From the NCBI RefSeq assembly GCF_017641085.1, contig NZ_JAEPPI010000001.1, forward strand, positions 248,001 through 312,000: DNA of 64,000 nucleotides, in the 5' to 3' direction. Position 1 is the stretch's first letter, and every line of letters starts with the position of its first letter. The DNA is from Gracilimonas sp. Lineage in GTDB: Bacteria; Bacteroidota; Rhodothermia; Balneolales; Balneolaceae. Positions 1 to 64,000 of this stretch are shown one piece after another. The translations under genes and the position numbers were made by a program. A model generated the notes under the pieces. That model was not told where the DNA came from, did not search any database, and saw only the letters and a program-made list of their open reading frames with translations.

Positions 1-1008
1 TTGCGATTGAGGAGTGATGTTGATGTAGGGGCATTTCTGAGTGGCGGATTAGATTCTAGCCTCATTTGCGCCTTGATGCGAAAAAATGATCAAGAAAGCG
101 AAATTTCAACATTTAGCATAGGGTTTCACGAGAAAAAATTTGATGAATCCCAATATGCGAAATATGTAGCTCAGAAATATTCTCTGAACAACAAATTGAA
201 ATTTCTTGGAGGAGATATAGTGCATTTATGGGATAAGGTAACTTATCATAACGACCAACCTCATGGGGATATATCGTTTATACCAACTTATATTTTATCA
301 GAATTTGCTAGTAAAGATTTAAAAGTAGTTTTAACCGGTGATGGAGGAGATGAATTATTTGCTGGCTATCTGAAATATCAAATGCTGGAAAATACTGGCG
401 ATCTTCAAAAATACTTTGATACTACTACAGTATTTAATGAGAAAGAATTAATGAATTCATTATCCCCTGCCTTTAAAAAAACAATTAATGTGGGTGGAGC
501 GAGAAAACTATTTACTAATTGCCTCGCTAAGGTTGAAAGCAGAGATCTTTTGAATAAGGTTCTCTATTTTGAAACAAAGCAACTTCTTCCAGGAAATAAT
601 TTAGTAAAACCTGATAAAATGGCTATGGCAAACTCGTTGGAAACTCGAAGTCCGTTTATGGATTATCGACTTTTTGAATTATGTTATACGATGCCCGGGG
701 AATTAAAGCTTAGAAATGGAGAAACAAAATATCTTCTAAAAAAATTAGGATTGCGTTATTTCAATGAAGAACATGTTTATAGAAGAAAGCAAATGTTTAC
801 TGTTCCAATTGGTGAATGGTTTAAGAATAAATTAGGTGATTATTTGATGACAATTATAGAAAGTGAAAGATTAATTGAGCGAAATATTTGGGATGCAACT
901 CAAATAAGACAACTTGCAGATGATCATAAAAACGGCAGGGAAAATAATACAAGAAAATTGAGAGCGATAGTGAATCTAGAGCTATGGTATAGAATGTTTA
1001 TTGATTGA
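1..1008 (+). CDS. asnB: Asparagine synthase (glutamine-hydrolysing), C-terminal part, cut by window start
   Basis: This is the ATP-dependent synthetase half of an AsnB-type enzyme, which amidates a carboxylate using ammonia from glutamine. The PP-loop SGGLDSS lies at residues 14-20 of the visible part. A GDGGDELFAGY motif follows near residue 113, then the SLETRSPFMDYRLFEL segment typical of class B asparagine synthases. The N-terminal glutamine amidotransferase domain (about 200 residues) must lie upstream of the window, so the TTG at base 1 is only an in-frame codon and not the start. The stop overlaps the TTG preceding the next gene, a sugar transferase. In polysaccharide loci such paralogs may amidate uronic acids rather than make free asparagine; that role is inferred from context. 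Confidence 0.93.
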   Translation: MRLRSDVDVGAFLSGGLDSSLICALMRKNDQESEISTFSIGFHEKKFDESQYAKYVAQKYSLNNKLKFLGGDIVHLWDKVTYHNDQPHGDISFIPTYILSEFASKDLKVVLTGDGGDELFAGYLKYQMLENTGDLQKYFDTTTVFNEKELMNSLSPAFKKTINVGGARKLFTNCLAKVESRDLLNKVLYFETKQLLPGNNLVKPDKMAMANSLETRSPFMDYRLFELCYTMPGELKLRNGETKYLLKKLGLRYFNEEHVYRRKQMFTVPIGEWFKNKLGDYLMTIIESERLIERNIWDATQIRQLADDHKNGRENNTRKLRAIVNLELWYRMFID

Positions 1009-1010
1009 AA

Positions 1011-1562
1011 ATGAGATACTTAGATATTTTAATTTCTTTATTGGCATTAGTAATATTGTCACCTGTCATGTTCATTATTAGCTTAATAATCTTTTTTACT
1101 GATGGTAGACCTGTTTTATTCAAGCAACAGAGAGTTGGATTAAACATGGAAGAGTTTACCATTTTAAAGTTTCGAACGATGAAAAATGAAAAGAATCATG
1201 CAAGTAAAATTGAGTTTACAAAGAAAAATGATCCTCGAATCACTTTTATAGGAAGAATACTAAGGAAGTATTCTTTGGATGAGCTTCCTCAATTTTTGAA
1301 TGTATTCTACGGAGATATGTCTATTGTAGGTCCAAGACCAGATACTCCTCAACAAAAAGTAAATTATGATAATGCAACATGGCAAGCAAGACATCGTGTT
1401 AAACCTGGGATTACTGGTCTCGCACAAATAAATGGTAGGAGTAATATTACGCCAGAGAAGAGAATAAATTATGAGCTTGAATGGATAGAACGAAAATCTT
1501 TGACCTTATATTTAAGTGTAATTTGGAAAACCTTTTTCATAAAGGCGAAAGATTCATTCTAA
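1011..1562 (+). CDS. Initiating sugar-phosphate transferase (bacterial sugar transferase family, PglC/WcaJ catalytic type)
   Basis: Monotopic phosphoglycosyl transferase of about 183 residues. It would transfer a sugar phosphate from a UDP-sugar to undecaprenyl phosphate as the first step of repeat-unit assembly. A hydrophobic N-terminal segment (about residues 3-26) is followed by KFRTM, the acidic DE pair in YSLDELPQFLNV, the GDMSIVGPRP motif and KPGITGLAQINGRS. It is the short form, lacking the large N-terminal membrane domain of WcaJ/WbaP. I chose the ATG at 1011; a TTG at 1005 overlaps the asnB stop and would add two residues. Coupling to asnB suggests one operon. Confidence 0.9.
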   Translation: MRYLDILISLLALVILSPVMFIISLIIFFTDGRPVLFKQQRVGLNMEEFTILKFRTMKNEKNHASKIEFTKKNDPRITFIGRILRKYSLDELPQFLNVFYGDMSIVGPRPDTPQQKVNYDNATWQARHRVKPGITGLAQINGRSNITPEKRINYELEWIERKSLTLYLSVIWKTFFIKAKDSF

Positions 1563-1723
1563 TAGCTTTATCAGGTTGCACCACTATGTCAAAACAGGGT
1601 AAACAACTTTTAATTTAATATTAATATCTAAAGATCAGCGGGTTTAAACTCTTTAATTCTTTTTTACAATATAATTTGTATTATTACACCTCTGGAGGGT
1701 AGAAGAGTAGAATACAATAATAC

Positions 1724-3616
1724 ATGATGAAAAATAAAATATTCGAGCACAAGAGCTTTTTTAAAGGGGTTGCAGACATCGTTATTTGGACAGGAATCAC
1801 ACTTCTGGCCTTTTTACTACGCTTGGATGGAGACTTAAGTGGGTATCTCACTACAGCACTTCTAGCTACCGGAATTCTTTTCTTAGTCAAATTCGCGCTT
1901 ATTTATTATATGGGCAGTTATCGGCAATCGTGGAGAAATACCGGCTTCAATGACATTTTTCATATTGTGGCAATGGTGTCTATTCTGACGGTTCCCTATA
2001 CCATAATTGTGCTTTTGGGAAGGTCGGTGATTAATCTTCCTTTATCTATACCTATCATCGAGTTCTTTTTATCTATTCTGGCTCTTACCTCACTCCGGGC
2101 CGGTACCCGCTTTTTTATAAAATACCGAATTCCACGTGTCAATAATCACGGTGAAACCCGGCGTATTCTAATTGCCGGTGCGGGGGAAAGTGGTACCTTG
2201 GTTGCAAAGGAAATGCTTAAGAACAAGGATGCCCAGATGCAGCCGGTGGCTTTTGTGGATGATGACCTTTCCAAGCGGACTCAAAAGTTTATGGGCATAC
2301 CGGTTAAAGGAACTGTTTTTGATATTCCGAATATCGTTCGCCGGATGAATATTGATGAAATTATCATAGCTATGCCATCAGAGTCAGGTGATGTGATTAG
2401 AAGAGTTGTTGAAAAGTCGCGACAAACGGATGCTAGTTATAGAATTATTCCTCCTTTATATGATTTATTATGTGGAAAAGTATCCATTAGTCAGATTCGG
2501 AATGTAGATGTGGAGGATCTGCTTCGCCGTAAACCCATTCAGCTTGAAACGCAGGAAATTCGATCCTATATACAAAACAAAAAAGTCTTGGTTACCGGTG
2601 CGGGTGGTTCCATTGGTTCTGAAATTGTTCGTCAGATTTCAAGATTCAATCCCAAGCACGTAATCCTGCTGGGCAGGGGGGAAAATAGTATTCATCAGTT
2701 GGTGCGCGAAATTGACAATGAAATACCGGACCTGAAATACTGCATACGCATTTGTGATGTTCGTGACCTGACCACTTTGAGTAAGATTTTTGAAAATGAG
2801 CAACCGGAAGTGGTTTTTCATGCGGCGGCTCACAAGCACGTTCCGCTAATGGAAGAAAATCCATCCCAGGCTATTTTTAATAATGTGATGGGAACCCGGA
2901 ATCTTGTAAACCTTTCTGTTGAACACCGAGTATCTCATTTTGTAAATATTTCTACGGATAAAGCGGTAAATCCTACTTCGGTGATGGGAGCAAGTAAGCG
3001 CATAGCCGAACATATCGTGGAGTGGGGTTCCAGTCAGGCCAAAAATGGTGAGATTTTTGTTTCGGTACGATTTGGAAATGTGCTTGGAAGTCGCGGCAGT
3101 GTAATTCCAATTTTCAAGGATCAAATCCGAAAAGGTGGCCCTGTGACCGTTACACACCCAGACATGGTGCGCTACTTTATGACTATTCCTGAAGCCTCAC
3201 AATTGGTATTGCAGGCTGGCGCCCTTAAAAATAATGGAGCAGTGTATGTATTGGATATGGGAGATCCGGTAAATATTGAGCAGATGGCGCGTGATCTAAT
3301 TAAACTCAGTGGGTTTGAGCCTGATGTAGACATCAAGATTGAGCACACCGGCATTCGTCCTGGAGAAAAGTTATTTGAAGAGCTGCTTACAGCAGAAGAA
3401 GGAACCGACATGACCCGGCACGAGAAGATATTTATGGCCCGCAAACACGGTGTGTTAGATAATCTGGGGCAACGGCTTAATCAGCTTAAGAAAGTAGCAG
3501 AGGATGGAAATAAAGAACTTATCAAAGAAGCCATCTATAACTTTGTACCCACCTATTCTGGTTTTAAGAATGGAGTTAATAAAAAGAAGGAACAAGCTGA
3601 GGATATGTTAGCTTGA
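1724..3616 (+). CDS. Membrane-bound nucleotide-sugar 4,6-dehydratase, FlaA1/CapD/WbpM family
   Basis: A 630-residue polysaccharide biosynthesis protein with two Rossmann-like parts behind about four N-terminal membrane helices (residues 12-125). The first nucleotide-binding motif, GAGESG, lies near residue 151. The catalytic SDR domain starts at VTGAGGSIGSE near residue 290. The usual SDR tyrosine is replaced by methionine, M421-x3-K425 in VMGASKR, after ISTDKAVNPTS. This Ser-Met-Lys triad is the known hallmark of large WbpM/FlaA1 membrane dehydratases. The probable substrate is UDP-GlcNAc, giving a 4-keto-6-deoxy sugar for glycan or glycoprotein synthesis. It follows the sugar transferase by 161 bp. 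Confidence 0.93.
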   Translation: MMKNKIFEHKSFFKGVADIVIWTGITLLAFLLRLDGDLSGYLTTALLATGILFLVKFALIYYMGSYRQSWRNTGFNDIFHIVAMVSILTVPYTIIVLLGRSVINLPLSIPIIEFFLSILALTSLRAGTRFFIKYRIPRVNNHGETRRILIAGAGESGTLVAKEMLKNKDAQMQPVAFVDDDLSKRTQKFMGIPVKGTVFDIPNIVRRMNIDEIIIAMPSESGDVIRRVVEKSRQTDASYRIIPPLYDLLCGKVSISQIRNVDVEDLLRRKPIQLETQEIRSYIQNKKVLVTGAGGSIGSEIVRQISRFNPKHVILLGRGENSIHQLVREIDNEIPDLKYCIRICDVRDLTTLSKIFENEQPEVVFHAAAHKHVPLMEENPSQAIFNNVMGTRNLVNLSVEHRVSHFVNISTDKAVNPTSVMGASKRIAEHIVEWGSSQAKNGEIFVSVRFGNVLGSRGSVIPIFKDQIRKGGPVTVTHPDMVRYFMTIPEASQLVLQAGALKNNGAVYVLDMGDPVNIEQMARDLIKLSGFEPDVDIKIEHTGIRPGEKLFEELLTAEEGTDMTRHEKIFMARKHGVLDNLGQRLNQLKKVAEDGNKELIKEAIYNFVPTYSGFKNGVNKKKEQAEDMLA

Positions 3617-3667
3617 AAAGGTTTTAGGTTTTTCTGCGCTTTAAATAACCGTCCCATTCCTTTTCTC

Positions 3668-3757
3668 CATGCCGGAAAGCATTGCTGCGAAGCAGCATAA
3701 GAAAGGTATTAACCACCTCTGTCATTCTGAACGCAGCGAATGCGGAGTGAAGAATCT
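3668..3757 (+). repeat. Dispersed repeat, GCTGC-hairpin/CATTCTGAAC family, copy 1
   Basis: Begins CATGCCGGAAAGCATTGCTGC. It contains the small hairpin GCTGCGAAGCAGC and ends in GTCATTCTGAACG...GTGAAGAATCTC. Copies with the same order of parts occur at 4078-4157 and 9190-9293. Confidence 0.8.
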
Positions 3758-3867
3758 CCCTGAAACCAGCATTTGGGAATGTAAAGGAGATCGCCGCGTC
3801 GAAAGTGTTGGTAAGTAGAGGTCAGGCTTGGCTGCCTCCTCGCGATGACGTACCAAAAACCCGTTTT

Positions 3868-3930
3868 TGCGAGGAGACCGCATTGCCGAATGCAGGCCTG
3901 GGTTGAATAACGACGAAGTAATCTCCCTGA
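3868..3930 (+). repeat. Dispersed repeat, GCGAGGAG...ACGAAGCAATCTC family
   Basis: TGCGAGGAGACC through CGACGAAGTAATCTCCCTGA. Related stretches occur at about 6307-6335, 6578-6640, 14888-15045, 15046-15141 and 15481-15634. Confidence 0.7.
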
Positions 3931-4077
3931 TTTGGATTGAGATGTTTAACAACGCAACTAGCGCAAGTGTCCACTTGTGTGCTGTACGTAAACTTCTGTA
4001 ATCCTAAACAAACCTGGAAAGTATTTCGTAACAAAGATTCTTCAGGAGTACCTTCAGAATGACTTTTTTAATAAAAG

Positions 4078-4157
4078 ACATCGCTGCGATAGCAGCATAA
4101 GAGAGGTAATGAGTGCCACTGTCATTCTGAACGAAGCGAATGCAGAGTGAAGAATCT
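4078..4157 (+). repeat. Dispersed repeat, GCTGC-hairpin/CATTCTGAAC family, copy 2
   Basis: A hairpin-like GCTGCGATAGCAGC is followed by GTCATTCTGAACGAAGCGAA and GTGAAGAATCTACT. It has the same architecture as the copy at 3668 but has drifted in sequence. Confidence 0.8.
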
Positions 4158-4408
4158 ACTGGAATCGGTTCGGGATATAAATCAACGGCCATATTTTTAT
4201 CAAACAACAGGATCCCGGGCATTCGCCGCGGGATGACTTGCTAATTAAAACCACGTAAGTAAAGTCTCTCCTTGGTAAGGAGAGATTTAGAGAGGTTGGG
4301 GAATTGATTTGGGATGTTAAATAATGCCTTGATTGAATTCCGTATAACTGATGGGCCGAGCGACCGATTTGCGAAGTTTCTTACTCGTGCTTGTTTTGCA
4401 TTTCACAC

Positions 4409-4617
4409 AGACCTCTTTCTGTCTTTCTCCTTCATTAGGAGAAAGGACGCTTCGATTTGTGAAAAAGCTCCTTGGTGTTCTCTGCTGCTGGTTAAAACAG
4501 CATTGATGGTGGAGAGGGTGTATTGCTTAGAACCATGATTTTCCTGATTAAAACGATTGGCATGAGAGATGAAGAGTAATCAAGGAAATCATATAATCCC
4601 AAAAATCAGGGTTCAAA
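4409..4617 (+). repeat. Composite repeat (CTTTCTCC hairpin plus 88-bp GAACCATGATT inverted repeat), copy 1
   Basis: An 8-bp-stem hairpin (4423-4430 with 4438-4445) is followed about 85 bp later by an inverted repeat. The repeat starts AGAACCATGATTTTCCTGATT (4529) and ends AATCCCAAAAATCAGGGTTCAA (to 4616). The same two parts in the same order occur at 6797, 12216 and 18079. Confidence 0.85.
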
Positions 4618-4835
4618 TGGAAAGAGGTGAAATAAGCCCGGCAGGTAAAGTCTCTCCTTGGTAAGAAGTCCCGATTTTCGGGAAGAGAGGTCGGGGAATC
4701 GGGTTGGAATGTTTAATAACACCCTGTCCACTTGTGCGATGGTGTATCAGTTTCGGTTGCGCCTGTCTACAGTTACCCTCCCGGGAGGAGAAGCCGAAAT
4801 TGTAAATCAAGCTTCTTAAAGAATTGAAATCTCTG

Positions 4836-4843
4836 TACATTTG
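4836..4843 (+). promoter_or_regulatory. Candidate Bacteroidota-type -7 box for the WbpA-like gene
   Basis: TACATTTG matches the TAnnTTTG consensus and lies 35 bp before the ATG at 4879. The -33 element is weak. Confidence 0.35.
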
Positions 4844-4878
4844 TCTGAAAATTAAAGTCAGCAAAAGATATTACTCAA

Positions 4879-6210
4879 ATGGGCTTAAACAATTTGCTTC
4901 AAAAAATTAAAGGCAAAGAATACAGAGTTGGAATCATTGGTTTGGGGTATGTCGGACTGCCTCTGCTTTGGACTTTTCATGAAGCTGGTTTACCGGTAAT
5001 TGGTTATGATATAGACCCAAAAAAGGTAGATAACCTGCATAACGGTGTGCCTTATATCAAGCACCTTGGATCTGAGATGATGGAGGTATTGTCCAAATCT
5101 GACCGTTGTGACGCTACCACCGATTTCTCCCGCTTGGATGAAGCAGATGCCATTTTACTCTGTGTTCCAACTCCCCTGGATCATCACCGCGAGCCGGATA
5201 TGAGTTATGTGGAACAAACTACAGAGACGGTATCACAACATCTGAGAAAAGGGCAACTGGTGATTTTGGAATCCACTACATGGCCAGGAACTACTGAGGA
5301 ATTGATGATTCCTATTCTGGAAAAGAACTCTGGACTTAAAGCCGGAGAAGATTTTTACGTGGCTTATAGCCCTGAGCGAGAAGATCCGGGCAATCCAAAT
5401 TTTAATACCGCTAAGATCCCGAAAGTAGTAGGTGGCCATGGGGAAGAAGCTCTGCAACTAGCGACGGCCATGTACGATACGGCTATTGTTCAAACAGTGC
5501 CGGTTACAGATTGTAAGACAGCGGAAGCAGTAAAGTTAACTGAAAACATTTTCCGATCTGTAAACATAGCCTTGGTGAATGAACTTAAGGTGGTGTATGA
5601 ATCTATGGGAATTGATGTGCACGAAGTTTTGGATGCTGCAGATACCAAGCCGTTTGGCTTTATGAAATTTACTCCCGGCCCAGGATTAGGCGGGCACTGT
5701 ATCCCCATTGACCCATTTTACCTGACCTGGAAGGCTCGCGAGTTCGAAAAACACACTCGTTTCATTGAGCTGGCCGGGGAAGTGAATACCAATATGCCTC
5801 AATATGTGATCGACCAGGCTATGCTAGCGTTGAATACGCATAAAAAAGCAATGAATGGGAGTAAGGTGTTGGTCATTGGACTGGCTTACAAACCGGATGT
5901 AGATGACATGCGGGAATCTCCTACTTTCAAGATTTTCGATCTGCTTAAGAAAGTGGGTGCTGAAGTATCTTATTATGATCCGTTTATCCCTGAAGTACTA
6001 CCCACACGTGAACATGCAGAATGGACGGGCAATAAATCCATAGAATGGAAGAAGGAAATCATTTCTGAGTATGACGCTGTGATCATATCTACCAATCACT
6101 CAACTATTGATTACTCCGAGCTTGCTGAATGGAATGATTGTATTATTGATACCCGGAATGCGATGAAGGGAGTGAAGCCTAAGGACGACAAACATATTTT
6201 TAAAGCTTAG
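4879..6210 (+). CDS. wbpA: UDP-N-acetylglucosamine 6-dehydrogenase, WbpA type
   Basis: A 443-residue nucleotide-sugar dehydrogenase that would oxidise the C6 hydroxyl of UDP-GlcNAc to the uronate with two NAD+. The NAD-binding motif VGIIGLGYVGLP is near residue 17. The catalytic cysteine is Cys274 in GPGLGGHCIPIDPFYL. The IPIDPFYLTWKA continuation is characteristic of the WbpA branch, as opposed to UDP-glucose or ManNAc dehydrogenases. The product is the substrate for the WlbA-like and WbpE-like enzymes at 12612 and 13641. The gene stands alone between two repeat-filled spacers, so it probably has its own promoter. A UDP-ManNAc dehydrogenase role cannot be excluded. Confidence 0.9.
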   Translation: MGLNNLLQKIKGKEYRVGIIGLGYVGLPLLWTFHEAGLPVIGYDIDPKKVDNLHNGVPYIKHLGSEMMEVLSKSDRCDATTDFSRLDEADAILLCVPTPLDHHREPDMSYVEQTTETVSQHLRKGQLVILESTTWPGTTEELMIPILEKNSGLKAGEDFYVAYSPEREDPGNPNFNTAKIPKVVGGHGEEALQLATAMYDTAIVQTVPVTDCKTAEAVKLTENIFRSVNIALVNELKVVYESMGIDVHEVLDAADTKPFGFMKFTPGPGLGGHCIPIDPFYLTWKAREFEKHTRFIELAGEVNTNMPQYVIDQAMLALNTHKKAMNGSKVLVIGLAYKPDVDDMRESPTFKIFDLLKKVGAEVSYYDPFIPEVLPTREHAEWTGNKSIEWKKEIISEYDAVIISTNHSTIDYSELAEWNDCIIDTRNAMKGVKPKDDKHIFKA

Positions 6211-6519
6211 AGAGGTGTAAGGTTTTAGTAGGGGCAAGGTGTTAGTAGTTCTAAGCTTTAAATAGGCGTTAAAATCCTTTTCTACTCCAATTAAAAACCT
6301 GTTATAGCGAGGAGACCGTGTTGCCAGGGATCAGGATGCCTATTTTACAACCCGTTGGGAAGTACGTTGCCCGTACCAAGGAGATCGCGGGTCTGGACCC
6401 GCGATGACTCATTCTATAAAAAGTCAGTCATCCCGGGCAAGCCGTAGCGGAGCGGAGGTGCAGAACCGGGATCTCCCAGAATCGAATTGGTATGTTGAAC
6501 AACGTATTCGCCAATACCC

Positions 6520-6640
6520 CGAGACTGCCACGCAATGTATTCGTTTCACTCATTGCATTGCTCGCAGATGGATACTTTTGCGAGGAGCCTTCGATGTTGA
6601 GTATAGGCTTGGGATGTGTAACGACGCGGCAATCTCCCTA
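6520..6640 (+). repeat. Dispersed repeat, GAGACTGCCACGCA/GCGAGGAG family
   Basis: GAGACTGCCACGCAATGTATT, then TCGTTTCACTCATTGCATTG and CTCGCAGA, runs directly into GCGAGGAG...GACGCGGCAATCTCCC. The halves appear in the opposite order from 14888 and 15481, as expected if units once stood in tandem. Confidence 0.7.
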
Positions 6641-6796
6641 ACATGGCAACTGATCCAATCAACGCGAATGAGTTATCCTGATCCCGAATGCTCGGGAGAA
6701 GGGTCATCACGAGGTCCAATAAACAGTGAGGTTGGTTAAGCTTGTGAAGATTCTTCCAGAATCGAGTTGATTAACAACGGCCTTGCCATCACATAG

Positions 6797-6983
6797 AGAC
6801 CCCTTTCTGTCTTTCCTCTTTGGTGAAGGGGAAAGGACGCCTTGGTAAGATTCATTGGTTGTTACAGGGAAGTTGATGTGGAAAGTGCATTACTTTGAAC
6901 CATGATTTTTATGATTAACGGATTGGCAGGATAGAGTAGGAGTAATCAATGAAATCCATTAATCCCACAAATCATGGTTCAAA
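6797..6983 (+). repeat. Composite repeat, copy 2
   Basis: The hairpin CTTTCCTCTTTGGTGAAGG (6811-6835) is followed by the inverted repeat TTGAACCATGATTTTTATGA...AATCATGGTTCAAA (6895-6983). Confidence 0.88.
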
Positions 6984-7144
6984 TGCTAAGAGGAGAAGTA
7001 GGCCACGTAAGTAAGTCTCCTTGTGAAGGAGTGCCGATTATCGAAAAGTGAGATCGAGGAATCGAATTGGGATGTGCATTAACGTACTCATCCTTTTTGA
7101 GAAGCAGATACCGGCATAAGCAGGGGGATGACAGCTCGATTTTA

Positions 7145-7320
7145 TGTCATCGCGGGCGTAGACCCGCGATCTCCTTGATTGGGGATTGATGTTGATTATG
7201 GAAATCCCGTATCTCCGCTACGCTACGCCTGCTTGCCGGTAGGCAGGTACGGGATGACGGGTGTTGGTAAAGAGCAGGTTGTGTTCCAGTAAACAAGCGA
7301 AGGGGTTCAGCCCTTCGCTA
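7145..7320. repeat. 176-bp repeat ending in a terminator-like hairpin, copy 1
   Basis: Starts GTCATCGCGGGCGTAGACCC and continues through ATCCCGTATCTCCGCTACGC and TACGGGATGACGGG to AGCGAAGGGGTTCAGCCCTT. A near-identical copy lies at 9392-9571. Its 3' end supplies the stop codon and hairpin of the minus-strand gene at 7307. Confidence 0.85.
7296..7319 (-). terminator. Terminator-like hairpin at the end of the 170-residue membrane protein gene
   Basis: A perfect 9-bp stem, AGCGAAGGG (7296-7304) with CCCTTCGCT (7311-7319), and a 6-nt loop. On the minus strand it is followed by TTGTTT. The stop codon lies in the loop. Confidence 0.55.
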
Positions 7321-7819
7321 ATGAGTTCTCAACGTTGGATACATGATTATTTCTTTTATAAAACAACGAAAGCGGGATAACTCCAAGAGCAGATAAAGGA
7401 GCGAGGTAGGTTGAGAGAAAATCCAGGATATGAAGAGCGCTGAGGTTTTGAACTATATCCACCATAAGAACAAATGAGGCAGAGATCAGGATAACGCTAT
7501 GGGCTGATATCAAAACAATGAAAAACTTTTTGTCTGCTCCAATCAGAATAAGTCCGATCATCCCCAGGAAAAAGAAAGAACCGAAGGGCACTTTGTAAAA
7601 GAACAACTTCTCGGAATTCCCTTCTGAATATTCAAAAACAGCCAGGCGAGTATCCAGCTTTTGAAAGGATAGATATTGACTTTCTTGAACCGACTCAACC
7701 AGTTTTTCATCAACCTGATATTGAAAAATTGCTGTACGTACCGGCCGGAGCAGGTATATATGAAAAAGAACATATGCTGCAATCAGTACTGCTTTAATCA
7801 GGTACTTTTTAGCTTTCAT
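7307..7819 (-). CDS. Unrecognised four-helix membrane protein
   Basis: A 170-residue protein of unknown family. A membrane helix at about residues 7-25 is followed by a roughly 50-residue extracytoplasmic part. Three further helices follow at about 78-96, 101-122 and 132-155, then a short basic tail (YKRNN). I see no catalytic motif. The gene is divergent from ugd with a 122-bp intergenic region. Its last codons and stop lie inside a dispersed 176-bp repeat, so the C-terminus may have been altered by repeat insertion. Its place in the polysaccharide locus suggests an envelope role, but no function is claimed. Confidence 0.7.
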   Translation of the reverse strand: MKAKKYLIKAVLIAAYVLFHIYLLRPVRTAIFQYQVDEKLVESVQESQYLSFQKLDTRLAVFEYSEGNSEKLFFYKVPFGSFFFLGMIGLILIGADKKFFIVLISAHSVILISASFVLMVDIVQNLSALHILDFLSTYLAPLSALGVIPLSLFYKRNNHVSNVENSLAKG

Positions 7820-7881
7820 AGAATAACTATTTCACCTCAAGTGTTTTTATGTGCCACAGACAATACCAAGTTTAGTATAAG

Positions 7882-7909
7882 TTTGAAAGTCATAAAACTT
7901 CTATATTTG
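7882..7909 (+). promoter_or_regulatory. Bacteroidota-type promoter for ugd
   Basis: TTTG (7882-7885), 16 bp, then TATATTTG (7902-7909), a full match to the TAnnTTTG -7 consensus, 32 bp before the ATG at 7942. The region is otherwise AT-rich. Confidence 0.5.
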
Positions 7910-7941
7910 TGGCCTTATCATAAATCAGAAAAAAATTGAAC

Positions 7942-9117
7942 ATGAAGATTGCTGTTGCCGGAACCGGATATGTAGGACTATCACTTGCTGTTTTATTATC
8001 ACAAAATCATGAAGTGGTAGCTCTTGATATTGTAGAAGAAAAGGTAGAACTCATTAACAACAGAAAGTCACCAATTACGGATCCCGAAATAGAAAATTTT
8101 TTGGCAGAGAGAGATGATTTAAGCTTAACGGCAACTTTGAATCCCAAAGAAGCATATGAGGGTGCGGAGTTCATCATCATTGCAACTCCGACGGACTATG
8201 ATCCGCAGACTAACGAGTTTAATACTAAGTCGGTAGAAGCGGTAATCACTGATGTTTTACAGATAAACCCGGATGCGGTGATGGTTATCAAGTCAACCAT
8301 TCCTGTGGGATATGTCAAGGAGCTAAAAGAAAAATTTGGAACAGATAATATTCTGTTTTCACCTGAATTTTTGAGGGAAGGTAAAGCGCTACATGATAAT
8401 CTATATCCGTCACGTGTAGTAGTTGGTGAGCAATCGGATCGGGCAAAGGTATTTGCAGATTTACTTATAGAAGGAGCGGCCAAAGATAAAGATGAAATTC
8501 CGGTTCTCTTTACCGACAATACCGAGGCTGAAGCCATTAAACTTTTTTCCAATACGTACCTGGCCATGCGTGTGGCTTATTTTAATGAGCTTGATTCCTA
8601 TTGCGAAACGCATGATCTGAGCACCGCCCAGGTAATAGAGGGCGTTGGGCTGGATCCACGAATCGGAGACCATTATAACAATCCTTCTTTCGGGTATGGC
8701 GGATATTGTCTGCCTAAAGATACTAAACAGCTACTGGCTAATTTTGAGGATGTGCCTAATAACCTGATTCGTGCTATTGTGGATGCCAACTCTACACGCA
8801 AGGACTTTGTCGCCCGACAAATCTGGAAGAATGATCCCAAAATTGTTGGGGTGTACCGCTTGGTCATGAAGCAAGGCTCGGATAATTTCAGGCAAAGTGC
8901 GGTTCAGGGAATTATGAAACGAATCAAAGCTAAGGGTATTGAAGTGGTTGTTTACGAGCCCTACCTGGAGGAAGATGAGTTTTATCACTCCCGGGTGATC
9001 AGAGACCTGGATGAATTCAAGAGAATATCCGAAGTGATTGTGGCCAACCGGATGGTGGATGAAATTCGCGACGTTAAAGACAAGGTTTACACCAGAGACT
9101 TGTTTGGGACAGATTAG
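7942..9117 (+). CDS. ugd: UDP-glucose 6-dehydrogenase
   Basis: A 391-residue enzyme oxidising UDP-glucose to UDP-glucuronate, close in length to E. coli Ugd (388). The N-terminal NAD-binding motif is GTGYVGLS. The catalytic cysteine is Cys256 in [19 protein letters not shown], a stretch nearly diagnostic for the short Ugd subfamily. The ATG at 7942 is preferred over an in-frame TTG at 7936. A good TAnnTTTG promoter lies just upstream. Downstream, AACATTGAAT (9126-9135) pairs with ATTCAATGTT (9150-9159) and may form the transcript end. It supplies glucuronate units to the same glycan pathway as the WbpA-like enzyme. Confidence 0.93.
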
Positions 9118-9189
9118 GGGTATAGAACATTGAATAGTGAACATTCAACATTCAATGTTGAAGTTGTTTATATGGGTAAGGTTAACAAA

Positions 9190-9293
9190 CATGCCTGAAA
9201 GGCATTGCTGCTAAAAGCAGCATAAGGCTGTTTAATAATGCTTCTGTCATTCTGAACGCAGTCCCGAGTAGTCGGGACGAAGTGAAGAATCTC
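9190..9293 (+). repeat. Dispersed repeat, GCTGC-hairpin/CATTCTGAAC family, copy 3
   Basis: CATGCCTGAAAGGCATTGCTG, GCAGCATAAG and GTCATTCTGAACGCAG lead to GTGAAGAATCTC. An extra small palindrome (GTCCCGAGTAGTCGGGAC) is inserted compared with the copies at 3668 and 4078. Confidence 0.8.
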
Positions 9294-9391
9294 TATTATC
9301 TGGATTGGGGTGGTAATTAACATCCTTGCCCCGTAAAAAACCAGATCCCGGATCTCCGTTACACTGCGTCCGGGATGACGGCTAACAAAAC

Positions 9392-9571
9392 ATGTCATCG
9401 CGGGCCTGGACCCGCGATCTCCTTGGTTAGGTTCAGAAGTCGTTTATGGAGATCCCGTATCTCCGCTACGCTACGCCTGCCTGCCGGCCGGTAGGCAGGT
9501 ACGGGATGACGGGTGTTTAAAAGACTTGGCTGTCTTCCAGTACACAAGCGAAGGGGTTCAGCCCTTCGCTT
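9392..9571. repeat. 176-bp repeat ending in a terminator-like hairpin, copy 2
   Basis: Same order of parts as 7145-7320: GTCATCGCGGGCCTGGACCC, GATCCCGTATCTCCGCTACG, a slightly longer CTGCCGGCCGGTAGGCAG centre, TACGGGATGACGGG, and AGCGAAGGGGTTCAGCCCTT. Confidence 0.85.
9547..9570 (-). terminator. Terminator-like hairpin after the SLBB export gene
   Basis: A perfect 9-bp stem, AGCGAAGGG (9547-9555) with CCCTTCGCT (9562-9570), 22 bp past the minus-strand stop. Identical to the hairpin at 7296-7319. Confidence 0.55.
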
Positions 9572-9591
9572 ACTGTACATTCGCTAACCTA

Positions 9592-12042
9592 TCAATTCCG
9601 TCGGATCTGGAAAATGGTGTTGGTTACAATAGCCGCCATGGAAACAATGGTTGATAATATCGCTATCCGCTCCTGCGCAGAAAGGCGTTCCCGCTGCTCT
9701 TTAGGAGGAATGATAAGTACTGATCCCGGCTTTACATCAGGGTAAGACTTAAAGAACAGGAATTTCTTCGTGCGATCTACTTCTCCATTGGCATAAACGA
9801 TATATGCTTTCTTTGTATTGGCCTGTTCAGTGAATCCACCGGCAGCGCTGATATAACTTCGGAATGAACGCCGATCTTCATAGCGGGCATTTATAGGATA
9901 CAATACCTCGCCCCGAATTTGTACCGTTTGTAAACGCTTAGGTATTTCAATCACATCGCCCGGCTGGAGCAACAGATCGTATTCAGAATTCGGATTGCGG
10001 AGGGCTTCCTGAAGTTGAATGCCCACCTGAGAAAGGGATTCAACCTGTTGGGTAGTTACGGAATCTTCCAGGTTGATGGATAGGTTTTCTATGTCCTGAC
10101 CATAATTTCGGGTTAACGAGGCTCCTTCCACATAGGCAAAATCAGTAGGTCCGCCGCTTTTTTCAATCAGATCACTTAGCCGGAAATTACGGTTGCTGAT
10201 GGTATATTCGCCTGGGTACATGACTTCACCAGTAACTCGTACGGTTTGCTGAACTTCATAAGAAGGTGATTTTCGGACAAAAACCTGATCAAAGGGCTGC
10301 AATTCTACTTCATCCAGTTTATCATCGAAAGCCAGTCCGTTTTCAATATTAACCGTAATGATTTCGGCGATTTGATTGTTCATTTCACCAGACCCAGCGT
10401 CAGGAATGCGACGGGCAATCTCAATATTATAGGGAGCGGCTTCTTCTTTGAACCCGTTTGCTTGGTAAATCAGATCCTTCAGAGAGCTGTTCTCAACGTA
10501 CTTATACGTATCAGGATTAAGAACAGAACCGCTGATTTTAACCGTTCTCAATTCTCTTAAATCAAATATGGATGAAATCTGTACCACATCATCTTTAACC
10601 AGAGTTATTTCTGACGACGAAGTATCACTCATTAAATGATTCAGGTTCACCGGAATAGCTTCAATGCTGTAATCTTTTTGAGTACGGTAAATCACGGCAC
10701 GCTCCATAAAGGCATCCCCCATCAGACCTTCCGCATTTTCAATGAGCTTGCTCAGGGTGGGATTTTCTTCCAGCTGATATTCGCCGGGGCGGAAAACAGG
10801 GCCTTTGATGGTTACTTTATTTTCATATCGGTCCAGAATCCTTCCAACGGTTACGATGTCTCCGGATCGAAGTACGGTATTTCCATTTTCCGGATAGGCG
10901 ATATCCACAATTCGTTTTTCCGTGTCGGTTTTCCGCTCCAGTTTTACTCTTTTCTTGTAAGCAAACTGATTGAATCCTCCGGCATATTCCAGCAGGTCAT
11001 TGAATGTCTCTCCCTCAAGAGTTTCAAAAAGTCCGACATTTTTGGTTTCCCCTTTTACCGTAATGCGGTTTACATAAGGGTTCACCTTAATGATGTCCTG
11101 ATCTTTGAGAATGATGTTGTCAGAAAGGTCACCGGATACCAGGAACTTGTACAAATCAACGTTCTGGTGGACCTTGCCGTCACGCAACACTTTAATGGAG
11201 CGGTAACTACCATCCTTATTTGGTCCTCCGGCAGCGTAAAGGGCGTTAAATACAGAAGAAAGCGAGCTTAAAGTGTATGTGCCCGGAGCCTTCACTTCTC
11301 CAACTATACTGACTTTAATGCTTCGGATATCCCCAAGAGTAACCTGCATGTAGGTCGTTTTGTTGGAGCCTTTTAGCCCAGAATAAATAGTAGATAATTT
11401 GCTGCTTAGCCGTTCTTTAGCCTCCTCTATCGTCAATCCGTTAAGTACAATAGGCCCCACATTACTTATCTGAATAGATCCCTCCGGGCTTATCACCAGC
11501 TGATACGTTTTTTCCGCTGCACCCCAGATGTCGATAAAAAGTTCATCTCCGGGTCCCAGTGTATAGTTTTTTGGGGTGGGGATATTGAGTGAGGGTTCAA
11601 AGGTGATGCTTTGGCTGGAAAAGATATCCGATCCAAATACGTCAGAAGTGTCCCTTTCTTTGGAATCTAAGAGTACGTCGAGGGTGTCAGGCCTTAGTCC
11701 CTGCGATCGATTTGTTAAGCTTTTAGATGCGTTTCCGGATCTTAGTCGCCCCTGATTGGAAGCTTCCGACTCTTGATTCAACCCGCTCATAGAAGATCGA
11801 ACACTGTTGATCCTTGACCGGAGTTTGCTCACCTCAGAAGGATTCATTCCACGTGCAATTGCCAAAGACTCAACTTCTGAAATCGTTAGTCCTCGTTCCT
11901 GCATGCGTTCGTAGAGTTGCATGACCTGCTGATTGCTTAAGTCGTCAACTCTGATGTTTTCAAAATCAATACCGAAGTTTTGTGCCTGTGCTGATATAGT
12001 TATTAAAGCTACAAACAGGAGTGTAATAATACGCTTTAACAT
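9592..12042 (-). CDS. Polysaccharide export protein with multiple SLBB domains (Wza-like, long form)
   Basis: An 816-residue protein. It has a signal peptide (about residues 1-20, cleavage after AQA), a helical, polar N-terminal region with Ser/Asn-rich linker, the polysaccharide export domain from about 155 to 235 (NYTLGPGDELFIDIWG), then roughly six SLBB-type repeats. Each repeat shows a G-E-V-x-x-P-G-x-Y or similar motif. A hydrophobic segment close to the C-terminus (IAILSTIVSMAAIVTNTIF) precedes a basic end. It would form or line the outer-membrane exit channel for polymer export. It is about twice the length of Wza (379 residues). A full-length paralog lies at 61064. It runs opposite to the flanking biosynthetic genes and is isolated by repeats. 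Confidence 0.9.
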   Translation of the reverse strand: MLKRIITLLFVALITISAQAQNFGIDFENIRVDDLSNQQVMQLYERMQERGLTISEVESLAIARGMNPSEVSKLRSRINSVRSSMSGLNQESEASNQGRLRSGNASKSLTNRSQGLRPDTLDVLLDSKERDTSDVFGSDIFSSQSITFEPSLNIPTPKNYTLGPGDELFIDIWGAAEKTYQLVISPEGSIQISNVGPIVLNGLTIEEAKERLSSKLSTIYSGLKGSNKTTYMQVTLGDIRSIKVSIVGEVKAPGTYTLSSLSSVFNALYAAGGPNKDGSYRSIKVLRDGKVHQNVDLYKFLVSGDLSDNIILKDQDIIKVNPYVNRITVKGETKNVGLFETLEGETFNDLLEYAGGFNQFAYKKRVKLERKTDTEKRIVDIAYPENGNTVLRSGDIVTVGRILDRYENKVTIKGPVFRPGEYQLEENPTLSKLIENAEGLMGDAFMERAVIYRTQKDYSIEAIPVNLNHLMSDTSSSEITLVKDDVVQISSIFDLRELRTVKISGSVLNPDTYKYVENSSLKDLIYQANGFKEEAAPYNIEIARRIPDAGSGEMNNQIAEIITVNIENGLAFDDKLDEVELQPFDQVFVRKSPSYEVQQTVRVTGEVMYPGEYTISNRNFRLSDLIEKSGGPTDFAYVEGASLTRNYGQDIENLSINLEDSVTTQQVESLSQVGIQLQEALRNPNSEYDLLLQPGDVIEIPKRLQTVQIRGEVLYPINARYEDRRSFRSYISAAGGFTEQANTKKAYIVYANGEVDRTKKFLFFKSYPDVKPGSVLIIPPKEQRERLSAQERIAILSTIVSMAAIVTNTIFQIRRN

Positions 12043-12215
12043 GTAAGATAATGTCCTTTAAATGGGGAATGTTTAAGAGCCTTAATGATAAGGTTTTTTG
12101 GGTGAAAGAGTAACATTAAAAAGAACAAAATCAATGACTATAAAATAAAGCGAGGTGCTGAATCAGGAAGAAGATATTGTTGGGAATTAGAGGAGAAGTT
12201 TGAGCCTTAGCGGGC

Positions 12216-12398
12216 AGACCCCATTCTGTCTTTCCCCTTGGTAAGGGGAAAGGACGCCTTAGTAAGATTTTGCTGGGATAAGCTGAGTTTAGAGGAAAGG
12301 GATACGTGTATTGAACCATGATTTTCGGGATTCAAGGATTTTTAGGATAGATTGGGGTAATCAAGGAAATCCGATAATCCTGCAAATCATGGTTCAAA
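12216..12398 (+). repeat. Composite repeat, copy 3
   Basis: The perfect hairpin CTTTCCCCTTGGTAAGGGG continues to AAAG (12230-12252). After about 58 bp comes TTGAACCATGATTTTCGGGA...AATCATGGTTCAA (12311-12398). Confidence 0.9.
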
Positions 12399-12437
12399 AA
12401 TGTGATGGTAGAATTAGGTAACTGTGCCGATACATAC

Positions 12438-12480
12438 AGACCCCTATCTGTCTTTCCCCTTGGTAAGGGGAAAGGACTCC
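12438..12480 (+). repeat. Solo hairpin half of the composite repeat
   Basis: AGACCCCTATCTGTCTTTCC followed by the same hairpin (12452-12474), but without the 88-bp inverted-repeat half. Confidence 0.8.
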
Positions 12481-12558
12481 AATAAAAGTACTCGGGCAGG
12501 TAAGAAATAAATCATCAAGTACAGAATAATAGCTCTGATAGTATAGTATCTCAGATGG

Positions 12559-12586
12559 TTTGAATTCAACAATTTCGTTACCTTCG
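12559..12586 (+). promoter_or_regulatory. Bacteroidota-type promoter for the WlbA-like/WbpE-like pair
   Basis: TTTG (12559-12562), 16 bp, TACCTTCG (12579-12586): the same 16-bp spacing as before ugd. It lies 25 bp upstream of the ATG at 12612. Confidence 0.45.
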
Positions 12587-12611
12587 AATGCATTAATTTC
12601 AAAATGATTTT

Positions 12612-13634
12612 ATGAAAGAAATAAGCTTTTCAGTTATTGGATTCGGCAGAATTGGTAAACGTCATGCCAAAATAATTCATGAATATGAGCATAGTCGGTT
12701 AATTTCGATTACAGATACAGTTGCCAAGCAAATGGAGGGAGCTTCAGAGCTTGGGATTGAGGCTGTACAGCATGATTCAGTTTCCTCATTTCTGAGAGAA
12801 GATAGCGGTGAAAGTGATGTGGTCTGTATTTGTACACCCAATGGTTTTCATACTGAATATGCGGTGAAGCTCTTGAATGCCGGCTATCATGTGGTAATTG
12901 AAAAACCGATGGGTTTATCTAAGGAGGGTTGCCTGGATGTGATAGGAGCTCAAGAGGCTTCAGGAAAAAGAGTGTTTGTAGTTAAGCAGAACCGATACAG
13001 CCCGCCCTCAGCATGGATGAAGAAAGTGATTGATGAAAAACGAATTGGGGATGTGTTGATGGTTCAGGTGAACTGCTATTGGAACCGGGATGAACGGTAT
13101 TACGGAGACAACAGCTGGCGCGGAACTAAAGATCTGGACGGCGGAGCTTTATTTACCCAATTCAGCCATTTTGTGGATTTGATGTACTGGGTATTCGGGG
13201 ATATTAAACAGCCAAAATCGATTATAAAAAACTTCACTCATCCTAACCTGAAAGATTTTGATGATTCCGGTTTTGCCCAGTTTGAGTTTGTGAAGGGAGG
13301 TATGGGTAGCATCAACTACTCCACTTCCTGCTGGGATAAAAACATGGAAAGCAGTATCACCGTAATTGGCACGAAGGGTAGCTTCAAAGTTGGAGGTCAG
13401 TACATGAATGAAGTAGAATATTGCCACATCGAAGACTATGAAATGCCGGTGCTGGCCAGAACCAATCCTCCCAACGATTATGGCCCGTTTAAAGGAAGCG
13501 CGGCCAATCATCATTATGTAATTGAAAACGTGGTGGAAACGCTGAACGGAAAAAGCGAGGCCACAGCCAACGCCTTTGAAGGAATGAAAGTAGTAAGTAT
13601 CATTGAACAAATTTATAAAGCGGCTCAGGGATAA
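12612..13634 (+). CDS. Gfo/Idh/MocA-family oxidoreductase, WlbA/WbpB-like
   Basis: A 340-residue NAD-dependent sugar oxidoreductase. The N-terminal Rossmann motif GFGRIGKRH is near residue 10. The family signature EKP is at 97-99 (EKPMGLS). The C-terminal substrate domain has WRGTKDLDGGALFTQFSHFVDLMYW with the conserved D/H residues. The next gene, 6 bp downstream, is a DegT-type aminotransferase, and a WbpA-type dehydrogenase is upstream at 4879. The expected reaction is therefore 3-oxidation of UDP-GlcNAc uronate, the second step toward 2,3-diamino-2,3-dideoxy uronic acids. That assignment rests on context; sequence alone supports only the family. Confidence 0.85.
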   Translation: MKEISFSVIGFGRIGKRHAKIIHEYEHSRLISITDTVAKQMEGASELGIEAVQHDSVSSFLREDSGESDVVCICTPNGFHTEYAVKLLNAGYHVVIEKPMGLSKEGCLDVIGAQEASGKRVFVVKQNRYSPPSAWMKKVIDEKRIGDVLMVQVNCYWNRDERYYGDNSWRGTKDLDGGALFTQFSHFVDLMYWVFGDIKQPKSIIKNFTHPNLKDFDDSGFAQFEFVKGGMGSINYSTSCWDKNMESSITVIGTKGSFKVGGQYMNEVEYCHIEDYEMPVLARTNPPNDYGPFKGSAANHHYVIENVVETLNGKSEATANAFEGMKVVSIIEQIYKAAQG

Positions 13635-13640
13635 AACGTC

Positions 13641-14876
13641 ATGTCTATACCTTTACTTGATTTAAATCGGCAATATGATTCTATAAAAGGGGAGATTAAA
13701 ACGGCTATCGATGAGGTGCTGGAAAGCCAATACTTCATTATGGGGGATGAAGTCAAAGCATTTGAGAATGAAGTAGGGGCATACTGTAACGCTAATCATG
13801 CGTATGGCTGTGCTTCCGGTTCGGATGCTTTATTGCTGGCCCTTATGGCTATCGACTTGCAGCCCGGTGATTATGTGTTAACCTCGCCGTTTACTTTTTT
13901 TGCCACGGCCGGTGCTATTTCAAGAATTGGAGGTATCCCGGTTTTTCTGGATATCGAGAAGGATTCGTATAACCTTGACCCGAAGCAGGTACGGCGCTTT
14001 ATGCAAGGAGAGCATCCGGTATTTAAAAAACTGAACCCTGAGCGTGAGAAAATTAAGGCTATTATCCCGGTTCACCTGTACGGACAAATGGCGGATATGG
14101 ATCCGATCATGAATATCGCCGAAGAATATAATCTTACGGTAATTGAAGATGCTGCCCAGGCAATCGGAGCTGAATATAAAGGTCGGCGAGCAGGAAGTGT
14201 GGGTGATTTTGGATGTTTTAGTTTTTTCCCAAGCAAGAACCTGGGAGCTTTTGGTGATGCGGGCTTGGTTACGGTGAAGAATGAAAAGCTTGCTGAAAAA
14301 CTGGATATCCTTCGACTTCATGGAGCCAAACCGAAGTATCACCATAGTCTGGTGGGCATCAACAGTCGGTTGGATACAATACAGGCCGCCGTTCTTTCCG
14401 TAAAACTCAAATACCTGGATGAATGGTCGGAACGAAGAAGAGAAATTGCTTATCTATATAACCGACTTTTTGAAGAGGCAGGTGTTTCCGGTGAATTGGG
14501 AGATTGCTCGGAAAGTTGTGTGGAAATGGGGGGCAGCGGGTGTTCACTCAATCCAAATAAGATCATCACCCCGATAGAAACAACAGGCTCAAAAGATAAC
14601 AATGGCCGGCATATTTACCATCAGTACACTATTCGATCCAGTAAAAGAGATCAAATAGCGAAGGCTTTATCAGATCATAATATTGGTCACTCTGTATATT
14701 ACCCGGTTTCCCTTCACGAGCAGGAGTGTTTTGCTTACCTTGGATACCAGCCTAAAGATTGCCCGGTTTCTCATTGTGCCACCAAACAAGCCATTTCAAT
14801 CCCCATTTTCCCGGAACTAAAAGAGGAAGAAATTGAGAAAGTTGTAGAGGTTGTGAGTGCTGCGGTGAAGGGGTAA
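13641..14876 (+). CDS. DegT/DnrJ/EryC1-family sugar aminotransferase, WbpE-like
   Basis: A 411-residue PLP-dependent aminotransferase. The PLP lysine is K199 in FFPSKNLGAFGDAG, preceded by the IEDAAQAIGAEYKG cofactor-binding stretch. With the preceding oxidoreductase it would transaminate the 3-keto group of UDP-GlcNAc uronate. Compared with typical WbpE proteins (about 360 residues), it carries an insertion around residues 287-312 (GDCSESCVEMGGSGCSLNPN) with three closely spaced cysteines. The gene is separated from the preceding one by 6 bp, so they are co-transcribed. No acetyltransferase (WbpD) or 2-epimerase (WbpI) partner is visible in the window. Confidence 0.88.
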   Translation: MSIPLLDLNRQYDSIKGEIKTAIDEVLESQYFIMGDEVKAFENEVGAYCNANHAYGCASGSDALLLALMAIDLQPGDYVLTSPFTFFATAGAISRIGGIPVFLDIEKDSYNLDPKQVRRFMQGEHPVFKKLNPEREKIKAIIPVHLYGQMADMDPIMNIAEEYNLTVIEDAAQAIGAEYKGRRAGSVGDFGCFSFFPSKNLGAFGDAGLVTVKNEKLAEKLDILRLHGAKPKYHHSLVGINSRLDTIQAAVLSVKLKYLDEWSERRREIAYLYNRLFEEAGVSGELGDCSESCVEMGGSGCSLNPNKIITPIETTGSKDNNGRHIYHQYTIRSSKRDQIAKALSDHNIGHSVYYPVSLHEQECFAYLGYQPKDCPVSHCATKQAISIPIFPELKEEEIEKVVEVVSAAVKG

Positions 14877-14887
14877 TCGTCGTATCC

Positions 14888-15045
14888 TTTGCGAGGAAAT
14901 GGGATGCTGAATGTAGAATTGGGATGCATAATGACGAAGCAATCTCGGAGAATCGACTTGGGGTGCTAGACAAGTCACTGCCTCATAACCGAGACTGCCA
15001 CGCAGTGTATTCAAATACTCATTGCACTGCTCGCAGATGTAGCCT
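14888..15045 (+). repeat. Dispersed repeat, GCGAGGAAAT...CTCGCAGA family, full copy
   Basis: GCGAGGAAATGGGATGCTGA, GACGAAGCAATCTC and GAGACTGCCACGCAGTGTAT, ending ACTGCTCGCAGATG. The nearest full relative is at 15481-15634, on the other side of the GIY-YIG gene. Confidence 0.8.
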
Positions 15046-15141
15046 TTTGAGAGGAAATAGGTTGCTGAATGCAGGATTATGATGGATAATGACGAAGCAA
15101 TCTCGTAGAATCGACTTGGGATGTTGAATAAAGCTTCTTAA
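15046..15141 (+). repeat. Dispersed repeat, same family, truncated tandem copy
   Basis: GAGAGGAAATAGGTTGCTGA through GACGAAGCAATCTCGTAGA to GGGATGTTGAATAAAG. It follows the full copy directly but lacks the GAGACTGCCACGC half. Confidence 0.75.
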
Positions 15142-15156
15142 CAATTTCTGATGGGC

Positions 15157-15456
15157 TTAAAAATCAAAATCTTCAGATAGATCTTTCCATTCTGGGTTGA
15201 GAGACTCAATTAATTTGATCTTCTTTTTTCTTGAGCCAGCTTTTATCTGCTTTTCTCGTTGCGAAGCTTCATCATTTGTACCAAAGACTTCATAATAAAC
15301 CAAGTTATCTATGTTATATCTCTTGGTGAATCCATCAACGACTTTATTTTTATGCTCCCATACACGCTTTACAATATCTTCAGTCTTTCCAGTATAAAGA
15401 ACTGTATTTCTTTTGTTGGTCATTATATAAATATAGTAATGCTTATCTAGCTCCAT
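15157..15456 (-). CDS. GIY-YIG domain endonuclease-like protein
   Basis: A 99-residue single-domain protein of the UvrC-N/GIY-YIG fold. The YIYIM...LYTGKTEDIVKRVWEHK segment holds the two tyrosine motifs (here YIY and YTG) and the conserved arginine of the first helix. The C-terminal half carries the E-x-x-QREKQIK segment typical of small stand-alone bacterial family members. These are often annotated as endonucleases, but their cellular role is mostly unknown. The gene is flanked on both sides by copies of the same dispersed repeat (14888-15141 and 15481-15634), within 16 and 25 bp of its ends. Confidence 0.9.
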   Translation of the reverse strand: MELDKHYYIYIMTNKRNTVLYTGKTEDIVKRVWEHKNKVVDGFTKRYNIDNLVYYEVFGTNDEASQREKQIKAGSRKKKIKLIESLNPEWKDLSEDFDF

Positions 15457-15480
15457 TTTTCAATGTAATAAAAGTATCCC

Positions 15481-15634
15481 TTTGCGAGGAAGCAATTTTT
15501 TGGATGTAGGCTTAGGAAGGAGAATGACGAAGCAATCTCGCAGAATCGAGTTGGGGAAGTTAAAACGCATTGCCATTGAGTCGAGACTGCCACGCAGTGT
15601 ATTCGTTTCACTCATTGCACTGCTCGCAGAGGAA
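15481..15634 (+). repeat. Dispersed repeat, GCGAGGAA...CTCGCAGA family, full copy
   Basis: TTTGCGAGGAAGC, then AATGACGAAGCAATCTCGCA and GAGACTGCCACGCAGTGTAT, TCGTTTCACTCATTGCACTG, CTCGCAGA. It has the same part order as 14888-15045. Confidence 0.8.
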
Positions 15635-15709
15635 GATGGATTTTTATAATTTTATTACTGCAACAAACGCTTTGAAATCTCTATCTTAGGAGTCTAAAAG
15701 TTTGAATCT

Positions 15710-16735
15710 ATGATCTGGGAACAACCTTTATTTTTGTGGCTGCTTGTATTGATTCCTGCCCTCATTGCACTGATGTGGTGGCAATCCCGAAGGGTGCGCA
15801 GGTGGAAGAAGCAGTATTTCAGCAGTGAATTATTTTCTACACTCCGAAAAGGATTTTGGCCTTTGGGTAACCGGCTGAAAAATATCTCCATGCTGGCAGG
15901 AATGTTTTTTTTGATAGCAGCACTGGCCGGACCTAAAATCGGAACCGAAGTTCGGGAAGTAAAACGCCAGGGAATAGATATGCTGGTGGCTCTGGACCTT
16001 TCAGCCAGTATGAATGCGGAGGACGTCCGCCCAAGCCGACTGGAAAAAGCCAAATTTGAGATCAACCGGCTGATTGAAAGACTTCGTGGTGATCGTGTCG
16101 GGCTGATTGTTTTTACCGGCGAAGCTTACCTCCAAAGCCCGATGACGCTGGACTATTCTGCTCTTCGCCTTTTCCTTGACATTGCTGACACCGAGCAAAT
16201 GCCGAGTTCAGCTACCGATTTTAAATCAGCTATGGAAACGGCACTGCAAGCGTTTAATGCTCTGGAAGAAAATGCAACGGAAGCGGCTAAGGTGCTGCTG
16301 ATTATTTCGGATGGGGAAGATCATGGCCAGTCGTATGATGAGGCTTTGAACGCATTGGTTCAGGAGGATATTTCTGTCTATACCCTGGGTGTTGGAACCA
16401 CAGACGGAACCACCATTCCTCTTTACGAGGAAGGAACCGGGGAGTTAATTGGATATAAAAGGGATAATGATGGGAGGGTGGTCACCACCGAGCTTCAGCC
16501 TCAAATACTCAGAAGTATCGCCAACGCCGGAAACGGAGATTATTACTCCATAGAGCGGGGAAATGATGGTATTGACTCCTTTCTTGCACGAATGGATGAA
16601 TTGGAGAAAGGAGAATTTGCCAGTCAGGAGTACGCCGATTACAAAAACCAGTACCAGTGGATGGGAGCATTGGCACTTTTATTTTTATGCATCTATGTGT
16701 TGATTCCATCCTATTCTACTTCAAACGATAAATAA
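15710..16735 (+). CDS. VWA-domain membrane protein, BatB-like
   Basis: A 341-residue protein of the BatA/BatB type. Two N-terminal hydrophobic segments (about 7-24 and 57-75) precede a von Willebrand A domain with the MIDAS motif DLSASMNAEDVRPSRLEKAK (near 98). A second metal-site region is ISDGEDHG, and a C-terminal helix (about 309-328) follows. The NAEDVxPSRL variant resembles BatB. In other Bacteroidota bat genes form a MoxR-VWA operon linked to stress tolerance. Here only one Bat-like gene is visible, followed 13 bp later by a cupin gene, so the usual MoxR partner is missing locally. Confidence 0.85.
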   Translation: MIWEQPLFLWLLVLIPALIALMWWQSRRVRRWKKQYFSSELFSTLRKGFWPLGNRLKNISMLAGMFFLIAALAGPKIGTEVREVKRQGIDMLVALDLSASMNAEDVRPSRLEKAKFEINRLIERLRGDRVGLIVFTGEAYLQSPMTLDYSALRLFLDIADTEQMPSSATDFKSAMETALQAFNALEENATEAAKVLLIISDGEDHGQSYDEALNALVQEDISVYTLGVGTTDGTTIPLYEEGTGELIGYKRDNDGRVVTTELQPQILRSIANAGNGDYYSIERGNDGIDSFLARMDELEKGEFASQEYADYKNQYQWMGALALLFLCIYVLIPSYSTSNDK

Positions 16736-16748
16736 TTAGTTACATAAA

Positions 16749-17252
16749 ATGAGTTCTACGGAAAAAGAACAGCTATTCAACAAGTCGAAAAAGAAATTGG
16801 AAGAGCAGGGGTTTGAGATAAAAGCTCATGACTTGAATCGTCCCTGGGGTGGTTTTTTTGTGATTGATGAGGATCAGGCTCAAAAATTTATCGATACCTA
16901 TTTTGATGATGACGTTGAAATGAGTGATGTGAATATCTCCGGCAAAATAAGCCCCAAGATTCTTTTGGTGGAACCGGGTAAAAGACTTTCCTGGCAATAT
17001 CATCATCGACGGGCTGAAATGTGGCAGGTAGTTGAAGGCCCGGTAGGCGTAGTTCGAAGTAAATCGGATGAACAGGGAGAAGTGCTTGAATATAAGTCAG
17101 GAGACCTGATAACCCTCCAAAAAGGCGAACGCCACCGATTAGTTGGGCTTGACAAATGGGGGATTATCGCAGAAATATGGCAGCATGTGGATGCAGAAAA
17201 CCCTTCTGATGAAGACGATATCGTCCGGCTTGAAGATGACTTCGGCCGGTAA
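16749..17252 (+). CDS. Cupin protein related to mannose-6-phosphate isomerase type II
   Basis: A 167-residue protein. An N-terminal polar segment leads into RPWGGFFVIDE, a motif shared with the phosphomannose isomerase domain of ManC/AlgA-type enzymes. The cupin metal site HHRRAEMWQVVEGP and a second ERHRLVG...WGIIAEIWQ segment follow. The His/Glu ligands of the family are present. It could interconvert or sense a hexose phosphate. It lies between a VWA protein and a HAD phosphatase, 50 bp before the latter. Substrate unknown. Confidence 0.8.
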   Translation: MSSTEKEQLFNKSKKKLEEQGFEIKAHDLNRPWGGFFVIDEDQAQKFIDTYFDDDVEMSDVNISGKISPKILLVEPGKRLSWQYHHRRAEMWQVVEGPVGVVRSKSDEQGEVLEYKSGDLITLQKGERHRLVGLDKWGIIAEIWQHVDAENPSDEDDIVRLEDDFGR

Positions 17253-17302
17253 TTCATATGTACCTTTAAAGTAATCTTACTCACTCTTATCTATTTTATT
17301 TC

Positions 17303-18058
17303 ATGATTAAGCTATTCATCACCGATTTAGACGGCTGTATCTCTCATCCCTTTGTAAGTCCAAATTGGGAGGCGGTAACTAAGATTAAAGAACTAAATCA
17401 GCGTAGCAGAGAAGAAGAGGAAATTCCGGCTCTGACCATCTGCTCCGGTCGTCCGTTCCCTTACGTAGAATGCGTTGCCCAGTGGCTGGACGTGAACATC
17501 CCTATGGTTTTTGAAAGCGGAGGGGGAATGTATGATTTCAACACCAACGAAATTACATGGAACCCTCATTTTAATGATGAAGCCAAAGCAGCCGTTGCAG
17601 AAATCCAGGACTGGATAAACGGTACGTTGGTCAAGAATTACAAAGGCACCTATCCGGAATTTGCCAAATACACAGACGTAGGGTTGGTGAATCCTGACCC
17701 TTCAAAGGTCGCCCTCATGCATCAGGAAGTGCTGAATTATGTGCCTGAGCGATACCCAATGTTCGAAGTCCATGCTACGGATATTTCGGTTAACATCATT
17801 CTGAAAAAAGCCAACAAAGGGGTAGGAATCCGCTTACTCTGTGAACTTCTTGAAATTGACCTGAATGAAGTCGCCTACATCGGGGATAGCAGCGGAGATA
17901 TGCCGGGGCTGGAAATTGTTGGGAAATCATTTGCTCCGATAAACGCCAAGTCGTTTGTAAAGGATGCTGTTGATCAAGTCACCAAAGAAACAACCGAAGG
18001 CGTCCTGGAAGCTTATGAAGAGATTATAGCTTATAACAGGAGCATGGTGTCTGCTTGA
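17303..18058 (+). CDS. HAD-superfamily phosphatase, Cof/sucrose-phosphatase-like
   Basis: A 251-residue protein with motif I DLDG (FITDLDGCISHPF), motif II as TICSGRP, a lysine in LKKANKG and motif III/IV GDSSGDMPGLEIV. This layout with a C2-type cap between about 85 and 190 fits the Cof/MPGP/SPP group, whose members dephosphorylate sugar phosphates. Proximity to the cupin isomerase-like gene supports a sugar-phosphate substrate. It is followed by a composite repeat. Confidence 0.85.
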   Translation: MIKLFITDLDGCISHPFVSPNWEAVTKIKELNQRSREEEEIPALTICSGRPFPYVECVAQWLDVNIPMVFESGGGMYDFNTNEITWNPHFNDEAKAAVAEIQDWINGTLVKNYKGTYPEFAKYTDVGLVNPDPSKVALMHQEVLNYVPERYPMFEVHATDISVNIILKKANKGVGIRLLCELLEIDLNEVAYIGDSSGDMPGLEIVGKSFAPINAKSFVKDAVDQVTKETTEGVLEAYEEIIAYNRSMVSA

Positions 18059-18078
18059 ACATGGTAGCCACAACAAGC

Positions 18079-18263
18079 AGACCCCTTTCTGTCTTTCCCC
18101 TTGGTAAGGGGAAAGGACTCCATAGTAAGATTTTTACTGGGTTTTGCAGAGATTAGCGGAATGGGATTCGGGTTTTGAACCTTGATTTTTGAGATTTAAG
18201 GATGGACAGGATTGATTGGGGTAATCAAGGAAAATCCAATAACCCTGCAAATCATGGTTCAAA
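18079..18263 (+). repeat. Composite repeat, copy 4
   Basis: AGACCCCTTTCTGTCTTTCC with the perfect hairpin at 18093-18115, then the inverted repeat starting TTGAACCTTGATTTTTGAG (18175) and ending AATCATGGTTCAAA (18263). It is the last copy seen. It lies between the ends of two convergent genes, where it could act as a bidirectional transcript end. Confidence 0.88.
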
Positions 18264-18276
18264 TGAAGGGCAGCAT

Positions 18277-21200
18277 TCAGTTGATACTTTCTTGCTGTTC
18301 CTGGAGGCTTTTGAGCAGCTCGAAATAGTTTTCAATCAGTCGTTGATAGTCTGGGGAGTATTTGGTGAAGTTCGGGTCGTTCAGGCGATTTCTGATTTCT
18401 TTTTGAAGCTCCTCAAGCGTCATTTCAGGAGGACGGGATTGTTCAAACTCCTGTGCCAGATTGCCTTCGCGTTTTTCTTCTTCACCTCGTTCCTGCATAG
18501 CTTGCTCGGCCTGCAACATGCGTGATAAAATATTCTGCTGCCTCTCCACCATGGTCGGGTCTGCGGAACCGCCTCGCAGGTCGTTGATGGTGTCTTCCAT
18601 GTCTTCAATCATACGTTCAAGCTCGCTGCCGATACGGTCCCCATCCATCTCGCCTTGCTGCTGCAGCTCCTGAAGTTGTTTACGAATTCGGTTTTGTTGC
18701 TTGGCAATCTGGTTCAATCGCTCCATCTGGTTTTGATTGAGCCGCTCTCCCTGCATGTCGTTAATGATATCCTGAAGCTGTTGATTTAACTGCTGCTGCA
18801 TTTGTCCGGATTGCTGGAGCTGCTCCATCATTTGCTGCATACTCATTCCACCTCCGCCACCACCGCTTTGGGAGTTCTGAAGCTGCTCAAGCAGGTTTGC
18901 AATCATAAAAGATATATCATTAATACCTCCCAAAGCCTGGCGGGAAGCTACTGAAGACTGACTTCGGTTTCGCTCCGACATTTGCTCCAAAGATCGCTGC
19001 AGTCGCTTCTCAACCTCCAGTTTTTTGCGGTTAATTTGATTGGAGAACTGGGGTATTTCAGCTGAAAGTTGAAATAGAGAGTCAGAGACGGATTTAAATA
19101 TCCCCTCCACATTTCGCTGGTTCCGGGCATAATTTACATAAGCCTGACTTCGGTTTTCAGTAGCAGAAGCCAAAGTGGTTAAATCTTCCTGTTCCAGCGA
19201 TAAATTCAGCAAAGAATACAGTACATATTGCAAACCGGCAATGTTAATGTTCATCTGCTGCTGACCCATGTTCTGCATCATGCTTCGGGTATTCTTGGCC
19301 AGCTGCTCATATTTCTGTTGCCGGGTGTTCTGTTGACTCTGATCATTCTGCTGGCTTTGAGAATTTTGATCCGTATTCTGTTCTCCCTGTTCTCCCTGTT
19401 CTCCCTGTTCTCCCTGTTCTCCTGATTGGTCGCCGGACTCAATTTCTTCCTTTAAATCATCACTTAGTTGTTCCAGTTCCTGGCGGGTTTCTTTCTGAAA
19501 TTCACTTACTGCTTTTTCATTCTTGGCAGAGGTGTTGTTAGAAAGAGAATCCACCTGGTTTTTAAGCTTTTCATTTTCTTTTAAGGATTGCTCCAGTTGC
19601 TGCTCACGATTTTGGGCTGATTCACCCGGGTCTGTTTCCTCTTTCTGAGCTCGTTCTTCTTCTTTCCGGGACATGTCTTCGAAGGACTTCGCCAGCTTAT
19701 CAAGATCGGAATTCAGCTTCAGTTGCTTGAAAAGTTCGACGGTCCGTTCCAGTCGTTCCCGATACAGTTCTTCATTAAACTCGAGATTCTCCATGGCTTG
19801 CCGAAGTTGCTCCGGGTTCATTTGTCCCAGTTGTTCCTGCAATTTCTCCATAGCTTCCCGGAAGGCAGGGTCATCAATTTCCTTCATCAGTTTTTGGAGC
19901 TCATCGTAGGCCTTCTGAGTTTCCTCTGAAAGCATATTGTCCCGGCTCATCTCTTCTTTGAGCTCTTCAAACTTCTTATTCAGTTCATCAATTTTCTTTT
20001 GAACTTCCTCTTGCTGTTTTTGAACCTGCTCCAGTTCCCGTTTTTCCTCGTAGCCGGTATTCTCGGGATTGTCCTTCATTCTCTCTTTGAACTCCTGGTA
20101 CTGTCGCCGGGTTTCCTCAAAAGACTTTGAGATATCTTCCAGTTCGGATTCCACATCGTCTTCCTTTTTATCCACGTCTTCAAAGTAATCTACCATAGAG
20201 GGGACGGTCAGCTTCAGCTTTTGGGAATTCGAAGATTTAAAGCCGTTGTACCGGTCATTATCAGTTGCAGAAATCCAGAAGGTAAGTTCATCCTGCGGTT
20301 TTAATTCAAAGGGTTGAAGGTCCCAAACATAGGGTTGAAGAGCACCTTCTTGCGGCTTATTCAGCGGGAGGGAGCCGGTGACAGGTTCTTCCACATAAGC
20401 GCGCCTAAGTTCATAATTAAGACTGGCTGAAGTCAAACCAAAGTCGTCGGTTGCCCGATATAAAAGTTCCAGCTCAGTGGGGTTTACTTGTTGAATGGAT
20501 TCTTCCGGTTCCAGCAATTCCACCAGGGGATATTCATCAGCCTGTGGTACTACAATGATTTGAAATGGATTCTGATTGGTAAGTCCGCTTTCGTCTTCAA
20601 TGTAAAAGCGAAGGGTGTCGGGACGAGATACCTCAATTTCATAACTAAAGGTACTGTCTTGTTCCACAAATAAATCCAAGAGCTCGGTAGAGGTGTACAT
20701 CTGCAGATACGATGCCATTTTATTAAGCGAACCGGACAGCTTAACGGTTGAACCTTCATACGCCCTGAGCTGAGAAATAGGATAGGAAATAATGGATGAA
20801 TCAAGCTCGGTGTATTCCGGCGGTATAACAGTGGCCTGTAGTTCACTGAAACGTGGACGCAATTGCACATCGGCTGTAAACAGCTCACTTCGGTAGCCAT
20901 CCATTTCTACATAGTACTGCATCTCGTTGTTTAAATCCTGAGGGATAGACCGGAAGTACGTTCCGGAGGCTTCCATGGCCCGCGTTCTGAATTCTTCCTC
21001 AACCGATGTTTTGATACGCAAACTTACGTCTCTCGGAATTAGATCGCCGGTGAATTGAACCTCTACCTGAAACGGACTTCCCTGTTCAACGGTCACATCA
21101 CCCGGGGTTACGGTATATAGAAAAGGATTGGGCTTGGAATAGGATTCCCAAAACGTAAAAGATCGCTGAGTTGCTGAATTGAAATTAAAGGCAGTGATTC

Positions 21201-21705
21201 CAAGTACTGCCAGCGTGGCGATAGTAAGAGTAAATAACCGCGAGTAACTTTTATAACTGTCAGAACTCTTTGTATAAGTGGTCAAAGTATCCTGAAGCCG
21301 CTGAGTTTCAATTTTACCCAGGTTTTGAAGAATAGCGGCATCCACCAACGCCCGATTTCCTGACGATGATTTTTCTAAATCGAGGGTATCCTTAAGTTCC
21401 GGTAAGTTGCTTTCCCGGCTAAATTTGCGGTAAAACTCCCTGAAGCTGGTTGGATTTGAGCTGCTCAAGCCTTTCCATAAAGAAAAAGCTGCTGCTGAAA
21501 TTAATACGCCAAGTATAACCGATTTGGCAGCAACGGAGAGGTAAAATACATGTTCGGTGATGATAAAAGCGGTACAGCCGGCAAGTACAATCAAAGCAGA
21601 TCGCAGCAGTAAACTCAGCCTTTGTTTAGACTGTACAGACTGATAAGCCTCCCTGAGGAGTGCTTCAACTTTTTGGCTGGATGTTTGCTTTTCGGTATTT
21701 GCCAT
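18277..21705 (-). CDS. Large membrane protein of the DUF4175 type with coiled coils and Gln-rich tail
   Basis: An 1142-residue protein. Three N-terminal membrane helices (about 30-50, 56-77 and 158-177) are followed by a roughly 330-residue beta-rich extracytoplasmic region ending near 520 (SMVDYFEDVDKKEDD). A long charged coiled coil (about 520-750) then leads into low-complexity Gln/Glu/Gly sequence, including five GEQ repeats near 770, a GGGGGG stretch, and further coiled coil to the end. This matches the long uncharacterised proteins annotated as DUF4175 in Bacteroidota. The function is unknown; a structural or scaffold role is a guess. It ends 14 bp from a dispersed repeat. Confidence 0.75.
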   Translation of the reverse strand: MANTEKQTSSQKVEALLREAYQSVQSKQRLSLLLRSALIVLAGCTAFIITEHVFYLSVAAKSVILGVLISAAAFSLWKGLSSSNPTSFREFYRKFSRESNLPELKDTLDLEKSSSGNRALVDAAILQNLGKIETQRLQDTLTTYTKSSDSYKSYSRLFTLTIATLAVLGITAFNFNSATQRSFTFWESYSKPNPFLYTVTPGDVTVEQGSPFQVEVQFTGDLIPRDVSLRIKTSVEEEFRTRAMEASGTYFRSIPQDLNNEMQYYVEMDGYRSELFTADVQLRPRFSELQATVIPPEYTELDSSIISYPISQLRAYEGSTVKLSGSLNKMASYLQMYTSTELLDLFVEQDSTFSYEIEVSRPDTLRFYIEDESGLTNQNPFQIIVVPQADEYPLVELLEPEESIQQVNPTELELLYRATDDFGLTSASLNYELRRAYVEEPVTGSLPLNKPQEGALQPYVWDLQPFELKPQDELTFWISATDNDRYNGFKSSNSQKLKLTVPSMVDYFEDVDKKEDDVESELEDISKSFEETRRQYQEFKERMKDNPENTGYEEKRELEQVQKQQEEVQKKIDELNKKFEELKEEMSRDNMLSEETQKAYDELQKLMKEIDDPAFREAMEKLQEQLGQMNPEQLRQAMENLEFNEELYRERLERTVELFKQLKLNSDLDKLAKSFEDMSRKEEERAQKEETDPGESAQNREQQLEQSLKENEKLKNQVDSLSNNTSAKNEKAVSEFQKETRQELEQLSDDLKEEIESGDQSGEQGEQGEQGEQGEQNTDQNSQSQQNDQSQQNTRQQKYEQLAKNTRSMMQNMGQQQMNINIAGLQYVLYSLLNLSLEQEDLTTLASATENRSQAYVNYARNQRNVEGIFKSVSDSLFQLSAEIPQFSNQINRKKLEVEKRLQRSLEQMSERNRSQSSVASRQALGGINDISFMIANLLEQLQNSQSGGGGGGMSMQQMMEQLQQSGQMQQQLNQQLQDIINDMQGERLNQNQMERLNQIAKQQNRIRKQLQELQQQGEMDGDRIGSELERMIEDMEDTINDLRGGSADPTMVERQQNILSRMLQAEQAMQERGEEEKREGNLAQEFEQSRPPEMTLEELQKEIRNRLNDPNFTKYSPDYQRLIENYFELLKSLQEQQESIN
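19379..19424 (-). repeat. In-frame 9-bp tandem repeat encoding GEQ
   Basis: The plus-strand unit TTCTCCCTG is repeated about four to five times and reads GEQGEQGEQ in the DUF4175-type protein. Copy number could vary by slippage without loss of frame. Confidence 0.85.
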
Positions 21706-21765
21706 GTGCTACTATAAGAAAGAGAAGTGTGTGATAAAAACTTCTTGTGAGACTTTTTATTGCAG

Positions 21766-22641
21766 TCAGAGGTCATTCAGCGTCAGGGTTTCAGCTACTG
21801 AGAACCGCCCGTCATTGTGCTCAATGCGGATGATTTCCTGATGGGCATCATGCTCTAAATACAGGTTCCAATTGTTTTCTGCGGCCTGCCTTAAAAACGC
21901 ATCTTTTTCACTCAGGGTTTGAACCGGATACATATCATAGCCCATTACCCAGGGAAGGGGAACGTGGACATGGGTAGGCAGTAAGTCAGCAACAAAAACA
22001 ATCGAACCTTCAGTAGATTCAATTTTCGGCAACTGTTGACCAATGGTATGCCCGTCAACATTAATAGCGGAAAGGCCGGCTTCATATTCGTGATTTTCTT
22101 CTACCAGATTCAGTTTACCGGATTCTTTAATCGGCTGGATGTTTTCAGGCAGAAAACTGGCTTTTTCCCGTGCATTGGGGTTCGTTGCATTTTCCCAGTG
22201 CTTCTTCACTACATGATATTGTGCATTCGGGAAGGTTAACTCCAGCTCTTCATCTTCATTATAGAAACTGCTGCCTCCGCAATGATCAAAATGTAGGTGT
22301 GTAAAAATGATGTCGGTTACATCCTCAAAAGAAAACCCGTGATGCTCAAAAGAGTTCTTCAGGTTTTTGACGCTGTAATCAAGCTGGTAAATATCTTCCA
22401 TTTTATCATTGAACTTGGTTCCGGCACCGTTGTCAATAAGATAAAGCTTACCGGTGTTTTTGGATTTAATCAGCAGGCAGCGCATGGTCATGGGGATGCG
22501 GTTTTTCTCATCGGCCGGCAACCCTCGCGACCATAACGTTTTGGGAACTACGCCAAACATAGCACCGCCGTCTAAGCGGAAGTCTCCCGTTTCAATGGTA
22601 TATAATTCAAAGGATCCAAGGGTGGTTCTTGATAAGCTCAT
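21766..22641 (-). CDS. MBL-fold metallo-hydrolase
   Basis: A metallo-beta-lactamase-fold hydrolase of about 291 residues. The zinc motif HxHxDH is present as FTHLHFDHCGG. Downstream ligand regions are DGHTIGQQ and the terminal LEHDAHQ. It resembles quorum-quenching lactonase/AidC-like and generic MBL hydrolases, but the substrate cannot be named. I chose the ATG at 22641 (MSLSRTTLG); a TTG two codons upstream is possible. A CGAATATA box (22664-22671, TATATTCG on the minus strand) may be its -7 element. Confidence 0.85.
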   Translation of the reverse strand: MSLSRTTLGSFELYTIETGDFRLDGGAMFGVVPKTLWSRGLPADEKNRIPMTMRCLLIKSKNTGKLYLIDNGAGTKFNDKMEDIYQLDYSVKNLKNSFEHHGFSFEDVTDIIFTHLHFDHCGGSSFYNEDEELELTFPNAQYHVVKKHWENATNPNAREKASFLPENIQPIKESGKLNLVEENHEYEAGLSAINVDGHTIGQQLPKIESTEGSIVFVADLLPTHVHVPLPWVMGYDMYPVQTLSEKDAFLRQAAENNWNLYLEHDAHQEIIRIEHNDGRFSVAETLTLNDL

Positions 22642-22663
22642 GTACAATGTTTTTGGTTGAATC

Positions 22664-22671
22664 CGAATATA
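22664..22671 (-). promoter_or_regulatory. Candidate -7 box for the MBL-fold gene
   Basis: TATATTCG on the minus strand fits TAnnTT(T/C)G and lies 23 bp upstream of the chosen ATG. No clear -33 element. Confidence 0.3.
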
Positions 22672-22738
22672 ACAATCAGCGAAGAGTATTCAGAATGGGC
22701 TACCTTTATTTACAAGGTTAAATGGATTTGGTGACGTT

Positions 22739-22779
22739 CCTGGCGTAGAGACAAAAAAATCTTGTGTCTCTACGCCAGG
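22739..22779. repeat. Perfect 15-bp inverted repeat
   Basis: CCTGGCGTAGAGACA (22739-22753) and its exact reverse complement TGTCTCTACGCCAGG (22765-22779) flank an 11-nt A/T-rich loop. It lies between the respiratory-operon terminator and the MBL gene promoter. Confidence 0.9.
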
Positions 22780-22792
22780 AAAAAAACAACAT

Positions 22793-22823
22793 AAAAAAAG
22801 CCCCGAGCGATTAGCACGGGGCT
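22793..22823 (-). terminator. Rho-independent terminator of the respiratory operon
   Basis: On the minus strand AGCCCCG pairs with CGGGGCT (22799-22805 with 22817-22823), followed by a run of seven T. It lies 27 bp past the coxD stop. Confidence 0.9.
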
Positions 22824-22849
22824 TCAGAATTCTTGATCTGTTCCGTTAT

Positions 22850-23167
22850 CTAAAAAGAAGGAACCACATCGTTTCTGTACATGGTGTCCAGTAAAGTAAT
22901 GCCTACCATCAGTATAAAGAAACAAACGGCCATGATAAGCAGCATGGCGTTGAACTTGACATCCCAGTACAGGTTCATGAAAAATGCGGCTACCAAAAAT
23001 GCTTTTACCAATGCAACAGCCATGGCGGTAACTACATCGAAGGGAGGTGGAATGGCAACAAATTTCGCCAGTACTACGGTAATGATAGTCAAAATCAGCA
23101 ATGCGGTACCAACGGCCCAAAGCTGGCCTGCTGAAGAAACGTGATGTTCGTGATTATGTGCGCTCAT
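22850..23167 (-). CDS. coxD: Cytochrome c oxidase subunit IV-like protein
   Basis: A 105-residue protein with three membrane helices (about 13-36, 44-64 and 72-94) and an N-terminal His-rich stretch (HNHEHH). It is the small subunit IV of bacterial aa3/caa3 oxidases, last gene of the operon and 46 bp after coxC. The VKAFLVAAFFMNL helix resembles prokaryotic COX4 proteins. Accessory role in oxidase assembly or stability. Confidence 0.85.
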   Translation of the reverse strand: MSAHNHEHHVSSAGQLWAVGTALLILTIITVVLAKFVAIPPPFDVVTAMAVALVKAFLVAAFFMNLYWDVKFNAMLLIMAVCFFILMVGITLLDTMYRNDVVPSF

Positions 23168-23213
23168 AATATCTGTATTCTAAGTTCTTTGGTGGTGATA
23201 ATATCAATCTCTG

Positions 23214-23864
23214 TCATTCAATGAGATAGAGGAGTGGAAACAGGAAGATCCAGATGAGGTCAACCAAGTGCCAGTACAGGCCGGTGATCTCAACAGGGGT
23301 ATAATATTCACTGCTGAATTCTCCTTTCTTAGCACGCAGGTAAATCCAGTAAATGAGCCCGATTCCAATTATTACGTGAAGGGCGTGAACGCCGGTCAGC
23401 ATGTAATAGATGCTGAAGAAGATAGCTGCCTGGGCGTGTTCAAGTCCTTCGTAGGTGTAATATTCGCCCGGAAAGATTCCCAGCTCAAATTTGTGGGCAT
23501 ACTCGAAAGCTTTAATCACCATAAACACTACAGCCAGAGCGATTGTTATCAAGAGATTGATTTTAAGCCCTTTGATCTGGTCTTTCTGTACGGAACGTAT
23601 AGCCATCGCTACCGTCAAACTACTACCGATCAGAACCACCGTGTTTACGGCTCCCCAAAAGGTATTCAGCTCAAGGGCTGCTTCGGTGAAAAGTTCAGGA
23701 TACCATGCTCTATATATGATATAAGCACAGAATAATCCGCCAAAGAATAGGATTTCGTTTACCAAGAACACCCACATACCCATTTTTGCGGTGTCAAATT
23801 GCTGATCAGAGTCAACAAAGTGATGCTGCACATGCGTGGGGTGTGAAGTCGAATGATTCGCCAT
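23214..23864 (-). CDS. coxC: Cytochrome c oxidase subunit III
   Basis: A 216-residue short-form subunit III with five membrane helices. It begins with a His-rich leader (residues 4-16), then [24 protein letters not shown] and ends with [24 protein letters not shown], the conserved COX3 C-terminal signature. It stabilises the catalytic core and lies 36 bp after coxA. Confidence 0.93.
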
Positions 23865-23899
23865 TTACTTCCCGAGTTGTGTTGTTTGAATTTAAATTT

Positions 23900-25660
23900 T
23901 TAGTTGGATTCTACCTTCTTCCGGGCAGCAGTCACTTCTGCAGCCTCATGGCTTGGGTCATGACCGTTATGAGAGTCAGCCAGACCAAGCTGGAATTCTT
24001 CCATCGGTTTGTGATAATCATATGGTCCGTTAATGATAACCGGAGTATGATCGAAGTTGTGGAAGTCGGGCGGTGAAGTTGCCTGCCATTCCAGTCCACG
24101 ACTACCCCAGGGGTTAGATCCGGCTTTCTCACCTGTAAATAATGACTTCATCAGGTAATATGCGATAAGCAGGAACCCAACACCAAGGATGTATGATCCA
24201 ATGGTTGAGGTTTGATGGAAAATTGTAAACTGATCGATGTAGTTGTAATAACGTCGTGGCATTCCTTGTGATCCCATAATAAACTGCGGGAGAAAGGTTA
24301 CGTTAAAGCCGACGAATATAAGTACGGCTCCGATTTTTGCCTGAAATTCATTGTACATCTTACCGGTCATCTTAGGCCACCAGTAATGGAGTCCGGCTAA
24401 CAGAGCAATAAGGGTTCCACCCATCATTACATAATGAAAGTGAGCTACCACGTAGTATGTGTCGTGCAGGTGAATGTCGGCAGAAAGAGCACCAAGCATA
24501 ATCCCTGTAAATCCTCCAATGGAGAACAAGAACAGGAAGATAAATACATAAAGCATTGGAGTCTTCATCTCGATTGACCCCTTATACAGTGTAGCGATCC
24601 AGTTTAGAATCTTGATACCAGTTGGAATACCAACGAGGAAAGTCAGGAATGAAAATACGGTAGTTGCCACGGCAGACTGACCGGAGGTAAACATGTGGTG
24701 TCCCCAAACGAGGAATCCAATAAATGCAATAGCAAGAGATGAAAGTGCAATCGCCCAGTATCCGAAAATGTGTTTCTTAGAGAAGGTGGTAATTACTTCA
24801 GAGATGATTCCAAAACCCGGTACAATCATGATATATACCGCAGGGTGTGAGTAGAACCAGAAGAAATGCTGGAATAGTACGGGATCACCGCCAAGAGCCG
24901 GGTCAAAAATTCCGATTCCCAGGAAACGCTCCATGGTCAACAGTAAAAGCGTGATCGCCAATACCGGCGTAGCTAATACCTGAATGATACTGGTTGCATA
25001 CAGCGCCCAGATATTCAGAGGGAGTTTGCCCCAGGTAATACCGGGAGCTCTCATCTTATGAATGGTAGAAATAAAATTTGTACCGGTTAAAATAGAGGAG
25101 AAACCAAGTATAAAGACTCCTAAGGTTACCCAAATCACACTGGATGAAGAGGTGGTACTGTAAGGTGTGTAGAACGTCCAGCCGGTGTCCAGTCCATTAT
25201 TTGCCAAAGCAATAAAGGTGAAGATGGCTCCAATCACGTAAATGTAGAAACTTGCGAGGTTTAGCCGGGGGAAGGCTACATCCTTGGCTCCAAGCTGCAT
25301 GGGAAGTACAAAGTTACCCAAAGCGGCCGGGATGGAGGGAACGAGCACAAAGAATACCATAATGGCACCGTGCAGGGTAAAGAATTGGTTATATGTATCG
25401 GCTTCGATGAACGTTTTTGCAGGGGTCAGGAGCTCGGTTCTTAATAAGAGAGCAAGCACTCCACCCAGCAGAAAGAAGAGGGCAACCGAACCCAGGTACA
25501 TAAGTCCGATTTTCTTGTGATCTACTGTCGTCATCCAGGCCCAAAGACCTTTTTCATCGGTCAAATAGGTATTTTTTGGGTCTTCGGACGGCTTAAACCG
25601 CTTAACTTTTAATGTTCGTACGTTCCCTGAAGAGGAAGGTGTTACTTCAGCTGTTGCCAT
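23900..25660 (-). CDS. coxA: Cytochrome c oxidase subunit I (A2-type heme-copper oxidase)
   Basis: The 586-residue catalytic subunit, with 12 or more membrane helices carrying low-spin heme and the heme-Cu(B) centre. Visible signatures are [11 protein letters not shown] (low-spin heme His), [15 protein letters not shown] (Cu(B) His-Tyr region), WGHHMFTSG (Cu(B) histidines) and [16 protein letters not shown] (heme ligands). The YSHP form replaces the glutamate of the D-pathway seen as GHPE in A1 oxidases. This is the known A2 pattern found in Rhodothermus and Thermus caa3. One base separates it from coxB. Confidence 0.97.
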
Positions 25661-25661
25661 G

Positions 25662-26606
25662 TTATTCTTCTAACGTTTTAATGTATTCAATAATGTCGGA
25701 GATGTCGTCGTCACTAAGGCGACCCTCATAGCTAACCATTTGGTTTTGATATCCTTCAACAATTTTGTCGCCGGGATTCAGAATAGACTCTCTGATATAG
25801 TTTGCATCAGCAATTTCAGAAGAACCGTCTTCGAAATTACGTTCTTGTTCCCACAGGCCCTGCCATGTTGGGCCAATACCATCAGATCCATCTACAGAGT
25901 GACAGCTTACACAACCTTGTAAGGTGGCAAGTTGTTCACCGCGTTCCACGGGAGTTCCGCCACCGCCGGTTCCTTGCTCATCGAGCCAGGCTTTAAAGTC
26001 TTCTTCGGTGTGCACAATTACTTTAGCCAACATATCAGAGTGGGAGGTACCGCAATATTCGGTACAGAAAACCTGTGATTCACCGGCTTCTTCAGCCTGG
26101 AACCAAACATAGGTGTATCGGTTTGGCAGCACGTCTTGCTTAATTCGGTAATCTGGTACAAAAAAGGAGTGAAGTACGTCCTGAGACTGCATCACCAATT
26201 TAACCGGCCGACCGGCGGGTACATGCACTTCGTTACCAACCTGTGCTCCGGTTTCATATTTGAAAGTCCAGCCCCACTTGTAGGCAGAAACCTGAATTTC
26301 GTATGCGTTATCGGGTACGGTTTTGAGATTCAGCCATCCTTTGTATCCCCATCCAAAAACAACAAAAACCAGCAGAAGGGGTATTACCGACCAGGTAATT
26401 TCCAGGGTGTTGTTGTGGGTGATAAGCGGAGTTTTATCATTTTCTGATTTGCGCTTGTACTTGATTGCAAAATAGATCATTGCAATGGTAACACCGGCAA
26501 GAAGGATAAAACTGACGATGTGGATGAATGCCATCAGCGCATCGGTACTTGCTCCCGTCATCGGAGATTTAAGCTCCGGGAGCATAAAATCGAATAAACT
26601 GCCCAT
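25662..26606 (-). CDS. coxB: Cytochrome c oxidase subunit II with fused cytochrome c (caa3 type)
   Basis: A 314-residue protein. Two N-terminal membrane helices (about 23-47 and 66-86) are followed by a cupredoxin domain with the Cu(A) site. That site shows [15 protein letters not shown] and [12 protein letters not shown], two Cys, His and Met. A C-terminal class I cytochrome c domain carries the heme motif CVSCH near residue 231 and a YQNQM distal methionine region. The covalent cytochrome defines a caa3 oxidase that can take electrons directly from complex III. The ATG overlaps the sco stop (TAATG). Confidence 0.96.
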
Positions 26607-27436
26607 TAGTTAAATTCAGTTTTTGAGGTTGGTTTTTTGCGTTTTTCGCGAAGCCAAAGCACGCCGAGGAATATACCGAGAATTATCAGTGTAGCCAAGC
26701 CGCCAAGCTTCATAATATTAATTGCTACCGGCGCATAACTGCCGGAATCCGGATCGTATTGATAACAGAACATCACAAGTTTATCGACGGTGTTACCAAT
26801 CGTTCCGTCCGCAGATTCATACAAGGCACTGCGAACATTGAATGAGTCGTAGGAGATGCCGTACAAATAACGGGTAATCTTACCTTGCGGACTCAGGAGC
26901 ATGATTGCCGCACTGTGGGCAAACTCTCCGGTTTGTTCAATTTCTTTGTATTCAAATCCAACAGCTTCAATTACTTTGTCAATCTGATCTTTCTTTCCGG
27001 TGAGGAAGTGCCAACCTGCTTTCGTGGTGGAGTCCATACCGGCCAGGTAATTTTTTTTTGACTTAGCTGCCAGTTCAGCATTTTCCTCAGGGTCAATACT
27101 GATAGAGATTACAATAAATTCTTTACCGGGCTTCCAGGCCAGTTCATCAACAACATTAATCACTCCGTCTATTACAAGCCCGCATAACATCGGGCATTCG
27201 TAGTATAGCGGGTTCAATAAAACAGGTTTTCCTTCCTCCAGTAAATCACCAAGCACAACACTGTCACCTTCGGAGGTTGCAAACTTAGCATCAAGAGGGA
27301 TATAGTCTCCCAAATGCTCATCAATACCGAGATCTTGCAGCGCATCCGGCGTTTCACGATTAACCTGCGCTTGGGCAGAATGTGAAGTCAGAAACACTGC
27401 AAGCATGCTAATTGCTAACAGTGTAGAACGTCTCAT
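26606..27436 (-). CDS. SCO1/SenC-family copper chaperone for Cu(A) assembly
   Basis: A 276-residue protein with a signal peptide (residues 1-23, ending AQA). The thioredoxin-like domain carries the CxxxC copper motif (YYECPMLCG) near residue 85 and a downstream His in EFAHSAAIML near residue 170. A C-terminal helix (about 242-263) with a basic tail would anchor it in the membrane. SCO proteins deliver copper or act as thiol reductants at the Cu(A) site, which fits its place directly before coxB. Confidence 0.93.
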   Translation of the reverse strand: MRRSTLLAISMLAVFLTSHSAQAQVNRETPDALQDLGIDEHLGDYIPLDAKFATSEGDSVVLGDLLEEGKPVLLNPLYYECPMLCGLVIDGVINVVDELAWKPGKEFIVISISIDPEENAELAAKSKKNYLAGMDSTTKAGWHFLTGKKDQIDKVIEAVGFEYKEIEQTGEFAHSAAIMLLSPQGKITRYLYGISYDSFNVRSALYESADGTIGNTVDKLVMFCYQYDPDSGSYAPVAINIMKLGGLATLIILGIFLGVLWLREKRKKPTSKTEFN

Positions 27437-27447
27437 GATGGTTGGTG

Positions 27448-27978
27448 TCAGTCTGTGGCTATTCTACTAATAGCGCTATCAATAGGAATTCTGTAAATAC
27501 CTTCCTCAAGGTCAACCACTCCAAAGCTATTCAGCTCTTGATCTTGTTCAGCTTTTAATTCTTGTACTTCTGAATAACCGCTTTGGGCTGATACCTGTTT
27601 TTGAGCTTCAAAAAGGCTGTATTGAGAAAAATAGACTAAACCGATAACAAAAATAATAACGAGTGCGGTTCCCAGAGTAGACCAGAAGATCAATTTGTTG
27701 TAGTTGAGGTTGTCACTCATCACGCCGTGCTCTACGGCACCGGCAAACTCTTCATTTTCAGTTGTGATGTCAACTTCCTCTGTTACAGCCTCATCGGCAT
27801 GTGCCGTTTCGGTAGTAAAAATCTGAGAAGCTTCATCCTGAAGCTGAGCAGCCCACTCAATTACATCATCTTCTGAAACGTCATGCTTTTGAGCAATCTT
27901 CTCAATCACAGAACGCCCCTGAGCTACAGCTTCGAGTGCTACTTTTGCTTTAAATTCTGAGCTATACTTTTCTGACAT
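27448..27978 (-). CDS. Membrane protein with transposase-like HTH domain inside the respiratory operon
   Basis: A 176-residue protein in two parts. Residues 3-50 (KYSSEFKAKVALEA...IAQKHDVSEDDVIEWAAQL) resemble the helix-turn-helix of IS3/IS911-family OrfA transposases: the YSxEFKAKVALEA opening and the IAxxHxVSxxxVxxW recognition-helix spacing are shared. An acidic linker (about 55-88), one membrane helix (about 97-118) and an extracytoplasmic tail of about 58 residues follow. No transposase catalytic domain is present. It lies 12 bp after actF and 11 bp before sco. Topology puts the HTH in the cytoplasm and the tail with the cytochromes. Possible roles are an accessory subunit or a membrane-bound regulator; neither is shown. 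Confidence 0.75.
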   Translation of the reverse strand: MSEKYSSEFKAKVALEAVAQGRSVIEKIAQKHDVSEDDVIEWAAQLQDEASQIFTTETAHADEAVTEEVDITTENEEFAGAVEHGVMSDNLNYNKLIFWSTLGTALVIIFVIGLVYFSQYSLFEAQKQVSAQSGYSEVQELKAEQDQELNSFGVVDLEEGIYRIPIDSAISRIATD

Positions 27979-27990
27979 CGGTAAATTCGA

Positions 27991-29187
27991 TTATTGGTGA
28001 TACGATTTGGACAGGCAGTCTTCCAGTTTTGGATCGTTCTTTGGCACCATGTCGTGCTTCTTGAATGTATTAAAGAACAGTCCAAAGAAAATACCTCCCA
28101 ATCCAAGGAAAGTAGTGATATCCATCCAGCTGAAGTGGATGCCATGTTTAAACAATACCGGCATGGCAATCCAGTAGATTTCTGCAAAGTGAATGACTAA
28201 TACGATCGCTGATACAATTCCTAAAATAGTTCGGTTCTTCTTGGCTTCACGGTTAAGTAATACCAGGAATGGCAGAGCAAAACGGAAAATCAACAAGCTG
28301 TACGCTATATACTTCCAGCTGCCTTCCAGTCGGTGGAAATACCACAGGGTTTCTTCCGGAAGGTTTGCATAATAAATAAGTAAAAACTGACTGAATGCGA
28401 TGTATGCATAGAATACTGTGAATGCAAAAAACCAGGCACCAAGATCATAGATGTGTACTTGTCGAATGGTGTTTTTCAAAATCCCTTTGCTCTGTATAAA
28501 GAAAATCAGCAGAATCATAATAGGCCAAAACGCCTGGAAACTAATGGAGAAAAAGTAAACGCCAAACATGGTTGAAAACCAGTGAGGGTCAAGCGACATC
28601 AACCAGTCGAAGCTGGCAAATGCAATAGAAAGAGCAAACAAAGGAATACCCGGGGCACTTACTTTGCGCAACAAGCTGGTTAATCCCCAGTCATTGGTTT
28701 TATCCATCTCTACGGAAACCTTATGCAGCTTATATCCAAGATATCCCCAAATGGCAAAGTAGATAAACTGACGGGCAATAAAGAAGGGTGTATTCAGGTA
28801 AGCTGATTTCCCTTTAAGAATTTTGTCGGCCATTACGGCATCTTCATGGCTCCAGTGGTACAAATTATGAATCCCAAGTATTACAGGGACCACAAATATG
28901 GCCCATATCCAAAGATTGGCTGTAAACGACTCCGATATTCTTCGAACCAACACTCCCCATGAAGAGCGGGTGATATGATGCAGCATGACCATCAAAAGGG
29001 CGGCTAAAGCAATTCCGGTAAAAAAGACAAAGCTAACCAGGTACGAAAAGAAGAACTGGTCGGCATCTAAAAAGTAGCCAACAAGGCTGGCAATCAGGCC
29101 AACGGCACCAACACCGAATAGGGCACGAGGAACTTTGCTGTCGGCTGGAAATTGTAAAGAATCTGTTATTGTAGGCTTATGACTCAT
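27991..29187 (-). CDS. actF: Alternative complex III subunit F (quinol:cytochrome c oxidoreductase membrane subunit)
   Basis: A 398-residue protein with about ten membrane helices, related in fold to the NrfD-like ActC. Recognisable family stretches include HHITRSSWGVLVRRISE, the LYHWSHED loop and SLDPHWFSTMFGVYFF. It forms the second membrane pillar of alternative complex III. It follows actE by 25 bp. Confidence 0.92.
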   Translation of the reverse strand: MSHKPTITDSLQFPADSKVPRALFGVGAVGLIASLVGYFLDADQFFFSYLVSFVFFTGIALAALLMVMLHHITRSSWGVLVRRISESFTANLWIWAIFVVPVILGIHNLYHWSHEDAVMADKILKGKSAYLNTPFFIARQFIYFAIWGYLGYKLHKVSVEMDKTNDWGLTSLLRKVSAPGIPLFALSIAFASFDWLMSLDPHWFSTMFGVYFFSISFQAFWPIMILLIFFIQSKGILKNTIRQVHIYDLGAWFFAFTVFYAYIAFSQFLLIYYANLPEETLWYFHRLEGSWKYIAYSLLIFRFALPFLVLLNREAKKNRTILGIVSAIVLVIHFAEIYWIAMPVLFKHGIHFSWMDITTFLGLGGIFFGLFFNTFKKHDMVPKNDPKLEDCLSKSYHQ

Positions 29188-29212
29188 TGTGTAAGTGTAT
29201 TAAGCAAAGTTC

Positions 29213-30217
29213 TTAGTTTTCAGATAGATTTTTGATGTAAAGCACGATCGACTCAATTTCATGGTCGGCGAGGTAGCTGTAAGAAGCCATCACACCCTGT
29301 GCATAATCAACAGGTTTTGCAGCTTCAGGAGCAACGATGGACTCGCGAATGTAATCTTCATCTTTAGTAACGGTGATAGTCTCGCCGTCAGCGGTTATTA
29401 CCTCACCTTCGCTTCCAAACAGTCCGGCCCAAGTTGGCCCAATGCCTCCGGGTGTGCCGTCTTCGTTGTGGCAGGCAGCACATCCGTTCGCTGTAATTAC
29501 TTCTTTACCCAGATCTACTGTAGCCTGAGGAGCCTCATCAGGAGTTCTGGCTGCTTCAATAGAATCTTGACGGGCTTGTTCAGCAGCAAATGCAGTCTGC
29601 ATTGCATCTACATCAACCGGATATTCCTGAATTTCCTGCTCATTGATATTCTGGCTTTCCTGTAAGGCGCGAATGTATGCTACAATAGCCCAGCGGTCTT
29701 CAACAGGTACCTGTGTGGAGTAGGAAGGCATGGTACGTACGCCGTTATAAATAGCGGAATACAACTCACCGTCAGATAATTCTCTTACTCTTTGATCGTG
29801 GTATGAAGGTGCCGGAACGTATCCGTAATTTCCTTCCATAATAATACCATTACCTGCACCGGTTTGTCCGTGGCAGGGAGCGCAATAAATTTCGTAGCGT
29901 TCTTTACCTCTGTAAAGGAATGACTTGGTTAGGTCAACCGGGATGTAATCAATAAAATCACCGTTTTCTTCAATTCCTTCGTAGTAAGCAAGGTCTGTTT
30001 TTGCCAATCCACGGGCAACGGTTCCATCCACCGGCTGACGCATGGCACGGCCATCCGCAAAAAAGTTATTTTCTTCCTGTGCTTCTACTCTCGGCTGCTG
30101 GTCCATATTCATGTTGGGGTGAATAGGGGGCTTTTCAGAAAGCTGACCCTGACAGGCCGATAAAGTGACTCCGAGCGCAAAGACGCCCGCAATCTTAAAC
30201 ATTCTTTTAATGTTCAT
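29213..30217 (-). CDS. actE: Alternative complex III subunit E, diheme lipoprotein cytochrome c
   Basis: The start at 30217 (MNIKRMFKIAG) gives a 334-residue lipoprotein with lipobox LSAC near residue 22; an ATG at 30253 overlaps actD by 8 bp and is the alternative. There are two CxxCH motifs. CAPCHGQ lies in the standard ActE domain (about residue 118). CAACHNEDG lies in an additional C-terminal class I cytochrome c domain (about residue 245). That second domain resembles the one fused to CoxB: both read GIGPTWxGL, YIRESI and end in a IEYIKxL-like helix. ActE is usually monoheme, so the extra heme probably relays electrons toward the oxidase. Confidence 0.92.
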   Translation of the reverse strand: MNIKRMFKIAGVFALGVTLSACQGQLSEKPPIHPNMNMDQQPRVEAQEENNFFADGRAMRQPVDGTVARGLAKTDLAYYEGIEENGDFIDYIPVDLTKSFLYRGKERYEIYCAPCHGQTGAGNGIIMEGNYGYVPAPSYHDQRVRELSDGELYSAIYNGVRTMPSYSTQVPVEDRWAIVAYIRALQESQNINEQEIQEYPVDVDAMQTAFAAEQARQDSIEAARTPDEAPQATVDLGKEVITANGCAACHNEDGTPGGIGPTWAGLFGSEGEVITADGETITVTKDEDYIRESIVAPEAAKPVDYAQGVMASYSYLADHEIESIVLYIKNLSEN

Positions 30218-30245
30218 TCCTGGAAATGATATTTGAGTATTCGTT

Positions 30246-30791
30246 TTATTCATAAACTTCCTCAATGTGAGTAGCACCGGCTTCTTCGAATAGTTTCTTA
30301 ACCTTATCGGCATCAAACATATCGTCTTCAGCTTCAATGCAGGCAAAGAAACCATCGTCGGTTGCTTTCTTAAATCGCTCAACGTTGAAAAGAGGATTAT
30401 TCAGTTTCGGAAGTCCGTTCAGGAAAAACATCCCGAATACAGCTCCGAAGGAAGACAGAAGCACTGTTAATTCAAAAGTGATAGGAACCCAAGCAGGGGC
30501 GTTAAAAAACGGTTTACCGCTGATATTCATCGGGTAATCAATAACAGCCATGTAATACATCATAGCCAGTGCTCCAAAGAAACCGATACACGCATGTCCG
30601 ATTACAATCCAGCCAAGCTTTGACTTTTTGAGGTTCATGGCCTTATCCATTCCATGAATAGGGAAAGGACTAAAGGTATCAAACTTGCTGAACCCTGACT
30701 TTGACATTGTTTTGGCAACATCAATCAGCTCCTTGGGATTTCTGAACTCGGCTATAACGCCGTATAAATCATTCTTTTCTGTTGTACTCAT
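30246..30791 (-). CDS. actD: Alternative complex III subunit D (DUF3341)
   Basis: A 181-residue protein with an N-terminal alpha/beta domain (YGVIAEFRNPKELIDVAK) and two membrane helices (about 63-83 and 100-121), then a FFACIEAEDD segment typical of DUF3341. It is a structural subunit between ActC and ActF. Four bases separate it from actC. Confidence 0.93.
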   Translation of the reverse strand: MSTTEKNDLYGVIAEFRNPKELIDVAKTMSKSGFSKFDTFSPFPIHGMDKAMNLKKSKLGWIVIGHACIGFFGALAMMYYMAVIDYPMNISGKPFFNAPAWVPITFELTVLLSSFGAVFGMFFLNGLPKLNNPLFNVERFKKATDDGFFACIEAEDDMFDADKVKKLFEEAGATHIEEVYE

Positions 30792-30795
30792 AATC

Positions 30796-32223
30796 TTAAA
30801 CCTTCTCAGCTTGAGGTTTCGGTACTTCTACTTTAGGGGCTTCAAATTCCTTGGTTTCCTCATCGTAATTGTGAGGATCAGCCAGAGGAATCACTGCTTT
30901 AATTTCCGCGAGTGCAACCATTGGCAGGAAGCGCAAGAACAGGAGGAACATGGTGAAAAACAGACCAAATGTTCCAACGTAAGTTAATACGTCCCAAATG
31001 GTTGGGGAATAATAGTCCCAGCTGGATGGCAGGTAATCGTTTGCCAGTGAAGTTACCGTAATTACAAATCGTTCAAACCACATACCGATGTTCACCACAA
31101 TTGAAATAAAGAAGGTGAAGCCAACGCTGCGGCGTAATTTCTTGGACCAGAAGAACTGAGGGGACAACACGTTACAAGTCATCATCGCCCAGTATGCCCA
31201 TGCATAAGGACCGGTTGCTCTCAGAATAAAAATCGCTTTCTCATATTCAACGCCACTATACCAGGCGATGAAGAACTCCATCATGTAAGCAAAGCCTACC
31301 ATAGAGCCGGTAACGAGGATCACAATATTCATTTTTTCCATGTGATCATCCGTCATGATGTCTTTCATTCCATAGATCTTGCGGGCAACAATCATCAGGG
31401 TAAGTACCATCGCAAAACCGGAGAAAATAGCACCGGCAACAAAATAAGGAGGGAAAATAGTGGTGTGCCATCCCGGAATCATGGAAACGGCAAAGTCAAA
31501 GGATACAATGGTGTGTACCGAAAGTACCAGCGGAGTTGCCAAACCGGCCAGAATCATATAAGCTTTCTCGTAATTCCACCAGTGACGGTTTGAACCGGTC
31601 CATCCAAGAGAGAAAATTCCGTACACAACCTTTCTGATTTTGTCGGTTGCACGATCACGAATGGTTGCAAGGTCAGGAACCAGTCCCACATACCAGAATA
31701 GCAGGGAAACGGTGAAGTAGGTAGAAACCGCAAACACGTCCCAAAGAAGGGGAGAGTTGAAGTTTGGCCACATTGCCATAGAGTTAGGAACCGGGAACAC
31801 CCAGTAAATAACCCAGATACGACCAACGTGAATAGCCGGGAATACACCGGCACACATTACTGCAAAAATGGTCATAGCTTCCGCAAAACGGTTAATAGCG
31901 GTACGCCAGTCCTGCCGAAAGAGAAATAAAATCGCCGAAATCAGGGTGCCGGCGTGACCAATACCAACCCACCATACAAAGTTAATGATGGCCCAACCCC
32001 AACCAACGGGATTGTTAAGTCCCCAAATTCCAGTTCCTTCCCAGATCAGGTAGCCAATGGCGGCAACCATAACAAAAAGCAGGCCGTTTGCGGCAATCAT
32101 GCATAGGTACCATGCTTTTGGAGTAGGGCGTAAATTTATATCGGTAATCAGTCTCGTAAGGCTCGAAAAGTCATGGTCGCCTTTTACAAGAGCGGGTTCC
32201 GGTACGTATTGGTATTTACTCAT
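30796..32223 (-). CDS. actC: Alternative complex III subunit C (NrfD-like quinol-binding membrane subunit)
   Basis: A 475-residue polytopic protein with about ten helices of the NrfD/PsrC family. It forms the quinol-oxidising membrane subunit next to the Fe-S subunit ActB. Family stretches include [46 protein letters not shown] and [11 protein letters not shown]. The charged tail after residue 440 faces the cytoplasm. It follows actB by 27 bp. Confidence 0.94.
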
Positions 32224-32250
32224 GTTTTGGATGTATTCCTGATTAATATC

Positions 32251-35200
32251 TTAAGCCAAAGCAGGGTTTGGATTCGTAAGTTTAGCCATATAAGATGTTC
32301 TCGGACGCGTGTTAAGCTCTTCGAGCATCTGGAAGTTTCGTTCGTTGCGCTTCATTTTCGCAACTTCGCTGTTATCGTCGGTTAAATCACCAAAGTAAAT
32401 GGCATCGGCAGGACATGCTTGCTGACAAGCAGTTTTAACAGCGCCATCTGCAGGTTTTGGAGAACCGGTTTTGTTCTTGGCTTCAATTTTTGCACGGTTT
32501 ACGCGCTGTGCGCAATACGTACATTTCTCCATCACACCACGGAAACGAACGGTTACTTCCGGATTCATCGCCATTTGGATGATATCAGGATCGTCGCCCG
32601 TAGTTAAGTATTCTTTTGGATAGTTGAAGAAGTTGAATCGACGAACTTTATAAGGACAGTTATTCGCGCAGTAACGGGTTCCGATACAGCGGTTATATGT
32701 CATTTGGTTCATGCCGTCGTCACTGTGGGTAGTTGCCGCAACCGGGCAAACCTGCTCACAAGGGGCAAGCTCACAATGCATACATGGAACCGGCTGGTGA
32801 ACCGCTTGTGGTGAATCCGGATCATCACCCACATAGTAGCGGTCGTTACGGATCCAGTGCATCTCACGGCCGCTTTTCACTTCTTTTTTCCCGATAACAG
32901 GGATATTGTTTTCTGACTGACAAGCGATCACACATACACCACAACCAAAACAGGAGTTCAGGTCAATAGCCATTCCCCATTGTGGTTCATGATCGGGGTA
33001 GGTTTGCTCGTCAAAGAGAGAAATAGGCTGATCTTCGCCCATTTCTTCTGCTTCTTTCATGCCCGGCACTTCATAGATGTGAACCGAGGCGAAGGAAGCA
33101 AAGTCCGGATTGTCTTTGTATTCAGAAATCGAAGCCTGACGATACATATCTCGTCCTTCAAGGCTGTGGTGATCCTGAACACAGGCAATTTCATAGGTGT
33201 CACCGGTTTTGGAAACGCTGGCTGAGGCATACAGCATATTATCTGTACCTCTCAGTGGATACACATCCACCCCACCTGCGGTGTAATCAATATAGGAACT
33301 GGCTACCCGGCCAATTCCTTCCCGTCCATAACCGGTGGTTAAAGTAATGGCGTCATCAACATGTCCCGGCTGAATCCAGGCTACAATATTAATGCTCTTG
33401 CCATTTACGGTAATTTCTACAACATCGTAATCATCTTGTCCGGCACTGGCTTCTTCAATACCGAGTTTCTCTGCCGTAGCAGGACTCATAAGCGCCACGT
33501 TATCCCAGGTAACTTTCGTCATTGGGTCGGGAAGCTCCTGAAGCCACCCAAGGTTGGCGTAACGTCCGTCGTACAAAGTAGCATCAGGACGAATAACCAC
33601 TTCCATACCGGAAGTAGAAGTAACATTGGATGTAGCGCGGTTCATTGCGGAAGTAAATCCGGAGGTTAACCGAACATTTACTTCGTTAAAGTTGCCGGTA
33701 GTGTCAATACCGTCATGCAGGATATTGGTCCATCGGTTATCAAAACCGGAACGGTAGTATCCCTGAAAGGTGTCTCTTACAAGATCATAACCGGCAGTAA
33801 TAGAACCGGATACGATGGTATTTAAAAACTCAATTTCACTTAAACCTTCATGCAAAGGCCTGATTTGCGGCTGGATCACTGAACGTGCTCCGCCATAAGA
33901 ATAACCGTCTCCCCATGCTTCCAGGAAATGTGCACGGTTTACGTGCCAGGTAGATTTCAGGGAAGTTTCATCAACGTAATCAGATAGATTGACTACGGTT
34001 TCAACATTAGAGAGGGCGTTTTCAAAGTCAAGATCAGCCGGTGCGTTGAATACCGGGTTCACACCCACCATAACAACAGTGTCGATGTTGCCGGCTTTCA
34101 TTTCAGCAACCACATTGGCAAAAGCTTCAGTGCTGTTTTGCTCATCAAGGTGTGGCACTTCTAAATAGTGAACTGTGCTTCCGGTATTTCCTAATGCATT
34201 ATTAATTGCGGCAACCGCAGCGTGCACTTCAGGTTTGTGCTGGCTTCCCAGCGTAAGTGCTGAACGTCCGGCGTTAGCAGCCAGATCATCAGCAAGAGCT
34301 GTAATCCACTTGTGATCAGAAAATTCGTTTGAGTAACCGCTGAAAGCACTTAATCCATTAACGCGTGTAGAAAGCGCTGCAGCCAGTGCATAAGTAAAGG
34401 CTTCCATTTGGCTGGCTTTAACTCTCAGTCGGTGATCGGCATAAGAACCGGTGAGTGAGAAAGAATCTTCCACCGAATAAATACGGTTCATTTCACCGTC
34501 TGTATCGGTCACTTTACGTCGGGAAGAAACTTGTTTGGCGTATTCAACACTGTTTGGATGCGTTGAACTCATGAAGTCATCATTCAGAGAAACAATAACA
34601 TCCGCATTCTCAAAATTGTAATGGGTTCTCAGTCGTCCGCCAAAAGCAATTCGGTTACCTTCTAATACATTGTCTTCGCCAAATGGCTCATAAGTAACCC
34701 AGGTTGCATTATTGAATTTCGAAAGGGCCTGCTCCTTAATATTGTTGTAAGTAGGAGAGGAATTTGCTTCAGAAATGAAAGCGATACGCTGACCGGTATT
34801 CGCAAAATGAGAGTTGGCAAAAGCTTCAAAGTCAGCTTTGGTTGCTTTCTCGCCATTTTGTAAAGGTGATCGTGATCGATCAGGATCGTACAGCCCAAGA
34901 ATGGCTGCCTGATTAAAAATACTGGTTCCGCCACGGCTGGCAGGATGCATGTCGTTACCTTCAAGCTTGGTAGGCCGGCCTTCATGATTCTCAGCAATCA
35001 AACCAACCAGGTTGCCCTGAACCGGCATTGCCGTTGCATAATATAAAGGTACGCCGGGAACTACATCTTCGGGCTGCTTGGAATAAGGAAGGATTTTTTG
35101 AACCGGTCGGCGACAAGCGGCGAGCCCGGCCAGAGCTACGGAAGCTCCCATAACACGTAAAAATCCACGACGTGATACACCATCCGAAAGTTCGGTGGCG

Positions 35201-35331
35201 TTCTCAGGAAACTCGCGCTCGGCAAATTTCTGGTATTCCTTATTATTGGCTAGTTCGTTTAAACTCTTCCAATACGTAGTTTCTTTCACTTCTTCACTCA
35301 TCTGTCGATCTGTAGATTCTAAATCATTCAT
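32251..35331 (-). CDS. actB: Alternative complex III subunit B (molybdopterin-oxidoreductase-like plus ferredoxin-type Fe-S domain)
   Basis: About 1026 residues. The ATG at 35331 overlaps the actA stop (TAATG). An upstream in-frame start at 35352 would overlap actA by 22 bp and is less likely. A Tat-type signal SRRGFLRVMG is present near residue 50, with a following LAAC. The large middle region is the degenerate MopB-like domain, which lacks cofactor in known ActB proteins. The C-terminal quarter has ferredoxin-type clusters: CFGCGVCVIAC, CMHCELAPCEQVC, CIGTRYCANNC and CTYCAQ...CQQAC. It relays electrons from quinol to the ActA hemes. Confidence 0.95.
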   Translation of the reverse strand: MNDLESTDRQMSEEVKETTYWKSLNELANNKEYQKFAEREFPENATELSDGVSRRGFLRVMGASVALAGLAACRRPVQKILPYSKQPEDVVPGVPLYYATAMPVQGNLVGLIAENHEGRPTKLEGNDMHPASRGGTSIFNQAAILGLYDPDRSRSPLQNGEKATKADFEAFANSHFANTGQRIAFISEANSSPTYNNIKEQALSKFNNATWVTYEPFGEDNVLEGNRIAFGGRLRTHYNFENADVIVSLNDDFMSSTHPNSVEYAKQVSSRRKVTDTDGEMNRIYSVEDSFSLTGSYADHRLRVKASQMEAFTYALAAALSTRVNGLSAFSGYSNEFSDHKWITALADDLAANAGRSALTLGSQHKPEVHAAVAAINNALGNTGSTVHYLEVPHLDEQNSTEAFANVVAEMKAGNIDTVVMVGVNPVFNAPADLDFENALSNVETVVNLSDYVDETSLKSTWHVNRAHFLEAWGDGYSYGGARSVIQPQIRPLHEGLSEIEFLNTIVSGSITAGYDLVRDTFQGYYRSGFDNRWTNILHDGIDTTGNFNEVNVRLTSGFTSAMNRATSNVTSTSGMEVVIRPDATLYDGRYANLGWLQELPDPMTKVTWDNVALMSPATAEKLGIEEASAGQDDYDVVEITVNGKSINIVAWIQPGHVDDAITLTTGYGREGIGRVASSYIDYTAGGVDVYPLRGTDNMLYASASVSKTGDTYEIACVQDHHSLEGRDMYRQASISEYKDNPDFASFASVHIYEVPGMKEAEEMGEDQPISLFDEQTYPDHEPQWGMAIDLNSCFGCGVCVIACQSENNIPVIGKKEVKSGREMHWIRNDRYYVGDDPDSPQAVHQPVPCMHCELAPCEQVCPVAATTHSDDGMNQMTYNRCIGTRYCANNCPYKVRRFNFFNYPKEYLTTGDDPDIIQMAMNPEVTVRFRGVMEKCTYCAQRVNRAKIEAKNKTGSPKPADGAVKTACQQACPADAIYFGDLTDDNSEVAKMKRNERNFQMLEELNTRPRTSYMAKLTNPNPALA

Positions 35332-35975
35332 TAGTAATGGCAACCCTGGCAATAAGTTGGAGCATGAATATTCTTCTTATCTACCAGTTCACGGCCAATT
35401 TCTAACTGGTTTTCAACCTGGTAACCCATGGTTGTGACTTCATCAACGGGACGTACATACTTTTCCGGCTCCCGGTGACAATCCAGGCACCAGCCCATGC
35501 TAAGCGGCTCAGTCTGGTAAACAACTTCCATCTTATCAATTCTTCCGTGGCAGCTTTCACAACCCACACCCACATTAGTATGGGCAGAGTGATTGAAATA
35601 AGCATAATCAGGCAGGTTGTGCACGCGAACCCATTCAATAGCTTTTCCGGTTTCCCAGCTCTCACGCACCAGCGCCAGCTTATCGCTGTCGGTCTTAATT
35701 TGATTGTGACAATTCATACAGGTTTGCGTGGCAGGAATGTTAGCCTGCTTGGAATCCCAAACACTGGTGTGGCAGTACTGGCAGTCGAGGCCAAGCTGAT
35801 CCACGTGCAATTTGTGACTATAAGGAACGGGTTGTTCCGGAGCGTAGCCAACGTCAGTGTATTCAGGAGAGAAGAAGTACCAAACACCAAAAATGATTGC
35901 GTTCAGTACCACGATTAATCCAATTAAAATTTTTCGGGGAACCTGATTTGTCCACTTGGGGAAAATCTGCGCCAT
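35331..35975 (-). CDS. actA: Alternative complex III subunit A, pentaheme cytochrome c
   Basis: A 214-residue protein with one N-terminal membrane anchor (about 15-34) and five CxxCH heme motifs: CQYCH, CMNCH, CESCH, CLDCH and CQGCH. This is the expected pentaheme ActA, first gene of the 12-gene operon. A likely TAGATTTG -7 box lies about 59 bp upstream, with a 9-bp dyad farther upstream. Confidence 0.95.
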   Translation of the reverse strand: MAQIFPKWTNQVPRKILIGLIVVLNAIIFGVWYFFSPEYTDVGYAPEQPVPYSHKLHVDQLGLDCQYCHTSVWDSKQANIPATQTCMNCHNQIKTDSDKLALVRESWETGKAIEWVRVHNLPDYAYFNHSAHTNVGVGCESCHGRIDKMEVVYQTEPLSMGWCLDCHREPEKYVRPVDEVTTMGYQVENQLEIGRELVDKKNIHAPTYCQGCHY

Positions 35976-36033
35976 AAAGATTGCTGATTTAAGTTTACGT
36001 ATAGAGCAGGATTGCTCCCGTTCTTAGGCCGGG

Positions 36034-36041
36034 CAAATCTA
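36034..36041 (-). promoter_or_regulatory. Candidate -7 box of the act-cox operon
   Basis: TAGATTTG on the minus strand matches TAnnTTTG and lies 59 bp before the actA ATG. The -33 region is AT-rich but not canonical. Confidence 0.45.
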
Positions 36042-36083
36042 TCAATTTTTTCATTCTAAATTGAAGAAAAAGGACAGAATGTC

Positions 36084-36110
36084 ATCTATTTAAAACTGTT
36101 CTAAATAGAT
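36084..36110. promoter_or_regulatory. Operator-like dyad upstream of the act-cox promoter
   Basis: ATCTATTTA (36084-36092), a 9-nt spacer, and its exact reverse complement TAAATAGAT (36102-36110). It is centred about 60 bp upstream of the -7 box, a position used by class I activators. Confidence 0.45.
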
Positions 36111-36383
36111 TGACCAAGACTCCGGTCACACCCTAAAGATGTGAGGGCGAAAAGATAGTACACATTTAGCAAAAATGCCGAAAAAGGAATGAGAAAAACT
36201 CACTTTCCTTCAATAGCAGGTATCGTTGTTATGCTTATGCGTTTAGGAGTTTTAAACGGGAAATAAAAAAATTTCAAAATAAGTGTAACAAATGAGAAGC
36301 AGGTTCCTCTTGGGTATAACGGGGTAAGTAAAAATAGTTTTTTAGGGGTCTTACCTTTACATCATAATTAGTTGGTCAGGGAA

Positions 36384-39011
36384 ATGGGTCAGAGAAGTAA
36401 GCATATAATAGGGCTTATCGTAATAGTTTCTCTTCACGTTACTTTAAAAATAAATGTTGTTGCACAAGCTGTAGATTTTAAGGGTAATGTGAAAGAGGTA
36501 AGGCATGACTATGGCTACACTGATTTTAACAAAATAGAAATCACATCTAAGTTTATTGCTGATAGTTACTATCAAGATATTAGGAGCAAGTTTTATAGGA
36601 CAAAGCAAAAGCTTGCTAAGCAGAAGAGCAGAAGTTATACATATAAAATTGGTGAGGAGAAAAGCTTTTTCGTTCGGGATTTATTATCGGGTCAAAAATG
36701 GTATTCAGAAATCTTTGTCAAGACCTATAATAGGAATGGAATTAGTTTATGGATAGAGAAGTCTGCGCATGATTCGCTTAGCAAATCAAATGCTTTGACA
36801 AAAATCCTTAATGGCTTTGATTCCTATTTGCATGAGGGAACACCAAGACTTTCAGTTGATTCTTCAAAAGGTATAATTGAAATATTAGAAGAATACGTTG
36901 GAGAGTTCCCAAATGTTGACGGTGACGGGGAGTTGGATGTACTGTTACTGGATATACATGACGAATTCCAACAGACAGGTAGTTATGTTGCTGGTTTTTT
37001 TGACCCGGTTAATTTATTCGAATTTGAATACTCGAATTTTAGGGACATCGTTTATTTAGACCTGTTTCCAACTCTATTGTATGAGGGTGAAATTTATTTG
37101 GAAAGGGCATTATCTACATTTGCACATGAGAGCCAACATCTAATACATGCAGGATATGAAGGAAATACTCCTGAATTGGTATTTGTAAATGAAGGGTATT
37201 CCGAAGCAGTTGAAATCATTTGTGGGTTTGAACCAAGATCTACGGACGCCTTTCAAAAAAGTCCTTACAGAAAGCTTACAAGTTGGAACTATGATAACCC
37301 GTTGCCAGATTACTCAAGGGCATCTTTATGGACGCATTATCTGATTGAACAATTAGGAGCTCTAAGCCTGAAGGAGTTTGTTCAGAACCAAGAAGTAGGA
37401 ATCAAGGGGTACCAAAGTGTGATAGAAGCTGAGTCTGAACTTGTTTTTGAGGAAGTATTTCAAAATTGGGGGTTAGCATTACTTCTTAATGATAATAATC
37501 AAAACCCGACGCTTGGCTATAAACATGAGTTAAGACAAAGTCAGTTTTTAGAAACAGTAATCAAATTTCAAACTTTACCAGGTGTATTAAGTGGCCAGCT
37601 ACCTCAATTAGTGAACTTACCATTACACTATTCATTAGCTAAAAAACTTGATTTTAGTACCGGACAAGAATTTCAGAATAATGTATGGCTTAGTTCAGTT
37701 TCCAGTTACCCCGGAACAGATAAAAAAGTGGTTAAGAAACTCAGATCATCTTCTATTAAGGTTGAATCCACAGATGCTGATTATGGAAGTATAGATATCA
37801 TTGTTTCTAACTTTGGAGTGGAACCATCTTCTGATATTTCATCTTTTAGTCTTTTCGGGGATGGCTCACTTTCCGGAATAGAGCTGCAATGGAGTTATGG
37901 CGACTTCACTCCTGATATATTTTTCCAAAACGCTTCTTATTTGATGTTGGATGGTAGTGATGAAAAGCTTGCCATAATCATCCCTCCGGAAGAATCTACC
38001 TATTGGCTAAAACAGATAAGGCTTTGGACACTATTTAAATCGGAGCTTGAAGGGTCAGGAGTTGATGGAGACGCAGAGAGAGATTTTGAAATACTCATAT
38101 ACAATGTAAAAGGAGAAAAGCCGGATCAGCCAATAACAAGTCCTGTTACTATTGAGGTTGAGAGAGAGGCAGGAAAGTTGGTTGAGGAGGCTTTCTCCTT
38201 TTTTGAGCTTTATGGCGATTTATCTGCTGTAAAGGATTCAGTGATGGTCATCCTCCGTAACGATTCAGATGACGAAAATTTTATAGCATTTGGACTGGAC
38301 TATGGAAGTAAAAATGCCACTTTTTATTCTAATGAATCGAATATCCAACAAGGATGGGGGGCATTATCAAATCATAAGATTGGTGGAAATTCTTTAAATA
38401 ATTGGAATCCGGCATTCGAGATGGGGGTAGTTCTGCCTGAAGTTAGAGTTCAAGAGGTTTCTTCAATCCGTGATATTGACTATGGATTTGATAATGTACA
38501 GGTGCTTGTACAACCTGAATTAAAATTCGATACCTCATCAATTAAAACGGCTGCCATTATGCCGGATGGAAGTTATAGAACCGGAAAGCAAACAGCGTTA
38601 ACTAAGGATGGAGCCATTTATGAATTCCCGGTTATGGTAGATGGCCAGTACACCTTTATAAATAGTTATAAATCTCAGGACGGTAAAACTATATATCGGG
38701 ATAACATAGAATGGAGTATAGATATCCCAAATGGATTTATTCTGGGTAATAACTATCCGAATCCATTTAATCCATCTACTAATGTTCCTTTTACTCTGAT
38801 TGAGAAAGCAATCGTGGGCTGGGAAGTGATTGATGTATTGGGAAGGAGTGTGAGGAGTGTGCCTTCAAGAGTATTTGAGGCAGGAAATCATTCTCAGAAA
38901 ATAACCCTGAATGGCCTGGCTAGCGGAGTATACTTTGTTCAGGCTGTATTAAAAAGAGAGAGAAGCAATGAGACCAAAAGATTCACCGGAAAAGTGATGC
39001 TTATTAAATGA
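36384..39011 (+). CDS. Secreted zinc-metallopeptidase-like protein with type IX sorting domain
   Basis: About 875 residues from the ATG at 36384; an in-frame TTG four codons upstream is possible. A signal peptide (1-27) is followed by a propeptide-like region. The zincin motif H248-E-S-Q-H252 (FAHESQHLIHAGYEG) has a probable third ligand region NEGYSEA at about 269-275, as in gluzincins. A beta-rich central region follows. The last 80 residues (NNYPNPFNPSTNVPF to RFTGKVMLIK) are a type A T9SS C-terminal signal. The protein should be secreted across the outer membrane and anchored or released. It is divergent from the respiratory operon. Confidence 0.85.
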   Translation: MGQRSKHIIGLIVIVSLHVTLKINVVAQAVDFKGNVKEVRHDYGYTDFNKIEITSKFIADSYYQDIRSKFYRTKQKLAKQKSRSYTYKIGEEKSFFVRDLLSGQKWYSEIFVKTYNRNGISLWIEKSAHDSLSKSNALTKILNGFDSYLHEGTPRLSVDSSKGIIEILEEYVGEFPNVDGDGELDVLLLDIHDEFQQTGSYVAGFFDPVNLFEFEYSNFRDIVYLDLFPTLLYEGEIYLERALSTFAHESQHLIHAGYEGNTPELVFVNEGYSEAVEIICGFEPRSTDAFQKSPYRKLTSWNYDNPLPDYSRASLWTHYLIEQLGALSLKEFVQNQEVGIKGYQSVIEAESELVFEEVFQNWGLALLLNDNNQNPTLGYKHELRQSQFLETVIKFQTLPGVLSGQLPQLVNLPLHYSLAKKLDFSTGQEFQNNVWLSSVSSYPGTDKKVVKKLRSSSIKVESTDADYGSIDIIVSNFGVEPSSDISSFSLFGDGSLSGIELQWSYGDFTPDIFFQNASYLMLDGSDEKLAIIIPPEESTYWLKQIRLWTLFKSELEGSGVDGDAERDFEILIYNVKGEKPDQPITSPVTIEVEREAGKLVEEAFSFFELYGDLSAVKDSVMVILRNDSDDENFIAFGLDYGSKNATFYSNESNIQQGWGALSNHKIGGNSLNNWNPAFEMGVVLPEVRVQEVSSIRDIDYGFDNVQVLVQPELKFDTSSIKTAAIMPDGSYRTGKQTALTKDGAIYEFPVMVDGQYTFINSYKSQDGKTIYRDNIEWSIDIPNGFILGNNYPNPFNPSTNVPFTLIEKAIVGWEVIDVLGRSVRSVPSRVFEAGNHSQKITLNGLASGVYFVQAVLKRERSNETKRFTGKVMLIK

Positions 39012-39100
39012 ATTCAAAGATAAACAAAGAGCATATGGAATAATCCATATAAAAAAGTGAAGGGCAGGAATGGACCCCGCCCCTCACGGTAAACAACAAC

Positions 39101-39120
39101 TCCATCAATTACTTGATGGA
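39101..39120 (+). other. Small hairpin in the leader of the lipoprotein gene
   Basis: A perfect 8-bp stem, TCCATCAA with TTGATGGA, and TTAC loop, ends 23 bp before the ATG at 39144. An imperfect GC-rich hairpin (39057-39087) precedes it and may end the peptidase transcript. Confidence 0.4.
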
Positions 39121-39143
39121 ATTAACTGCAAATCAAAAATACA

Positions 39144-40067
39144 ATGAAAACACATCTAAACTCAACTAAACAGTTGCGAATGTTGGTGGTACTGTTCGTG
39201 ACAAGTATTGCGCTTACGTATGCATGTAAGCAGGTTAATAGTCCTTTTGAGCAGGATTCTCAACAGGAACAAACAATTGAAGGATTAAACATTAATGTTA
39301 AATATGCAGAATCCTATGACCAAACCGAGATTACCTATTCCCGGTTATGGCCACAAGGGATAAGTGCCGGGCTGAATAAAAGTCAAACTAATGGCGGTGA
39401 ATTACTTGTCGACTATGAGAAGACAAGAGAAATAATAGCCTACGATGAAGAAGGTTACATGACATCGATTACCGAGTTCCTTGAAGGAGACGGGGAGATG
39501 AATATGCCGGAGGAGGCTTATAATGAGCTGAAATCTACAATGCCCGCTAAGTCTGCAAATTATGATCCAATTATCAGGACAGAATTCAAAGATGGTGTAC
39601 TAATTTATATTGCAAAGTCTGGTAGAATAATAGAAAGGTATCCGGTCGATAAAGAACTATACAAAGTTGACCCAACTCTTTTCGATTCTTTGCTACAAAA
39701 CAATGATAATACTCAACAAGCGGTAAAGAATAACCTGTTGAAAATAGAGAATTCTGGAGTAGTTTATAACAGGGTGGGAGATAGGTATGTCGAATTCAGA
39801 AGAAAAGCTGACGCTCAAAATGCAAGAGATGGGATATCAGAGGAACAGTATGTGCTAGACTTACAAAACGGGAATATTCTGTTGTATGCAAAAATTAACT
39901 CAAAAGGAGAAATCATTTCTCTTACTCGTAGCCACTTTGAGAGCAAAAATGGATTTCCAATTCTTGCCAGCGAAGAGCGGTTTACATATGGTAAAATTAA
40001 TAACGCCTGGGGTATAATTCAGAGAACAACAATGAATAGGGAAAACATTAAAATCATTCATAATTAG
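39144..40067 (+). CDS. Unrecognised lipoprotein
   Basis: A 307-residue protein with a lipoprotein signal ending in LTYAC (Cys near residue 28), followed by a Gln/Glu-rich linker. The rest is polar, with YDEEGYMTSITEFLEGDGEM and an alternating hydrophobic pattern suggesting beta structure. I see no catalytic motif. It begins 132 bp after the T9SS peptidase and ends 11 bp before the hydrolase gene, so it is probably co-transcribed with the latter. Function unknown. Confidence 0.75.
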   Translation: MKTHLNSTKQLRMLVVLFVTSIALTYACKQVNSPFEQDSQQEQTIEGLNINVKYAESYDQTEITYSRLWPQGISAGLNKSQTNGGELLVDYEKTREIIAYDEEGYMTSITEFLEGDGEMNMPEEAYNELKSTMPAKSANYDPIIRTEFKDGVLIYIAKSGRIIERYPVDKELYKVDPTLFDSLLQNNDNTQQAVKNNLLKIENSGVVYNRVGDRYVEFRRKADAQNARDGISEEQYVLDLQNGNILLYAKINSKGEIISLTRSHFESKNGFPILASEERFTYGKINNAWGIIQRTTMNRENIKIIHN

Positions 40068-40078
40068 GGGATAGTATC

Positions 40079-41572
40079 ATGAAATCACTAAAAATAATTT
40101 TTTCGATAATTTTCAGTTTGATAATGTTTGCAAACGTTTCAGCCCAAAAGAAAATTGGGGTATTTATCCATGGTTTTCAAGGCGGGCCGGAGAAATGGAC
40201 GGTAGATAGTAGAGTTCCTACAGCTTGGACTACCGGGGATCAGGCAATTCTGGATGATAAAGTAGTTCTTAGCTATGAGACCATGGATATTAAGAGCCAA
40301 GCATCTCTTGATCATTTAGTGGGTAAATTCATTAAGGATATGAAGGAAAAAGGAGATCCTGCCAAAGATGAATGGATCCTAATTGGACATAGTTTAGGCG
40401 GATTAGTCGCAAGAGAGATATATCCGAGCCTGAAAATTAATGAATTTAACATCGTTGCTGTTATATCTATAGGCGGGCCCTCACAAGGAACAATGGCAAC
40501 AGACGTAGATACTAGCTACATAAATTCAAGATTGAAACTCATGCAGGATCGGATTGAGGATGCGTATGAAACAAGAATTATATCTCTTGATGTTGCTGTA
40601 CAGATATTAGACATAGTTGAAGGAAAGGATAACCTATCCAAAATAGCTAAAATTCCATTTTATATAGAGTCTGTAAGGGACTCTGCTTTGGGATATTCTG
40701 AGGAAATTATAGAACATAATGCTAATTCTTTAATAGGACCTGAAGGTGAAGTGATAGAGCGTATTAATTCTTATAACTATAATAATATTAAGGTGCATCC
40801 ACCTAACTATCTGTCTTTGATTGGAGCAGAAAAAAATAAGGCTCCAATCCGAATGGCGGGGCATATTTTTGAAGGGGATGCAATTTTAAAAGACGAAGGA
40901 AAAATGCTAAAACAACTTGATGACCTGAGAAATAAATACTTTCAGCGTAATCAAGACCTGCATAACGTAAATTTTGATATTAATTATACGAATAATCTTT
41001 TGTGTCGAGCCTCTCTCCGATGGTTTGACCTATGGAATAAATGTCAACATCATGAAGATGCATTTAAAAAATCCAGAGAAAATAGAGAGCTATGGAGAAC
41101 AGCCAAGAAAGAAATAGATCAGATAGGAAACATATGGGCTGAATTTATAAATGCTTATCGATATGAAACAGTGTACTACAGAATATATGTCCCTCCTTGT
41201 GAAGAACAGTCATTTTCAGATCAATTAGCAATCAAGTTACCAGATGAAAATTGTTCAGATAATCCTAATGGTGAGTATGTGTATAAAAGCAGTCAAGTTA
41301 AAGTGCCAGTTAAGCATGATGGGGTCGTAACTACACACAGCGTTCTTTGGAGTAAAACCGACAACTTTAATGACCTCAATAACATTTACATGAAAGACGT
41401 CAACATCACACCCAGGGGTGATGACGGCGGTTATAACCACTTTGAGTTGCGTAACTATGAGCGCGCATATACCTTGAAAGAGAATGGGCAGGTGGTGTTT
41501 AGCGAAGGCAATCCCAACCCAGCGATGGAAGAAGCTGAGGACTGGCTTAAAGGTTTGTTTGGAATCCAATAA
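40079..41572 (+). CDS. Secreted alpha/beta-hydrolase (lipase/PGAP1-like N-terminal domain)
   Basis: A 497-residue protein with a signal peptide (1-22, cleavage after VSAQ). The hydrolase fold opens with GVFIHGFQGGPEKW, an oxyanion-hole HG motif. The nucleophile is Ser105 in GHSLGGLVARE, and IGGPSQGT follows as in triacylglycerol lipases and PGAP1-like proteins. The C-terminal 230 residues match nothing I recognise; they are Cys/Trp/Tyr-containing and end PAMEEAEDWLKGLFG. Probably an exported esterase. The last 200 bp look more GC-rich than the rest. A terminator follows. Confidence 0.8.
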   Translation: MKSLKIIFSIIFSLIMFANVSAQKKIGVFIHGFQGGPEKWTVDSRVPTAWTTGDQAILDDKVVLSYETMDIKSQASLDHLVGKFIKDMKEKGDPAKDEWILIGHSLGGLVAREIYPSLKINEFNIVAVISIGGPSQGTMATDVDTSYINSRLKLMQDRIEDAYETRIISLDVAVQILDIVEGKDNLSKIAKIPFYIESVRDSALGYSEEIIEHNANSLIGPEGEVIERINSYNYNNIKVHPPNYLSLIGAEKNKAPIRMAGHIFEGDAILKDEGKMLKQLDDLRNKYFQRNQDLHNVNFDINYTNNLLCRASLRWFDLWNKCQHHEDAFKKSRENRELWRTAKKEIDQIGNIWAEFINAYRYETVYYRIYVPPCEEQSFSDQLAIKLPDENCSDNPNGEYVYKSSQVKVPVKHDGVVTTHSVLWSKTDNFNDLNNIYMKDVNITPRGDDGGYNHFELRNYERAYTLKENGQVVFSEGNPNPAMEEAEDWLKGLFGIQ

Positions 41573-41589
41573 TTAATTCAAAACACGAT

Positions 41590-41621
41590 CCGGCCCTTAA
41601 TTCTACTGGGCCGGGTTTTTT
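41590..41621 (+). terminator. Rho-independent terminator after the hydrolase gene
   Basis: CCGGCCC (41590-41596) pairs with GGGCCGG (41608-41614), followed by GTTTTTT. It lies 18 bp after the stop at 41572 and 16 bp before the next ATG, so the next gene probably has its own signal or depends on readthrough. Confidence 0.88.
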
Positions 41622-41636
41622 ACTCAAGAAACTATC

Positions 41637-42767
41637 ATGAAAAGATTCAGTGAACTTCTATTTTTATTTACCTTATTAATCCAATCTTGTTTTACAACGA
41701 GTGATAAACCCAAGAATGAAGATCCTATCCTTCCTCAATTATGGGAATATTCCTATGAACATGTTGATGCACCTAATCACCCTCCATTAGTAACGGATAA
41801 TGGAATGGTTGTAATGAGTGGTGATGCTCATATTACAGCATTATCGGTTGAGAATGGAACTTTGATTTGGCAAAAAGAAGACTTTGGGGTGTATTCATTG
41901 GCGGGGGCTAAACTTTTAGAGAATGAGAATCAGCTTTTTACAAATCACTATGATGAGTTAATTGCTTGGAACAAAAGTACTGGAGATCGTTTATGGACAG
42001 TACCGATAGATTCTCCTTTGACGGTTTTCGAGATTGGCACACATGCTATATTTAATAATGGCTATGCCATTGTTGGTTTGGGCAGTCAATTGTACACAGT
42101 TAATGTAAATGGAGGTGTTGAATACATAAAAAATCTGGGAATGCCGGTAGCACATGTTGGAAGCAATAGTCAGAAATTATTTGCAGGGCAGGCAAAAAAC
42201 ATCCATGGCGGCCTCACCGTAGGCCAGATCACGGCGTTAGATTCTAGTACTGGAGATAGCCTGTGGGCCTACTTTACGGAAAACGGTGGATTTGTACGAA
42301 CCGCCCCCATTGTGGAGGACGGTATTCTTTATGCCGGGACCTCGGGAAACTCTGAAGAAAATGTTTATATGGCTTTGGATGCCAAAACAGGGGCGATCAT
42401 TTGGGAATTTATTACCGATGACTCAGGCAAATGGACCCGGAACTTTACTATTGGCCCTAAGCATCTGTTTTTCGCAGGAGATGCGAGACTGTTTGCATTG
42501 GATAAAAGTACTGGCGAGTTAGCTTGGGAATATAGCTGGGAGGGTTCTGCCTTTGTACAACAGGTGTATCTGGAAGGCTATGTCTATCATTCCGACCATG
42601 GGAGTATTTTTGTTCTGGACGTCGAAACTGGGGAGTTGGTACACGAGCAACAAGGACCGGAAGGCGGGGGTTACATCTGGCACCTGTCTGTTTCAGAGAA
42701 TAAACTATTAGTTCAAAGCAGCTACAAACTGGTAGCCTACCAGCCGTGGCACTTAAGGGAGGATTGA
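41637..42767 (+). CDS. Lipoprotein with PQQ-like beta-propeller repeats
   Basis: A 376-residue protein with lipobox LIQSC (Cys near residue 18). It has at least five blades, each with a LDxxTGxxxWxY/F-type motif: VENGTLIWQKE, NKSTGDRLWTV, DSSTGDSLWAY, DAKTGAIIWEF, DKSTGELAWEY and DVETGELVHEQ. The fold is that of BamB and PQQ-binding propellers, usually a protein-binding scaffold. Catalytic PQQ dehydrogenase residues are not evident. The next gene starts 1 bp after the stop, indicating coupling. Base composition appears to shift to higher GC near 42200. Confidence 0.85.
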   Translation: MKRFSELLFLFTLLIQSCFTTSDKPKNEDPILPQLWEYSYEHVDAPNHPPLVTDNGMVVMSGDAHITALSVENGTLIWQKEDFGVYSLAGAKLLENENQLFTNHYDELIAWNKSTGDRLWTVPIDSPLTVFEIGTHAIFNNGYAIVGLGSQLYTVNVNGGVEYIKNLGMPVAHVGSNSQKLFAGQAKNIHGGLTVGQITALDSSTGDSLWAYFTENGGFVRTAPIVEDGILYAGTSGNSEENVYMALDAKTGAIIWEFITDDSGKWTRNFTIGPKHLFFAGDARLFALDKSTGELAWEYSWEGSAFVQQVYLEGYVYHSDHGSIFVLDVETGELVHEQQGPEGGGYIWHLSVSENKLLVQSSYKLVAYQPWHLRED

Positions 42768-42768
42768 T

Positions 42769-43443
42769 ATGTATAAAATAATATCTATTTCATTATTCAG
42801 CTCAGTATTGCTCTTGTTTAACCCTGGTTTAATTCAAGCACAGGATAATACTCCTGCTGGCTACTATGCCTCTGTACACGGAGGCTTTGATTTTTTGGCC
42901 AGTAATCATCCCGCTTTAGTTGCAGATGGCTTTTTTAACTTTCATTTGGCCGGTTATGTGCTCACAGGAGTTGATGTTGGGAAATATTCAGGCAAGGATA
43001 ATTATCATATTTCTGTATACAGAGGGTTCTCTGCCTCACCAAAAAGCATCGAAGATCCTGACGTAGAACCCGGTGATAAAGAAGTAGAACTTCAGGATTT
43101 ATACTCGATTGGCTTTACATACAAGAAGCAAGCATCCCGTATTAAAAATACTAATAAAATTGTGGTTAATATGGGCGGGCGCATAACCACCCGGGTTAAT
43201 TACTATTCCGGTGTTAAAGCAATGCGCAATACTTCCGAAAATAGTGGCAGACCTCCAACCTATACCTTCAATGACTTTGGGATGATAAACGGGGGTGTAG
43301 AAATTGCCCCTTATCTTGAGGTCGGTAAACAATCTGTCGGAAAAAAAGGGGTATTCATAAATTGGGAGCTCATATATTTCCGGGTCGGATATCAGCATGT
43401 TGCTTTGGGGACTCAGAAAGTTTCAATTATTCTGAAGTTCTGA
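42769..43443 (+). CDS. Unrecognised exported protein, possible small outer-membrane barrel
   Basis: A 224-residue protein with a signal peptide (1-24, cleavage after IQAQ). The rest has alternating Tyr/Phe-rich strands (GYYASVHGGFDFLASN, YSIGFTYKKQ, GGRITTRVNYYSG) and ends VSIILKF, a terminal aromatic as in many beta-barrels. Translationally coupled to the propeller lipoprotein (1-bp gap), so the two probably act together in the outer membrane. Family not recognised. Confidence 0.7.
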   Translation: MYKIISISLFSSVLLLFNPGLIQAQDNTPAGYYASVHGGFDFLASNHPALVADGFFNFHLAGYVLTGVDVGKYSGKDNYHISVYRGFSASPKSIEDPDVEPGDKEVELQDLYSIGFTYKKQASRIKNTNKIVVNMGGRITTRVNYYSGVKAMRNTSENSGRPPTYTFNDFGMINGGVEIAPYLEVGKQSVGKKGVFINWELIYFRVGYQHVALGTQKVSIILKF

Positions 43444-43723
43444 ATTACCATCACATTAATTCATATCACGGGGCATTACTATGTGATTCAACTTGGATCG
43501 TATCCAAAAATTATAAGTTCCCTTAAAACTTATCCCGATTTTTTATGAGGCGTTAAAGCCTAATGAAATTATTTACCGTGATTACCCGCTCGATCCCAGA
43601 CATCCGCCTTCCATTCCTTTTCGTGCTTTAGAGCTTTAGTGGCAAAAAAAGGAACCAAAAAAACTCACCTTTTGGTTATGCATGTCTTAACTTTGGGTCG
43701 CAATCATATAGAAGTAGAACGAC
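43444..43723. other. 280-bp spacer without a gene
   Basis: AT-rich, with a GTGGCAAAAAAAGGAACCAA stretch (43640-43659) and a -7 box at 43688. No coding sequence seen. Confidence 0.6.
43688..43695 (+). promoter_or_regulatory. Candidate -7 box of the DUF420 gene
   Basis: TAACTTTG matches TAnnTTTG and lies 28 bp before the ATG at 43724. TTTG (43671-43674) is 13 bp upstream, shorter than the usual spacing. Confidence 0.35.
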
Positions 43724-44293
43724 ATGCCCGAAAATTTCACCTTACCTGAATCTTCAAAAATATTAGAACAAATCAGCGCAAAGAAGGCCATCGGACTGAT
43801 AGCCGGACTCAGTATAGTGGCCGTACTTTTTCTTTTTTGGCTGATCTATTTCAAGGAAGGGGCCGAGGCTCCGGTTCCATGGATTAAGAACCTGTCGGCC
43901 GTAAATGCCGGGTTGAATTTTCTGAGTACGATCTTTCTGGTACTGGCTTTTCGGGAAATAAAACGCAGGGATTTTCAGAAACACATGCGGTTTAATCTCG
44001 CAGCTTTTGTGACCTCCTCCTTATTTTTGGTGAGCTACGTAGTGTACCACCATTTTGTGGGAGATACCAAGTTCATGGGCGAGGGATTTATCCGTCCTGT
44101 TTATTTCTTCATACTGATAACGCATATCGTCCTCTCCGTTTTTGTGGTGCCGCTGGTGCTTTCCAGTTTCTACTTTGCATTCAGCGGAAAATTTAAAACC
44201 CACAAAAAAGTATCCCGGTGGACATTCCCCATCTGGCTGTATGTTTCAGTGACCGGGGTGTTGGTATTCCTGATGCTTAAAACCTGGGGTTGA
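43724..44293 (+). CDS. DUF420 membrane protein (CtaM-like)
   Basis: A 189-residue protein with about five membrane helices (about 22-42, 54-72, 84-106, 121-145 and 165-186). It carries conserved histidines in VVYHHFVGDTKFMGEG and ILITHIVLSVFVVPLVL, the DUF420 signature. CtaM, a member of this family, is needed for maturation of heme A-type oxidases in Staphylococcus aureus. A comparable role for the caa3 oxidase encoded at 22850-26606 is plausible. It precedes hemN by 160 bp. Confidence 0.85.
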   Translation: MPENFTLPESSKILEQISAKKAIGLIAGLSIVAVLFLFWLIYFKEGAEAPVPWIKNLSAVNAGLNFLSTIFLVLAFREIKRRDFQKHMRFNLAAFVTSSLFLVSYVVYHHFVGDTKFMGEGFIRPVYFFILITHIVLSVFVVPLVLSSFYFAFSGKFKTHKKVSRWTFPIWLYVSVTGVLVFLMLKTWG

Positions 44294-44453
44294 AAGAACA
44301 CCCAACAAGGTACATCCAACTTTAAACGTTTAAGGTGTCTTTCTACATTAGTTCAAAGTTCGGTGTTCGTTGTTCCTTGTTCGATGTTTTAAACCGAGAA
44401 TTCACCAAATCTTCAAAAACAAGGGGTATCATAGCTTCATAAATCTATGAGGC

Positions 44454-45809
44454 ATGATGAATACCGAACTGATACGAAAATACAACGTTCCGGGACCGAG
44501 ATATACGAGCTATCCGGCGGTTCCTTTTTGGGATGAAGAAGGAATCACAACTGAAGACTGGGAATCTACCCTGATAAGTTCGTTCGTGGAAAGCTATGCG
44601 GATGGGATTAGCCTGTACATTCACCTTCCGTTCTGTGAAAGCTTGTGCACTTTTTGCGGGTGTCATAAGCAAATTACCAGGCGCCACGACGTGGAAGATC
44701 CTTATATACAAACAGTACTAAAGGAATGGCAGTTATACCTGGATTTTCTACCGCTTACTCCGATGATTCGGGAAATCCATTTGGGCGGAGGAACGCCCAC
44801 CTTTTTCAGTACATCCAATCTTGAAATACTTATCAATGGAATACTGGAGAAAGCGGAACTCGCAGAAGATTATCAGTTCAGCTTTGAAGGGCATCCGAAT
44901 AATACTTCCAAAGAGCACCTGCAGACTTTGTATGATCTGGGATTTCGGAGGGTTTCATACGGAGTTCAGGATTACGACCCGCAGGTACAGTTTGCCATCA
45001 ATCGCATTCAGCCATTTGACAATGTGAAACGGGTTCATGAGTGGTCACAGGAAATTGGTTACACCTCTGTAAATCATGACCTGGTATTCGGGCTCCCTCA
45101 TCAAACACCGGAAAGCATAGAGAATACCATTAATAAAACGAACGAGCTTCGTCCGGACCGGATTGCCTTTTACAGTTATGCGCATGTGCCCTGGATGAAG
45201 GGGAACGGTCAGCGGGGGTTTGATGAAAAAGACCTGCCCAAAGATCACGAAAAGCGAGCGTTGTATGAGCTGGGAAAACACATGTTTTTTAAAAATGGAT
45301 ACCGGGAAATAGGTATGGATCATTTTGCTTTGCCGTCCGACTCCTTGTATCAGGCAATGAAGGCCAGGGACCTGCACCGTAATTTTATGGGATACACGTC
45401 CGGCTCAACAAAAGCCTTAATTGGTTTGGGGATGTCGGCCATTAGCGACAGCTGGTATAGTTTTGCCCAGAACGAGAAAAAGCTTAAAGATTACCGGCAG
45501 CAAGTGGAAGAGGGTGATTTGCCCGTTTTTAGAGGACACCTGTTGAGTACGGAAGACCTGTTGCTCCGCGAAAATATCCTGAACATCATGTGTCGTTTTG
45601 AAACGGAGTTTGAGGGTGATTATCCCTTATTTGAAAAGATTAAGGAGGATTTAGAAGAATTGGTATCTGACGGACTGGTTCATATAAACGGCCGTAAAGT
45701 GACGGTTACAAAAGAAGGAATTCCATTTGTACGAAATATTTGTATGGCCTTCGACCGCAAGCTTCAGGAAAGCAAGCCCAGAGAGAACTTGTTTTCTAAA
45801 ACCGTATGA
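44454..45809 (+). CDS. hemN: Oxygen-independent coproporphyrinogen III oxidase
   Basis: A 451-residue radical SAM enzyme converting coproporphyrinogen III to protoporphyrinogen IX. The N-terminal RYTSYPAVPFW and the cluster motif CESLCTFCGC (CxxxCxxC plus the extra Cys of HemN) are present. GGGTPTF and FGLPHQTPESI follow. The length equals classical HemN (about 450) rather than the shorter HemW. Start is the first of two ATG codons; 44457 is equally possible. It sits between two membrane proteins linked to heme or oxidase biology. Confidence 0.94.
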   Translation: MMNTELIRKYNVPGPRYTSYPAVPFWDEEGITTEDWESTLISSFVESYADGISLYIHLPFCESLCTFCGCHKQITRRHDVEDPYIQTVLKEWQLYLDFLPLTPMIREIHLGGGTPTFFSTSNLEILINGILEKAELAEDYQFSFEGHPNNTSKEHLQTLYDLGFRRVSYGVQDYDPQVQFAINRIQPFDNVKRVHEWSQEIGYTSVNHDLVFGLPHQTPESIENTINKTNELRPDRIAFYSYAHVPWMKGNGQRGFDEKDLPKDHEKRALYELGKHMFFKNGYREIGMDHFALPSDSLYQAMKARDLHRNFMGYTSGSTKALIGLGMSAISDSWYSFAQNEKKLKDYRQQVEEGDLPVFRGHLLSTEDLLLRENILNIMCRFETEFEGDYPLFEKIKEDLEELVSDGLVHINGRKVTVTKEGIPFVRNICMAFDRKLQESKPRENLFSKTV

Positions 45810-45891
45810 TTAACTATAAGCGACATCTTCATCTAACCTTAATGAAAGGGATGTATTCTTTGTCAGTTGAAATTAGCAGAGGGATTGTTTG

Positions 45892-47151
45892 ATGACTTCA
45901 TTAGCAAAAAATTCAGGAATCTGGCAGTGGGCCATGTTCAGTTTTGTGCTGGCAGGCTTCACAGGCTTTCTGTTCCGTTTTGGTTTTGTGGAGCCGTTAC
46001 CGGTATATCTGAACCTGGAGAATATGAGGCATGCCCATTCACACCTGATGTTCTTCGGGTGGGCCTCTTTGCTACCGCTGTACCTGATTAAGCTGGATAT
46101 CGTTTCGGGCTATCACGCCGCTTTTGGGGTTCGTTTAATGAAAAACGCACTTTGGTGGATTGTTATATTTGGATTACTGTCGTTCCCCCCGTTTCTGCTT
46201 TATGGGTATAAACCCATAGCTATTGGTTATGCTTCCCTTCCCTTGTCTGTTATTTTTTCGGGGATGGTAATGCTGGGCTGGTATGGATTTATGGCCGGAT
46301 ATTTGATCACCCGCCGAAGAAAGAAAGGATATACGCCGAATCCCTTTTTTGATGGCGCCTTGGTGATGTTATTTGTGAGCTCCCTTGGCGCCTGGTCGGT
46401 TGGAGTATTACAGATCACAAACTTTGGCGGGGTATTGTTACCCAAAGCACTCACGCATTTCTTCCTCGCTACCTTTATTGAAGGGTGGGTAATTTTAGTT
46501 TTGATGGGATTGGTTGCCAAAGCTTTGCAATTAAAGGAGGATGAATGTGAAGTTTCCCCCACAGTATTAATCGGATTGATTGCCATTGGGGCACCGCTCA
46601 CATTCCCGTATGGAATAGCTGATGGACTTATTAATTTCGACTTGTCGGTGGCTGCACGTACCGGAGGCGTACTTATCGCAGAAGGGGTGCTGCTGTTTGT
46701 CTATTCTGCAATAAAAAACAGGTGGAGTAACATCTCAATATGGATCTGGCCGTTACTCTTTCTCGTGGTTAAGTCGGTGATGCAGCTCGTTGCCTCTGTA
46801 TCGCCCATGGAAATGTGGCTCTCTGATCATGGCACGCGAATACTATACCTGCACACCACTTTGTTGGGGGCATTCACGGTTGGCGTGATTTGGTTTCTCC
46901 ATCACATGGCCAACATGCAAAAGAAGTACTTCTACTTTGTGCTGGGATCTGTTGTATTGCTGATAATGAGCCTTGTTTTGATGACTACACTTTGGCCGGA
47001 ATCACTTAGCGGACCATGGATTTTTAACGTGCTGGCTTTAGCTGCGATTTTCCCGGTTATAGCGGTTCTGTTTTTCTGGATTAAGCTGAAAAAGATGGTT
47101 GATCAGGAACATCAATCCGTAGAAATCATTCGGAAAGAAGTTGTTCTATAA
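45892..47151 (+). CDS. Polytopic membrane protein with heme-copper/NnrS-like histidine motifs
   Basis: A 419-residue protein with about twelve membrane helices. The second helix begins MRHAHSHLMFFGWASLLPLYL, similar to the low-spin heme helix of heme-copper oxidases (HSHLxxxGW) and to NnrS (HAHEMLFG). More conserved-looking histidines lie in KALTHFFLATF (near 191), SDHGTRILYLHTTLLGAF (near 312-321) and WFLHHMAN (near 334). The Tyr-His cross-link motif of oxidases is not visible. It may bind heme; identity uncertain. ATG chosen over a TTG at 45889. Its 3' end overlaps the convergent DUF488 gene by 26 bp. Confidence 0.75.
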   Translation: MTSLAKNSGIWQWAMFSFVLAGFTGFLFRFGFVEPLPVYLNLENMRHAHSHLMFFGWASLLPLYLIKLDIVSGYHAAFGVRLMKNALWWIVIFGLLSFPPFLLYGYKPIAIGYASLPLSVIFSGMVMLGWYGFMAGYLITRRRKKGYTPNPFFDGALVMLFVSSLGAWSVGVLQITNFGGVLLPKALTHFFLATFIEGWVILVLMGLVAKALQLKEDECEVSPTVLIGLIAIGAPLTFPYGIADGLINFDLSVAARTGGVLIAEGVLLFVYSAIKNRWSNISIWIWPLLFLVVKSVMQLVASVSPMEMWLSDHGTRILYLHTTLLGAFTVGVIWFLHHMANMQKKYFYFVLGSVVLLIMSLVLMTTLWPESLSGPWIFNVLALAAIFPVIAVLFFWIKLKKMVDQEHQSVEIIRKEVVL

Positions 47152-47488
47152 ACTCTTTCAGCACAACCGAGCTGTTGTGCTCCTCATCTTTGGATGCAAA
47201 TACAAAGGTAATGACATCTTCCTTTTCTACCGTGTCAATAAGTTGTTGAACAGCCTCAGAACCAAATAATTCTTTCCGGTAGCGGTCCTTGAATTCATCC
47301 CACTTCTCAGGGTCGTGATCGAACCATTTTCTTAACTCGTGGCTGGGTGCTACCCCTTTCATCCACTCGTCCAGGTTAGCACGCTCTTTGGAAACCCCGC
47401 GTGGCCACAACCGTTCGGTGAGGATTCGGTACCCATCATCCGGAGCAGACTCTTCGTAAACGCGTTTCAGTTTTATTTGATGCTTCAT
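47126..47488 (-). CDS. DUF488 family protein
   Basis: A 120-residue protein starting MKHQIKLKRVYE; upstream in-frame ATGs at 47527 and 47515 extend into an unlikely hydrophobic leader. Characteristic family sequence: GYRILTERLWPRGVSKE, then LRKWFDHDPEKWDEFKDRYRKEL and ITFVFASKDEEHNSSVVLKEF. The family is widespread and has no settled function. Tail-to-tail overlap of 26 bp with the preceding membrane protein gene. Confidence 0.9.
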   Translation of the reverse strand: MKHQIKLKRVYEESAPDDGYRILTERLWPRGVSKERANLDEWMKGVAPSHELRKWFDHDPEKWDEFKDRYRKELFGSEAVQQLIDTVEKEDVITFVFASKDEEHNSSVVLKEFIEQLLSE

Positions 47489-47604
47489 ATGTGTGAGAAA
47501 TAAAATCAAGTGCATTGATGAAATCAATAAGCAGAATGACCATTCTTAGGAAAAATATGGTTAGTTTAATGTTGAATTATTTCAAACTTTGAAGAGATAC
47601 TGAC

Positions 47605-48645
47605 ATGGAATTTGGGATATATACCTTTGTAGAAAACACCCCTGATGCTGAAAGCGGAAAAACGTTACATCCGTCTCAACGGCTTAAAAACCTGATGGAA
47701 GAAATTGAACTGGCCGATGAACTTGGGCTGGATGTTTTTGCCATTGGGGAGCATCACCGGGAAGAGTACGTCTCATCTTCACCATCAACGCTGCTTGCAG
47801 CTGCTGCAAGCCGAACCAAAAATATCCGGTTGAGCAGTGCGGTTACTGTACTCGGTTCGGAAGATCCGGTTCGGGTGTTTCAGCAATTTTCAACCATTGA
47901 CCTGCTTACGGAAGGAAGGGCAGAAATTATGGTGGGGCGTGGTTCTTTTATTGAGTCTTTTCCATTGTTTGGCTACGATTTGCAAAATTATGAAGAGCTT
48001 TTTTCCGAAAAACTAAAGCTGTTGATGAAGCTCAGAGAAGAAGAGAAAATCACCTGGCAGGGTAAATATCGTCCATCCATTAATAACAGAGGCGTGTATC
48101 CTCAGTCTTATCAGGATAAAATGCCGGTATGGCGGGCAGTTGGTGGAACGCCAAAGTCGGCATATGAAGCGGGAGCAATGGGAATGCCTATGGCTATTGC
48201 GATTATTGGAGGTCAACCGGCTCAGTTTAAACAAATGGCCGACCTGCATCGCCGCGCTGCCGAAGAACACAATCAACCCAAACCTGCATTGAGTATAAAT
48301 TCTCACGGATTCATTGCAGAAACCACACAGGAAGCCGCTGATATTGCTTTTCCGGCTTTTAAAACTACGATGGACAAAATCGGAAAGGAGAGAGGGTGGC
48401 CTGTGATGAGTCGACAGCAGTTTGATGCATCGATCACTTTAAAAGGAGCAAATGTAGTTGGAAGCCCGCAGGATGTAATTGATAAAATCATGTACCAGCA
48501 TGAGATCTTTAATCATGACCGATTTCTTCTTCAGATGAGTGTGGGAAGCGTTCCTCATGAAAAGCTTTTACGCTCTATTGAACTGTTTGCCAAAGAAGTT
48601 GCTCCGGTCGTTCGTAAAAAATTGAGTCAGGCTTCTCCTGCTTAA
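47605..48645 (+). CDS. LLM-class flavin-dependent oxidoreductase (luciferase-like)
   Basis: A 346-residue protein of the bacterial luciferase-like monooxygenase superfamily. Typical stretches: ELADELGLDVFAIGEHHREEYVSSSP, IRLSSAVTVLGSEDPVRVFQQFSTIDLLTEGRAEIMVGRGSFIESFPLFG, and VVGSPQDVIDKIM. It would use reduced FMN with O2; substrate unknown. The closest generic group is the LLM oxidoreductases without a separate reductase nearby. Ends with a 4-bp overlap of the convergent DUF3095 gene. Confidence 0.92.
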   Translation: MEFGIYTFVENTPDAESGKTLHPSQRLKNLMEEIELADELGLDVFAIGEHHREEYVSSSPSTLLAAAASRTKNIRLSSAVTVLGSEDPVRVFQQFSTIDLLTEGRAEIMVGRGSFIESFPLFGYDLQNYEELFSEKLKLLMKLREEEKITWQGKYRPSINNRGVYPQSYQDKMPVWRAVGGTPKSAYEAGAMGMPMAIAIIGGQPAQFKQMADLHRRAAEEHNQPKPALSINSHGFIAETTQEAADIAFPAFKTTMDKIGKERGWPVMSRQQFDASITLKGANVVGSPQDVIDKIMYQHEIFNHDRFLLQMSVGSVPHEKLLRSIELFAKEVAPVVRKKLSQASPA

Positions 48646-49817
48646 TGGTCTTGAGCTTCAAGTTGAGCCCTCCGGCTTTTAAGCTCCTGAGAAGCTTTTG
48701 CGTAGCCGCCCTCGGTACCATCTACAAAGTGAATGTGATTGCTTTGGTAACTCCTTACATAGCAGGTTACCATTGCTGCGAAGGATGCATGAACTCCGTA
48801 AACAACACTGCCTTCATTAAATAAGCCCTCCAAAAACTCAGTCATTTCCATTCGTTGCTGAATGGTGCCGGAGGCCACGAAGCGCAAGCCGTCTCCGAAT
48901 TTCTTGTAATCAGCGTGGCGCACTAAATCGGGTTTGTAATCTCCCCAGTTGGTGGCAGAGGTTTTCTTTTTGAACTTCATCAGGTAGAATCCGGTGACAA
49001 GCTGAAAGATCATCATCCCTATATGTTTCAGTTTTTTGAACAGGGAAGGTGGCTGGGTTCGGAGTTTCCACTCCACCCCAAGAAGAAGTGGGTTGGTGGT
49101 CATTTGTAAATCGTCTTCCCGCAGGGGATGAAAGCTGTCTTCGGTACCGTAAATCTCCTCGATCTTCTCAAAACACTGCTCGTAAATTTCGGCACTTCTT
49201 TCATCATCATTTTTAAATGACTGTATGATGTAGGCAGCTACCTCATCTTTATCGCTGGGCACTTGGCTCCACCGGCATTCCAATCCCGTAAAATCAGCCT
49301 CAATCGGTTCAATATCCTTAAGCCGGTCTTCTTGCTTTATAAGCTGTTCGGCAAAGGTAACCCCGGTTCCCCAAAAAATGGTTTGATCCAAATATTCGGA
49401 CAGAGCCAGCCGGGCCACACTTACATCTTGCCCCATCTCCCGGAGTTCTTTTACCTGTATAATCCCAATGGCCATTTCAAGTCCGTAAGCATCTTTAACC
49501 GCTTTACGGCAGAATGCCAATACACCTTTTACTTTCTCGATTTGGCGATCGGGCAGCGCGATTAGGGAGCCGTCACCACCAAAAAGATAGGGAAGGAGGT
49601 CTTCTTTATTGTAGAGATTATTCAATGCCGCGATGATGGAAGCACCCGCCATGTTTACTTCTTTATATTTCCCAAGGCGTATAGCATCTGTTGACCCTCT
49701 TACATCAGCGAGGGCAATGTACCAGTCGTCAGGGAGGGGAGTATATAAGGAGTGATCAGAAACCTCCCGGAAAGAAAAAACGGTATTCAGTTTTTCGTAA
49801 AACTCTTGGGCGTTCAT
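48642..49817 (-). CDS. DUF3095 family protein
   Basis: A 391-residue soluble protein. The N-terminal half (DDWYIALADVRGSTDAIRLGKYKEVNMAGASIIAALNN...YLFGGDGSLIALPD) has the look of a nucleotide-cyclase-like fold: DVRGST and FGGDGS resemble the metal-binding positions of class III cyclases. This fits DUF3095 as usually annotated. A hydrophobic patch near 268-284 may be a peripheral segment. The role is unknown; cyclic-nucleotide synthesis is a hypothesis only. Confidence 0.8.
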   Translation of the reverse strand: MNAQEFYEKLNTVFSFREVSDHSLYTPLPDDWYIALADVRGSTDAIRLGKYKEVNMAGASIIAALNNLYNKEDLLPYLFGGDGSLIALPDRQIEKVKGVLAFCRKAVKDAYGLEMAIGIIQVKELREMGQDVSVARLALSEYLDQTIFWGTGVTFAEQLIKQEDRLKDIEPIEADFTGLECRWSQVPSDKDEVAAYIIQSFKNDDERSAEIYEQCFEKIEEIYGTEDSFHPLREDDLQMTTNPLLLGVEWKLRTQPPSLFKKLKHIGMMIFQLVTGFYLMKFKKKTSATNWGDYKPDLVRHADYKKFGDGLRFVASGTIQQRMEMTEFLEGLFNEGSVVYGVHASFAAMVTCYVRSYQSNHIHFVDGTEGGYAKASQELKSRRAQLEAQDH

Positions 49818-49887
49818 AAATGTGGGTTTGCAAATGGGTTACACACGGTTCATAGCATAACAAATTAATTTGGGAATAGTTGAAGTA

Positions 49888-49915
49888 AAAAAAGCCCGCT
49901 AAAAAAGCGGGCTTT
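49888..49915 (-). terminator. Rho-independent terminator after the DUF4382 gene
   Basis: AAGCCCGCT and AGCGGGCTT (49892-49913) form a strong hairpin with an A-tract upstream on the plus strand, that is a T-tract on the minus strand. It lies 30 bp past the minus-strand stop at 49945. Confidence 0.88.
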
Positions 49916-49944
49916 TCTACATACGATATTATTAACGAATTGGA

Positions 49945-50817
49945 TTAGTTGAGAACTCCGGAGCTTTCCAACTCAATGGTTTCCTCAAACTCAAATTCTT
50001 CTCCGTCTTCAAGCTCAATTCCTTCTACAAGGGAATCAGCGTAGGCATCGTTAGTGGGGTTGAAGGATACGTTGTAGGTGGCATCTTCAAGTCCTACAAG
50101 TTTGAAATTACCTTCTTCATCAGGCTGAGTTCCAACAGTATCCTGCCCAACTATAGCATACACAAAGGGCTCGGCTTCCACGGGCAGAACGGTTCCTGAA
50201 ATACTCGCCTGTTCTTCTAAATCAACAGTGCGGAGTACCGGCTTAAGGATGTAGTTCCCATTCCCGGTTTCTACGATAGATTGAGAAGCATCAAAGTCGA
50301 TAACTAACTCATATACCTGATCTTCTTCTACAGTTGCATTCACAAGGAGCTTAAACCCGGATTGCTGAGCACTTGGAGTACTGAGGTTGTAGGTTTCTCC
50401 GTCTATAACAACGTTATTATTATCTCCAAGTATCAGGCGAATCTGATTATATTGTCCGGCTTCAAGTTCAGTTTCACCTAACTCAAGGGTGTTTCCATTT
50501 TGATAGTCTAACAGGTTCACGGTCATGGAGTCATCCAGTATGGAGTACCATCCATTATCTTCAGCACCTCCGTCTTCTTCACCCTCGTCATTTTCTTCAC
50601 CGTTACTATCGGGATCTTCAGCATCTTCATCCTGATTTACGAGAACCTGCCGAATTTCGATGTTAACTTCATCATAAGCAGCGGGAGCATCGGTTAAAGA
50701 AATTTTCATTGTTCCGGTACCCGGGCCACTGTTTGTGTTGCATGCGGTGAAAGCAAATAGACCTATAAGTACCGTTAATAGTGATAAAAATCTAAGTCTC
50801 TTGAATAAGTAGTTCAT
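49945..50817 (-). CDS. DUF4382 lipoprotein
   Basis: A 290-residue protein with a lipoprotein signal (FAFTAC, Cys near 26). The opening GTMKISLTDAPAAYDEVNIEIRQVLV is characteristic of DUF4382. An acidic insertion (about 58-85, rich in Glu/Asp/Gly) may bind cations. The C-terminal part (SISGTVLPVEAEPFVYAI...GNFKLVGLEDATYNVSF) looks like a carboxypeptidase-regulatory-like beta domain. Probably cell-surface or periplasmic; substrate unknown. Confidence 0.88.
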   Translation of the reverse strand: MNYLFKRLRFLSLLTVLIGLFAFTACNTNSGPGTGTMKISLTDAPAAYDEVNIEIRQVLVNQDEDAEDPDSNGEENDEGEEDGGAEDNGWYSILDDSMTVNLLDYQNGNTLELGETELEAGQYNQIRLILGDNNNVVIDGETYNLSTPSAQQSGFKLLVNATVEEDQVYELVIDFDASQSIVETGNGNYILKPVLRTVDLEEQASISGTVLPVEAEPFVYAIVGQDTVGTQPDEEGNFKLVGLEDATYNVSFNPTNDAYADSLVEGIELEDGEEFEFEETIELESSGVLN

Positions 50818-50929
50818 AGTTGTGATTGGTTGGTTTGGATTTCACTTACTCTAACAAGTGTGAACTACTTAAGTTTCAAATAAGGGGTAGATTCTAATAT
50901 AGTGTTGTAAGGCAAAGTAAATTAGTTAT

Positions 50930-52717
50930 TTAACCCGCTCCGCCTGAAGCCCCTCCACCGGCTGATCCTGCCGAAGCCCCCCCGCCTGAGACTCCTCCCC
51001 CCGACGATATTGTTCCGGTTGCCGCGAGGTTACTGAACGAGGTGGCGATACTCGCCGGTGTACTGTCGCTTCCCGGCATAATAATTATCCAGGTAATAGC
51101 GGATGCGGCCCCGGGATTCTGCTCAAAAATGTGCTCGATATGATCTTTACTCAATCCAAATGCGATGCTGTAAATAAAATGCCGGCCGAGGTGATGGTCA
51201 GGTATGGAATAATCCTTGGCATTCTTTAGTGCTTCCTGATAATTTTTCCAGCTTTTGTACAACTCTTCACCCTTTGGTGTTCTGCGGATGATAGAAAGGG
51301 ATAATACTGAAGCTACAAATACAACAATCGCTGCCAGGCCAGCTACGGGGTGAAGGATGAAAATACCGGCCAAAGCTGCCAGCATGAAGATCATTTGAAT
51401 GCCGAAATTCCACCATGCTCCCTTATAGCTTTCCGCATCTATCCATGCCTGTTTCTCGGCAAAGGATTTAAGTTCATCTTTCCAGCTGCTATACCACTTG
51501 GAAACTTCACCATCGGTAAACTTAAATACTTTGCTGATGTCGGAATGGTCATCTGAAATCCGCTCTTTTACGAAACTGAGCAGCGACAACTCCCACTCAG
51601 TCATGGTTGAATCCGGCTCTTTTTGAGCGTCTGTTATATGGAAAGTGTTTTCAGTGGAAGTGCTCGCAAACCAGCTGTCATCTTTTTCAGGTTCGGCTTC
51701 ATTGATCACAAAATATCCCCGCCGGGCTAAATCGAGAAGAGTGGCCGTTACATGTCCGCCCGTGATCGTTCGGTGCATGAGAAGCCAGCCAATGGCCGCG
51801 GGTTGTTGCTTTCCGGGAATCATTAAGCTTTCATTGCGGGATAAATTGATCTGATGTCTGCTTCCATATTTTCGATAGAAATAGATGAAGCACAGGATGC
51901 TTAAACCAGCAATGATTACAGCCAACTCAATGCCGTAGGTCATCATACGTTCGCGTTCTTCCGCCTCCGCAATTTGTTGCTCCCGGTAATTGGCCTCGTC
52001 ATTCCGGGCCCATGCAAGTGAAAAATCCCGGTCGGTGATACTGATACGGTTGGGATCAAAAGCAGAAGTAGGGAATACAGTCCTTATCACTACCGCCTGA
52101 CTACGACTGATATCAGAACCGGTAAATTGCAACCCTTTATCGAAAGAAGTTGACTCTATCTCCCAGGCCGGTTCACGCACCCAGGAATGCAAATTGGAGT
52201 CGGCAACCACCTCAGGCAGTTGAAAAAGAATTGATAACTCAGCGGTAGATTTCTCCCGCCCGGCAGCCGCATAATTCCAGAAGAACTCACTCCACTCCGG
52301 CCCGATTACCACAGCTCCCTCCAGGGTGTAGGAAATAGTGAACACTCGTTCCTCATCTTCCGCCTCATAAAACCACTTAATATTGAATGATCGGCTTGAT
52401 TCTTCTACAAGAAAAGTACCGGGTTCTTCTGAGTTCAGATTTACATAATCAGATCCGTTTTCAGAAACCTGAATATTCCGGATAGCTGAAAAGCCGGATT
52501 TTGGAAGTTCGTAATTGGCCCAAGAGAAGTCCCCATCAAAGACATAGGTTCGGTGTTCGGTAATGGAGACGGTACCATCGGGATTTACTGAGACTTCAAC
52601 CTTTAGCTTGGGTATGGAATATTCTTTTGCCTGAGTTGTAAAACCCAACAGGTTCAGTGTGAAAAAAGTGACAAGAAGAAAGCAGAATTTCGAAAATCTC
52701 ATATCCGATGATTGCAT
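50930..52717 (-). CDS. DUF2207 membrane protein
   Basis: A 595-residue protein. The signal peptide is clearer from the second ATG (52702, MRFSKFCFLL) than from 52717. The extracytoplasmic beta domain (VEVSVNPDGTVSITEHRTYVFDGDFSWANYELP) is the DUF2207 signature. A membrane helix at about 263-282, a cytoplasmic segment and two further helices near 445-490 follow. It ends in a Gly/Ser/Ala-rich tail (SGGGVSGGGASAGSAGGGAS), as many family members do. No biochemical role is known. Confidence 0.85.
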   Translation of the reverse strand: MQSSDMRFSKFCFLLVTFFTLNLLGFTTQAKEYSIPKLKVEVSVNPDGTVSITEHRTYVFDGDFSWANYELPKSGFSAIRNIQVSENGSDYVNLNSEEPGTFLVEESSRSFNIKWFYEAEDEERVFTISYTLEGAVVIGPEWSEFFWNYAAAGREKSTAELSILFQLPEVVADSNLHSWVREPAWEIESTSFDKGLQFTGSDISRSQAVVIRTVFPTSAFDPNRISITDRDFSLAWARNDEANYREQQIAEAEERERMMTYGIELAVIIAGLSILCFIYFYRKYGSRHQINLSRNESLMIPGKQQPAAIGWLLMHRTITGGHVTATLLDLARRGYFVINEAEPEKDDSWFASTSTENTFHITDAQKEPDSTMTEWELSLLSFVKERISDDHSDISKVFKFTDGEVSKWYSSWKDELKSFAEKQAWIDAESYKGAWWNFGIQMIFMLAALAGIFILHPVAGLAAIVVFVASVLSLSIIRRTPKGEELYKSWKNYQEALKNAKDYSIPDHHLGRHFIYSIAFGLSKDHIEHIFEQNPGAASAITWIIIMPGSDSTPASIATSFSNLAATGTISSGGGVSGGGASAGSAGGGASGGAG

Positions 52718-52781
52718 TTATTTGGTTCTGAAGGATACATAATCATCTTTTCTACTCAAAAAAATACAAGATGTTATAACG

Positions 52782-52812
52782 TTGACATATAAACATAAAT
52801 ATGCATAGTTTA
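52782..52812 (+). promoter_or_regulatory. Promoter/operator region of the toxin-antitoxin pair
   Basis: TTGACA (52782-52787) and a TAGTTT-like element about 20 bp on lie within the imperfect dyad TAAACATAAATATGCATAGT ending TTTA (to 52812). This could be an autoregulatory ribbon-helix-helix site. Confidence 0.4.
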
Positions 52813-52817
52813 GCGTC

Positions 52818-53030
52818 ATGAGAACTTCTGTAGATTTACCCGACGAACTGATGAAAAAAGCCAAAATAAAGGCTGTTGAAGAAGGCATTAGCCTCAAAGA
52901 CCTTATCATCCGGTCATTAACCAATGAGCTTAACCAAACGAAGGACGTTCAGGGTACTCCCTGGAAAGATTTAAAAGGAAAGGGAACGACGTCCGGGCTT
53001 TCCGCAGATAAATCAGGATTTGAAGAATGA
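52818..53030 (+). CDS. Antitoxin, ribbon-helix-helix type (VapB-like)
   Basis: A 70-residue protein. It starts MRTSVDLPDELMKKAKIKAVEEGISLKDLIIRSL, a ribbon-helix-helix DNA-binding domain with the short N-terminal strand. The remaining 35 residues are polar and would wrap the toxin. The stop overlaps the toxin start by 4 bp (ATGA), the usual coupling in VapBC operons. Confidence 0.88.
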   Translation: MRTSVDLPDELMKKAKIKAVEEGISLKDLIIRSLTNELNQTKDVQGTPWKDLKGKGTTSGLSADKSGFEE

Positions 53031-53407
53031 TTTTACTTGATACGCACGTTTGGTTGTGGTGGCTGTTGGATGAAGGACCTTTAACTAAGGAGGAGAGGGA
53101 AACACTGGATGAGTCGGCAGCGCAACGCGAAATTGCCATTTCAGCCGCTTCGGTTTGGGAGACGGAAATGCTGGGTCGAAAAGGAGTGATTGACCTGAAG
53201 CCTTCGTTCAAGAAATGGATTGAAATGGCTACAAGGCCTCAGGTTTGTAAAGTGATACCTATTGATCAGGATGTGATTTTAGCCCAGGAAAAATTGCCTA
53301 CCGACTTTCCTGATGATCCGGCCGATCGTTTAATTGTAGCCACGGCCTTGCTGAATGAATTTCCCCTGGCTACAAAGGATGATAAGCTTCAGAATTTGGG
53401 TTTTTAA
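53027..53407 (+). CDS. vapC: PIN-domain toxin, VapC-like ribonuclease
   Basis: A 126-residue protein. The PIN acidic residues are visible: Asp in LLDTHVWLWW (near 5), Glu in ASVWETEML (near 46) and Asp in DPADRLIVATA (near 98-102). They form the Mg2+ site of a ribonuclease that would cleave tRNA or rRNA. It is controlled by the overlapping ribbon-helix-helix antitoxin. Its stop directly abuts the stop of the convergent fixX-like gene at 53408, with no spacer for a terminator. Confidence 0.9.
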   Translation: MILLDTHVWLWWLLDEGPLTKEERETLDESAAQREIAISAASVWETEMLGRKGVIDLKPSFKKWIEMATRPQVCKVIPIDQDVILAQEKLPTDFPDDPADRLIVATALLNEFPLATKDDKLQNLGF

Positions 53408-53710
53408 TTACCCGAAATTCCAGGTAACACCACGGCCGATTTCAGGGTCCGGATAATTCCAGTCTACCGCTCCCTGGTCACAAGCATACATGCAGGTGCC
53501 GCATTCAATACAATCCTCTACCTGAAAGTGAACTTTGCCGTTGTCGTCCATCGTATAGCAATTTGCCGGACAAACGTAGGTAGTACATTTATGCGGACAG
53601 GTTGAATTACAAATGTCCGTATCAACAACAATATGTGGCTTTATCTCCGACTTCGCCTGATTACGATAGCTTACAAGTCCGAGTCGTTCCGTGAGTTTTA
53701 AGTTTTTCAT
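53408..53710 (-). CDS. fixX: FixX-like ferredoxin
   Basis: A 100-residue iron-sulfur protein with CTTYVCPANCYTM and CIECGTCMYACDQGAVDWNYP, the FixX pattern. It passes electrons between the ETF flavoproteins and the FixC quinone reductase. Last gene of the Etf operon, 85 bp after fixC, with a 14-bp inverted repeat in between. Confidence 0.9.
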   Translation of the reverse strand: MKNLKLTERLGLVSYRNQAKSEIKPHIVVDTDICNSTCPHKCTTYVCPANCYTMDDNGKVHFQVEDCIECGTCMYACDQGAVDWNYPDPEIGRGVTWNFG

Positions 53711-53742
53711 AATTCCGTTTTTTTAACATTCAGCCGTCTGCT

Positions 53743-53778
53743 TTCAGCTAACAGTTATCGAAGAAACTGTTAGCTGAA
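53743..53778. repeat. 14-bp inverted repeat between fixC and fixX
   Basis: TTCAGCTAACAGTT (53743-53756) and its exact complement AACTGTTAGCTGAA (53765-53778), with an 8-nt loop. A strong mRNA hairpin in the intercistronic region. Confidence 0.9.
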
Positions 53779-53795
53779 GCCTGATAGCTGTCAGC

Positions 53796-55121
53796 TTATA
53801 ATGATTTTCCTGCTTTGAATCCGAGTTTTGCCAATTCCCAGATAGATGAATGACGTTTGATCGCCCCTTTCAGCATGTCTTTCGATTTTGGAGTCGGCTC
53901 ATTTTTAATGGTGAAGAACTGACGTCCAAAGTCACAAACTAAATTCGGGACCTTTTGTTGCATGGTTTCGGTGTGGAGAAGATGCACCGCATCCTGGAAA
54001 CCATTAATGTCTTTCATTACATAACTCTCATCCATCACCTTGCGATATTCTTTCAGCGTGGTGGATGTGAAATCTCCTTTTTCTTTGGCTTTTACAATGG
54101 TTTCAGCCGCGAGAATACCGGAACGCATCGCATAGTCCATTCCCTGAATGGCTTTACCGGCATTCATCAGCAAGTTGGCAGATTCACCGGCCAGCAGAAT
54201 GCCGTCTTTATATAATTCTTTGGGCATGGCTCGCTTATCACCGGAGGAAACCACGTGAGCCGAGTACTCAACAATCTCGCCGTCTTTTATAATGTCAGCG
54301 ATGGTAGGATGGGTTTTGAAGTGATTCAGAATGTCATGCGGACTTTTCTGCTTCTCACGCATGTCTTTGATTCCCAATACCAAACCAAGCGAAATTGTAT
54401 CTCGGTTGGTGTAAAGAAAGCCACCGCCTTCGACGCCATCGGTTGCCCAGCCTACAAATTCGTTACTCATTCCGCTGAGTCCATTCAGCTGAAATTTTTG
54501 TTCCAGCACTTCCTGATCAAAACGAATGATTTCCTTGATTCCGGTAAGCATGTGGTCTGCAGGCACATACTTATCCTGAAGCCCAACCTGGCGGGTCAGT
54601 AAGTTATTTACTCCTTCAGCGATAATTACCGAATCGGCATGAAATTCGTCCTCACCGGTTTTGATACCTACCGCTTTGTCATTCTCCATGAGTACTTCAT
54701 CCACCTTAATATTGGTAGCAATGAAGGAGTCCATGGCATAGTCGGAAGCATCGATGGCCTCCTGAACTTTACCGGAAAGCCAGTTGTCAAACTTTGACCG
54801 AAGCACGACAACGCCGGAATAGGGGGGCTCATTAAAATGAGACGACTTAAAGTCTAAGGAGAAAGTAGATTGCTCATCCATAAAGGTAAGCCGGCGATGA
54901 TTGATGAAACGCTCCCAGCCGCCGTCTTCTTCTTCCCAGTAGTTGGGAACCAGTTTGGCAAGGTCGCTTCCCCACAACACGCCACCGGAAACATTCTTGG
55001 AGCCGGCAAACTCACCCCGCTCAATTAGCAGGAATTTCATGTTGTTTCGGGCGAGGGTCATGGCTGCAGCCAGCCCGGCCACTCCACCACCAATTACAAT
55101 ACAATCAAACTTTTCGTCCAT
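53796..55121 (-). CDS. fixC: FixC-like flavoprotein (electron-transfer-flavoprotein:quinone oxidoreductase type)
   Basis: A 441-residue FAD protein. The dinucleotide motif VIGGGVAGLAAAMTLARNN is at residues 9-27. GGVLWGSDL and DGILLAGESANLLMNAGKAIQGMDYAMRSG follow, as in FixC/ETF-QO. It lacks the C-terminal Fe-S domain of mitochondrial-type ETF-QO; that role is taken by the separate FixX. It transfers electrons to menaquinone. Confidence 0.92.
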   Translation of the reverse strand: MDEKFDCIVIGGGVAGLAAAMTLARNNMKFLLIERGEFAGSKNVSGGVLWGSDLAKLVPNYWEEEDGGWERFINHRRLTFMDEQSTFSLDFKSSHFNEPPYSGVVVLRSKFDNWLSGKVQEAIDASDYAMDSFIATNIKVDEVLMENDKAVGIKTGEDEFHADSVIIAEGVNNLLTRQVGLQDKYVPADHMLTGIKEIIRFDQEVLEQKFQLNGLSGMSNEFVGWATDGVEGGGFLYTNRDTISLGLVLGIKDMREKQKSPHDILNHFKTHPTIADIIKDGEIVEYSAHVVSSGDKRAMPKELYKDGILLAGESANLLMNAGKAIQGMDYAMRSGILAAETIVKAKEKGDFTSTTLKEYRKVMDESYVMKDINGFQDAVHLLHTETMQQKVPNLVCDFGRQFFTIKNEPTPKSKDMLKGAIKRHSSIWELAKLGFKAGKSL

Positions 55122-55148
55122 ATGGATTAGTTTTGAGTTAGGAGTCTC

Positions 55149-55188
55149 GAGTTTTGAGTGAAAGAGTTAAACTCATCACTCAAAACTC
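55149..55188. repeat. 13-bp inverted repeat between etfA and fixC
   Basis: GAGTTTTGAGTGA (55149-55161) and TCACTCAAAACTC (55176-55188) with a 14-nt loop. It sits in the 78-bp intercistronic gap. Confidence 0.9.
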
Positions 55189-55199
55189 ATAGCTCTCTA

Positions 55200-56174
55200 C
55201 TAATTTTTGATTTTTTTGATTTCTTCGATGAAGGGAGGGAGTACTTTGTACAAGTCTCCGACAATCCCGTAGTCAGCTACTTCGAAGATGGGTGCATCAG
55301 GGTCTTTATTAATGGCTACAATCACTTTGGAATTTGCCATACCTGCCACGTGCTGAATGGCTCCTGAAATACCTACGGCGATATACAGTTGAGGAGAAAC
55401 CACCTTTCCGGTTTGACCAATCTGTAAACTCGGGTCGTAAACTCCGGCCTCAGTTAGGGCACGGGATGCGCCGATTCCCGCATTCAGTACAGAAGCCAAC
55501 TCCGAGATCAGGTTTTGTCCTTCTTCGTCTTTTACACCACGTCCGGCTGCAACAATGGCTTCCGCTTCGTTCAGGTCGATGGTGTCGCCGGAAGCAGAAA
55601 TAATTTCTTTAAGCGTAGCTTTAAGGTCATTGTCATCCATGCTGAAGTCAATATGCACAACTTCGGCATCGGTTTCATTTTCAACTAAATCATAAGAACC
55701 GGAACGAACGGAAACTAAAATCTTATCACCTTTTGCCTCGGTATTGGCAATGATTTTCGCTGCCATTACCGGGCGCTTGGCAGTAATGCCGCTATCACCG
55801 AGTTCAAAAGAAGAAACATCCGGAAGTACTGCTGCATCCTGGTTGGCAGCCAAAGCACCTAAAATATCTTTGGTGCCTTCGGTGGAAGCGAATGCAAACA
55901 GATATGGATTGGCAGTTTCCATCACTTTAGCCAAGGCCTTCAGTAATGGGGTGTTCATGTGATTTTTGAAAATGGGATCTTCAACGGTATAGATTTTTGA
56001 AGCCCCGTATTTTTTTACTCCGTCAACAAAGGAAGAAGCTTTTTCATCAATAATAACAGCTTCTACAGAGTGGCCACCGGACTCGGCTAATTTTTTGCAA
56101 TGAGATAAAACTTCCAGGGAAGAACGCTTAATTTTACCGTCTGAGATGGCAATGTGTGTGAGAATTGTGCTCAT
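55200..56174 (-). CDS. etfA: Electron transfer flavoprotein alpha subunit (FixB type)
   Basis: A 324-residue protein. The C-terminal FAD-binding domain shows AGRGVKDEEG, GASRALTEAGVYDPSLQIGQTGKVVSPQLYIAVGISGAIQH and NKDPDAPIFEVADYGIVGDL, the standard EtfA signature. It pairs with EtfB, encoded 55 bp upstream in the operon, and donates to FixC/FixX. Confidence 0.95.
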   Translation of the reverse strand: MSTILTHIAISDGKIKRSSLEVLSHCKKLAESGGHSVEAVIIDEKASSFVDGVKKYGASKIYTVEDPIFKNHMNTPLLKALAKVMETANPYLFAFASTEGTKDILGALAANQDAAVLPDVSSFELGDSGITAKRPVMAAKIIANTEAKGDKILVSVRSGSYDLVENETDAEVVHIDFSMDDNDLKATLKEIISASGDTIDLNEAEAIVAAGRGVKDEEGQNLISELASVLNAGIGASRALTEAGVYDPSLQIGQTGKVVSPQLYIAVGISGAIQHVAGMANSKVIVAINKDPDAPIFEVADYGIVGDLYKVLPPFIEEIKKIKN

Positions 56175-56229
56175 GAGTTTGGTTTAATTTCTTTTGCTTG
56201 AATTCAGTTTTGGCTTAAGCTGAGATGTT

Positions 56230-57000
56230 TTAAAGTACGTTTGCTTCGGTATCCAGAAGCTGTGCTACTTCGCGGGCAATCTCATCCGGTTCACCCTCAA
56301 ATTTCTTGCCGGGCTCGCGTCCGGGTTTTTCTTCATACCCTTTTACAGAAGTTTTGGGATTCAGTTCGTCATCGCTTAACCCTAAAGCAGAAAGTTCGAT
56401 TTGCTCAACCGGCTTACGCTTGGATGCCATAATTCCTTTCAGATTAGGGATGCGTGGCTCATTCATATCATTAGAGCAGGTAACAGCGCATGGAGTAGGC
56501 AGTTCAATCATTTCCTGCCCGGAATCGCCCTGTCGTTTCACGATGAGCTTACCTTCTTCGGCTTCAAGCCCAACCGCGTTGGTAGCATAAGGAAGCTCCA
56601 GAAGTTCAGCTACCATACTACCGGTTAAGCCGGAGTCGGTATCCTGAGATTGCTTACCCAGAGAAAGTACATCGTATTCCTTATCCTCGAAAAATTTAGC
56701 AAGTATGCGGGCGTAAGAACCGGAATCGTATTGCTCATCACCGGATGTTTGAATGTGGGTGGCTTTGTCTGCACCCATGGCCAGCGCTTTCCGAATGGTC
56801 TCCGAAGCTTTGGCAGAGCCGATGCAAACAACTTCAACTTCACCGCCGTGTTTCTCTTTTAGCACCAGGGCTTCCTCAACTGCGGAAGCATCGTAGGCAT
56901 TGAGAATCATCCGGTCAGCATCCTGAATTAATTGTCCGTCTTTTATTTGAAGAGGTGCGTTAACATCAGGCACCATTTTAATACATACGTAAAATTTCAT
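56230..57000 (-). CDS. etfB: Electron transfer flavoprotein beta subunit (FixA type)
   Basis: A 256-residue protein with KMVPDVNAPLQIKDG at the start, LNAYDASAVEEALVLKE and KRQGDSGQEMIELPTPCAVTCSNDMNEPRIPNLKGIMASKRKP. The last is the conserved ETF-beta signature for AMP/FAD binding. First gene of the four-gene Etf-Fix operon. Whether the complex bifurcates electrons cannot be read from the residues I examined. Confidence 0.95.
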   Translation of the reverse strand: MKFYVCIKMVPDVNAPLQIKDGQLIQDADRMILNAYDASAVEEALVLKEKHGGEVEVVCIGSAKASETIRKALAMGADKATHIQTSGDEQYDSGSYARILAKFFEDKEYDVLSLGKQSQDTDSGLTGSMVAELLELPYATNAVGLEAEEGKLIVKRQGDSGQEMIELPTPCAVTCSNDMNEPRIPNLKGIMASKRKPVEQIELSALGLSDDELNPKTSVKGYEEKPGREPGKKFEGEPDEIAREVAQLLDTEANVL

Positions 57001-57084
57001 TCGCTATAATTTTTCGTCTTAATAAATTCAGTTATGGAACCGCTTTTTTGGGCGGCTAATATACAAAACCAGCAGATAAATATT

Positions 57085-58014
57085 TTAGTTCTGCAAGCTT
57101 TCGTATTCGGATAAATGTCCCTGATCGGTATTCTGTAAAACGTCATAAGCTTCCAGCCGTACATCGGTTTCGGCTTCATCAAAAACAGCGGCAATTTCCC
57201 GGGCTTTGGTATCAAAGAAGATATCAAAAAGAAAGTTACTGGTGGATCTCCGTTTGGTCTCCTGAATGGTTTTCAGAGCACTTAAAATCTCCTGACGGGC
57301 CAATTCCGGGTCGGTTACAAACTGGTCGAGCCCAAGGCGGTGGTACCGATAGTAGGCCGTTCGCAATGGCCGGTAGTTCGATGAAACCAGATCAGTGATC
57401 ATGGTATTTCTGTTTCGCCGGTTGTTGGTGCTGCGCGTCCACCCAATGGCAGATGTGCTTTCTGCAAGGTTTAAAATATTCTGTGCTTTCCCAAAGTAGG
57501 GATCGCCTCCGTGTTCGGAAAAAGTGTCAAAATCATACCCGAGCATGGTATAGCAATAGAAATCGATGAAACCGGTGAGTGCATCAAACTGGAGTTCATC
57601 GTGAATGAGGCTCTTTCCTTCCGGGTAGGAAAACTGCCAGGCATTATCACTGAGCAGAACCGTAGTTGTTTTGGCCGTGGTATTGTAGATAGGGCGCTGA
57701 ACCTGGAATACCACTTCTGCAGAAAAGGTGTAATCGGAGGTTCCGCTGTTGATGGCTACCTGAATCTGGCAGTCAATACGTTCTTCCTCGGCAAAGTCCT
57801 GCTCGGTCCATTGGTACTCGTTAATGTAATTTTCGAGGGTGGGTTTCAGGTTCTCCAAATAATTGAATGATGACCCTTCAAGCTGATCAATATTTACGGT
57901 AACCGTGCAATCAAATTCCTGCCCCTTTGAGGTAAAAGGAGAGATCAGAAAAAATATCCCGCAAAAAATAAGGGGCTTTATTATTTTAAAGATAGAGTTA
58001 CTGAGAGAGATCAT
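57085..58014 (-). CDS. DUF4835 protein, PorD-like (type IX secretion/gliding associated)
   Basis: A 309-residue exported protein with a signal peptide (about 1-31, ending SKGQ). It opens EFDCTVTVNIDQLEGSSFNYLENLKPTLENYINEYQWTEQDFAEEERIDCQIQ, the conserved N-terminal part of the DUF4835/PorD family. Homologs are needed for T9SS in some Bacteroidota. Here the gene is divergent from a PorV-like gene, with only 27 bp between the starts. Confidence 0.85.
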   Translation of the reverse strand: MISLSNSIFKIIKPLIFCGIFFLISPFTSKGQEFDCTVTVNIDQLEGSSFNYLENLKPTLENYINEYQWTEQDFAEEERIDCQIQVAINSGTSDYTFSAEVVFQVQRPIYNTTAKTTTVLLSDNAWQFSYPEGKSLIHDELQFDALTGFIDFYCYTMLGYDFDTFSEHGGDPYFGKAQNILNLAESTSAIGWTRSTNNRRNRNTMITDLVSSNYRPLRTAYYRYHRLGLDQFVTDPELARQEILSALKTIQETKRRSTSNFLFDIFFDTKAREIAAVFDEAETDVRLEAYDVLQNTDQGHLSEYESLQN

Positions 58015-58041
58015 ATTTATTTGTCGACATTTGGGGTTCTA

Positions 58042-58860
58042 ATGATACGAATACGACACGTTCTAAATAAATTTTCTTTGGGAATTATTCTGGGGTTGAT
58101 TTCCCTGCCTGCCTTCGCCCAGCTTTCGATGGGTGCCCGTGGGTTAGGAATGGGACAAGCCACTACGGCACTTCCCGGTTACGATTGGTCCCTGTTCTCA
58201 AATCCTGCCCTCTCTGCTAACGAAGATATTGCCATTGGATTTTACGGGCTGCGAAATTATGGTTTCTCCGAACTCACCGATATGTCCGCTTTGGCAAGTA
58301 TGCCTACAAAATTGGGTGTTACCTCTGTGGGTTTTCACCGGTATGGAGATAATATTTTCAATGAAACGAGACTAAGGGTTGGGTATAAAAACGAGTGGCA
58401 GATGCTGCACTTCGGGTTGGCCGGTAACTACAATCATATTTCATTCGGCGGGGATTATGGTTCAGGCGGAGCCGTTGGATTGGATGTTGGTGTAGCCGCT
58501 GAGATTGCCAACAACCTCTGGATTGGAGCAAAAACAATAAACGTAAATCGTGCTTCCTATAATGGCATTGGGGAAGACTTGCCTCGTGAAACAGCCATCG
58601 GATTTTCATATGCACTTAATGAATCAGCCTTATTTGCTTTCGATGTGGTAAAAGACGTCAGCTTTCCGGTGGCATATCGGGGAGGTGTGGAGGTAAAAGT
58701 CATCGAAAATCTGAAGGGAAGAGTCGGCATTACTACCGGACCATTGACCTACGCGCTCGGGTTTGGATACGGGAGGTCGCAATGGGATATAAATTTCGCC
58801 GTTCAAAAACACGAAGTGCTGGGCTTTAGCCCGGGCCTCGATTTTATGATCTATTTTTGA
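58042..58860 (+). CDS. PorV/PorQ-like outer-membrane beta-barrel protein
   Basis: A 272-residue protein from the ATG at 58042. Signal peptide 1-24 (ending AFAQ), then SMGARGLGMGQATTALPGYDWSLFSNPAL. That opening (early Gly-rich strand with an NPA motif) is typical of PorV/PorQ and related FadL-like barrels. The chain ends FMIYF, a terminal aromatic. The next gene starts within the stop (TGATG). A T9SS role is inferred from the family and the divergent PorD-like gene. Confidence 0.7.
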   Translation: MIRIRHVLNKFSLGIILGLISLPAFAQLSMGARGLGMGQATTALPGYDWSLFSNPALSANEDIAIGFYGLRNYGFSELTDMSALASMPTKLGVTSVGFHRYGDNIFNETRLRVGYKNEWQMLHFGLAGNYNHISFGGDYGSGGAVGLDVGVAAEIANNLWIGAKTINVNRASYNGIGEDLPRETAIGFSYALNESALFAFDVVKDVSFPVAYRGGVEVKVIENLKGRVGITTGPLTYALGFGYGRSQWDINFAVQKHEVLGFSPGLDFMIYF

Positions 58861-60926
58861 TGAGCAAGGGTTGGAGAGCCATAGCGTATCTGTCTTTATT
58901 TGGGGTGATACTGATTTGCCCTGCATATATATCTGCCCAGGAAGATACTACAGCCACCGGCGTTGAGGAACAACTCGAAAAAGCTTTTGAAGAATTAGAT
59001 ACGGAAGAAGCCGGGGAGGCAGGAGAGCAATTGACGCAGTTCTTGGAAGACCTGTCAGCCAATCCGGTCAATGTAAACAGCGGCGGACTGGATGACCTGC
59101 TTCAGGTGCCCGGTATTAACCTCAAAATTGCCAGGGCCATCATCGACTTCCGAAAGTCAAAGCCTTTTGAAGAGAAACGTGAACTTCTGGAGTTTCGGGG
59201 GGTTGGCGAAGCAACGTATCAGCGAATGGCTCCTTACGTGACTATCGGTGGGCCTGAATCCCAATTTCGGGATTTGTATCTAAGACCTGAATACTGGATG
59301 GCAAACCGGAAAGTGGAAGTCTTTTCCCGCTATCAACAAAACCTGCAAACCCGGGAAGGCTTCAGGGAACCAGACTCTGCTGGTGGATATCTTGGGAGTC
59401 CTGCCAAGTATTATCAGCGGTTCCGGATTACCAGTAACCATCTTTCAATAAATCTGACCCAGGAAAAAGATCCCGGTGAAACCCTGCAGGGAATAACCGG
59501 ATTTGATTACAACTCAGGCCATATCGCCTTAACCGATAACGGAAAACTGAAAGATTTTGTAGTGGGGGATTACAGCCTGAGCTTTGGTCAGGGTTTGGTG
59601 CTTTGGACCGGTGGTGCTTTTGGGAAGGGTCGCGAGGTGATAGGAACCATCAGTAAAAATGAACGCGGGGTAAAAGCCTATTCCTCTGCTCAGGAGACGG
59701 ATTTTTTCAGGGGAGTTGCTGCCACCTATGGTGAGACGCTGGAACTGACCGCCTTTTATTCCAATCGTCCCCGAACAGCTTCTGTCATAAACGGAGACAC
59801 CACAAGATTCCCAAGCTCTGCCGGCTTTCACAGAACAGAGAGTGAACTGGAACGGAAAAATAATATCGATCAAACGGTAGTTGGAGGCCGTGCACGATTG
59901 GATACCCCCGTTGGGCTACTTGGTGTAAGTGGTTACTACAATGAATTCAGCAGCTACATTGCAAAAGGTACTTCCCTCAGTAATTTATATGATTTTGAAG
60001 GCTCTGAGAATTCGGTTGTAGGGGTCGATTATAGGGGGCTTGCAGGGAGTGCTTTTGTTTTTGGAGAGATAGCACGCAGCCAGAATGGGGGCTTAGGGGC
60101 GGTTGCCGGATTGGAGGCTCCGATTGCCGAGAACACAGAACTTGCACTTTCTTACCGGAACTATCAGCGGGATTTTCAGTCATTTCTATCAAGCGGATTT
60201 GGAGAACGGTCCTCTGCTCCTCAGAATGAGGAAGGGTTTTATATTGGTATTCGTCATCAGCTTACACAAATATTATCATTGAGCGGATATGTGGACCAAT
60301 ACCGGTTTACAGCTCCCCGTTTTGGTACTTCGCAGGCTACCGGCGGCTTCGATATGCTGGGTCTGGTTGATGTGAAATTCACCCCGAAACTAAATGTATA
60401 TGTACTGCTTAGAAATGAACTTCAGGACGAAGAATTTGAAATAACCACTGAGCGGGGAATAAAAGAATTGCGCTTGGGCATGGAAAAGAGAGCGAGTATT
60501 CGAGCCAATTTTGAATATCAGGTTAGTACGGCAGTTCGCCTGCGCTCACGGGTAGAATTCGCGCGCAATAAAGAGGCGGGGGCTTCCTGGGAAAAAGGTT
60601 TTTTGATGTATCAGGATGTTCGCATACAGCCGATCGATGCGCTAAGGATTGATGCCCGGGTCTCTGTGTTCGATACGGAAAGTTTTTCAACAAGAGTATA
60701 TCAATTTGAAAGTGATTTGTTGTATGTGCTTTCAAATACGGTTCTATATGATCGGGGACAGCGTGCGTATGTAACTGTAAAGTATGAAGTAACTGAATTT
60801 ATGGATCTTTGGTTTAAGTACGGTATCACCATTTTTGAAGACACGCAGGTGATTGGCAGCGGGCTTGGAAAGGTGGAGGGAAGTGTGAAGAACTCCTTGG
60901 GTTTGCAGGTAAGACTTCAGTTTTGA
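58860..60926 (+). CDS. Helix-hairpin-helix protein with large outer-membrane barrel-like C-terminus
   Basis: A 688-residue protein starting at the ATG that overlaps the previous stop. After a signal peptide (about 1-24) and an acidic coiled segment comes a ComEA-like double helix-hairpin-helix: NVNSGGLDDLLQVPGINLKIARAIIDFRK and ELLEFRGVGEATYQRMAPYVTI (about 64-125). The remaining 550 residues are strand-rich with a terminal aromatic (LQVRLQF). Such proteins are common in Bacteroidota. The HhH may bind DNA or act as a protein module in the periplasm; which one is unknown. Confidence 0.8.
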   Translation: MSKGWRAIAYLSLFGVILICPAYISAQEDTTATGVEEQLEKAFEELDTEEAGEAGEQLTQFLEDLSANPVNVNSGGLDDLLQVPGINLKIARAIIDFRKSKPFEEKRELLEFRGVGEATYQRMAPYVTIGGPESQFRDLYLRPEYWMANRKVEVFSRYQQNLQTREGFREPDSAGGYLGSPAKYYQRFRITSNHLSINLTQEKDPGETLQGITGFDYNSGHIALTDNGKLKDFVVGDYSLSFGQGLVLWTGGAFGKGREVIGTISKNERGVKAYSSAQETDFFRGVAATYGETLELTAFYSNRPRTASVINGDTTRFPSSAGFHRTESELERKNNIDQTVVGGRARLDTPVGLLGVSGYYNEFSSYIAKGTSLSNLYDFEGSENSVVGVDYRGLAGSAFVFGEIARSQNGGLGAVAGLEAPIAENTELALSYRNYQRDFQSFLSSGFGERSSAPQNEEGFYIGIRHQLTQILSLSGYVDQYRFTAPRFGTSQATGGFDMLGLVDVKFTPKLNVYVLLRNELQDEEFEITTERGIKELRLGMEKRASIRANFEYQVSTAVRLRSRVEFARNKEAGASWEKGFLMYQDVRIQPIDALRIDARVSVFDTESFSTRVYQFESDLLYVLSNTVLYDRGQRAYVTVKYEVTEFMDLWFKYGITIFEDTQVIGSGLGKVEGSVKNSLGLQVRLQF

Positions 60927-61063
60927 GATAATTGCTTTTTAATAAATCGTAATTTTTGAGAATATGCCGTTGCTAGTTGGCGGTTATTTTCTATTTTGAA
61001 GGAAGAAAAACAAGGGGTAAGTACAATACGAGAGAACTTAGGTTAGACTAAACTATATATGTT

Positions 61064-63499
61064 ATGGGTATGCGAGTTATTTATTTGATACTGGGTGGAC
61101 TATTTTTTTTTACGGTTTCTGCTTACGCACAGAGTTCTGTACAGCAGGAGTTGTCACGAAGAAATTTAACGTTGTCTCAGGCGCAGGAGCTGGCCAGGCA
61201 GGCCGGAATTAATCCTAACGATCCGGATCAAATAGCCAGGGTTGCCCGTGCAAGGGGAGTTTCGGAAGAGCAAATCCAGGAGTGGCTGATTGATCTTAGG
61301 TTAAATAACAGGGGTGATACAAGCGGCACCGGGTTAGAAGATCTTAGTGGAAATATTACGAGCGCAGATGATATAATTTTAAGTGGAAGCGCTGATCAGG
61401 ATAGCGTGCCAAATACTACCTCATCTAAAGACACTTCAGGTTTAGAATATTTCGGCTATAATATTTTTTCAGACACTCCTGATCCTTTTAAACCGAGAAC
61501 GGTAGGTCCTGTTGGGGATGGCTATGTTGTGGGGCCTGAAGATCAGTTGAGGCTTACTGTTTGGGGAGCTACGGAATTCCAATACGAGCTTCAGGTAGAT
61601 GTGGAAGGCAGAATCTTGATCCCAAACATTGGTATGGTAACGGTTGCGGGACAAAGACTTTCAAACTTAAGAGAGTCCTTAAAAGTGAGGCTTGGAAAAA
61701 GCTACTCCGGCTTGCTTAAAGACCCTCCAACCATTTTTATAGATTTAACCGTTACCCGGTTAAGACCTATTCAGTTATTTGTACTCGGTGAAGTGAAGAA
61801 TCCCGGAGGCTATTCATTCACCCATAATTCTACCATTTTTAACGTGCTGTACGGAGTTGGCGGGCCTAAAATATCCGGTTCACTGCGGGATGTCCGGGTT
61901 ATCAGGGAAGGTAAGCAGATAGCATCTATTGACCTGTATGAGCTTTTACTCAACGGTACGGATAACCAAAATATACCACTACTGAATAATGACAGAATTT
62001 TTATCCCACCTCGCGAAAGTACCGTGTCGGTTCAGGGGCAAATTCGTAGGCCAGCGATTTATGAAATGAAACCTGATGAGGGACTAAGTCAGCTTATCGA
62101 GTTTGCCGGTGGAGTGAAGTCCGAAGCCTATGGAGACCGTTTTCAGATTAGCAGAGTGATACCTATTGAGCAGAGAGAGGATCCAAGCTTTGCCCGGCAA
62201 ATAATTGATTATCCGCTTAAGGAGGTCTTATCCGGAGAAAGAGAAGTTAAGCTCTTTGATCAGGATAAAGTTCGGATGTTCAAGATATCAGAAGTATCTG
62301 ATGACTATGTGCAGATTACAGGGTTAGTAAATCAACCAGGAATTTATGAGCTTTCTGAAAAAATAAGGACAATCAGAGACCTGATCTTAGCCGCAGACAG
62401 TTTGCGAGACGACGCCTTTTTAGGAAGAGCCATACTTACCCGAACCAATGATGACTCGACCACCACGGTGTTTAGTGTTGACCTTCAGGCATTGATTGAA
62501 AATGAAGGCTTAAGCCAAAATATAACGCTACAAAAAAGAGATCAGCTTCAGGTTTTTAGAAATACCGTTGAGCTCATTGATCAGAGATATGTGAATATAA
62601 CCGGAGAGGTGAGTAATCCCGGCCGCTACAAATACAGCGAGAACATGAGCCTGGAAGATTTGATATTAAAGGCCGGCGGATTTACCGAAGCTGCTTACAT
62701 TGGGGATTCAGAAATCACCCGGTCAGAGAAAACGCCGAGTAAAAACATGCTCACCAGTAAACTCACACATGAGTTGACTTCAGATTCAGAAAAGAAAGAT
62801 GATTTTTATTCTGTGGAACATTTCTGGCCTATTCTTGATAACGCCAAAACATTTGATCTTCAACACAGAGATCAGGTGTACATCCGACGAAACCCACGCT
62901 TTAATGAACAGCGGTTTATATCTATTGAAGGAGAAGTTGAATTTCCCGGCACCTATACCATTCTTTCTGAAAATGAGAGGCTTTCAACGGTAATAGAGAG
63001 AGCCGGAGGCCTAACCAGGGAGGCTTATGCCGCAGGGGCGAGGTTATTCAGGGGTGATCGGGAAGTAATAATTAACCTTCGGGAATTACTCCAGGGAGAT
63101 AGAACCCAGGAAATTTTTGTAAAGTCTGGTGATTCCATCCGGGTACCCCAAATTCCGAATACCGTTTTGGTATCAGGAAATGTTGCTCTTGACGGTTACA
63201 TCAAATTCAAAGACGGAGAGCGTTTAACCTACTACTTAGACCAAGCCGGGGGCATGCAGCAAGACAGTTATAAATACGTTCAGCTCACACAAGCCAACGG
63301 CGCCATATACCAGGTTAGGCGAAAAGGATGGTTCAAGCAAAATCCCAAAGTTGAGGATGGTGCACGCATCAACGTGATTTATGAGGCGCCCGAGCCAGAA
63401 TCTGAAAAACAGAGTGCGGGAGAAATTTTGCAAAAATCTGTTGCCACACTTACCAGCGCATTGACTATTATTATACTTGCAGAAAGAGCTTTTAATTAG
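61064..63499 (+). CDS. Polysaccharide export protein with multiple SLBB domains (second copy)
   Basis: An 811-residue paralog of the protein at 9592, with the same layout. Signal peptide (1-23, ending AYAQ), then an N-terminal helical segment (RRNLTLSQAQELARQAGINP), the Wza-like export domain (DGYVVGPEDQLRLTVWGATEF, about 152-235), about six SLBB repeats with GEVxxPGxY-type turns, and a C-terminal hydrophobic stretch (SVATLTSALTIIILAERAFN). It forms an export channel, perhaps for a different polymer. It follows the helix-hairpin-helix gene by 137 bp and an SLC13 permease gene starts 17 bp later. Confidence 0.9.
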   Translation: MGMRVIYLILGGLFFFTVSAYAQSSVQQELSRRNLTLSQAQELARQAGINPNDPDQIARVARARGVSEEQIQEWLIDLRLNNRGDTSGTGLEDLSGNITSADDIILSGSADQDSVPNTTSSKDTSGLEYFGYNIFSDTPDPFKPRTVGPVGDGYVVGPEDQLRLTVWGATEFQYELQVDVEGRILIPNIGMVTVAGQRLSNLRESLKVRLGKSYSGLLKDPPTIFIDLTVTRLRPIQLFVLGEVKNPGGYSFTHNSTIFNVLYGVGGPKISGSLRDVRVIREGKQIASIDLYELLLNGTDNQNIPLLNNDRIFIPPRESTVSVQGQIRRPAIYEMKPDEGLSQLIEFAGGVKSEAYGDRFQISRVIPIEQREDPSFARQIIDYPLKEVLSGEREVKLFDQDKVRMFKISEVSDDYVQITGLVNQPGIYELSEKIRTIRDLILAADSLRDDAFLGRAILTRTNDDSTTTVFSVDLQALIENEGLSQNITLQKRDQLQVFRNTVELIDQRYVNITGEVSNPGRYKYSENMSLEDLILKAGGFTEAAYIGDSEITRSEKTPSKNMLTSKLTHELTSDSEKKDDFYSVEHFWPILDNAKTFDLQHRDQVYIRRNPRFNEQRFISIEGEVEFPGTYTILSENERLSTVIERAGGLTREAYAAGARLFRGDREVIINLRELLQGDRTQEIFVKSGDSIRVPQIPNTVLVSGNVALDGYIKFKDGERLTYYLDQAGGMQQDSYKYVQLTQANGAIYQVRRKGWFKQNPKVEDGARINVIYEAPEPESEKQSAGEILQKSVATLTSALTIIILAERAFN

Positions 63500-63516
63500 T
63501 TAATGAGTATTTATAT

Positions 63517-64000
63517 ATGACAATTGAAGGAATTGCGGTATTGTGTGTAATTCTGATTTGTTTAATCCTATTAGTCAGCACAACAGTATCAGTTGATATC
63601 GTTTTATTTGGGGGGCTTGCTGTTCTCTTTATTTCAGGTATTATCCCCGCTGAGCAGGCACTTTCCGGGTTTTCTAATGAAGGGATGCTTACCGTAGGGG
63701 CATTGTATATTGTTGCGGCCGGGCTTAAAGAAACCGGTGCCATTCACTTCATAGTGCAAAAAGTGATGGGCAACGCCCGAACGGTTAAGACGGCACAATT
63801 ACGGATTATGAGTCCGGTTATGGTGATGAGTGCCTTCCTGAATAACACACCTATTGTTGCATCATTTATACCCGCCTTGGAACGCTGGAGCCGAATTTCT
63901 CAAATTCCTGTGTCCAAAATACTAATCCCGCTAAGTTACGCTGCTATCCTGGGCGGCACCTGCACACTTATAGGTACAAGTACCAACCTGATTCTAAATG
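63517..64000 (+). CDS. SLC13/CitT-type permease, N-terminal part, cut by window end
   Basis: The open frame starts at ATG 63517 and runs off the window, 161 codons visible. Hydrophobic helices are followed by FSNEGMLTVGALYIVAAGLKETGAI, then MVMSAFLNNTPIVASFIPALERWS and SYAAILGGTCTLIGTSTNLILN. The last is the signature GGTCTLIGTSTN of SLC13/divalent-anion:Na+ symporters; many such longer proteins carry TrkA-C domains. Substrate could be sulfate or a dicarboxylate. Seventeen bp after the SLBB gene, possibly in the same transcript. Confidence 0.9.
   Translation, partial: MTIEGIAVLCVILICLILLVSTTVSVDIVLFGGLAVLFISGIIPAEQALSGFSNEGMLTVGALYIVAAGLKETGAIHFIVQKVMGNARTVKTAQLRIMSPVMVMSAFLNNTPIVASFIPALERWSRISQIPVSKILIPLSYAAILGGTCTLIGTSTNLILN

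Follow-up and report, generated by a model that had tools for sequence, protein, structure and literature searches.

A transposase-type HTH domain fused to the alternative complex III subunit ActG in Gracilimonas and its family, and its possible reuse for protein docking

In the DNA analysed here, a 64,000-nucleotide stretch of a Gracilimonas sp. genome (the window), the gene between actF and sco encodes what, judged from its sequence, is the known alternative complex III (ACIII) subunit ActG with a transposase-type HTH domain fused to its N-terminus. We consider it fairly probable that this OrfA-like HTH was turned into a cytoplasmic protein-docking module on the assembly of ACIII and the caa3 oxidase.

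The actG open-reading frame begins with ATG and is in frame throughout (Table 1). It is separated from actF by 12 bp and from sco by 11 bp, the spacing within one operon that had been described for it. The gene order actABCDEFG-sco-coxBACD was verified, with an NCBIfam match to caa3_sub_IV (TIGR02229) inside the caa3 oxidase block, and is identical in the checked relatives and in R. marinus. The position actF-actG-sco is universal in the Gracilimonas family (f1, assumed to be Balneolaceae), in its order and in R. marinus, and actG is present in 125 of 147 relatives, indicating that its conservation is not due to chance. One of the two Chloroflexus clusters has actG after actF, and the other has it ahead of sco and cox genes (PMC3150298).

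Table 1. Features of the actG region of the window, and ActG loci with an Fn3/Ig-like domain in other families
Feature	Position	Strand	Basis
actG (HTH-TM-tail protein, 176 aa)	27448..27978	-	ORF, hhalign, synteny
HTH_Tnp_1 domain, residues 3-52	27823..27972	-	Pfam PF01527; AlphaFold2, three helices
Acidic linker, residues 53-85	27724..27822	-	low pLDDT at ~residues 51-80; top pN/pS
Single TM helix, residues 96-116	27631..27693	-	hydropathy; AlphaFold2 helix, pLDDT 93-97
Conserved ActG tail motif LNSFGVVDLEEGIYRIPIDSAI..., residues 149-175	27454..27534	-	matches 8k9e_G
ActG core	27448-27723	-	
sco (SCO1/SenC copper chaperone)	26606..27436	-	PF02630, E 2.7e-11
caa3 oxidase genes coxB, coxA, coxC, coxD	22850..26606	-	ORFs, gene order
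actF	27991..29187	-	homologous to R. marinus ActF
actE	29213-30382	-	ORF; order as in R. marinus and relatives
actE, C-terminal domain	29216-29515	-	
actD	30246-30791	-	ORF; order as in R. marinus and relatives
actC	30796-32223	-	ORF; order as in R. marinus and relatives
actB	32251-35352	-	ORF; order as in R. marinus and relatives
actA	35331-35975	-	ORF; order as in R. marinus and relatives
Block actA to actE	29213..35975	-	
Fn3/Ig-like ActG loci	L048:2991-3728, L049:3118-3876, L050:2667-3470, L110:3043-3783, L202, L206, L207, L212		

In hhalign, the profiles of HTH-bearing and HTH-free ActG aligned across residues 69-176 of the window protein with a probability of 99.9 and an E-value of 1.4e-34, and the profile of the HTH-free members matched Chloroflexus ActG in the PDB (8k9e_G, E 7e-4; next match 0.3). 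A PDB search with the single ActG sequence gave no matches, and the PPR repeat proteins that topped the PDB matches of profile A2 were rejected as artefacts. A 130-aa ORF between actF and sco of R. marinus (G127) matched the window protein at E 3e-10, and ActF of the same genome has the length of 6f0k_F and matched it across 417/417 residues. The window protein resembles ActG of R. marinus and Chloroflexus (8k9e_G) in operon position, in its single TM helix and in the C-terminal motif (Y/F)GxxDxxxGxYxIPIDxAm, which lies in the best-conserved stretch of the family, the tail motif of residues 149-175; unlike it, those proteins, of 130 aa in R. marinus and 112 aa in Chloroflexus, are without an N-terminal HTH. 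The original prediction had taken the protein for a respiratory subunit not yet described, a reading that was dropped for the host protein because its core aligns with ActG and that survives for the HTH extension. Since ActG itself is already known, the novelty is confined to the lineage-specific HTH fused to it, and a literature search that covered few subscription journals found no described ActG or ACIII subunit with an HTH and nothing relevant on ACIII of Balneola or on domestication of HTH_Tnp_1. ActG of R. marinus was identified in purified ACIII by peptide mass fingerprinting and gave no density in the ACIII structure, actG is missing from some act clusters, and R. marinus ACIII forms a supercomplex with caa3 (PMC5928083). 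The ActG core is covered by no Pfam or NCBIfam model, despite its wide spread and the solved 8k9e_G.

Residues 3-52 match PF01527 at E 2.1e-6, their 28.3 bits exceeding the gathering score of 24.1, as expected for the transposase-type HTH originally proposed, and the model is also matched by 36 of 53 homologues (best E 1.8e-8); NCBIfam gave only sub-threshold matches, to IS66 TnpA and IS3. An AlphaFold2 model of the window ActG, built on 53 aligned homologues, has helices at residues 7-20, 22-31 and 36-59, with pLDDT ~83-87 over residues 11-50, and a long helix at residues 93-151 (TM part pLDDT 93-97) followed by a small hairpin and, at the end, one more helix; the global pTM of 0.29 means that the relative placement of these domains carries no meaning. 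Foldseek with this model against the PDB returned no significant match (best E 0.22), the top hits being homeodomain-like. The predicted acidic linker is borne out by AlphaFold2, which shows it as disordered, and the one membrane helix (residues 96-116) by hydropathy and by AlphaFold2. Lysine and arginine residues flanking the TM helix number 162 on the N side versus 103 on the C side across 90 proteins, and this modest positive-inside bias suggests that the N-terminus lies in the cytoplasm; the tail is presumably extracytoplasmic. Three outcomes had been named as fatal to the proposal, namely no similarity to HTH_Tnp_1, another fold and absence of the gene from related operons, and none of them occurred. 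A recent IS insertion or a misannotation was rejected, as the genome is without other HTH_Tnp_1 domains over the cut-off and the domain is family-wide.

The survey of actF-sco regions proposed in the original prediction located the HTH-bearing gene across the family, where it is kept in nearly all genera, and no HTH was present in ActG of any further family sampled from the order, class and phylum. A tree of ActF and SCO places every HTH bearer in a single clade (SH-aLRT 97) and implies five changes of the HTH character, namely a single gain and four others. In a comparison with 25 transposase HTHs from the same order and class, a single branch (support 0.89) separates the 54 ActG HTHs from all of the transposases, and the Lys-Trp spacing is 32 in 53/54 ActG HTHs versus 29-31 (34 once) in the transposases. 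From these patterns the fusion to ActG appears to have arisen once, and the HTH seems to have been lost about four to six times within the family. Regain was considered for L029 and L059 and found less likely than repeated loss, since their HTHs keep the ActG-specific spacing. In L011 and L012 (genomes G002 and G009), the first ~17 codons are kept and are followed by an in-frame gap in place of the HTH, which in the alignment reads as a direct trace of its deletion; L040 (G011) holds a similar remnant. These three loci, of which two belong to the same genus as the window, are natural controls with an HTH-less ActG.

The domain shares with the N-terminus of IS3/IS911 OrfA (PF01527) the three-helix HTH and the pattern (Y/F)S.EFK.KV..EA....V...W. 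It differs in being acidic rather than basic, in lacking Lys or Arg after the core Trp, in a longer stretch between helices 1 and 2 and in being fused to a membrane protein without leucine zipper or catalytic partner: the alignment spans profile positions 5-54 of 75, and the gene is flanked by actF and sco, with no adjacent catalytic OrfB. The net charge of the ActG HTH averages -2.0 (-8 to +2) against a transposase mean of +4.5 (+1 to +7; p 2e-12), its recognition helix averages -1.8 versus +1.9, and Lys or Arg follows the core Trp (W42) in 0/54 ActG HTHs versus 24/25 transposases, while the Trp itself is retained in 53/54. These residue patterns indicate that the three-helix fold is kept and the DNA-binding surface is lost. 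Acidic HTH domains can in some cases still bind DNA. With the nearest transposases only ~30% identical, descent from an IS3-type OrfA rather than from another related HTH is likely, short of proof.

The favoured course of events would begin in the ancestor of the family, in which an HTH_Tnp_1-type domain, closest to the N-terminus of an IS3-type OrfA, would have been fused in frame to the N-terminus of ActG and would then have lost its DNA-binding surface while retaining its three-helix fold. The ACIII(-caa3) assembly would hold the helix and tail of ActG, and the HTH, on its flexible acidic linker, would bind a further protein on the cytoplasmic side, the candidates being one of the other subunits of ACIII or caa3, another ActG molecule or an assembly factor; this putative docking would stabilise the supercomplex or help to build it. 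The erasure of the DNA-binding charge over long retention suggests reuse for holding proteins together, and we infer protein binding with a role in assembly or stability. There is a precedent in RodZ, in which an N-terminal HTH binds MreB (PMC3599482). As is predicted for ActG, RodZ is a single-TM protein with an N-terminal cytoplasmic HTH, one that binds MreB and not DNA; with no detected homology and with another HTH family and system, the analogy is one of mechanism only. When the operon proteins of relatives with and without the HTH were compared, none had altered its length or termini in parallel with the HTH, so that no partner was revealed by correlated length changes. The repeated loss of the HTH indicates that the domain is dispensable and hence that its role would be modest or conditional. 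Thus, the idea of a domesticated transposase domain holds as to its new use in the ACIII/caa3 operon, and of the two roles suggested for it, assembly is favoured and DNA-binding regulation is disfavoured.

Alternatively, the HTH might mainly self-associate and so bring ActG, and with it the ACIII-caa3 assemblies, together in the membrane as dimers or clusters. The loss of DNA-binding features from the HTH is compatible with this, as is the fact that OrfA proteins of the IS3/IS911 type oligomerise, but they do so via a leucine zipper that follows the HTH and not via the HTH itself, and this part is not retained in ActG, where the match to the profile stops. Self-association as the main role is unlikely.

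Among close relatives, the pooled pN/pS of the HTH is 0.28, close to the 0.23 of the tail; the linker, the fastest-evolving region of ActG, has 0.37 and the TM region 0.12. These values indicate purifying selection on the HTH. Divergence of the HTH tracks that of ActF and SCO (Spearman 0.56, 0/500 permutations), which is expected under vertical descent. These results bear on whether the domain could be a neutral passenger, a tolerated in-frame insertion that has no function and is slowly decaying, as its several independent losses and its lower identity (0.36, against 0.48 in the ActG core) might suggest. Against this stand the purifying selection, the fold-defining Trp and the spacing, each kept in 53/54, and the retention of the HTH in nearly all genera of the family, and we regard a neutral passenger as quite unlikely.

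Membrane one-component regulators are built in the order HTH, linker, TM helix and tail, as ActG is, and the Pfam score of its HTH lies above the cut-off, so that ActG could be conceived as a membrane-tethered transcription regulator in the manner of ToxR or CadC, with the tail sensing the state of ACIII/caa3 and the HTH binding DNA, for example at the act/cox promoter. ToxR and CadC share the HTH-TM-extracytoplasmic layout with ActG, but their HTHs are winged and have a basic DNA-binding surface, whereas the ActG HTH has three helices without a wing in the AlphaFold2 model, and they act outside respiratory enzymes. The HTH of most ActG members is acidic, with a mean below the minimum of the transposases, as is its recognition helix, and the basic residue after the core Trp is absent in 54/54; because these DNA-contact features are gone and several lineages have dropped the domain without losing the operon, a DNA-binding regulator is disfavoured and, in our judgement, very unlikely. 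That the HTH binds nucleic acid and tethers ACIII-caa3 to the nucleoid, or reports the respiratory state to transcription, is more improbable still.

ActG of other Rhodothermia families (f9, f11, f12 and f14) carries an Fn3/Ig-like N-terminal domain of ~100 aa before the TM helix, with no obvious signal peptide, an assignment made through a weak Pfam match for L049 only and by sequence pattern for the others. By these patterns it is a second, independent N-terminal addition to ActG, and with such a domain in another branch the ActG N-terminus looks like a site of domain addition. Elsewhere in the operon, ActE has an additional, C-terminal c-type heme domain that shares 44% identity (E 5e-20) with the cytochrome c domain of the CoxB encoded in this operon; ActE had two CxxCH sites in 21/21 family members checked versus one in R. 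marinus. This second heme domain may provide a further heme step from ACIII to caa3.

ActG is the least understood subunit of ACIII, and the family-wide gain, remodelling and repeated loss of its HTH amount to a natural experiment on the role of ActG in the ACIII-caa3 supercomplex. The domain is also a clear example of a transposase-type HTH reused in a core bioenergetic enzyme with its DNA-binding charge removed.
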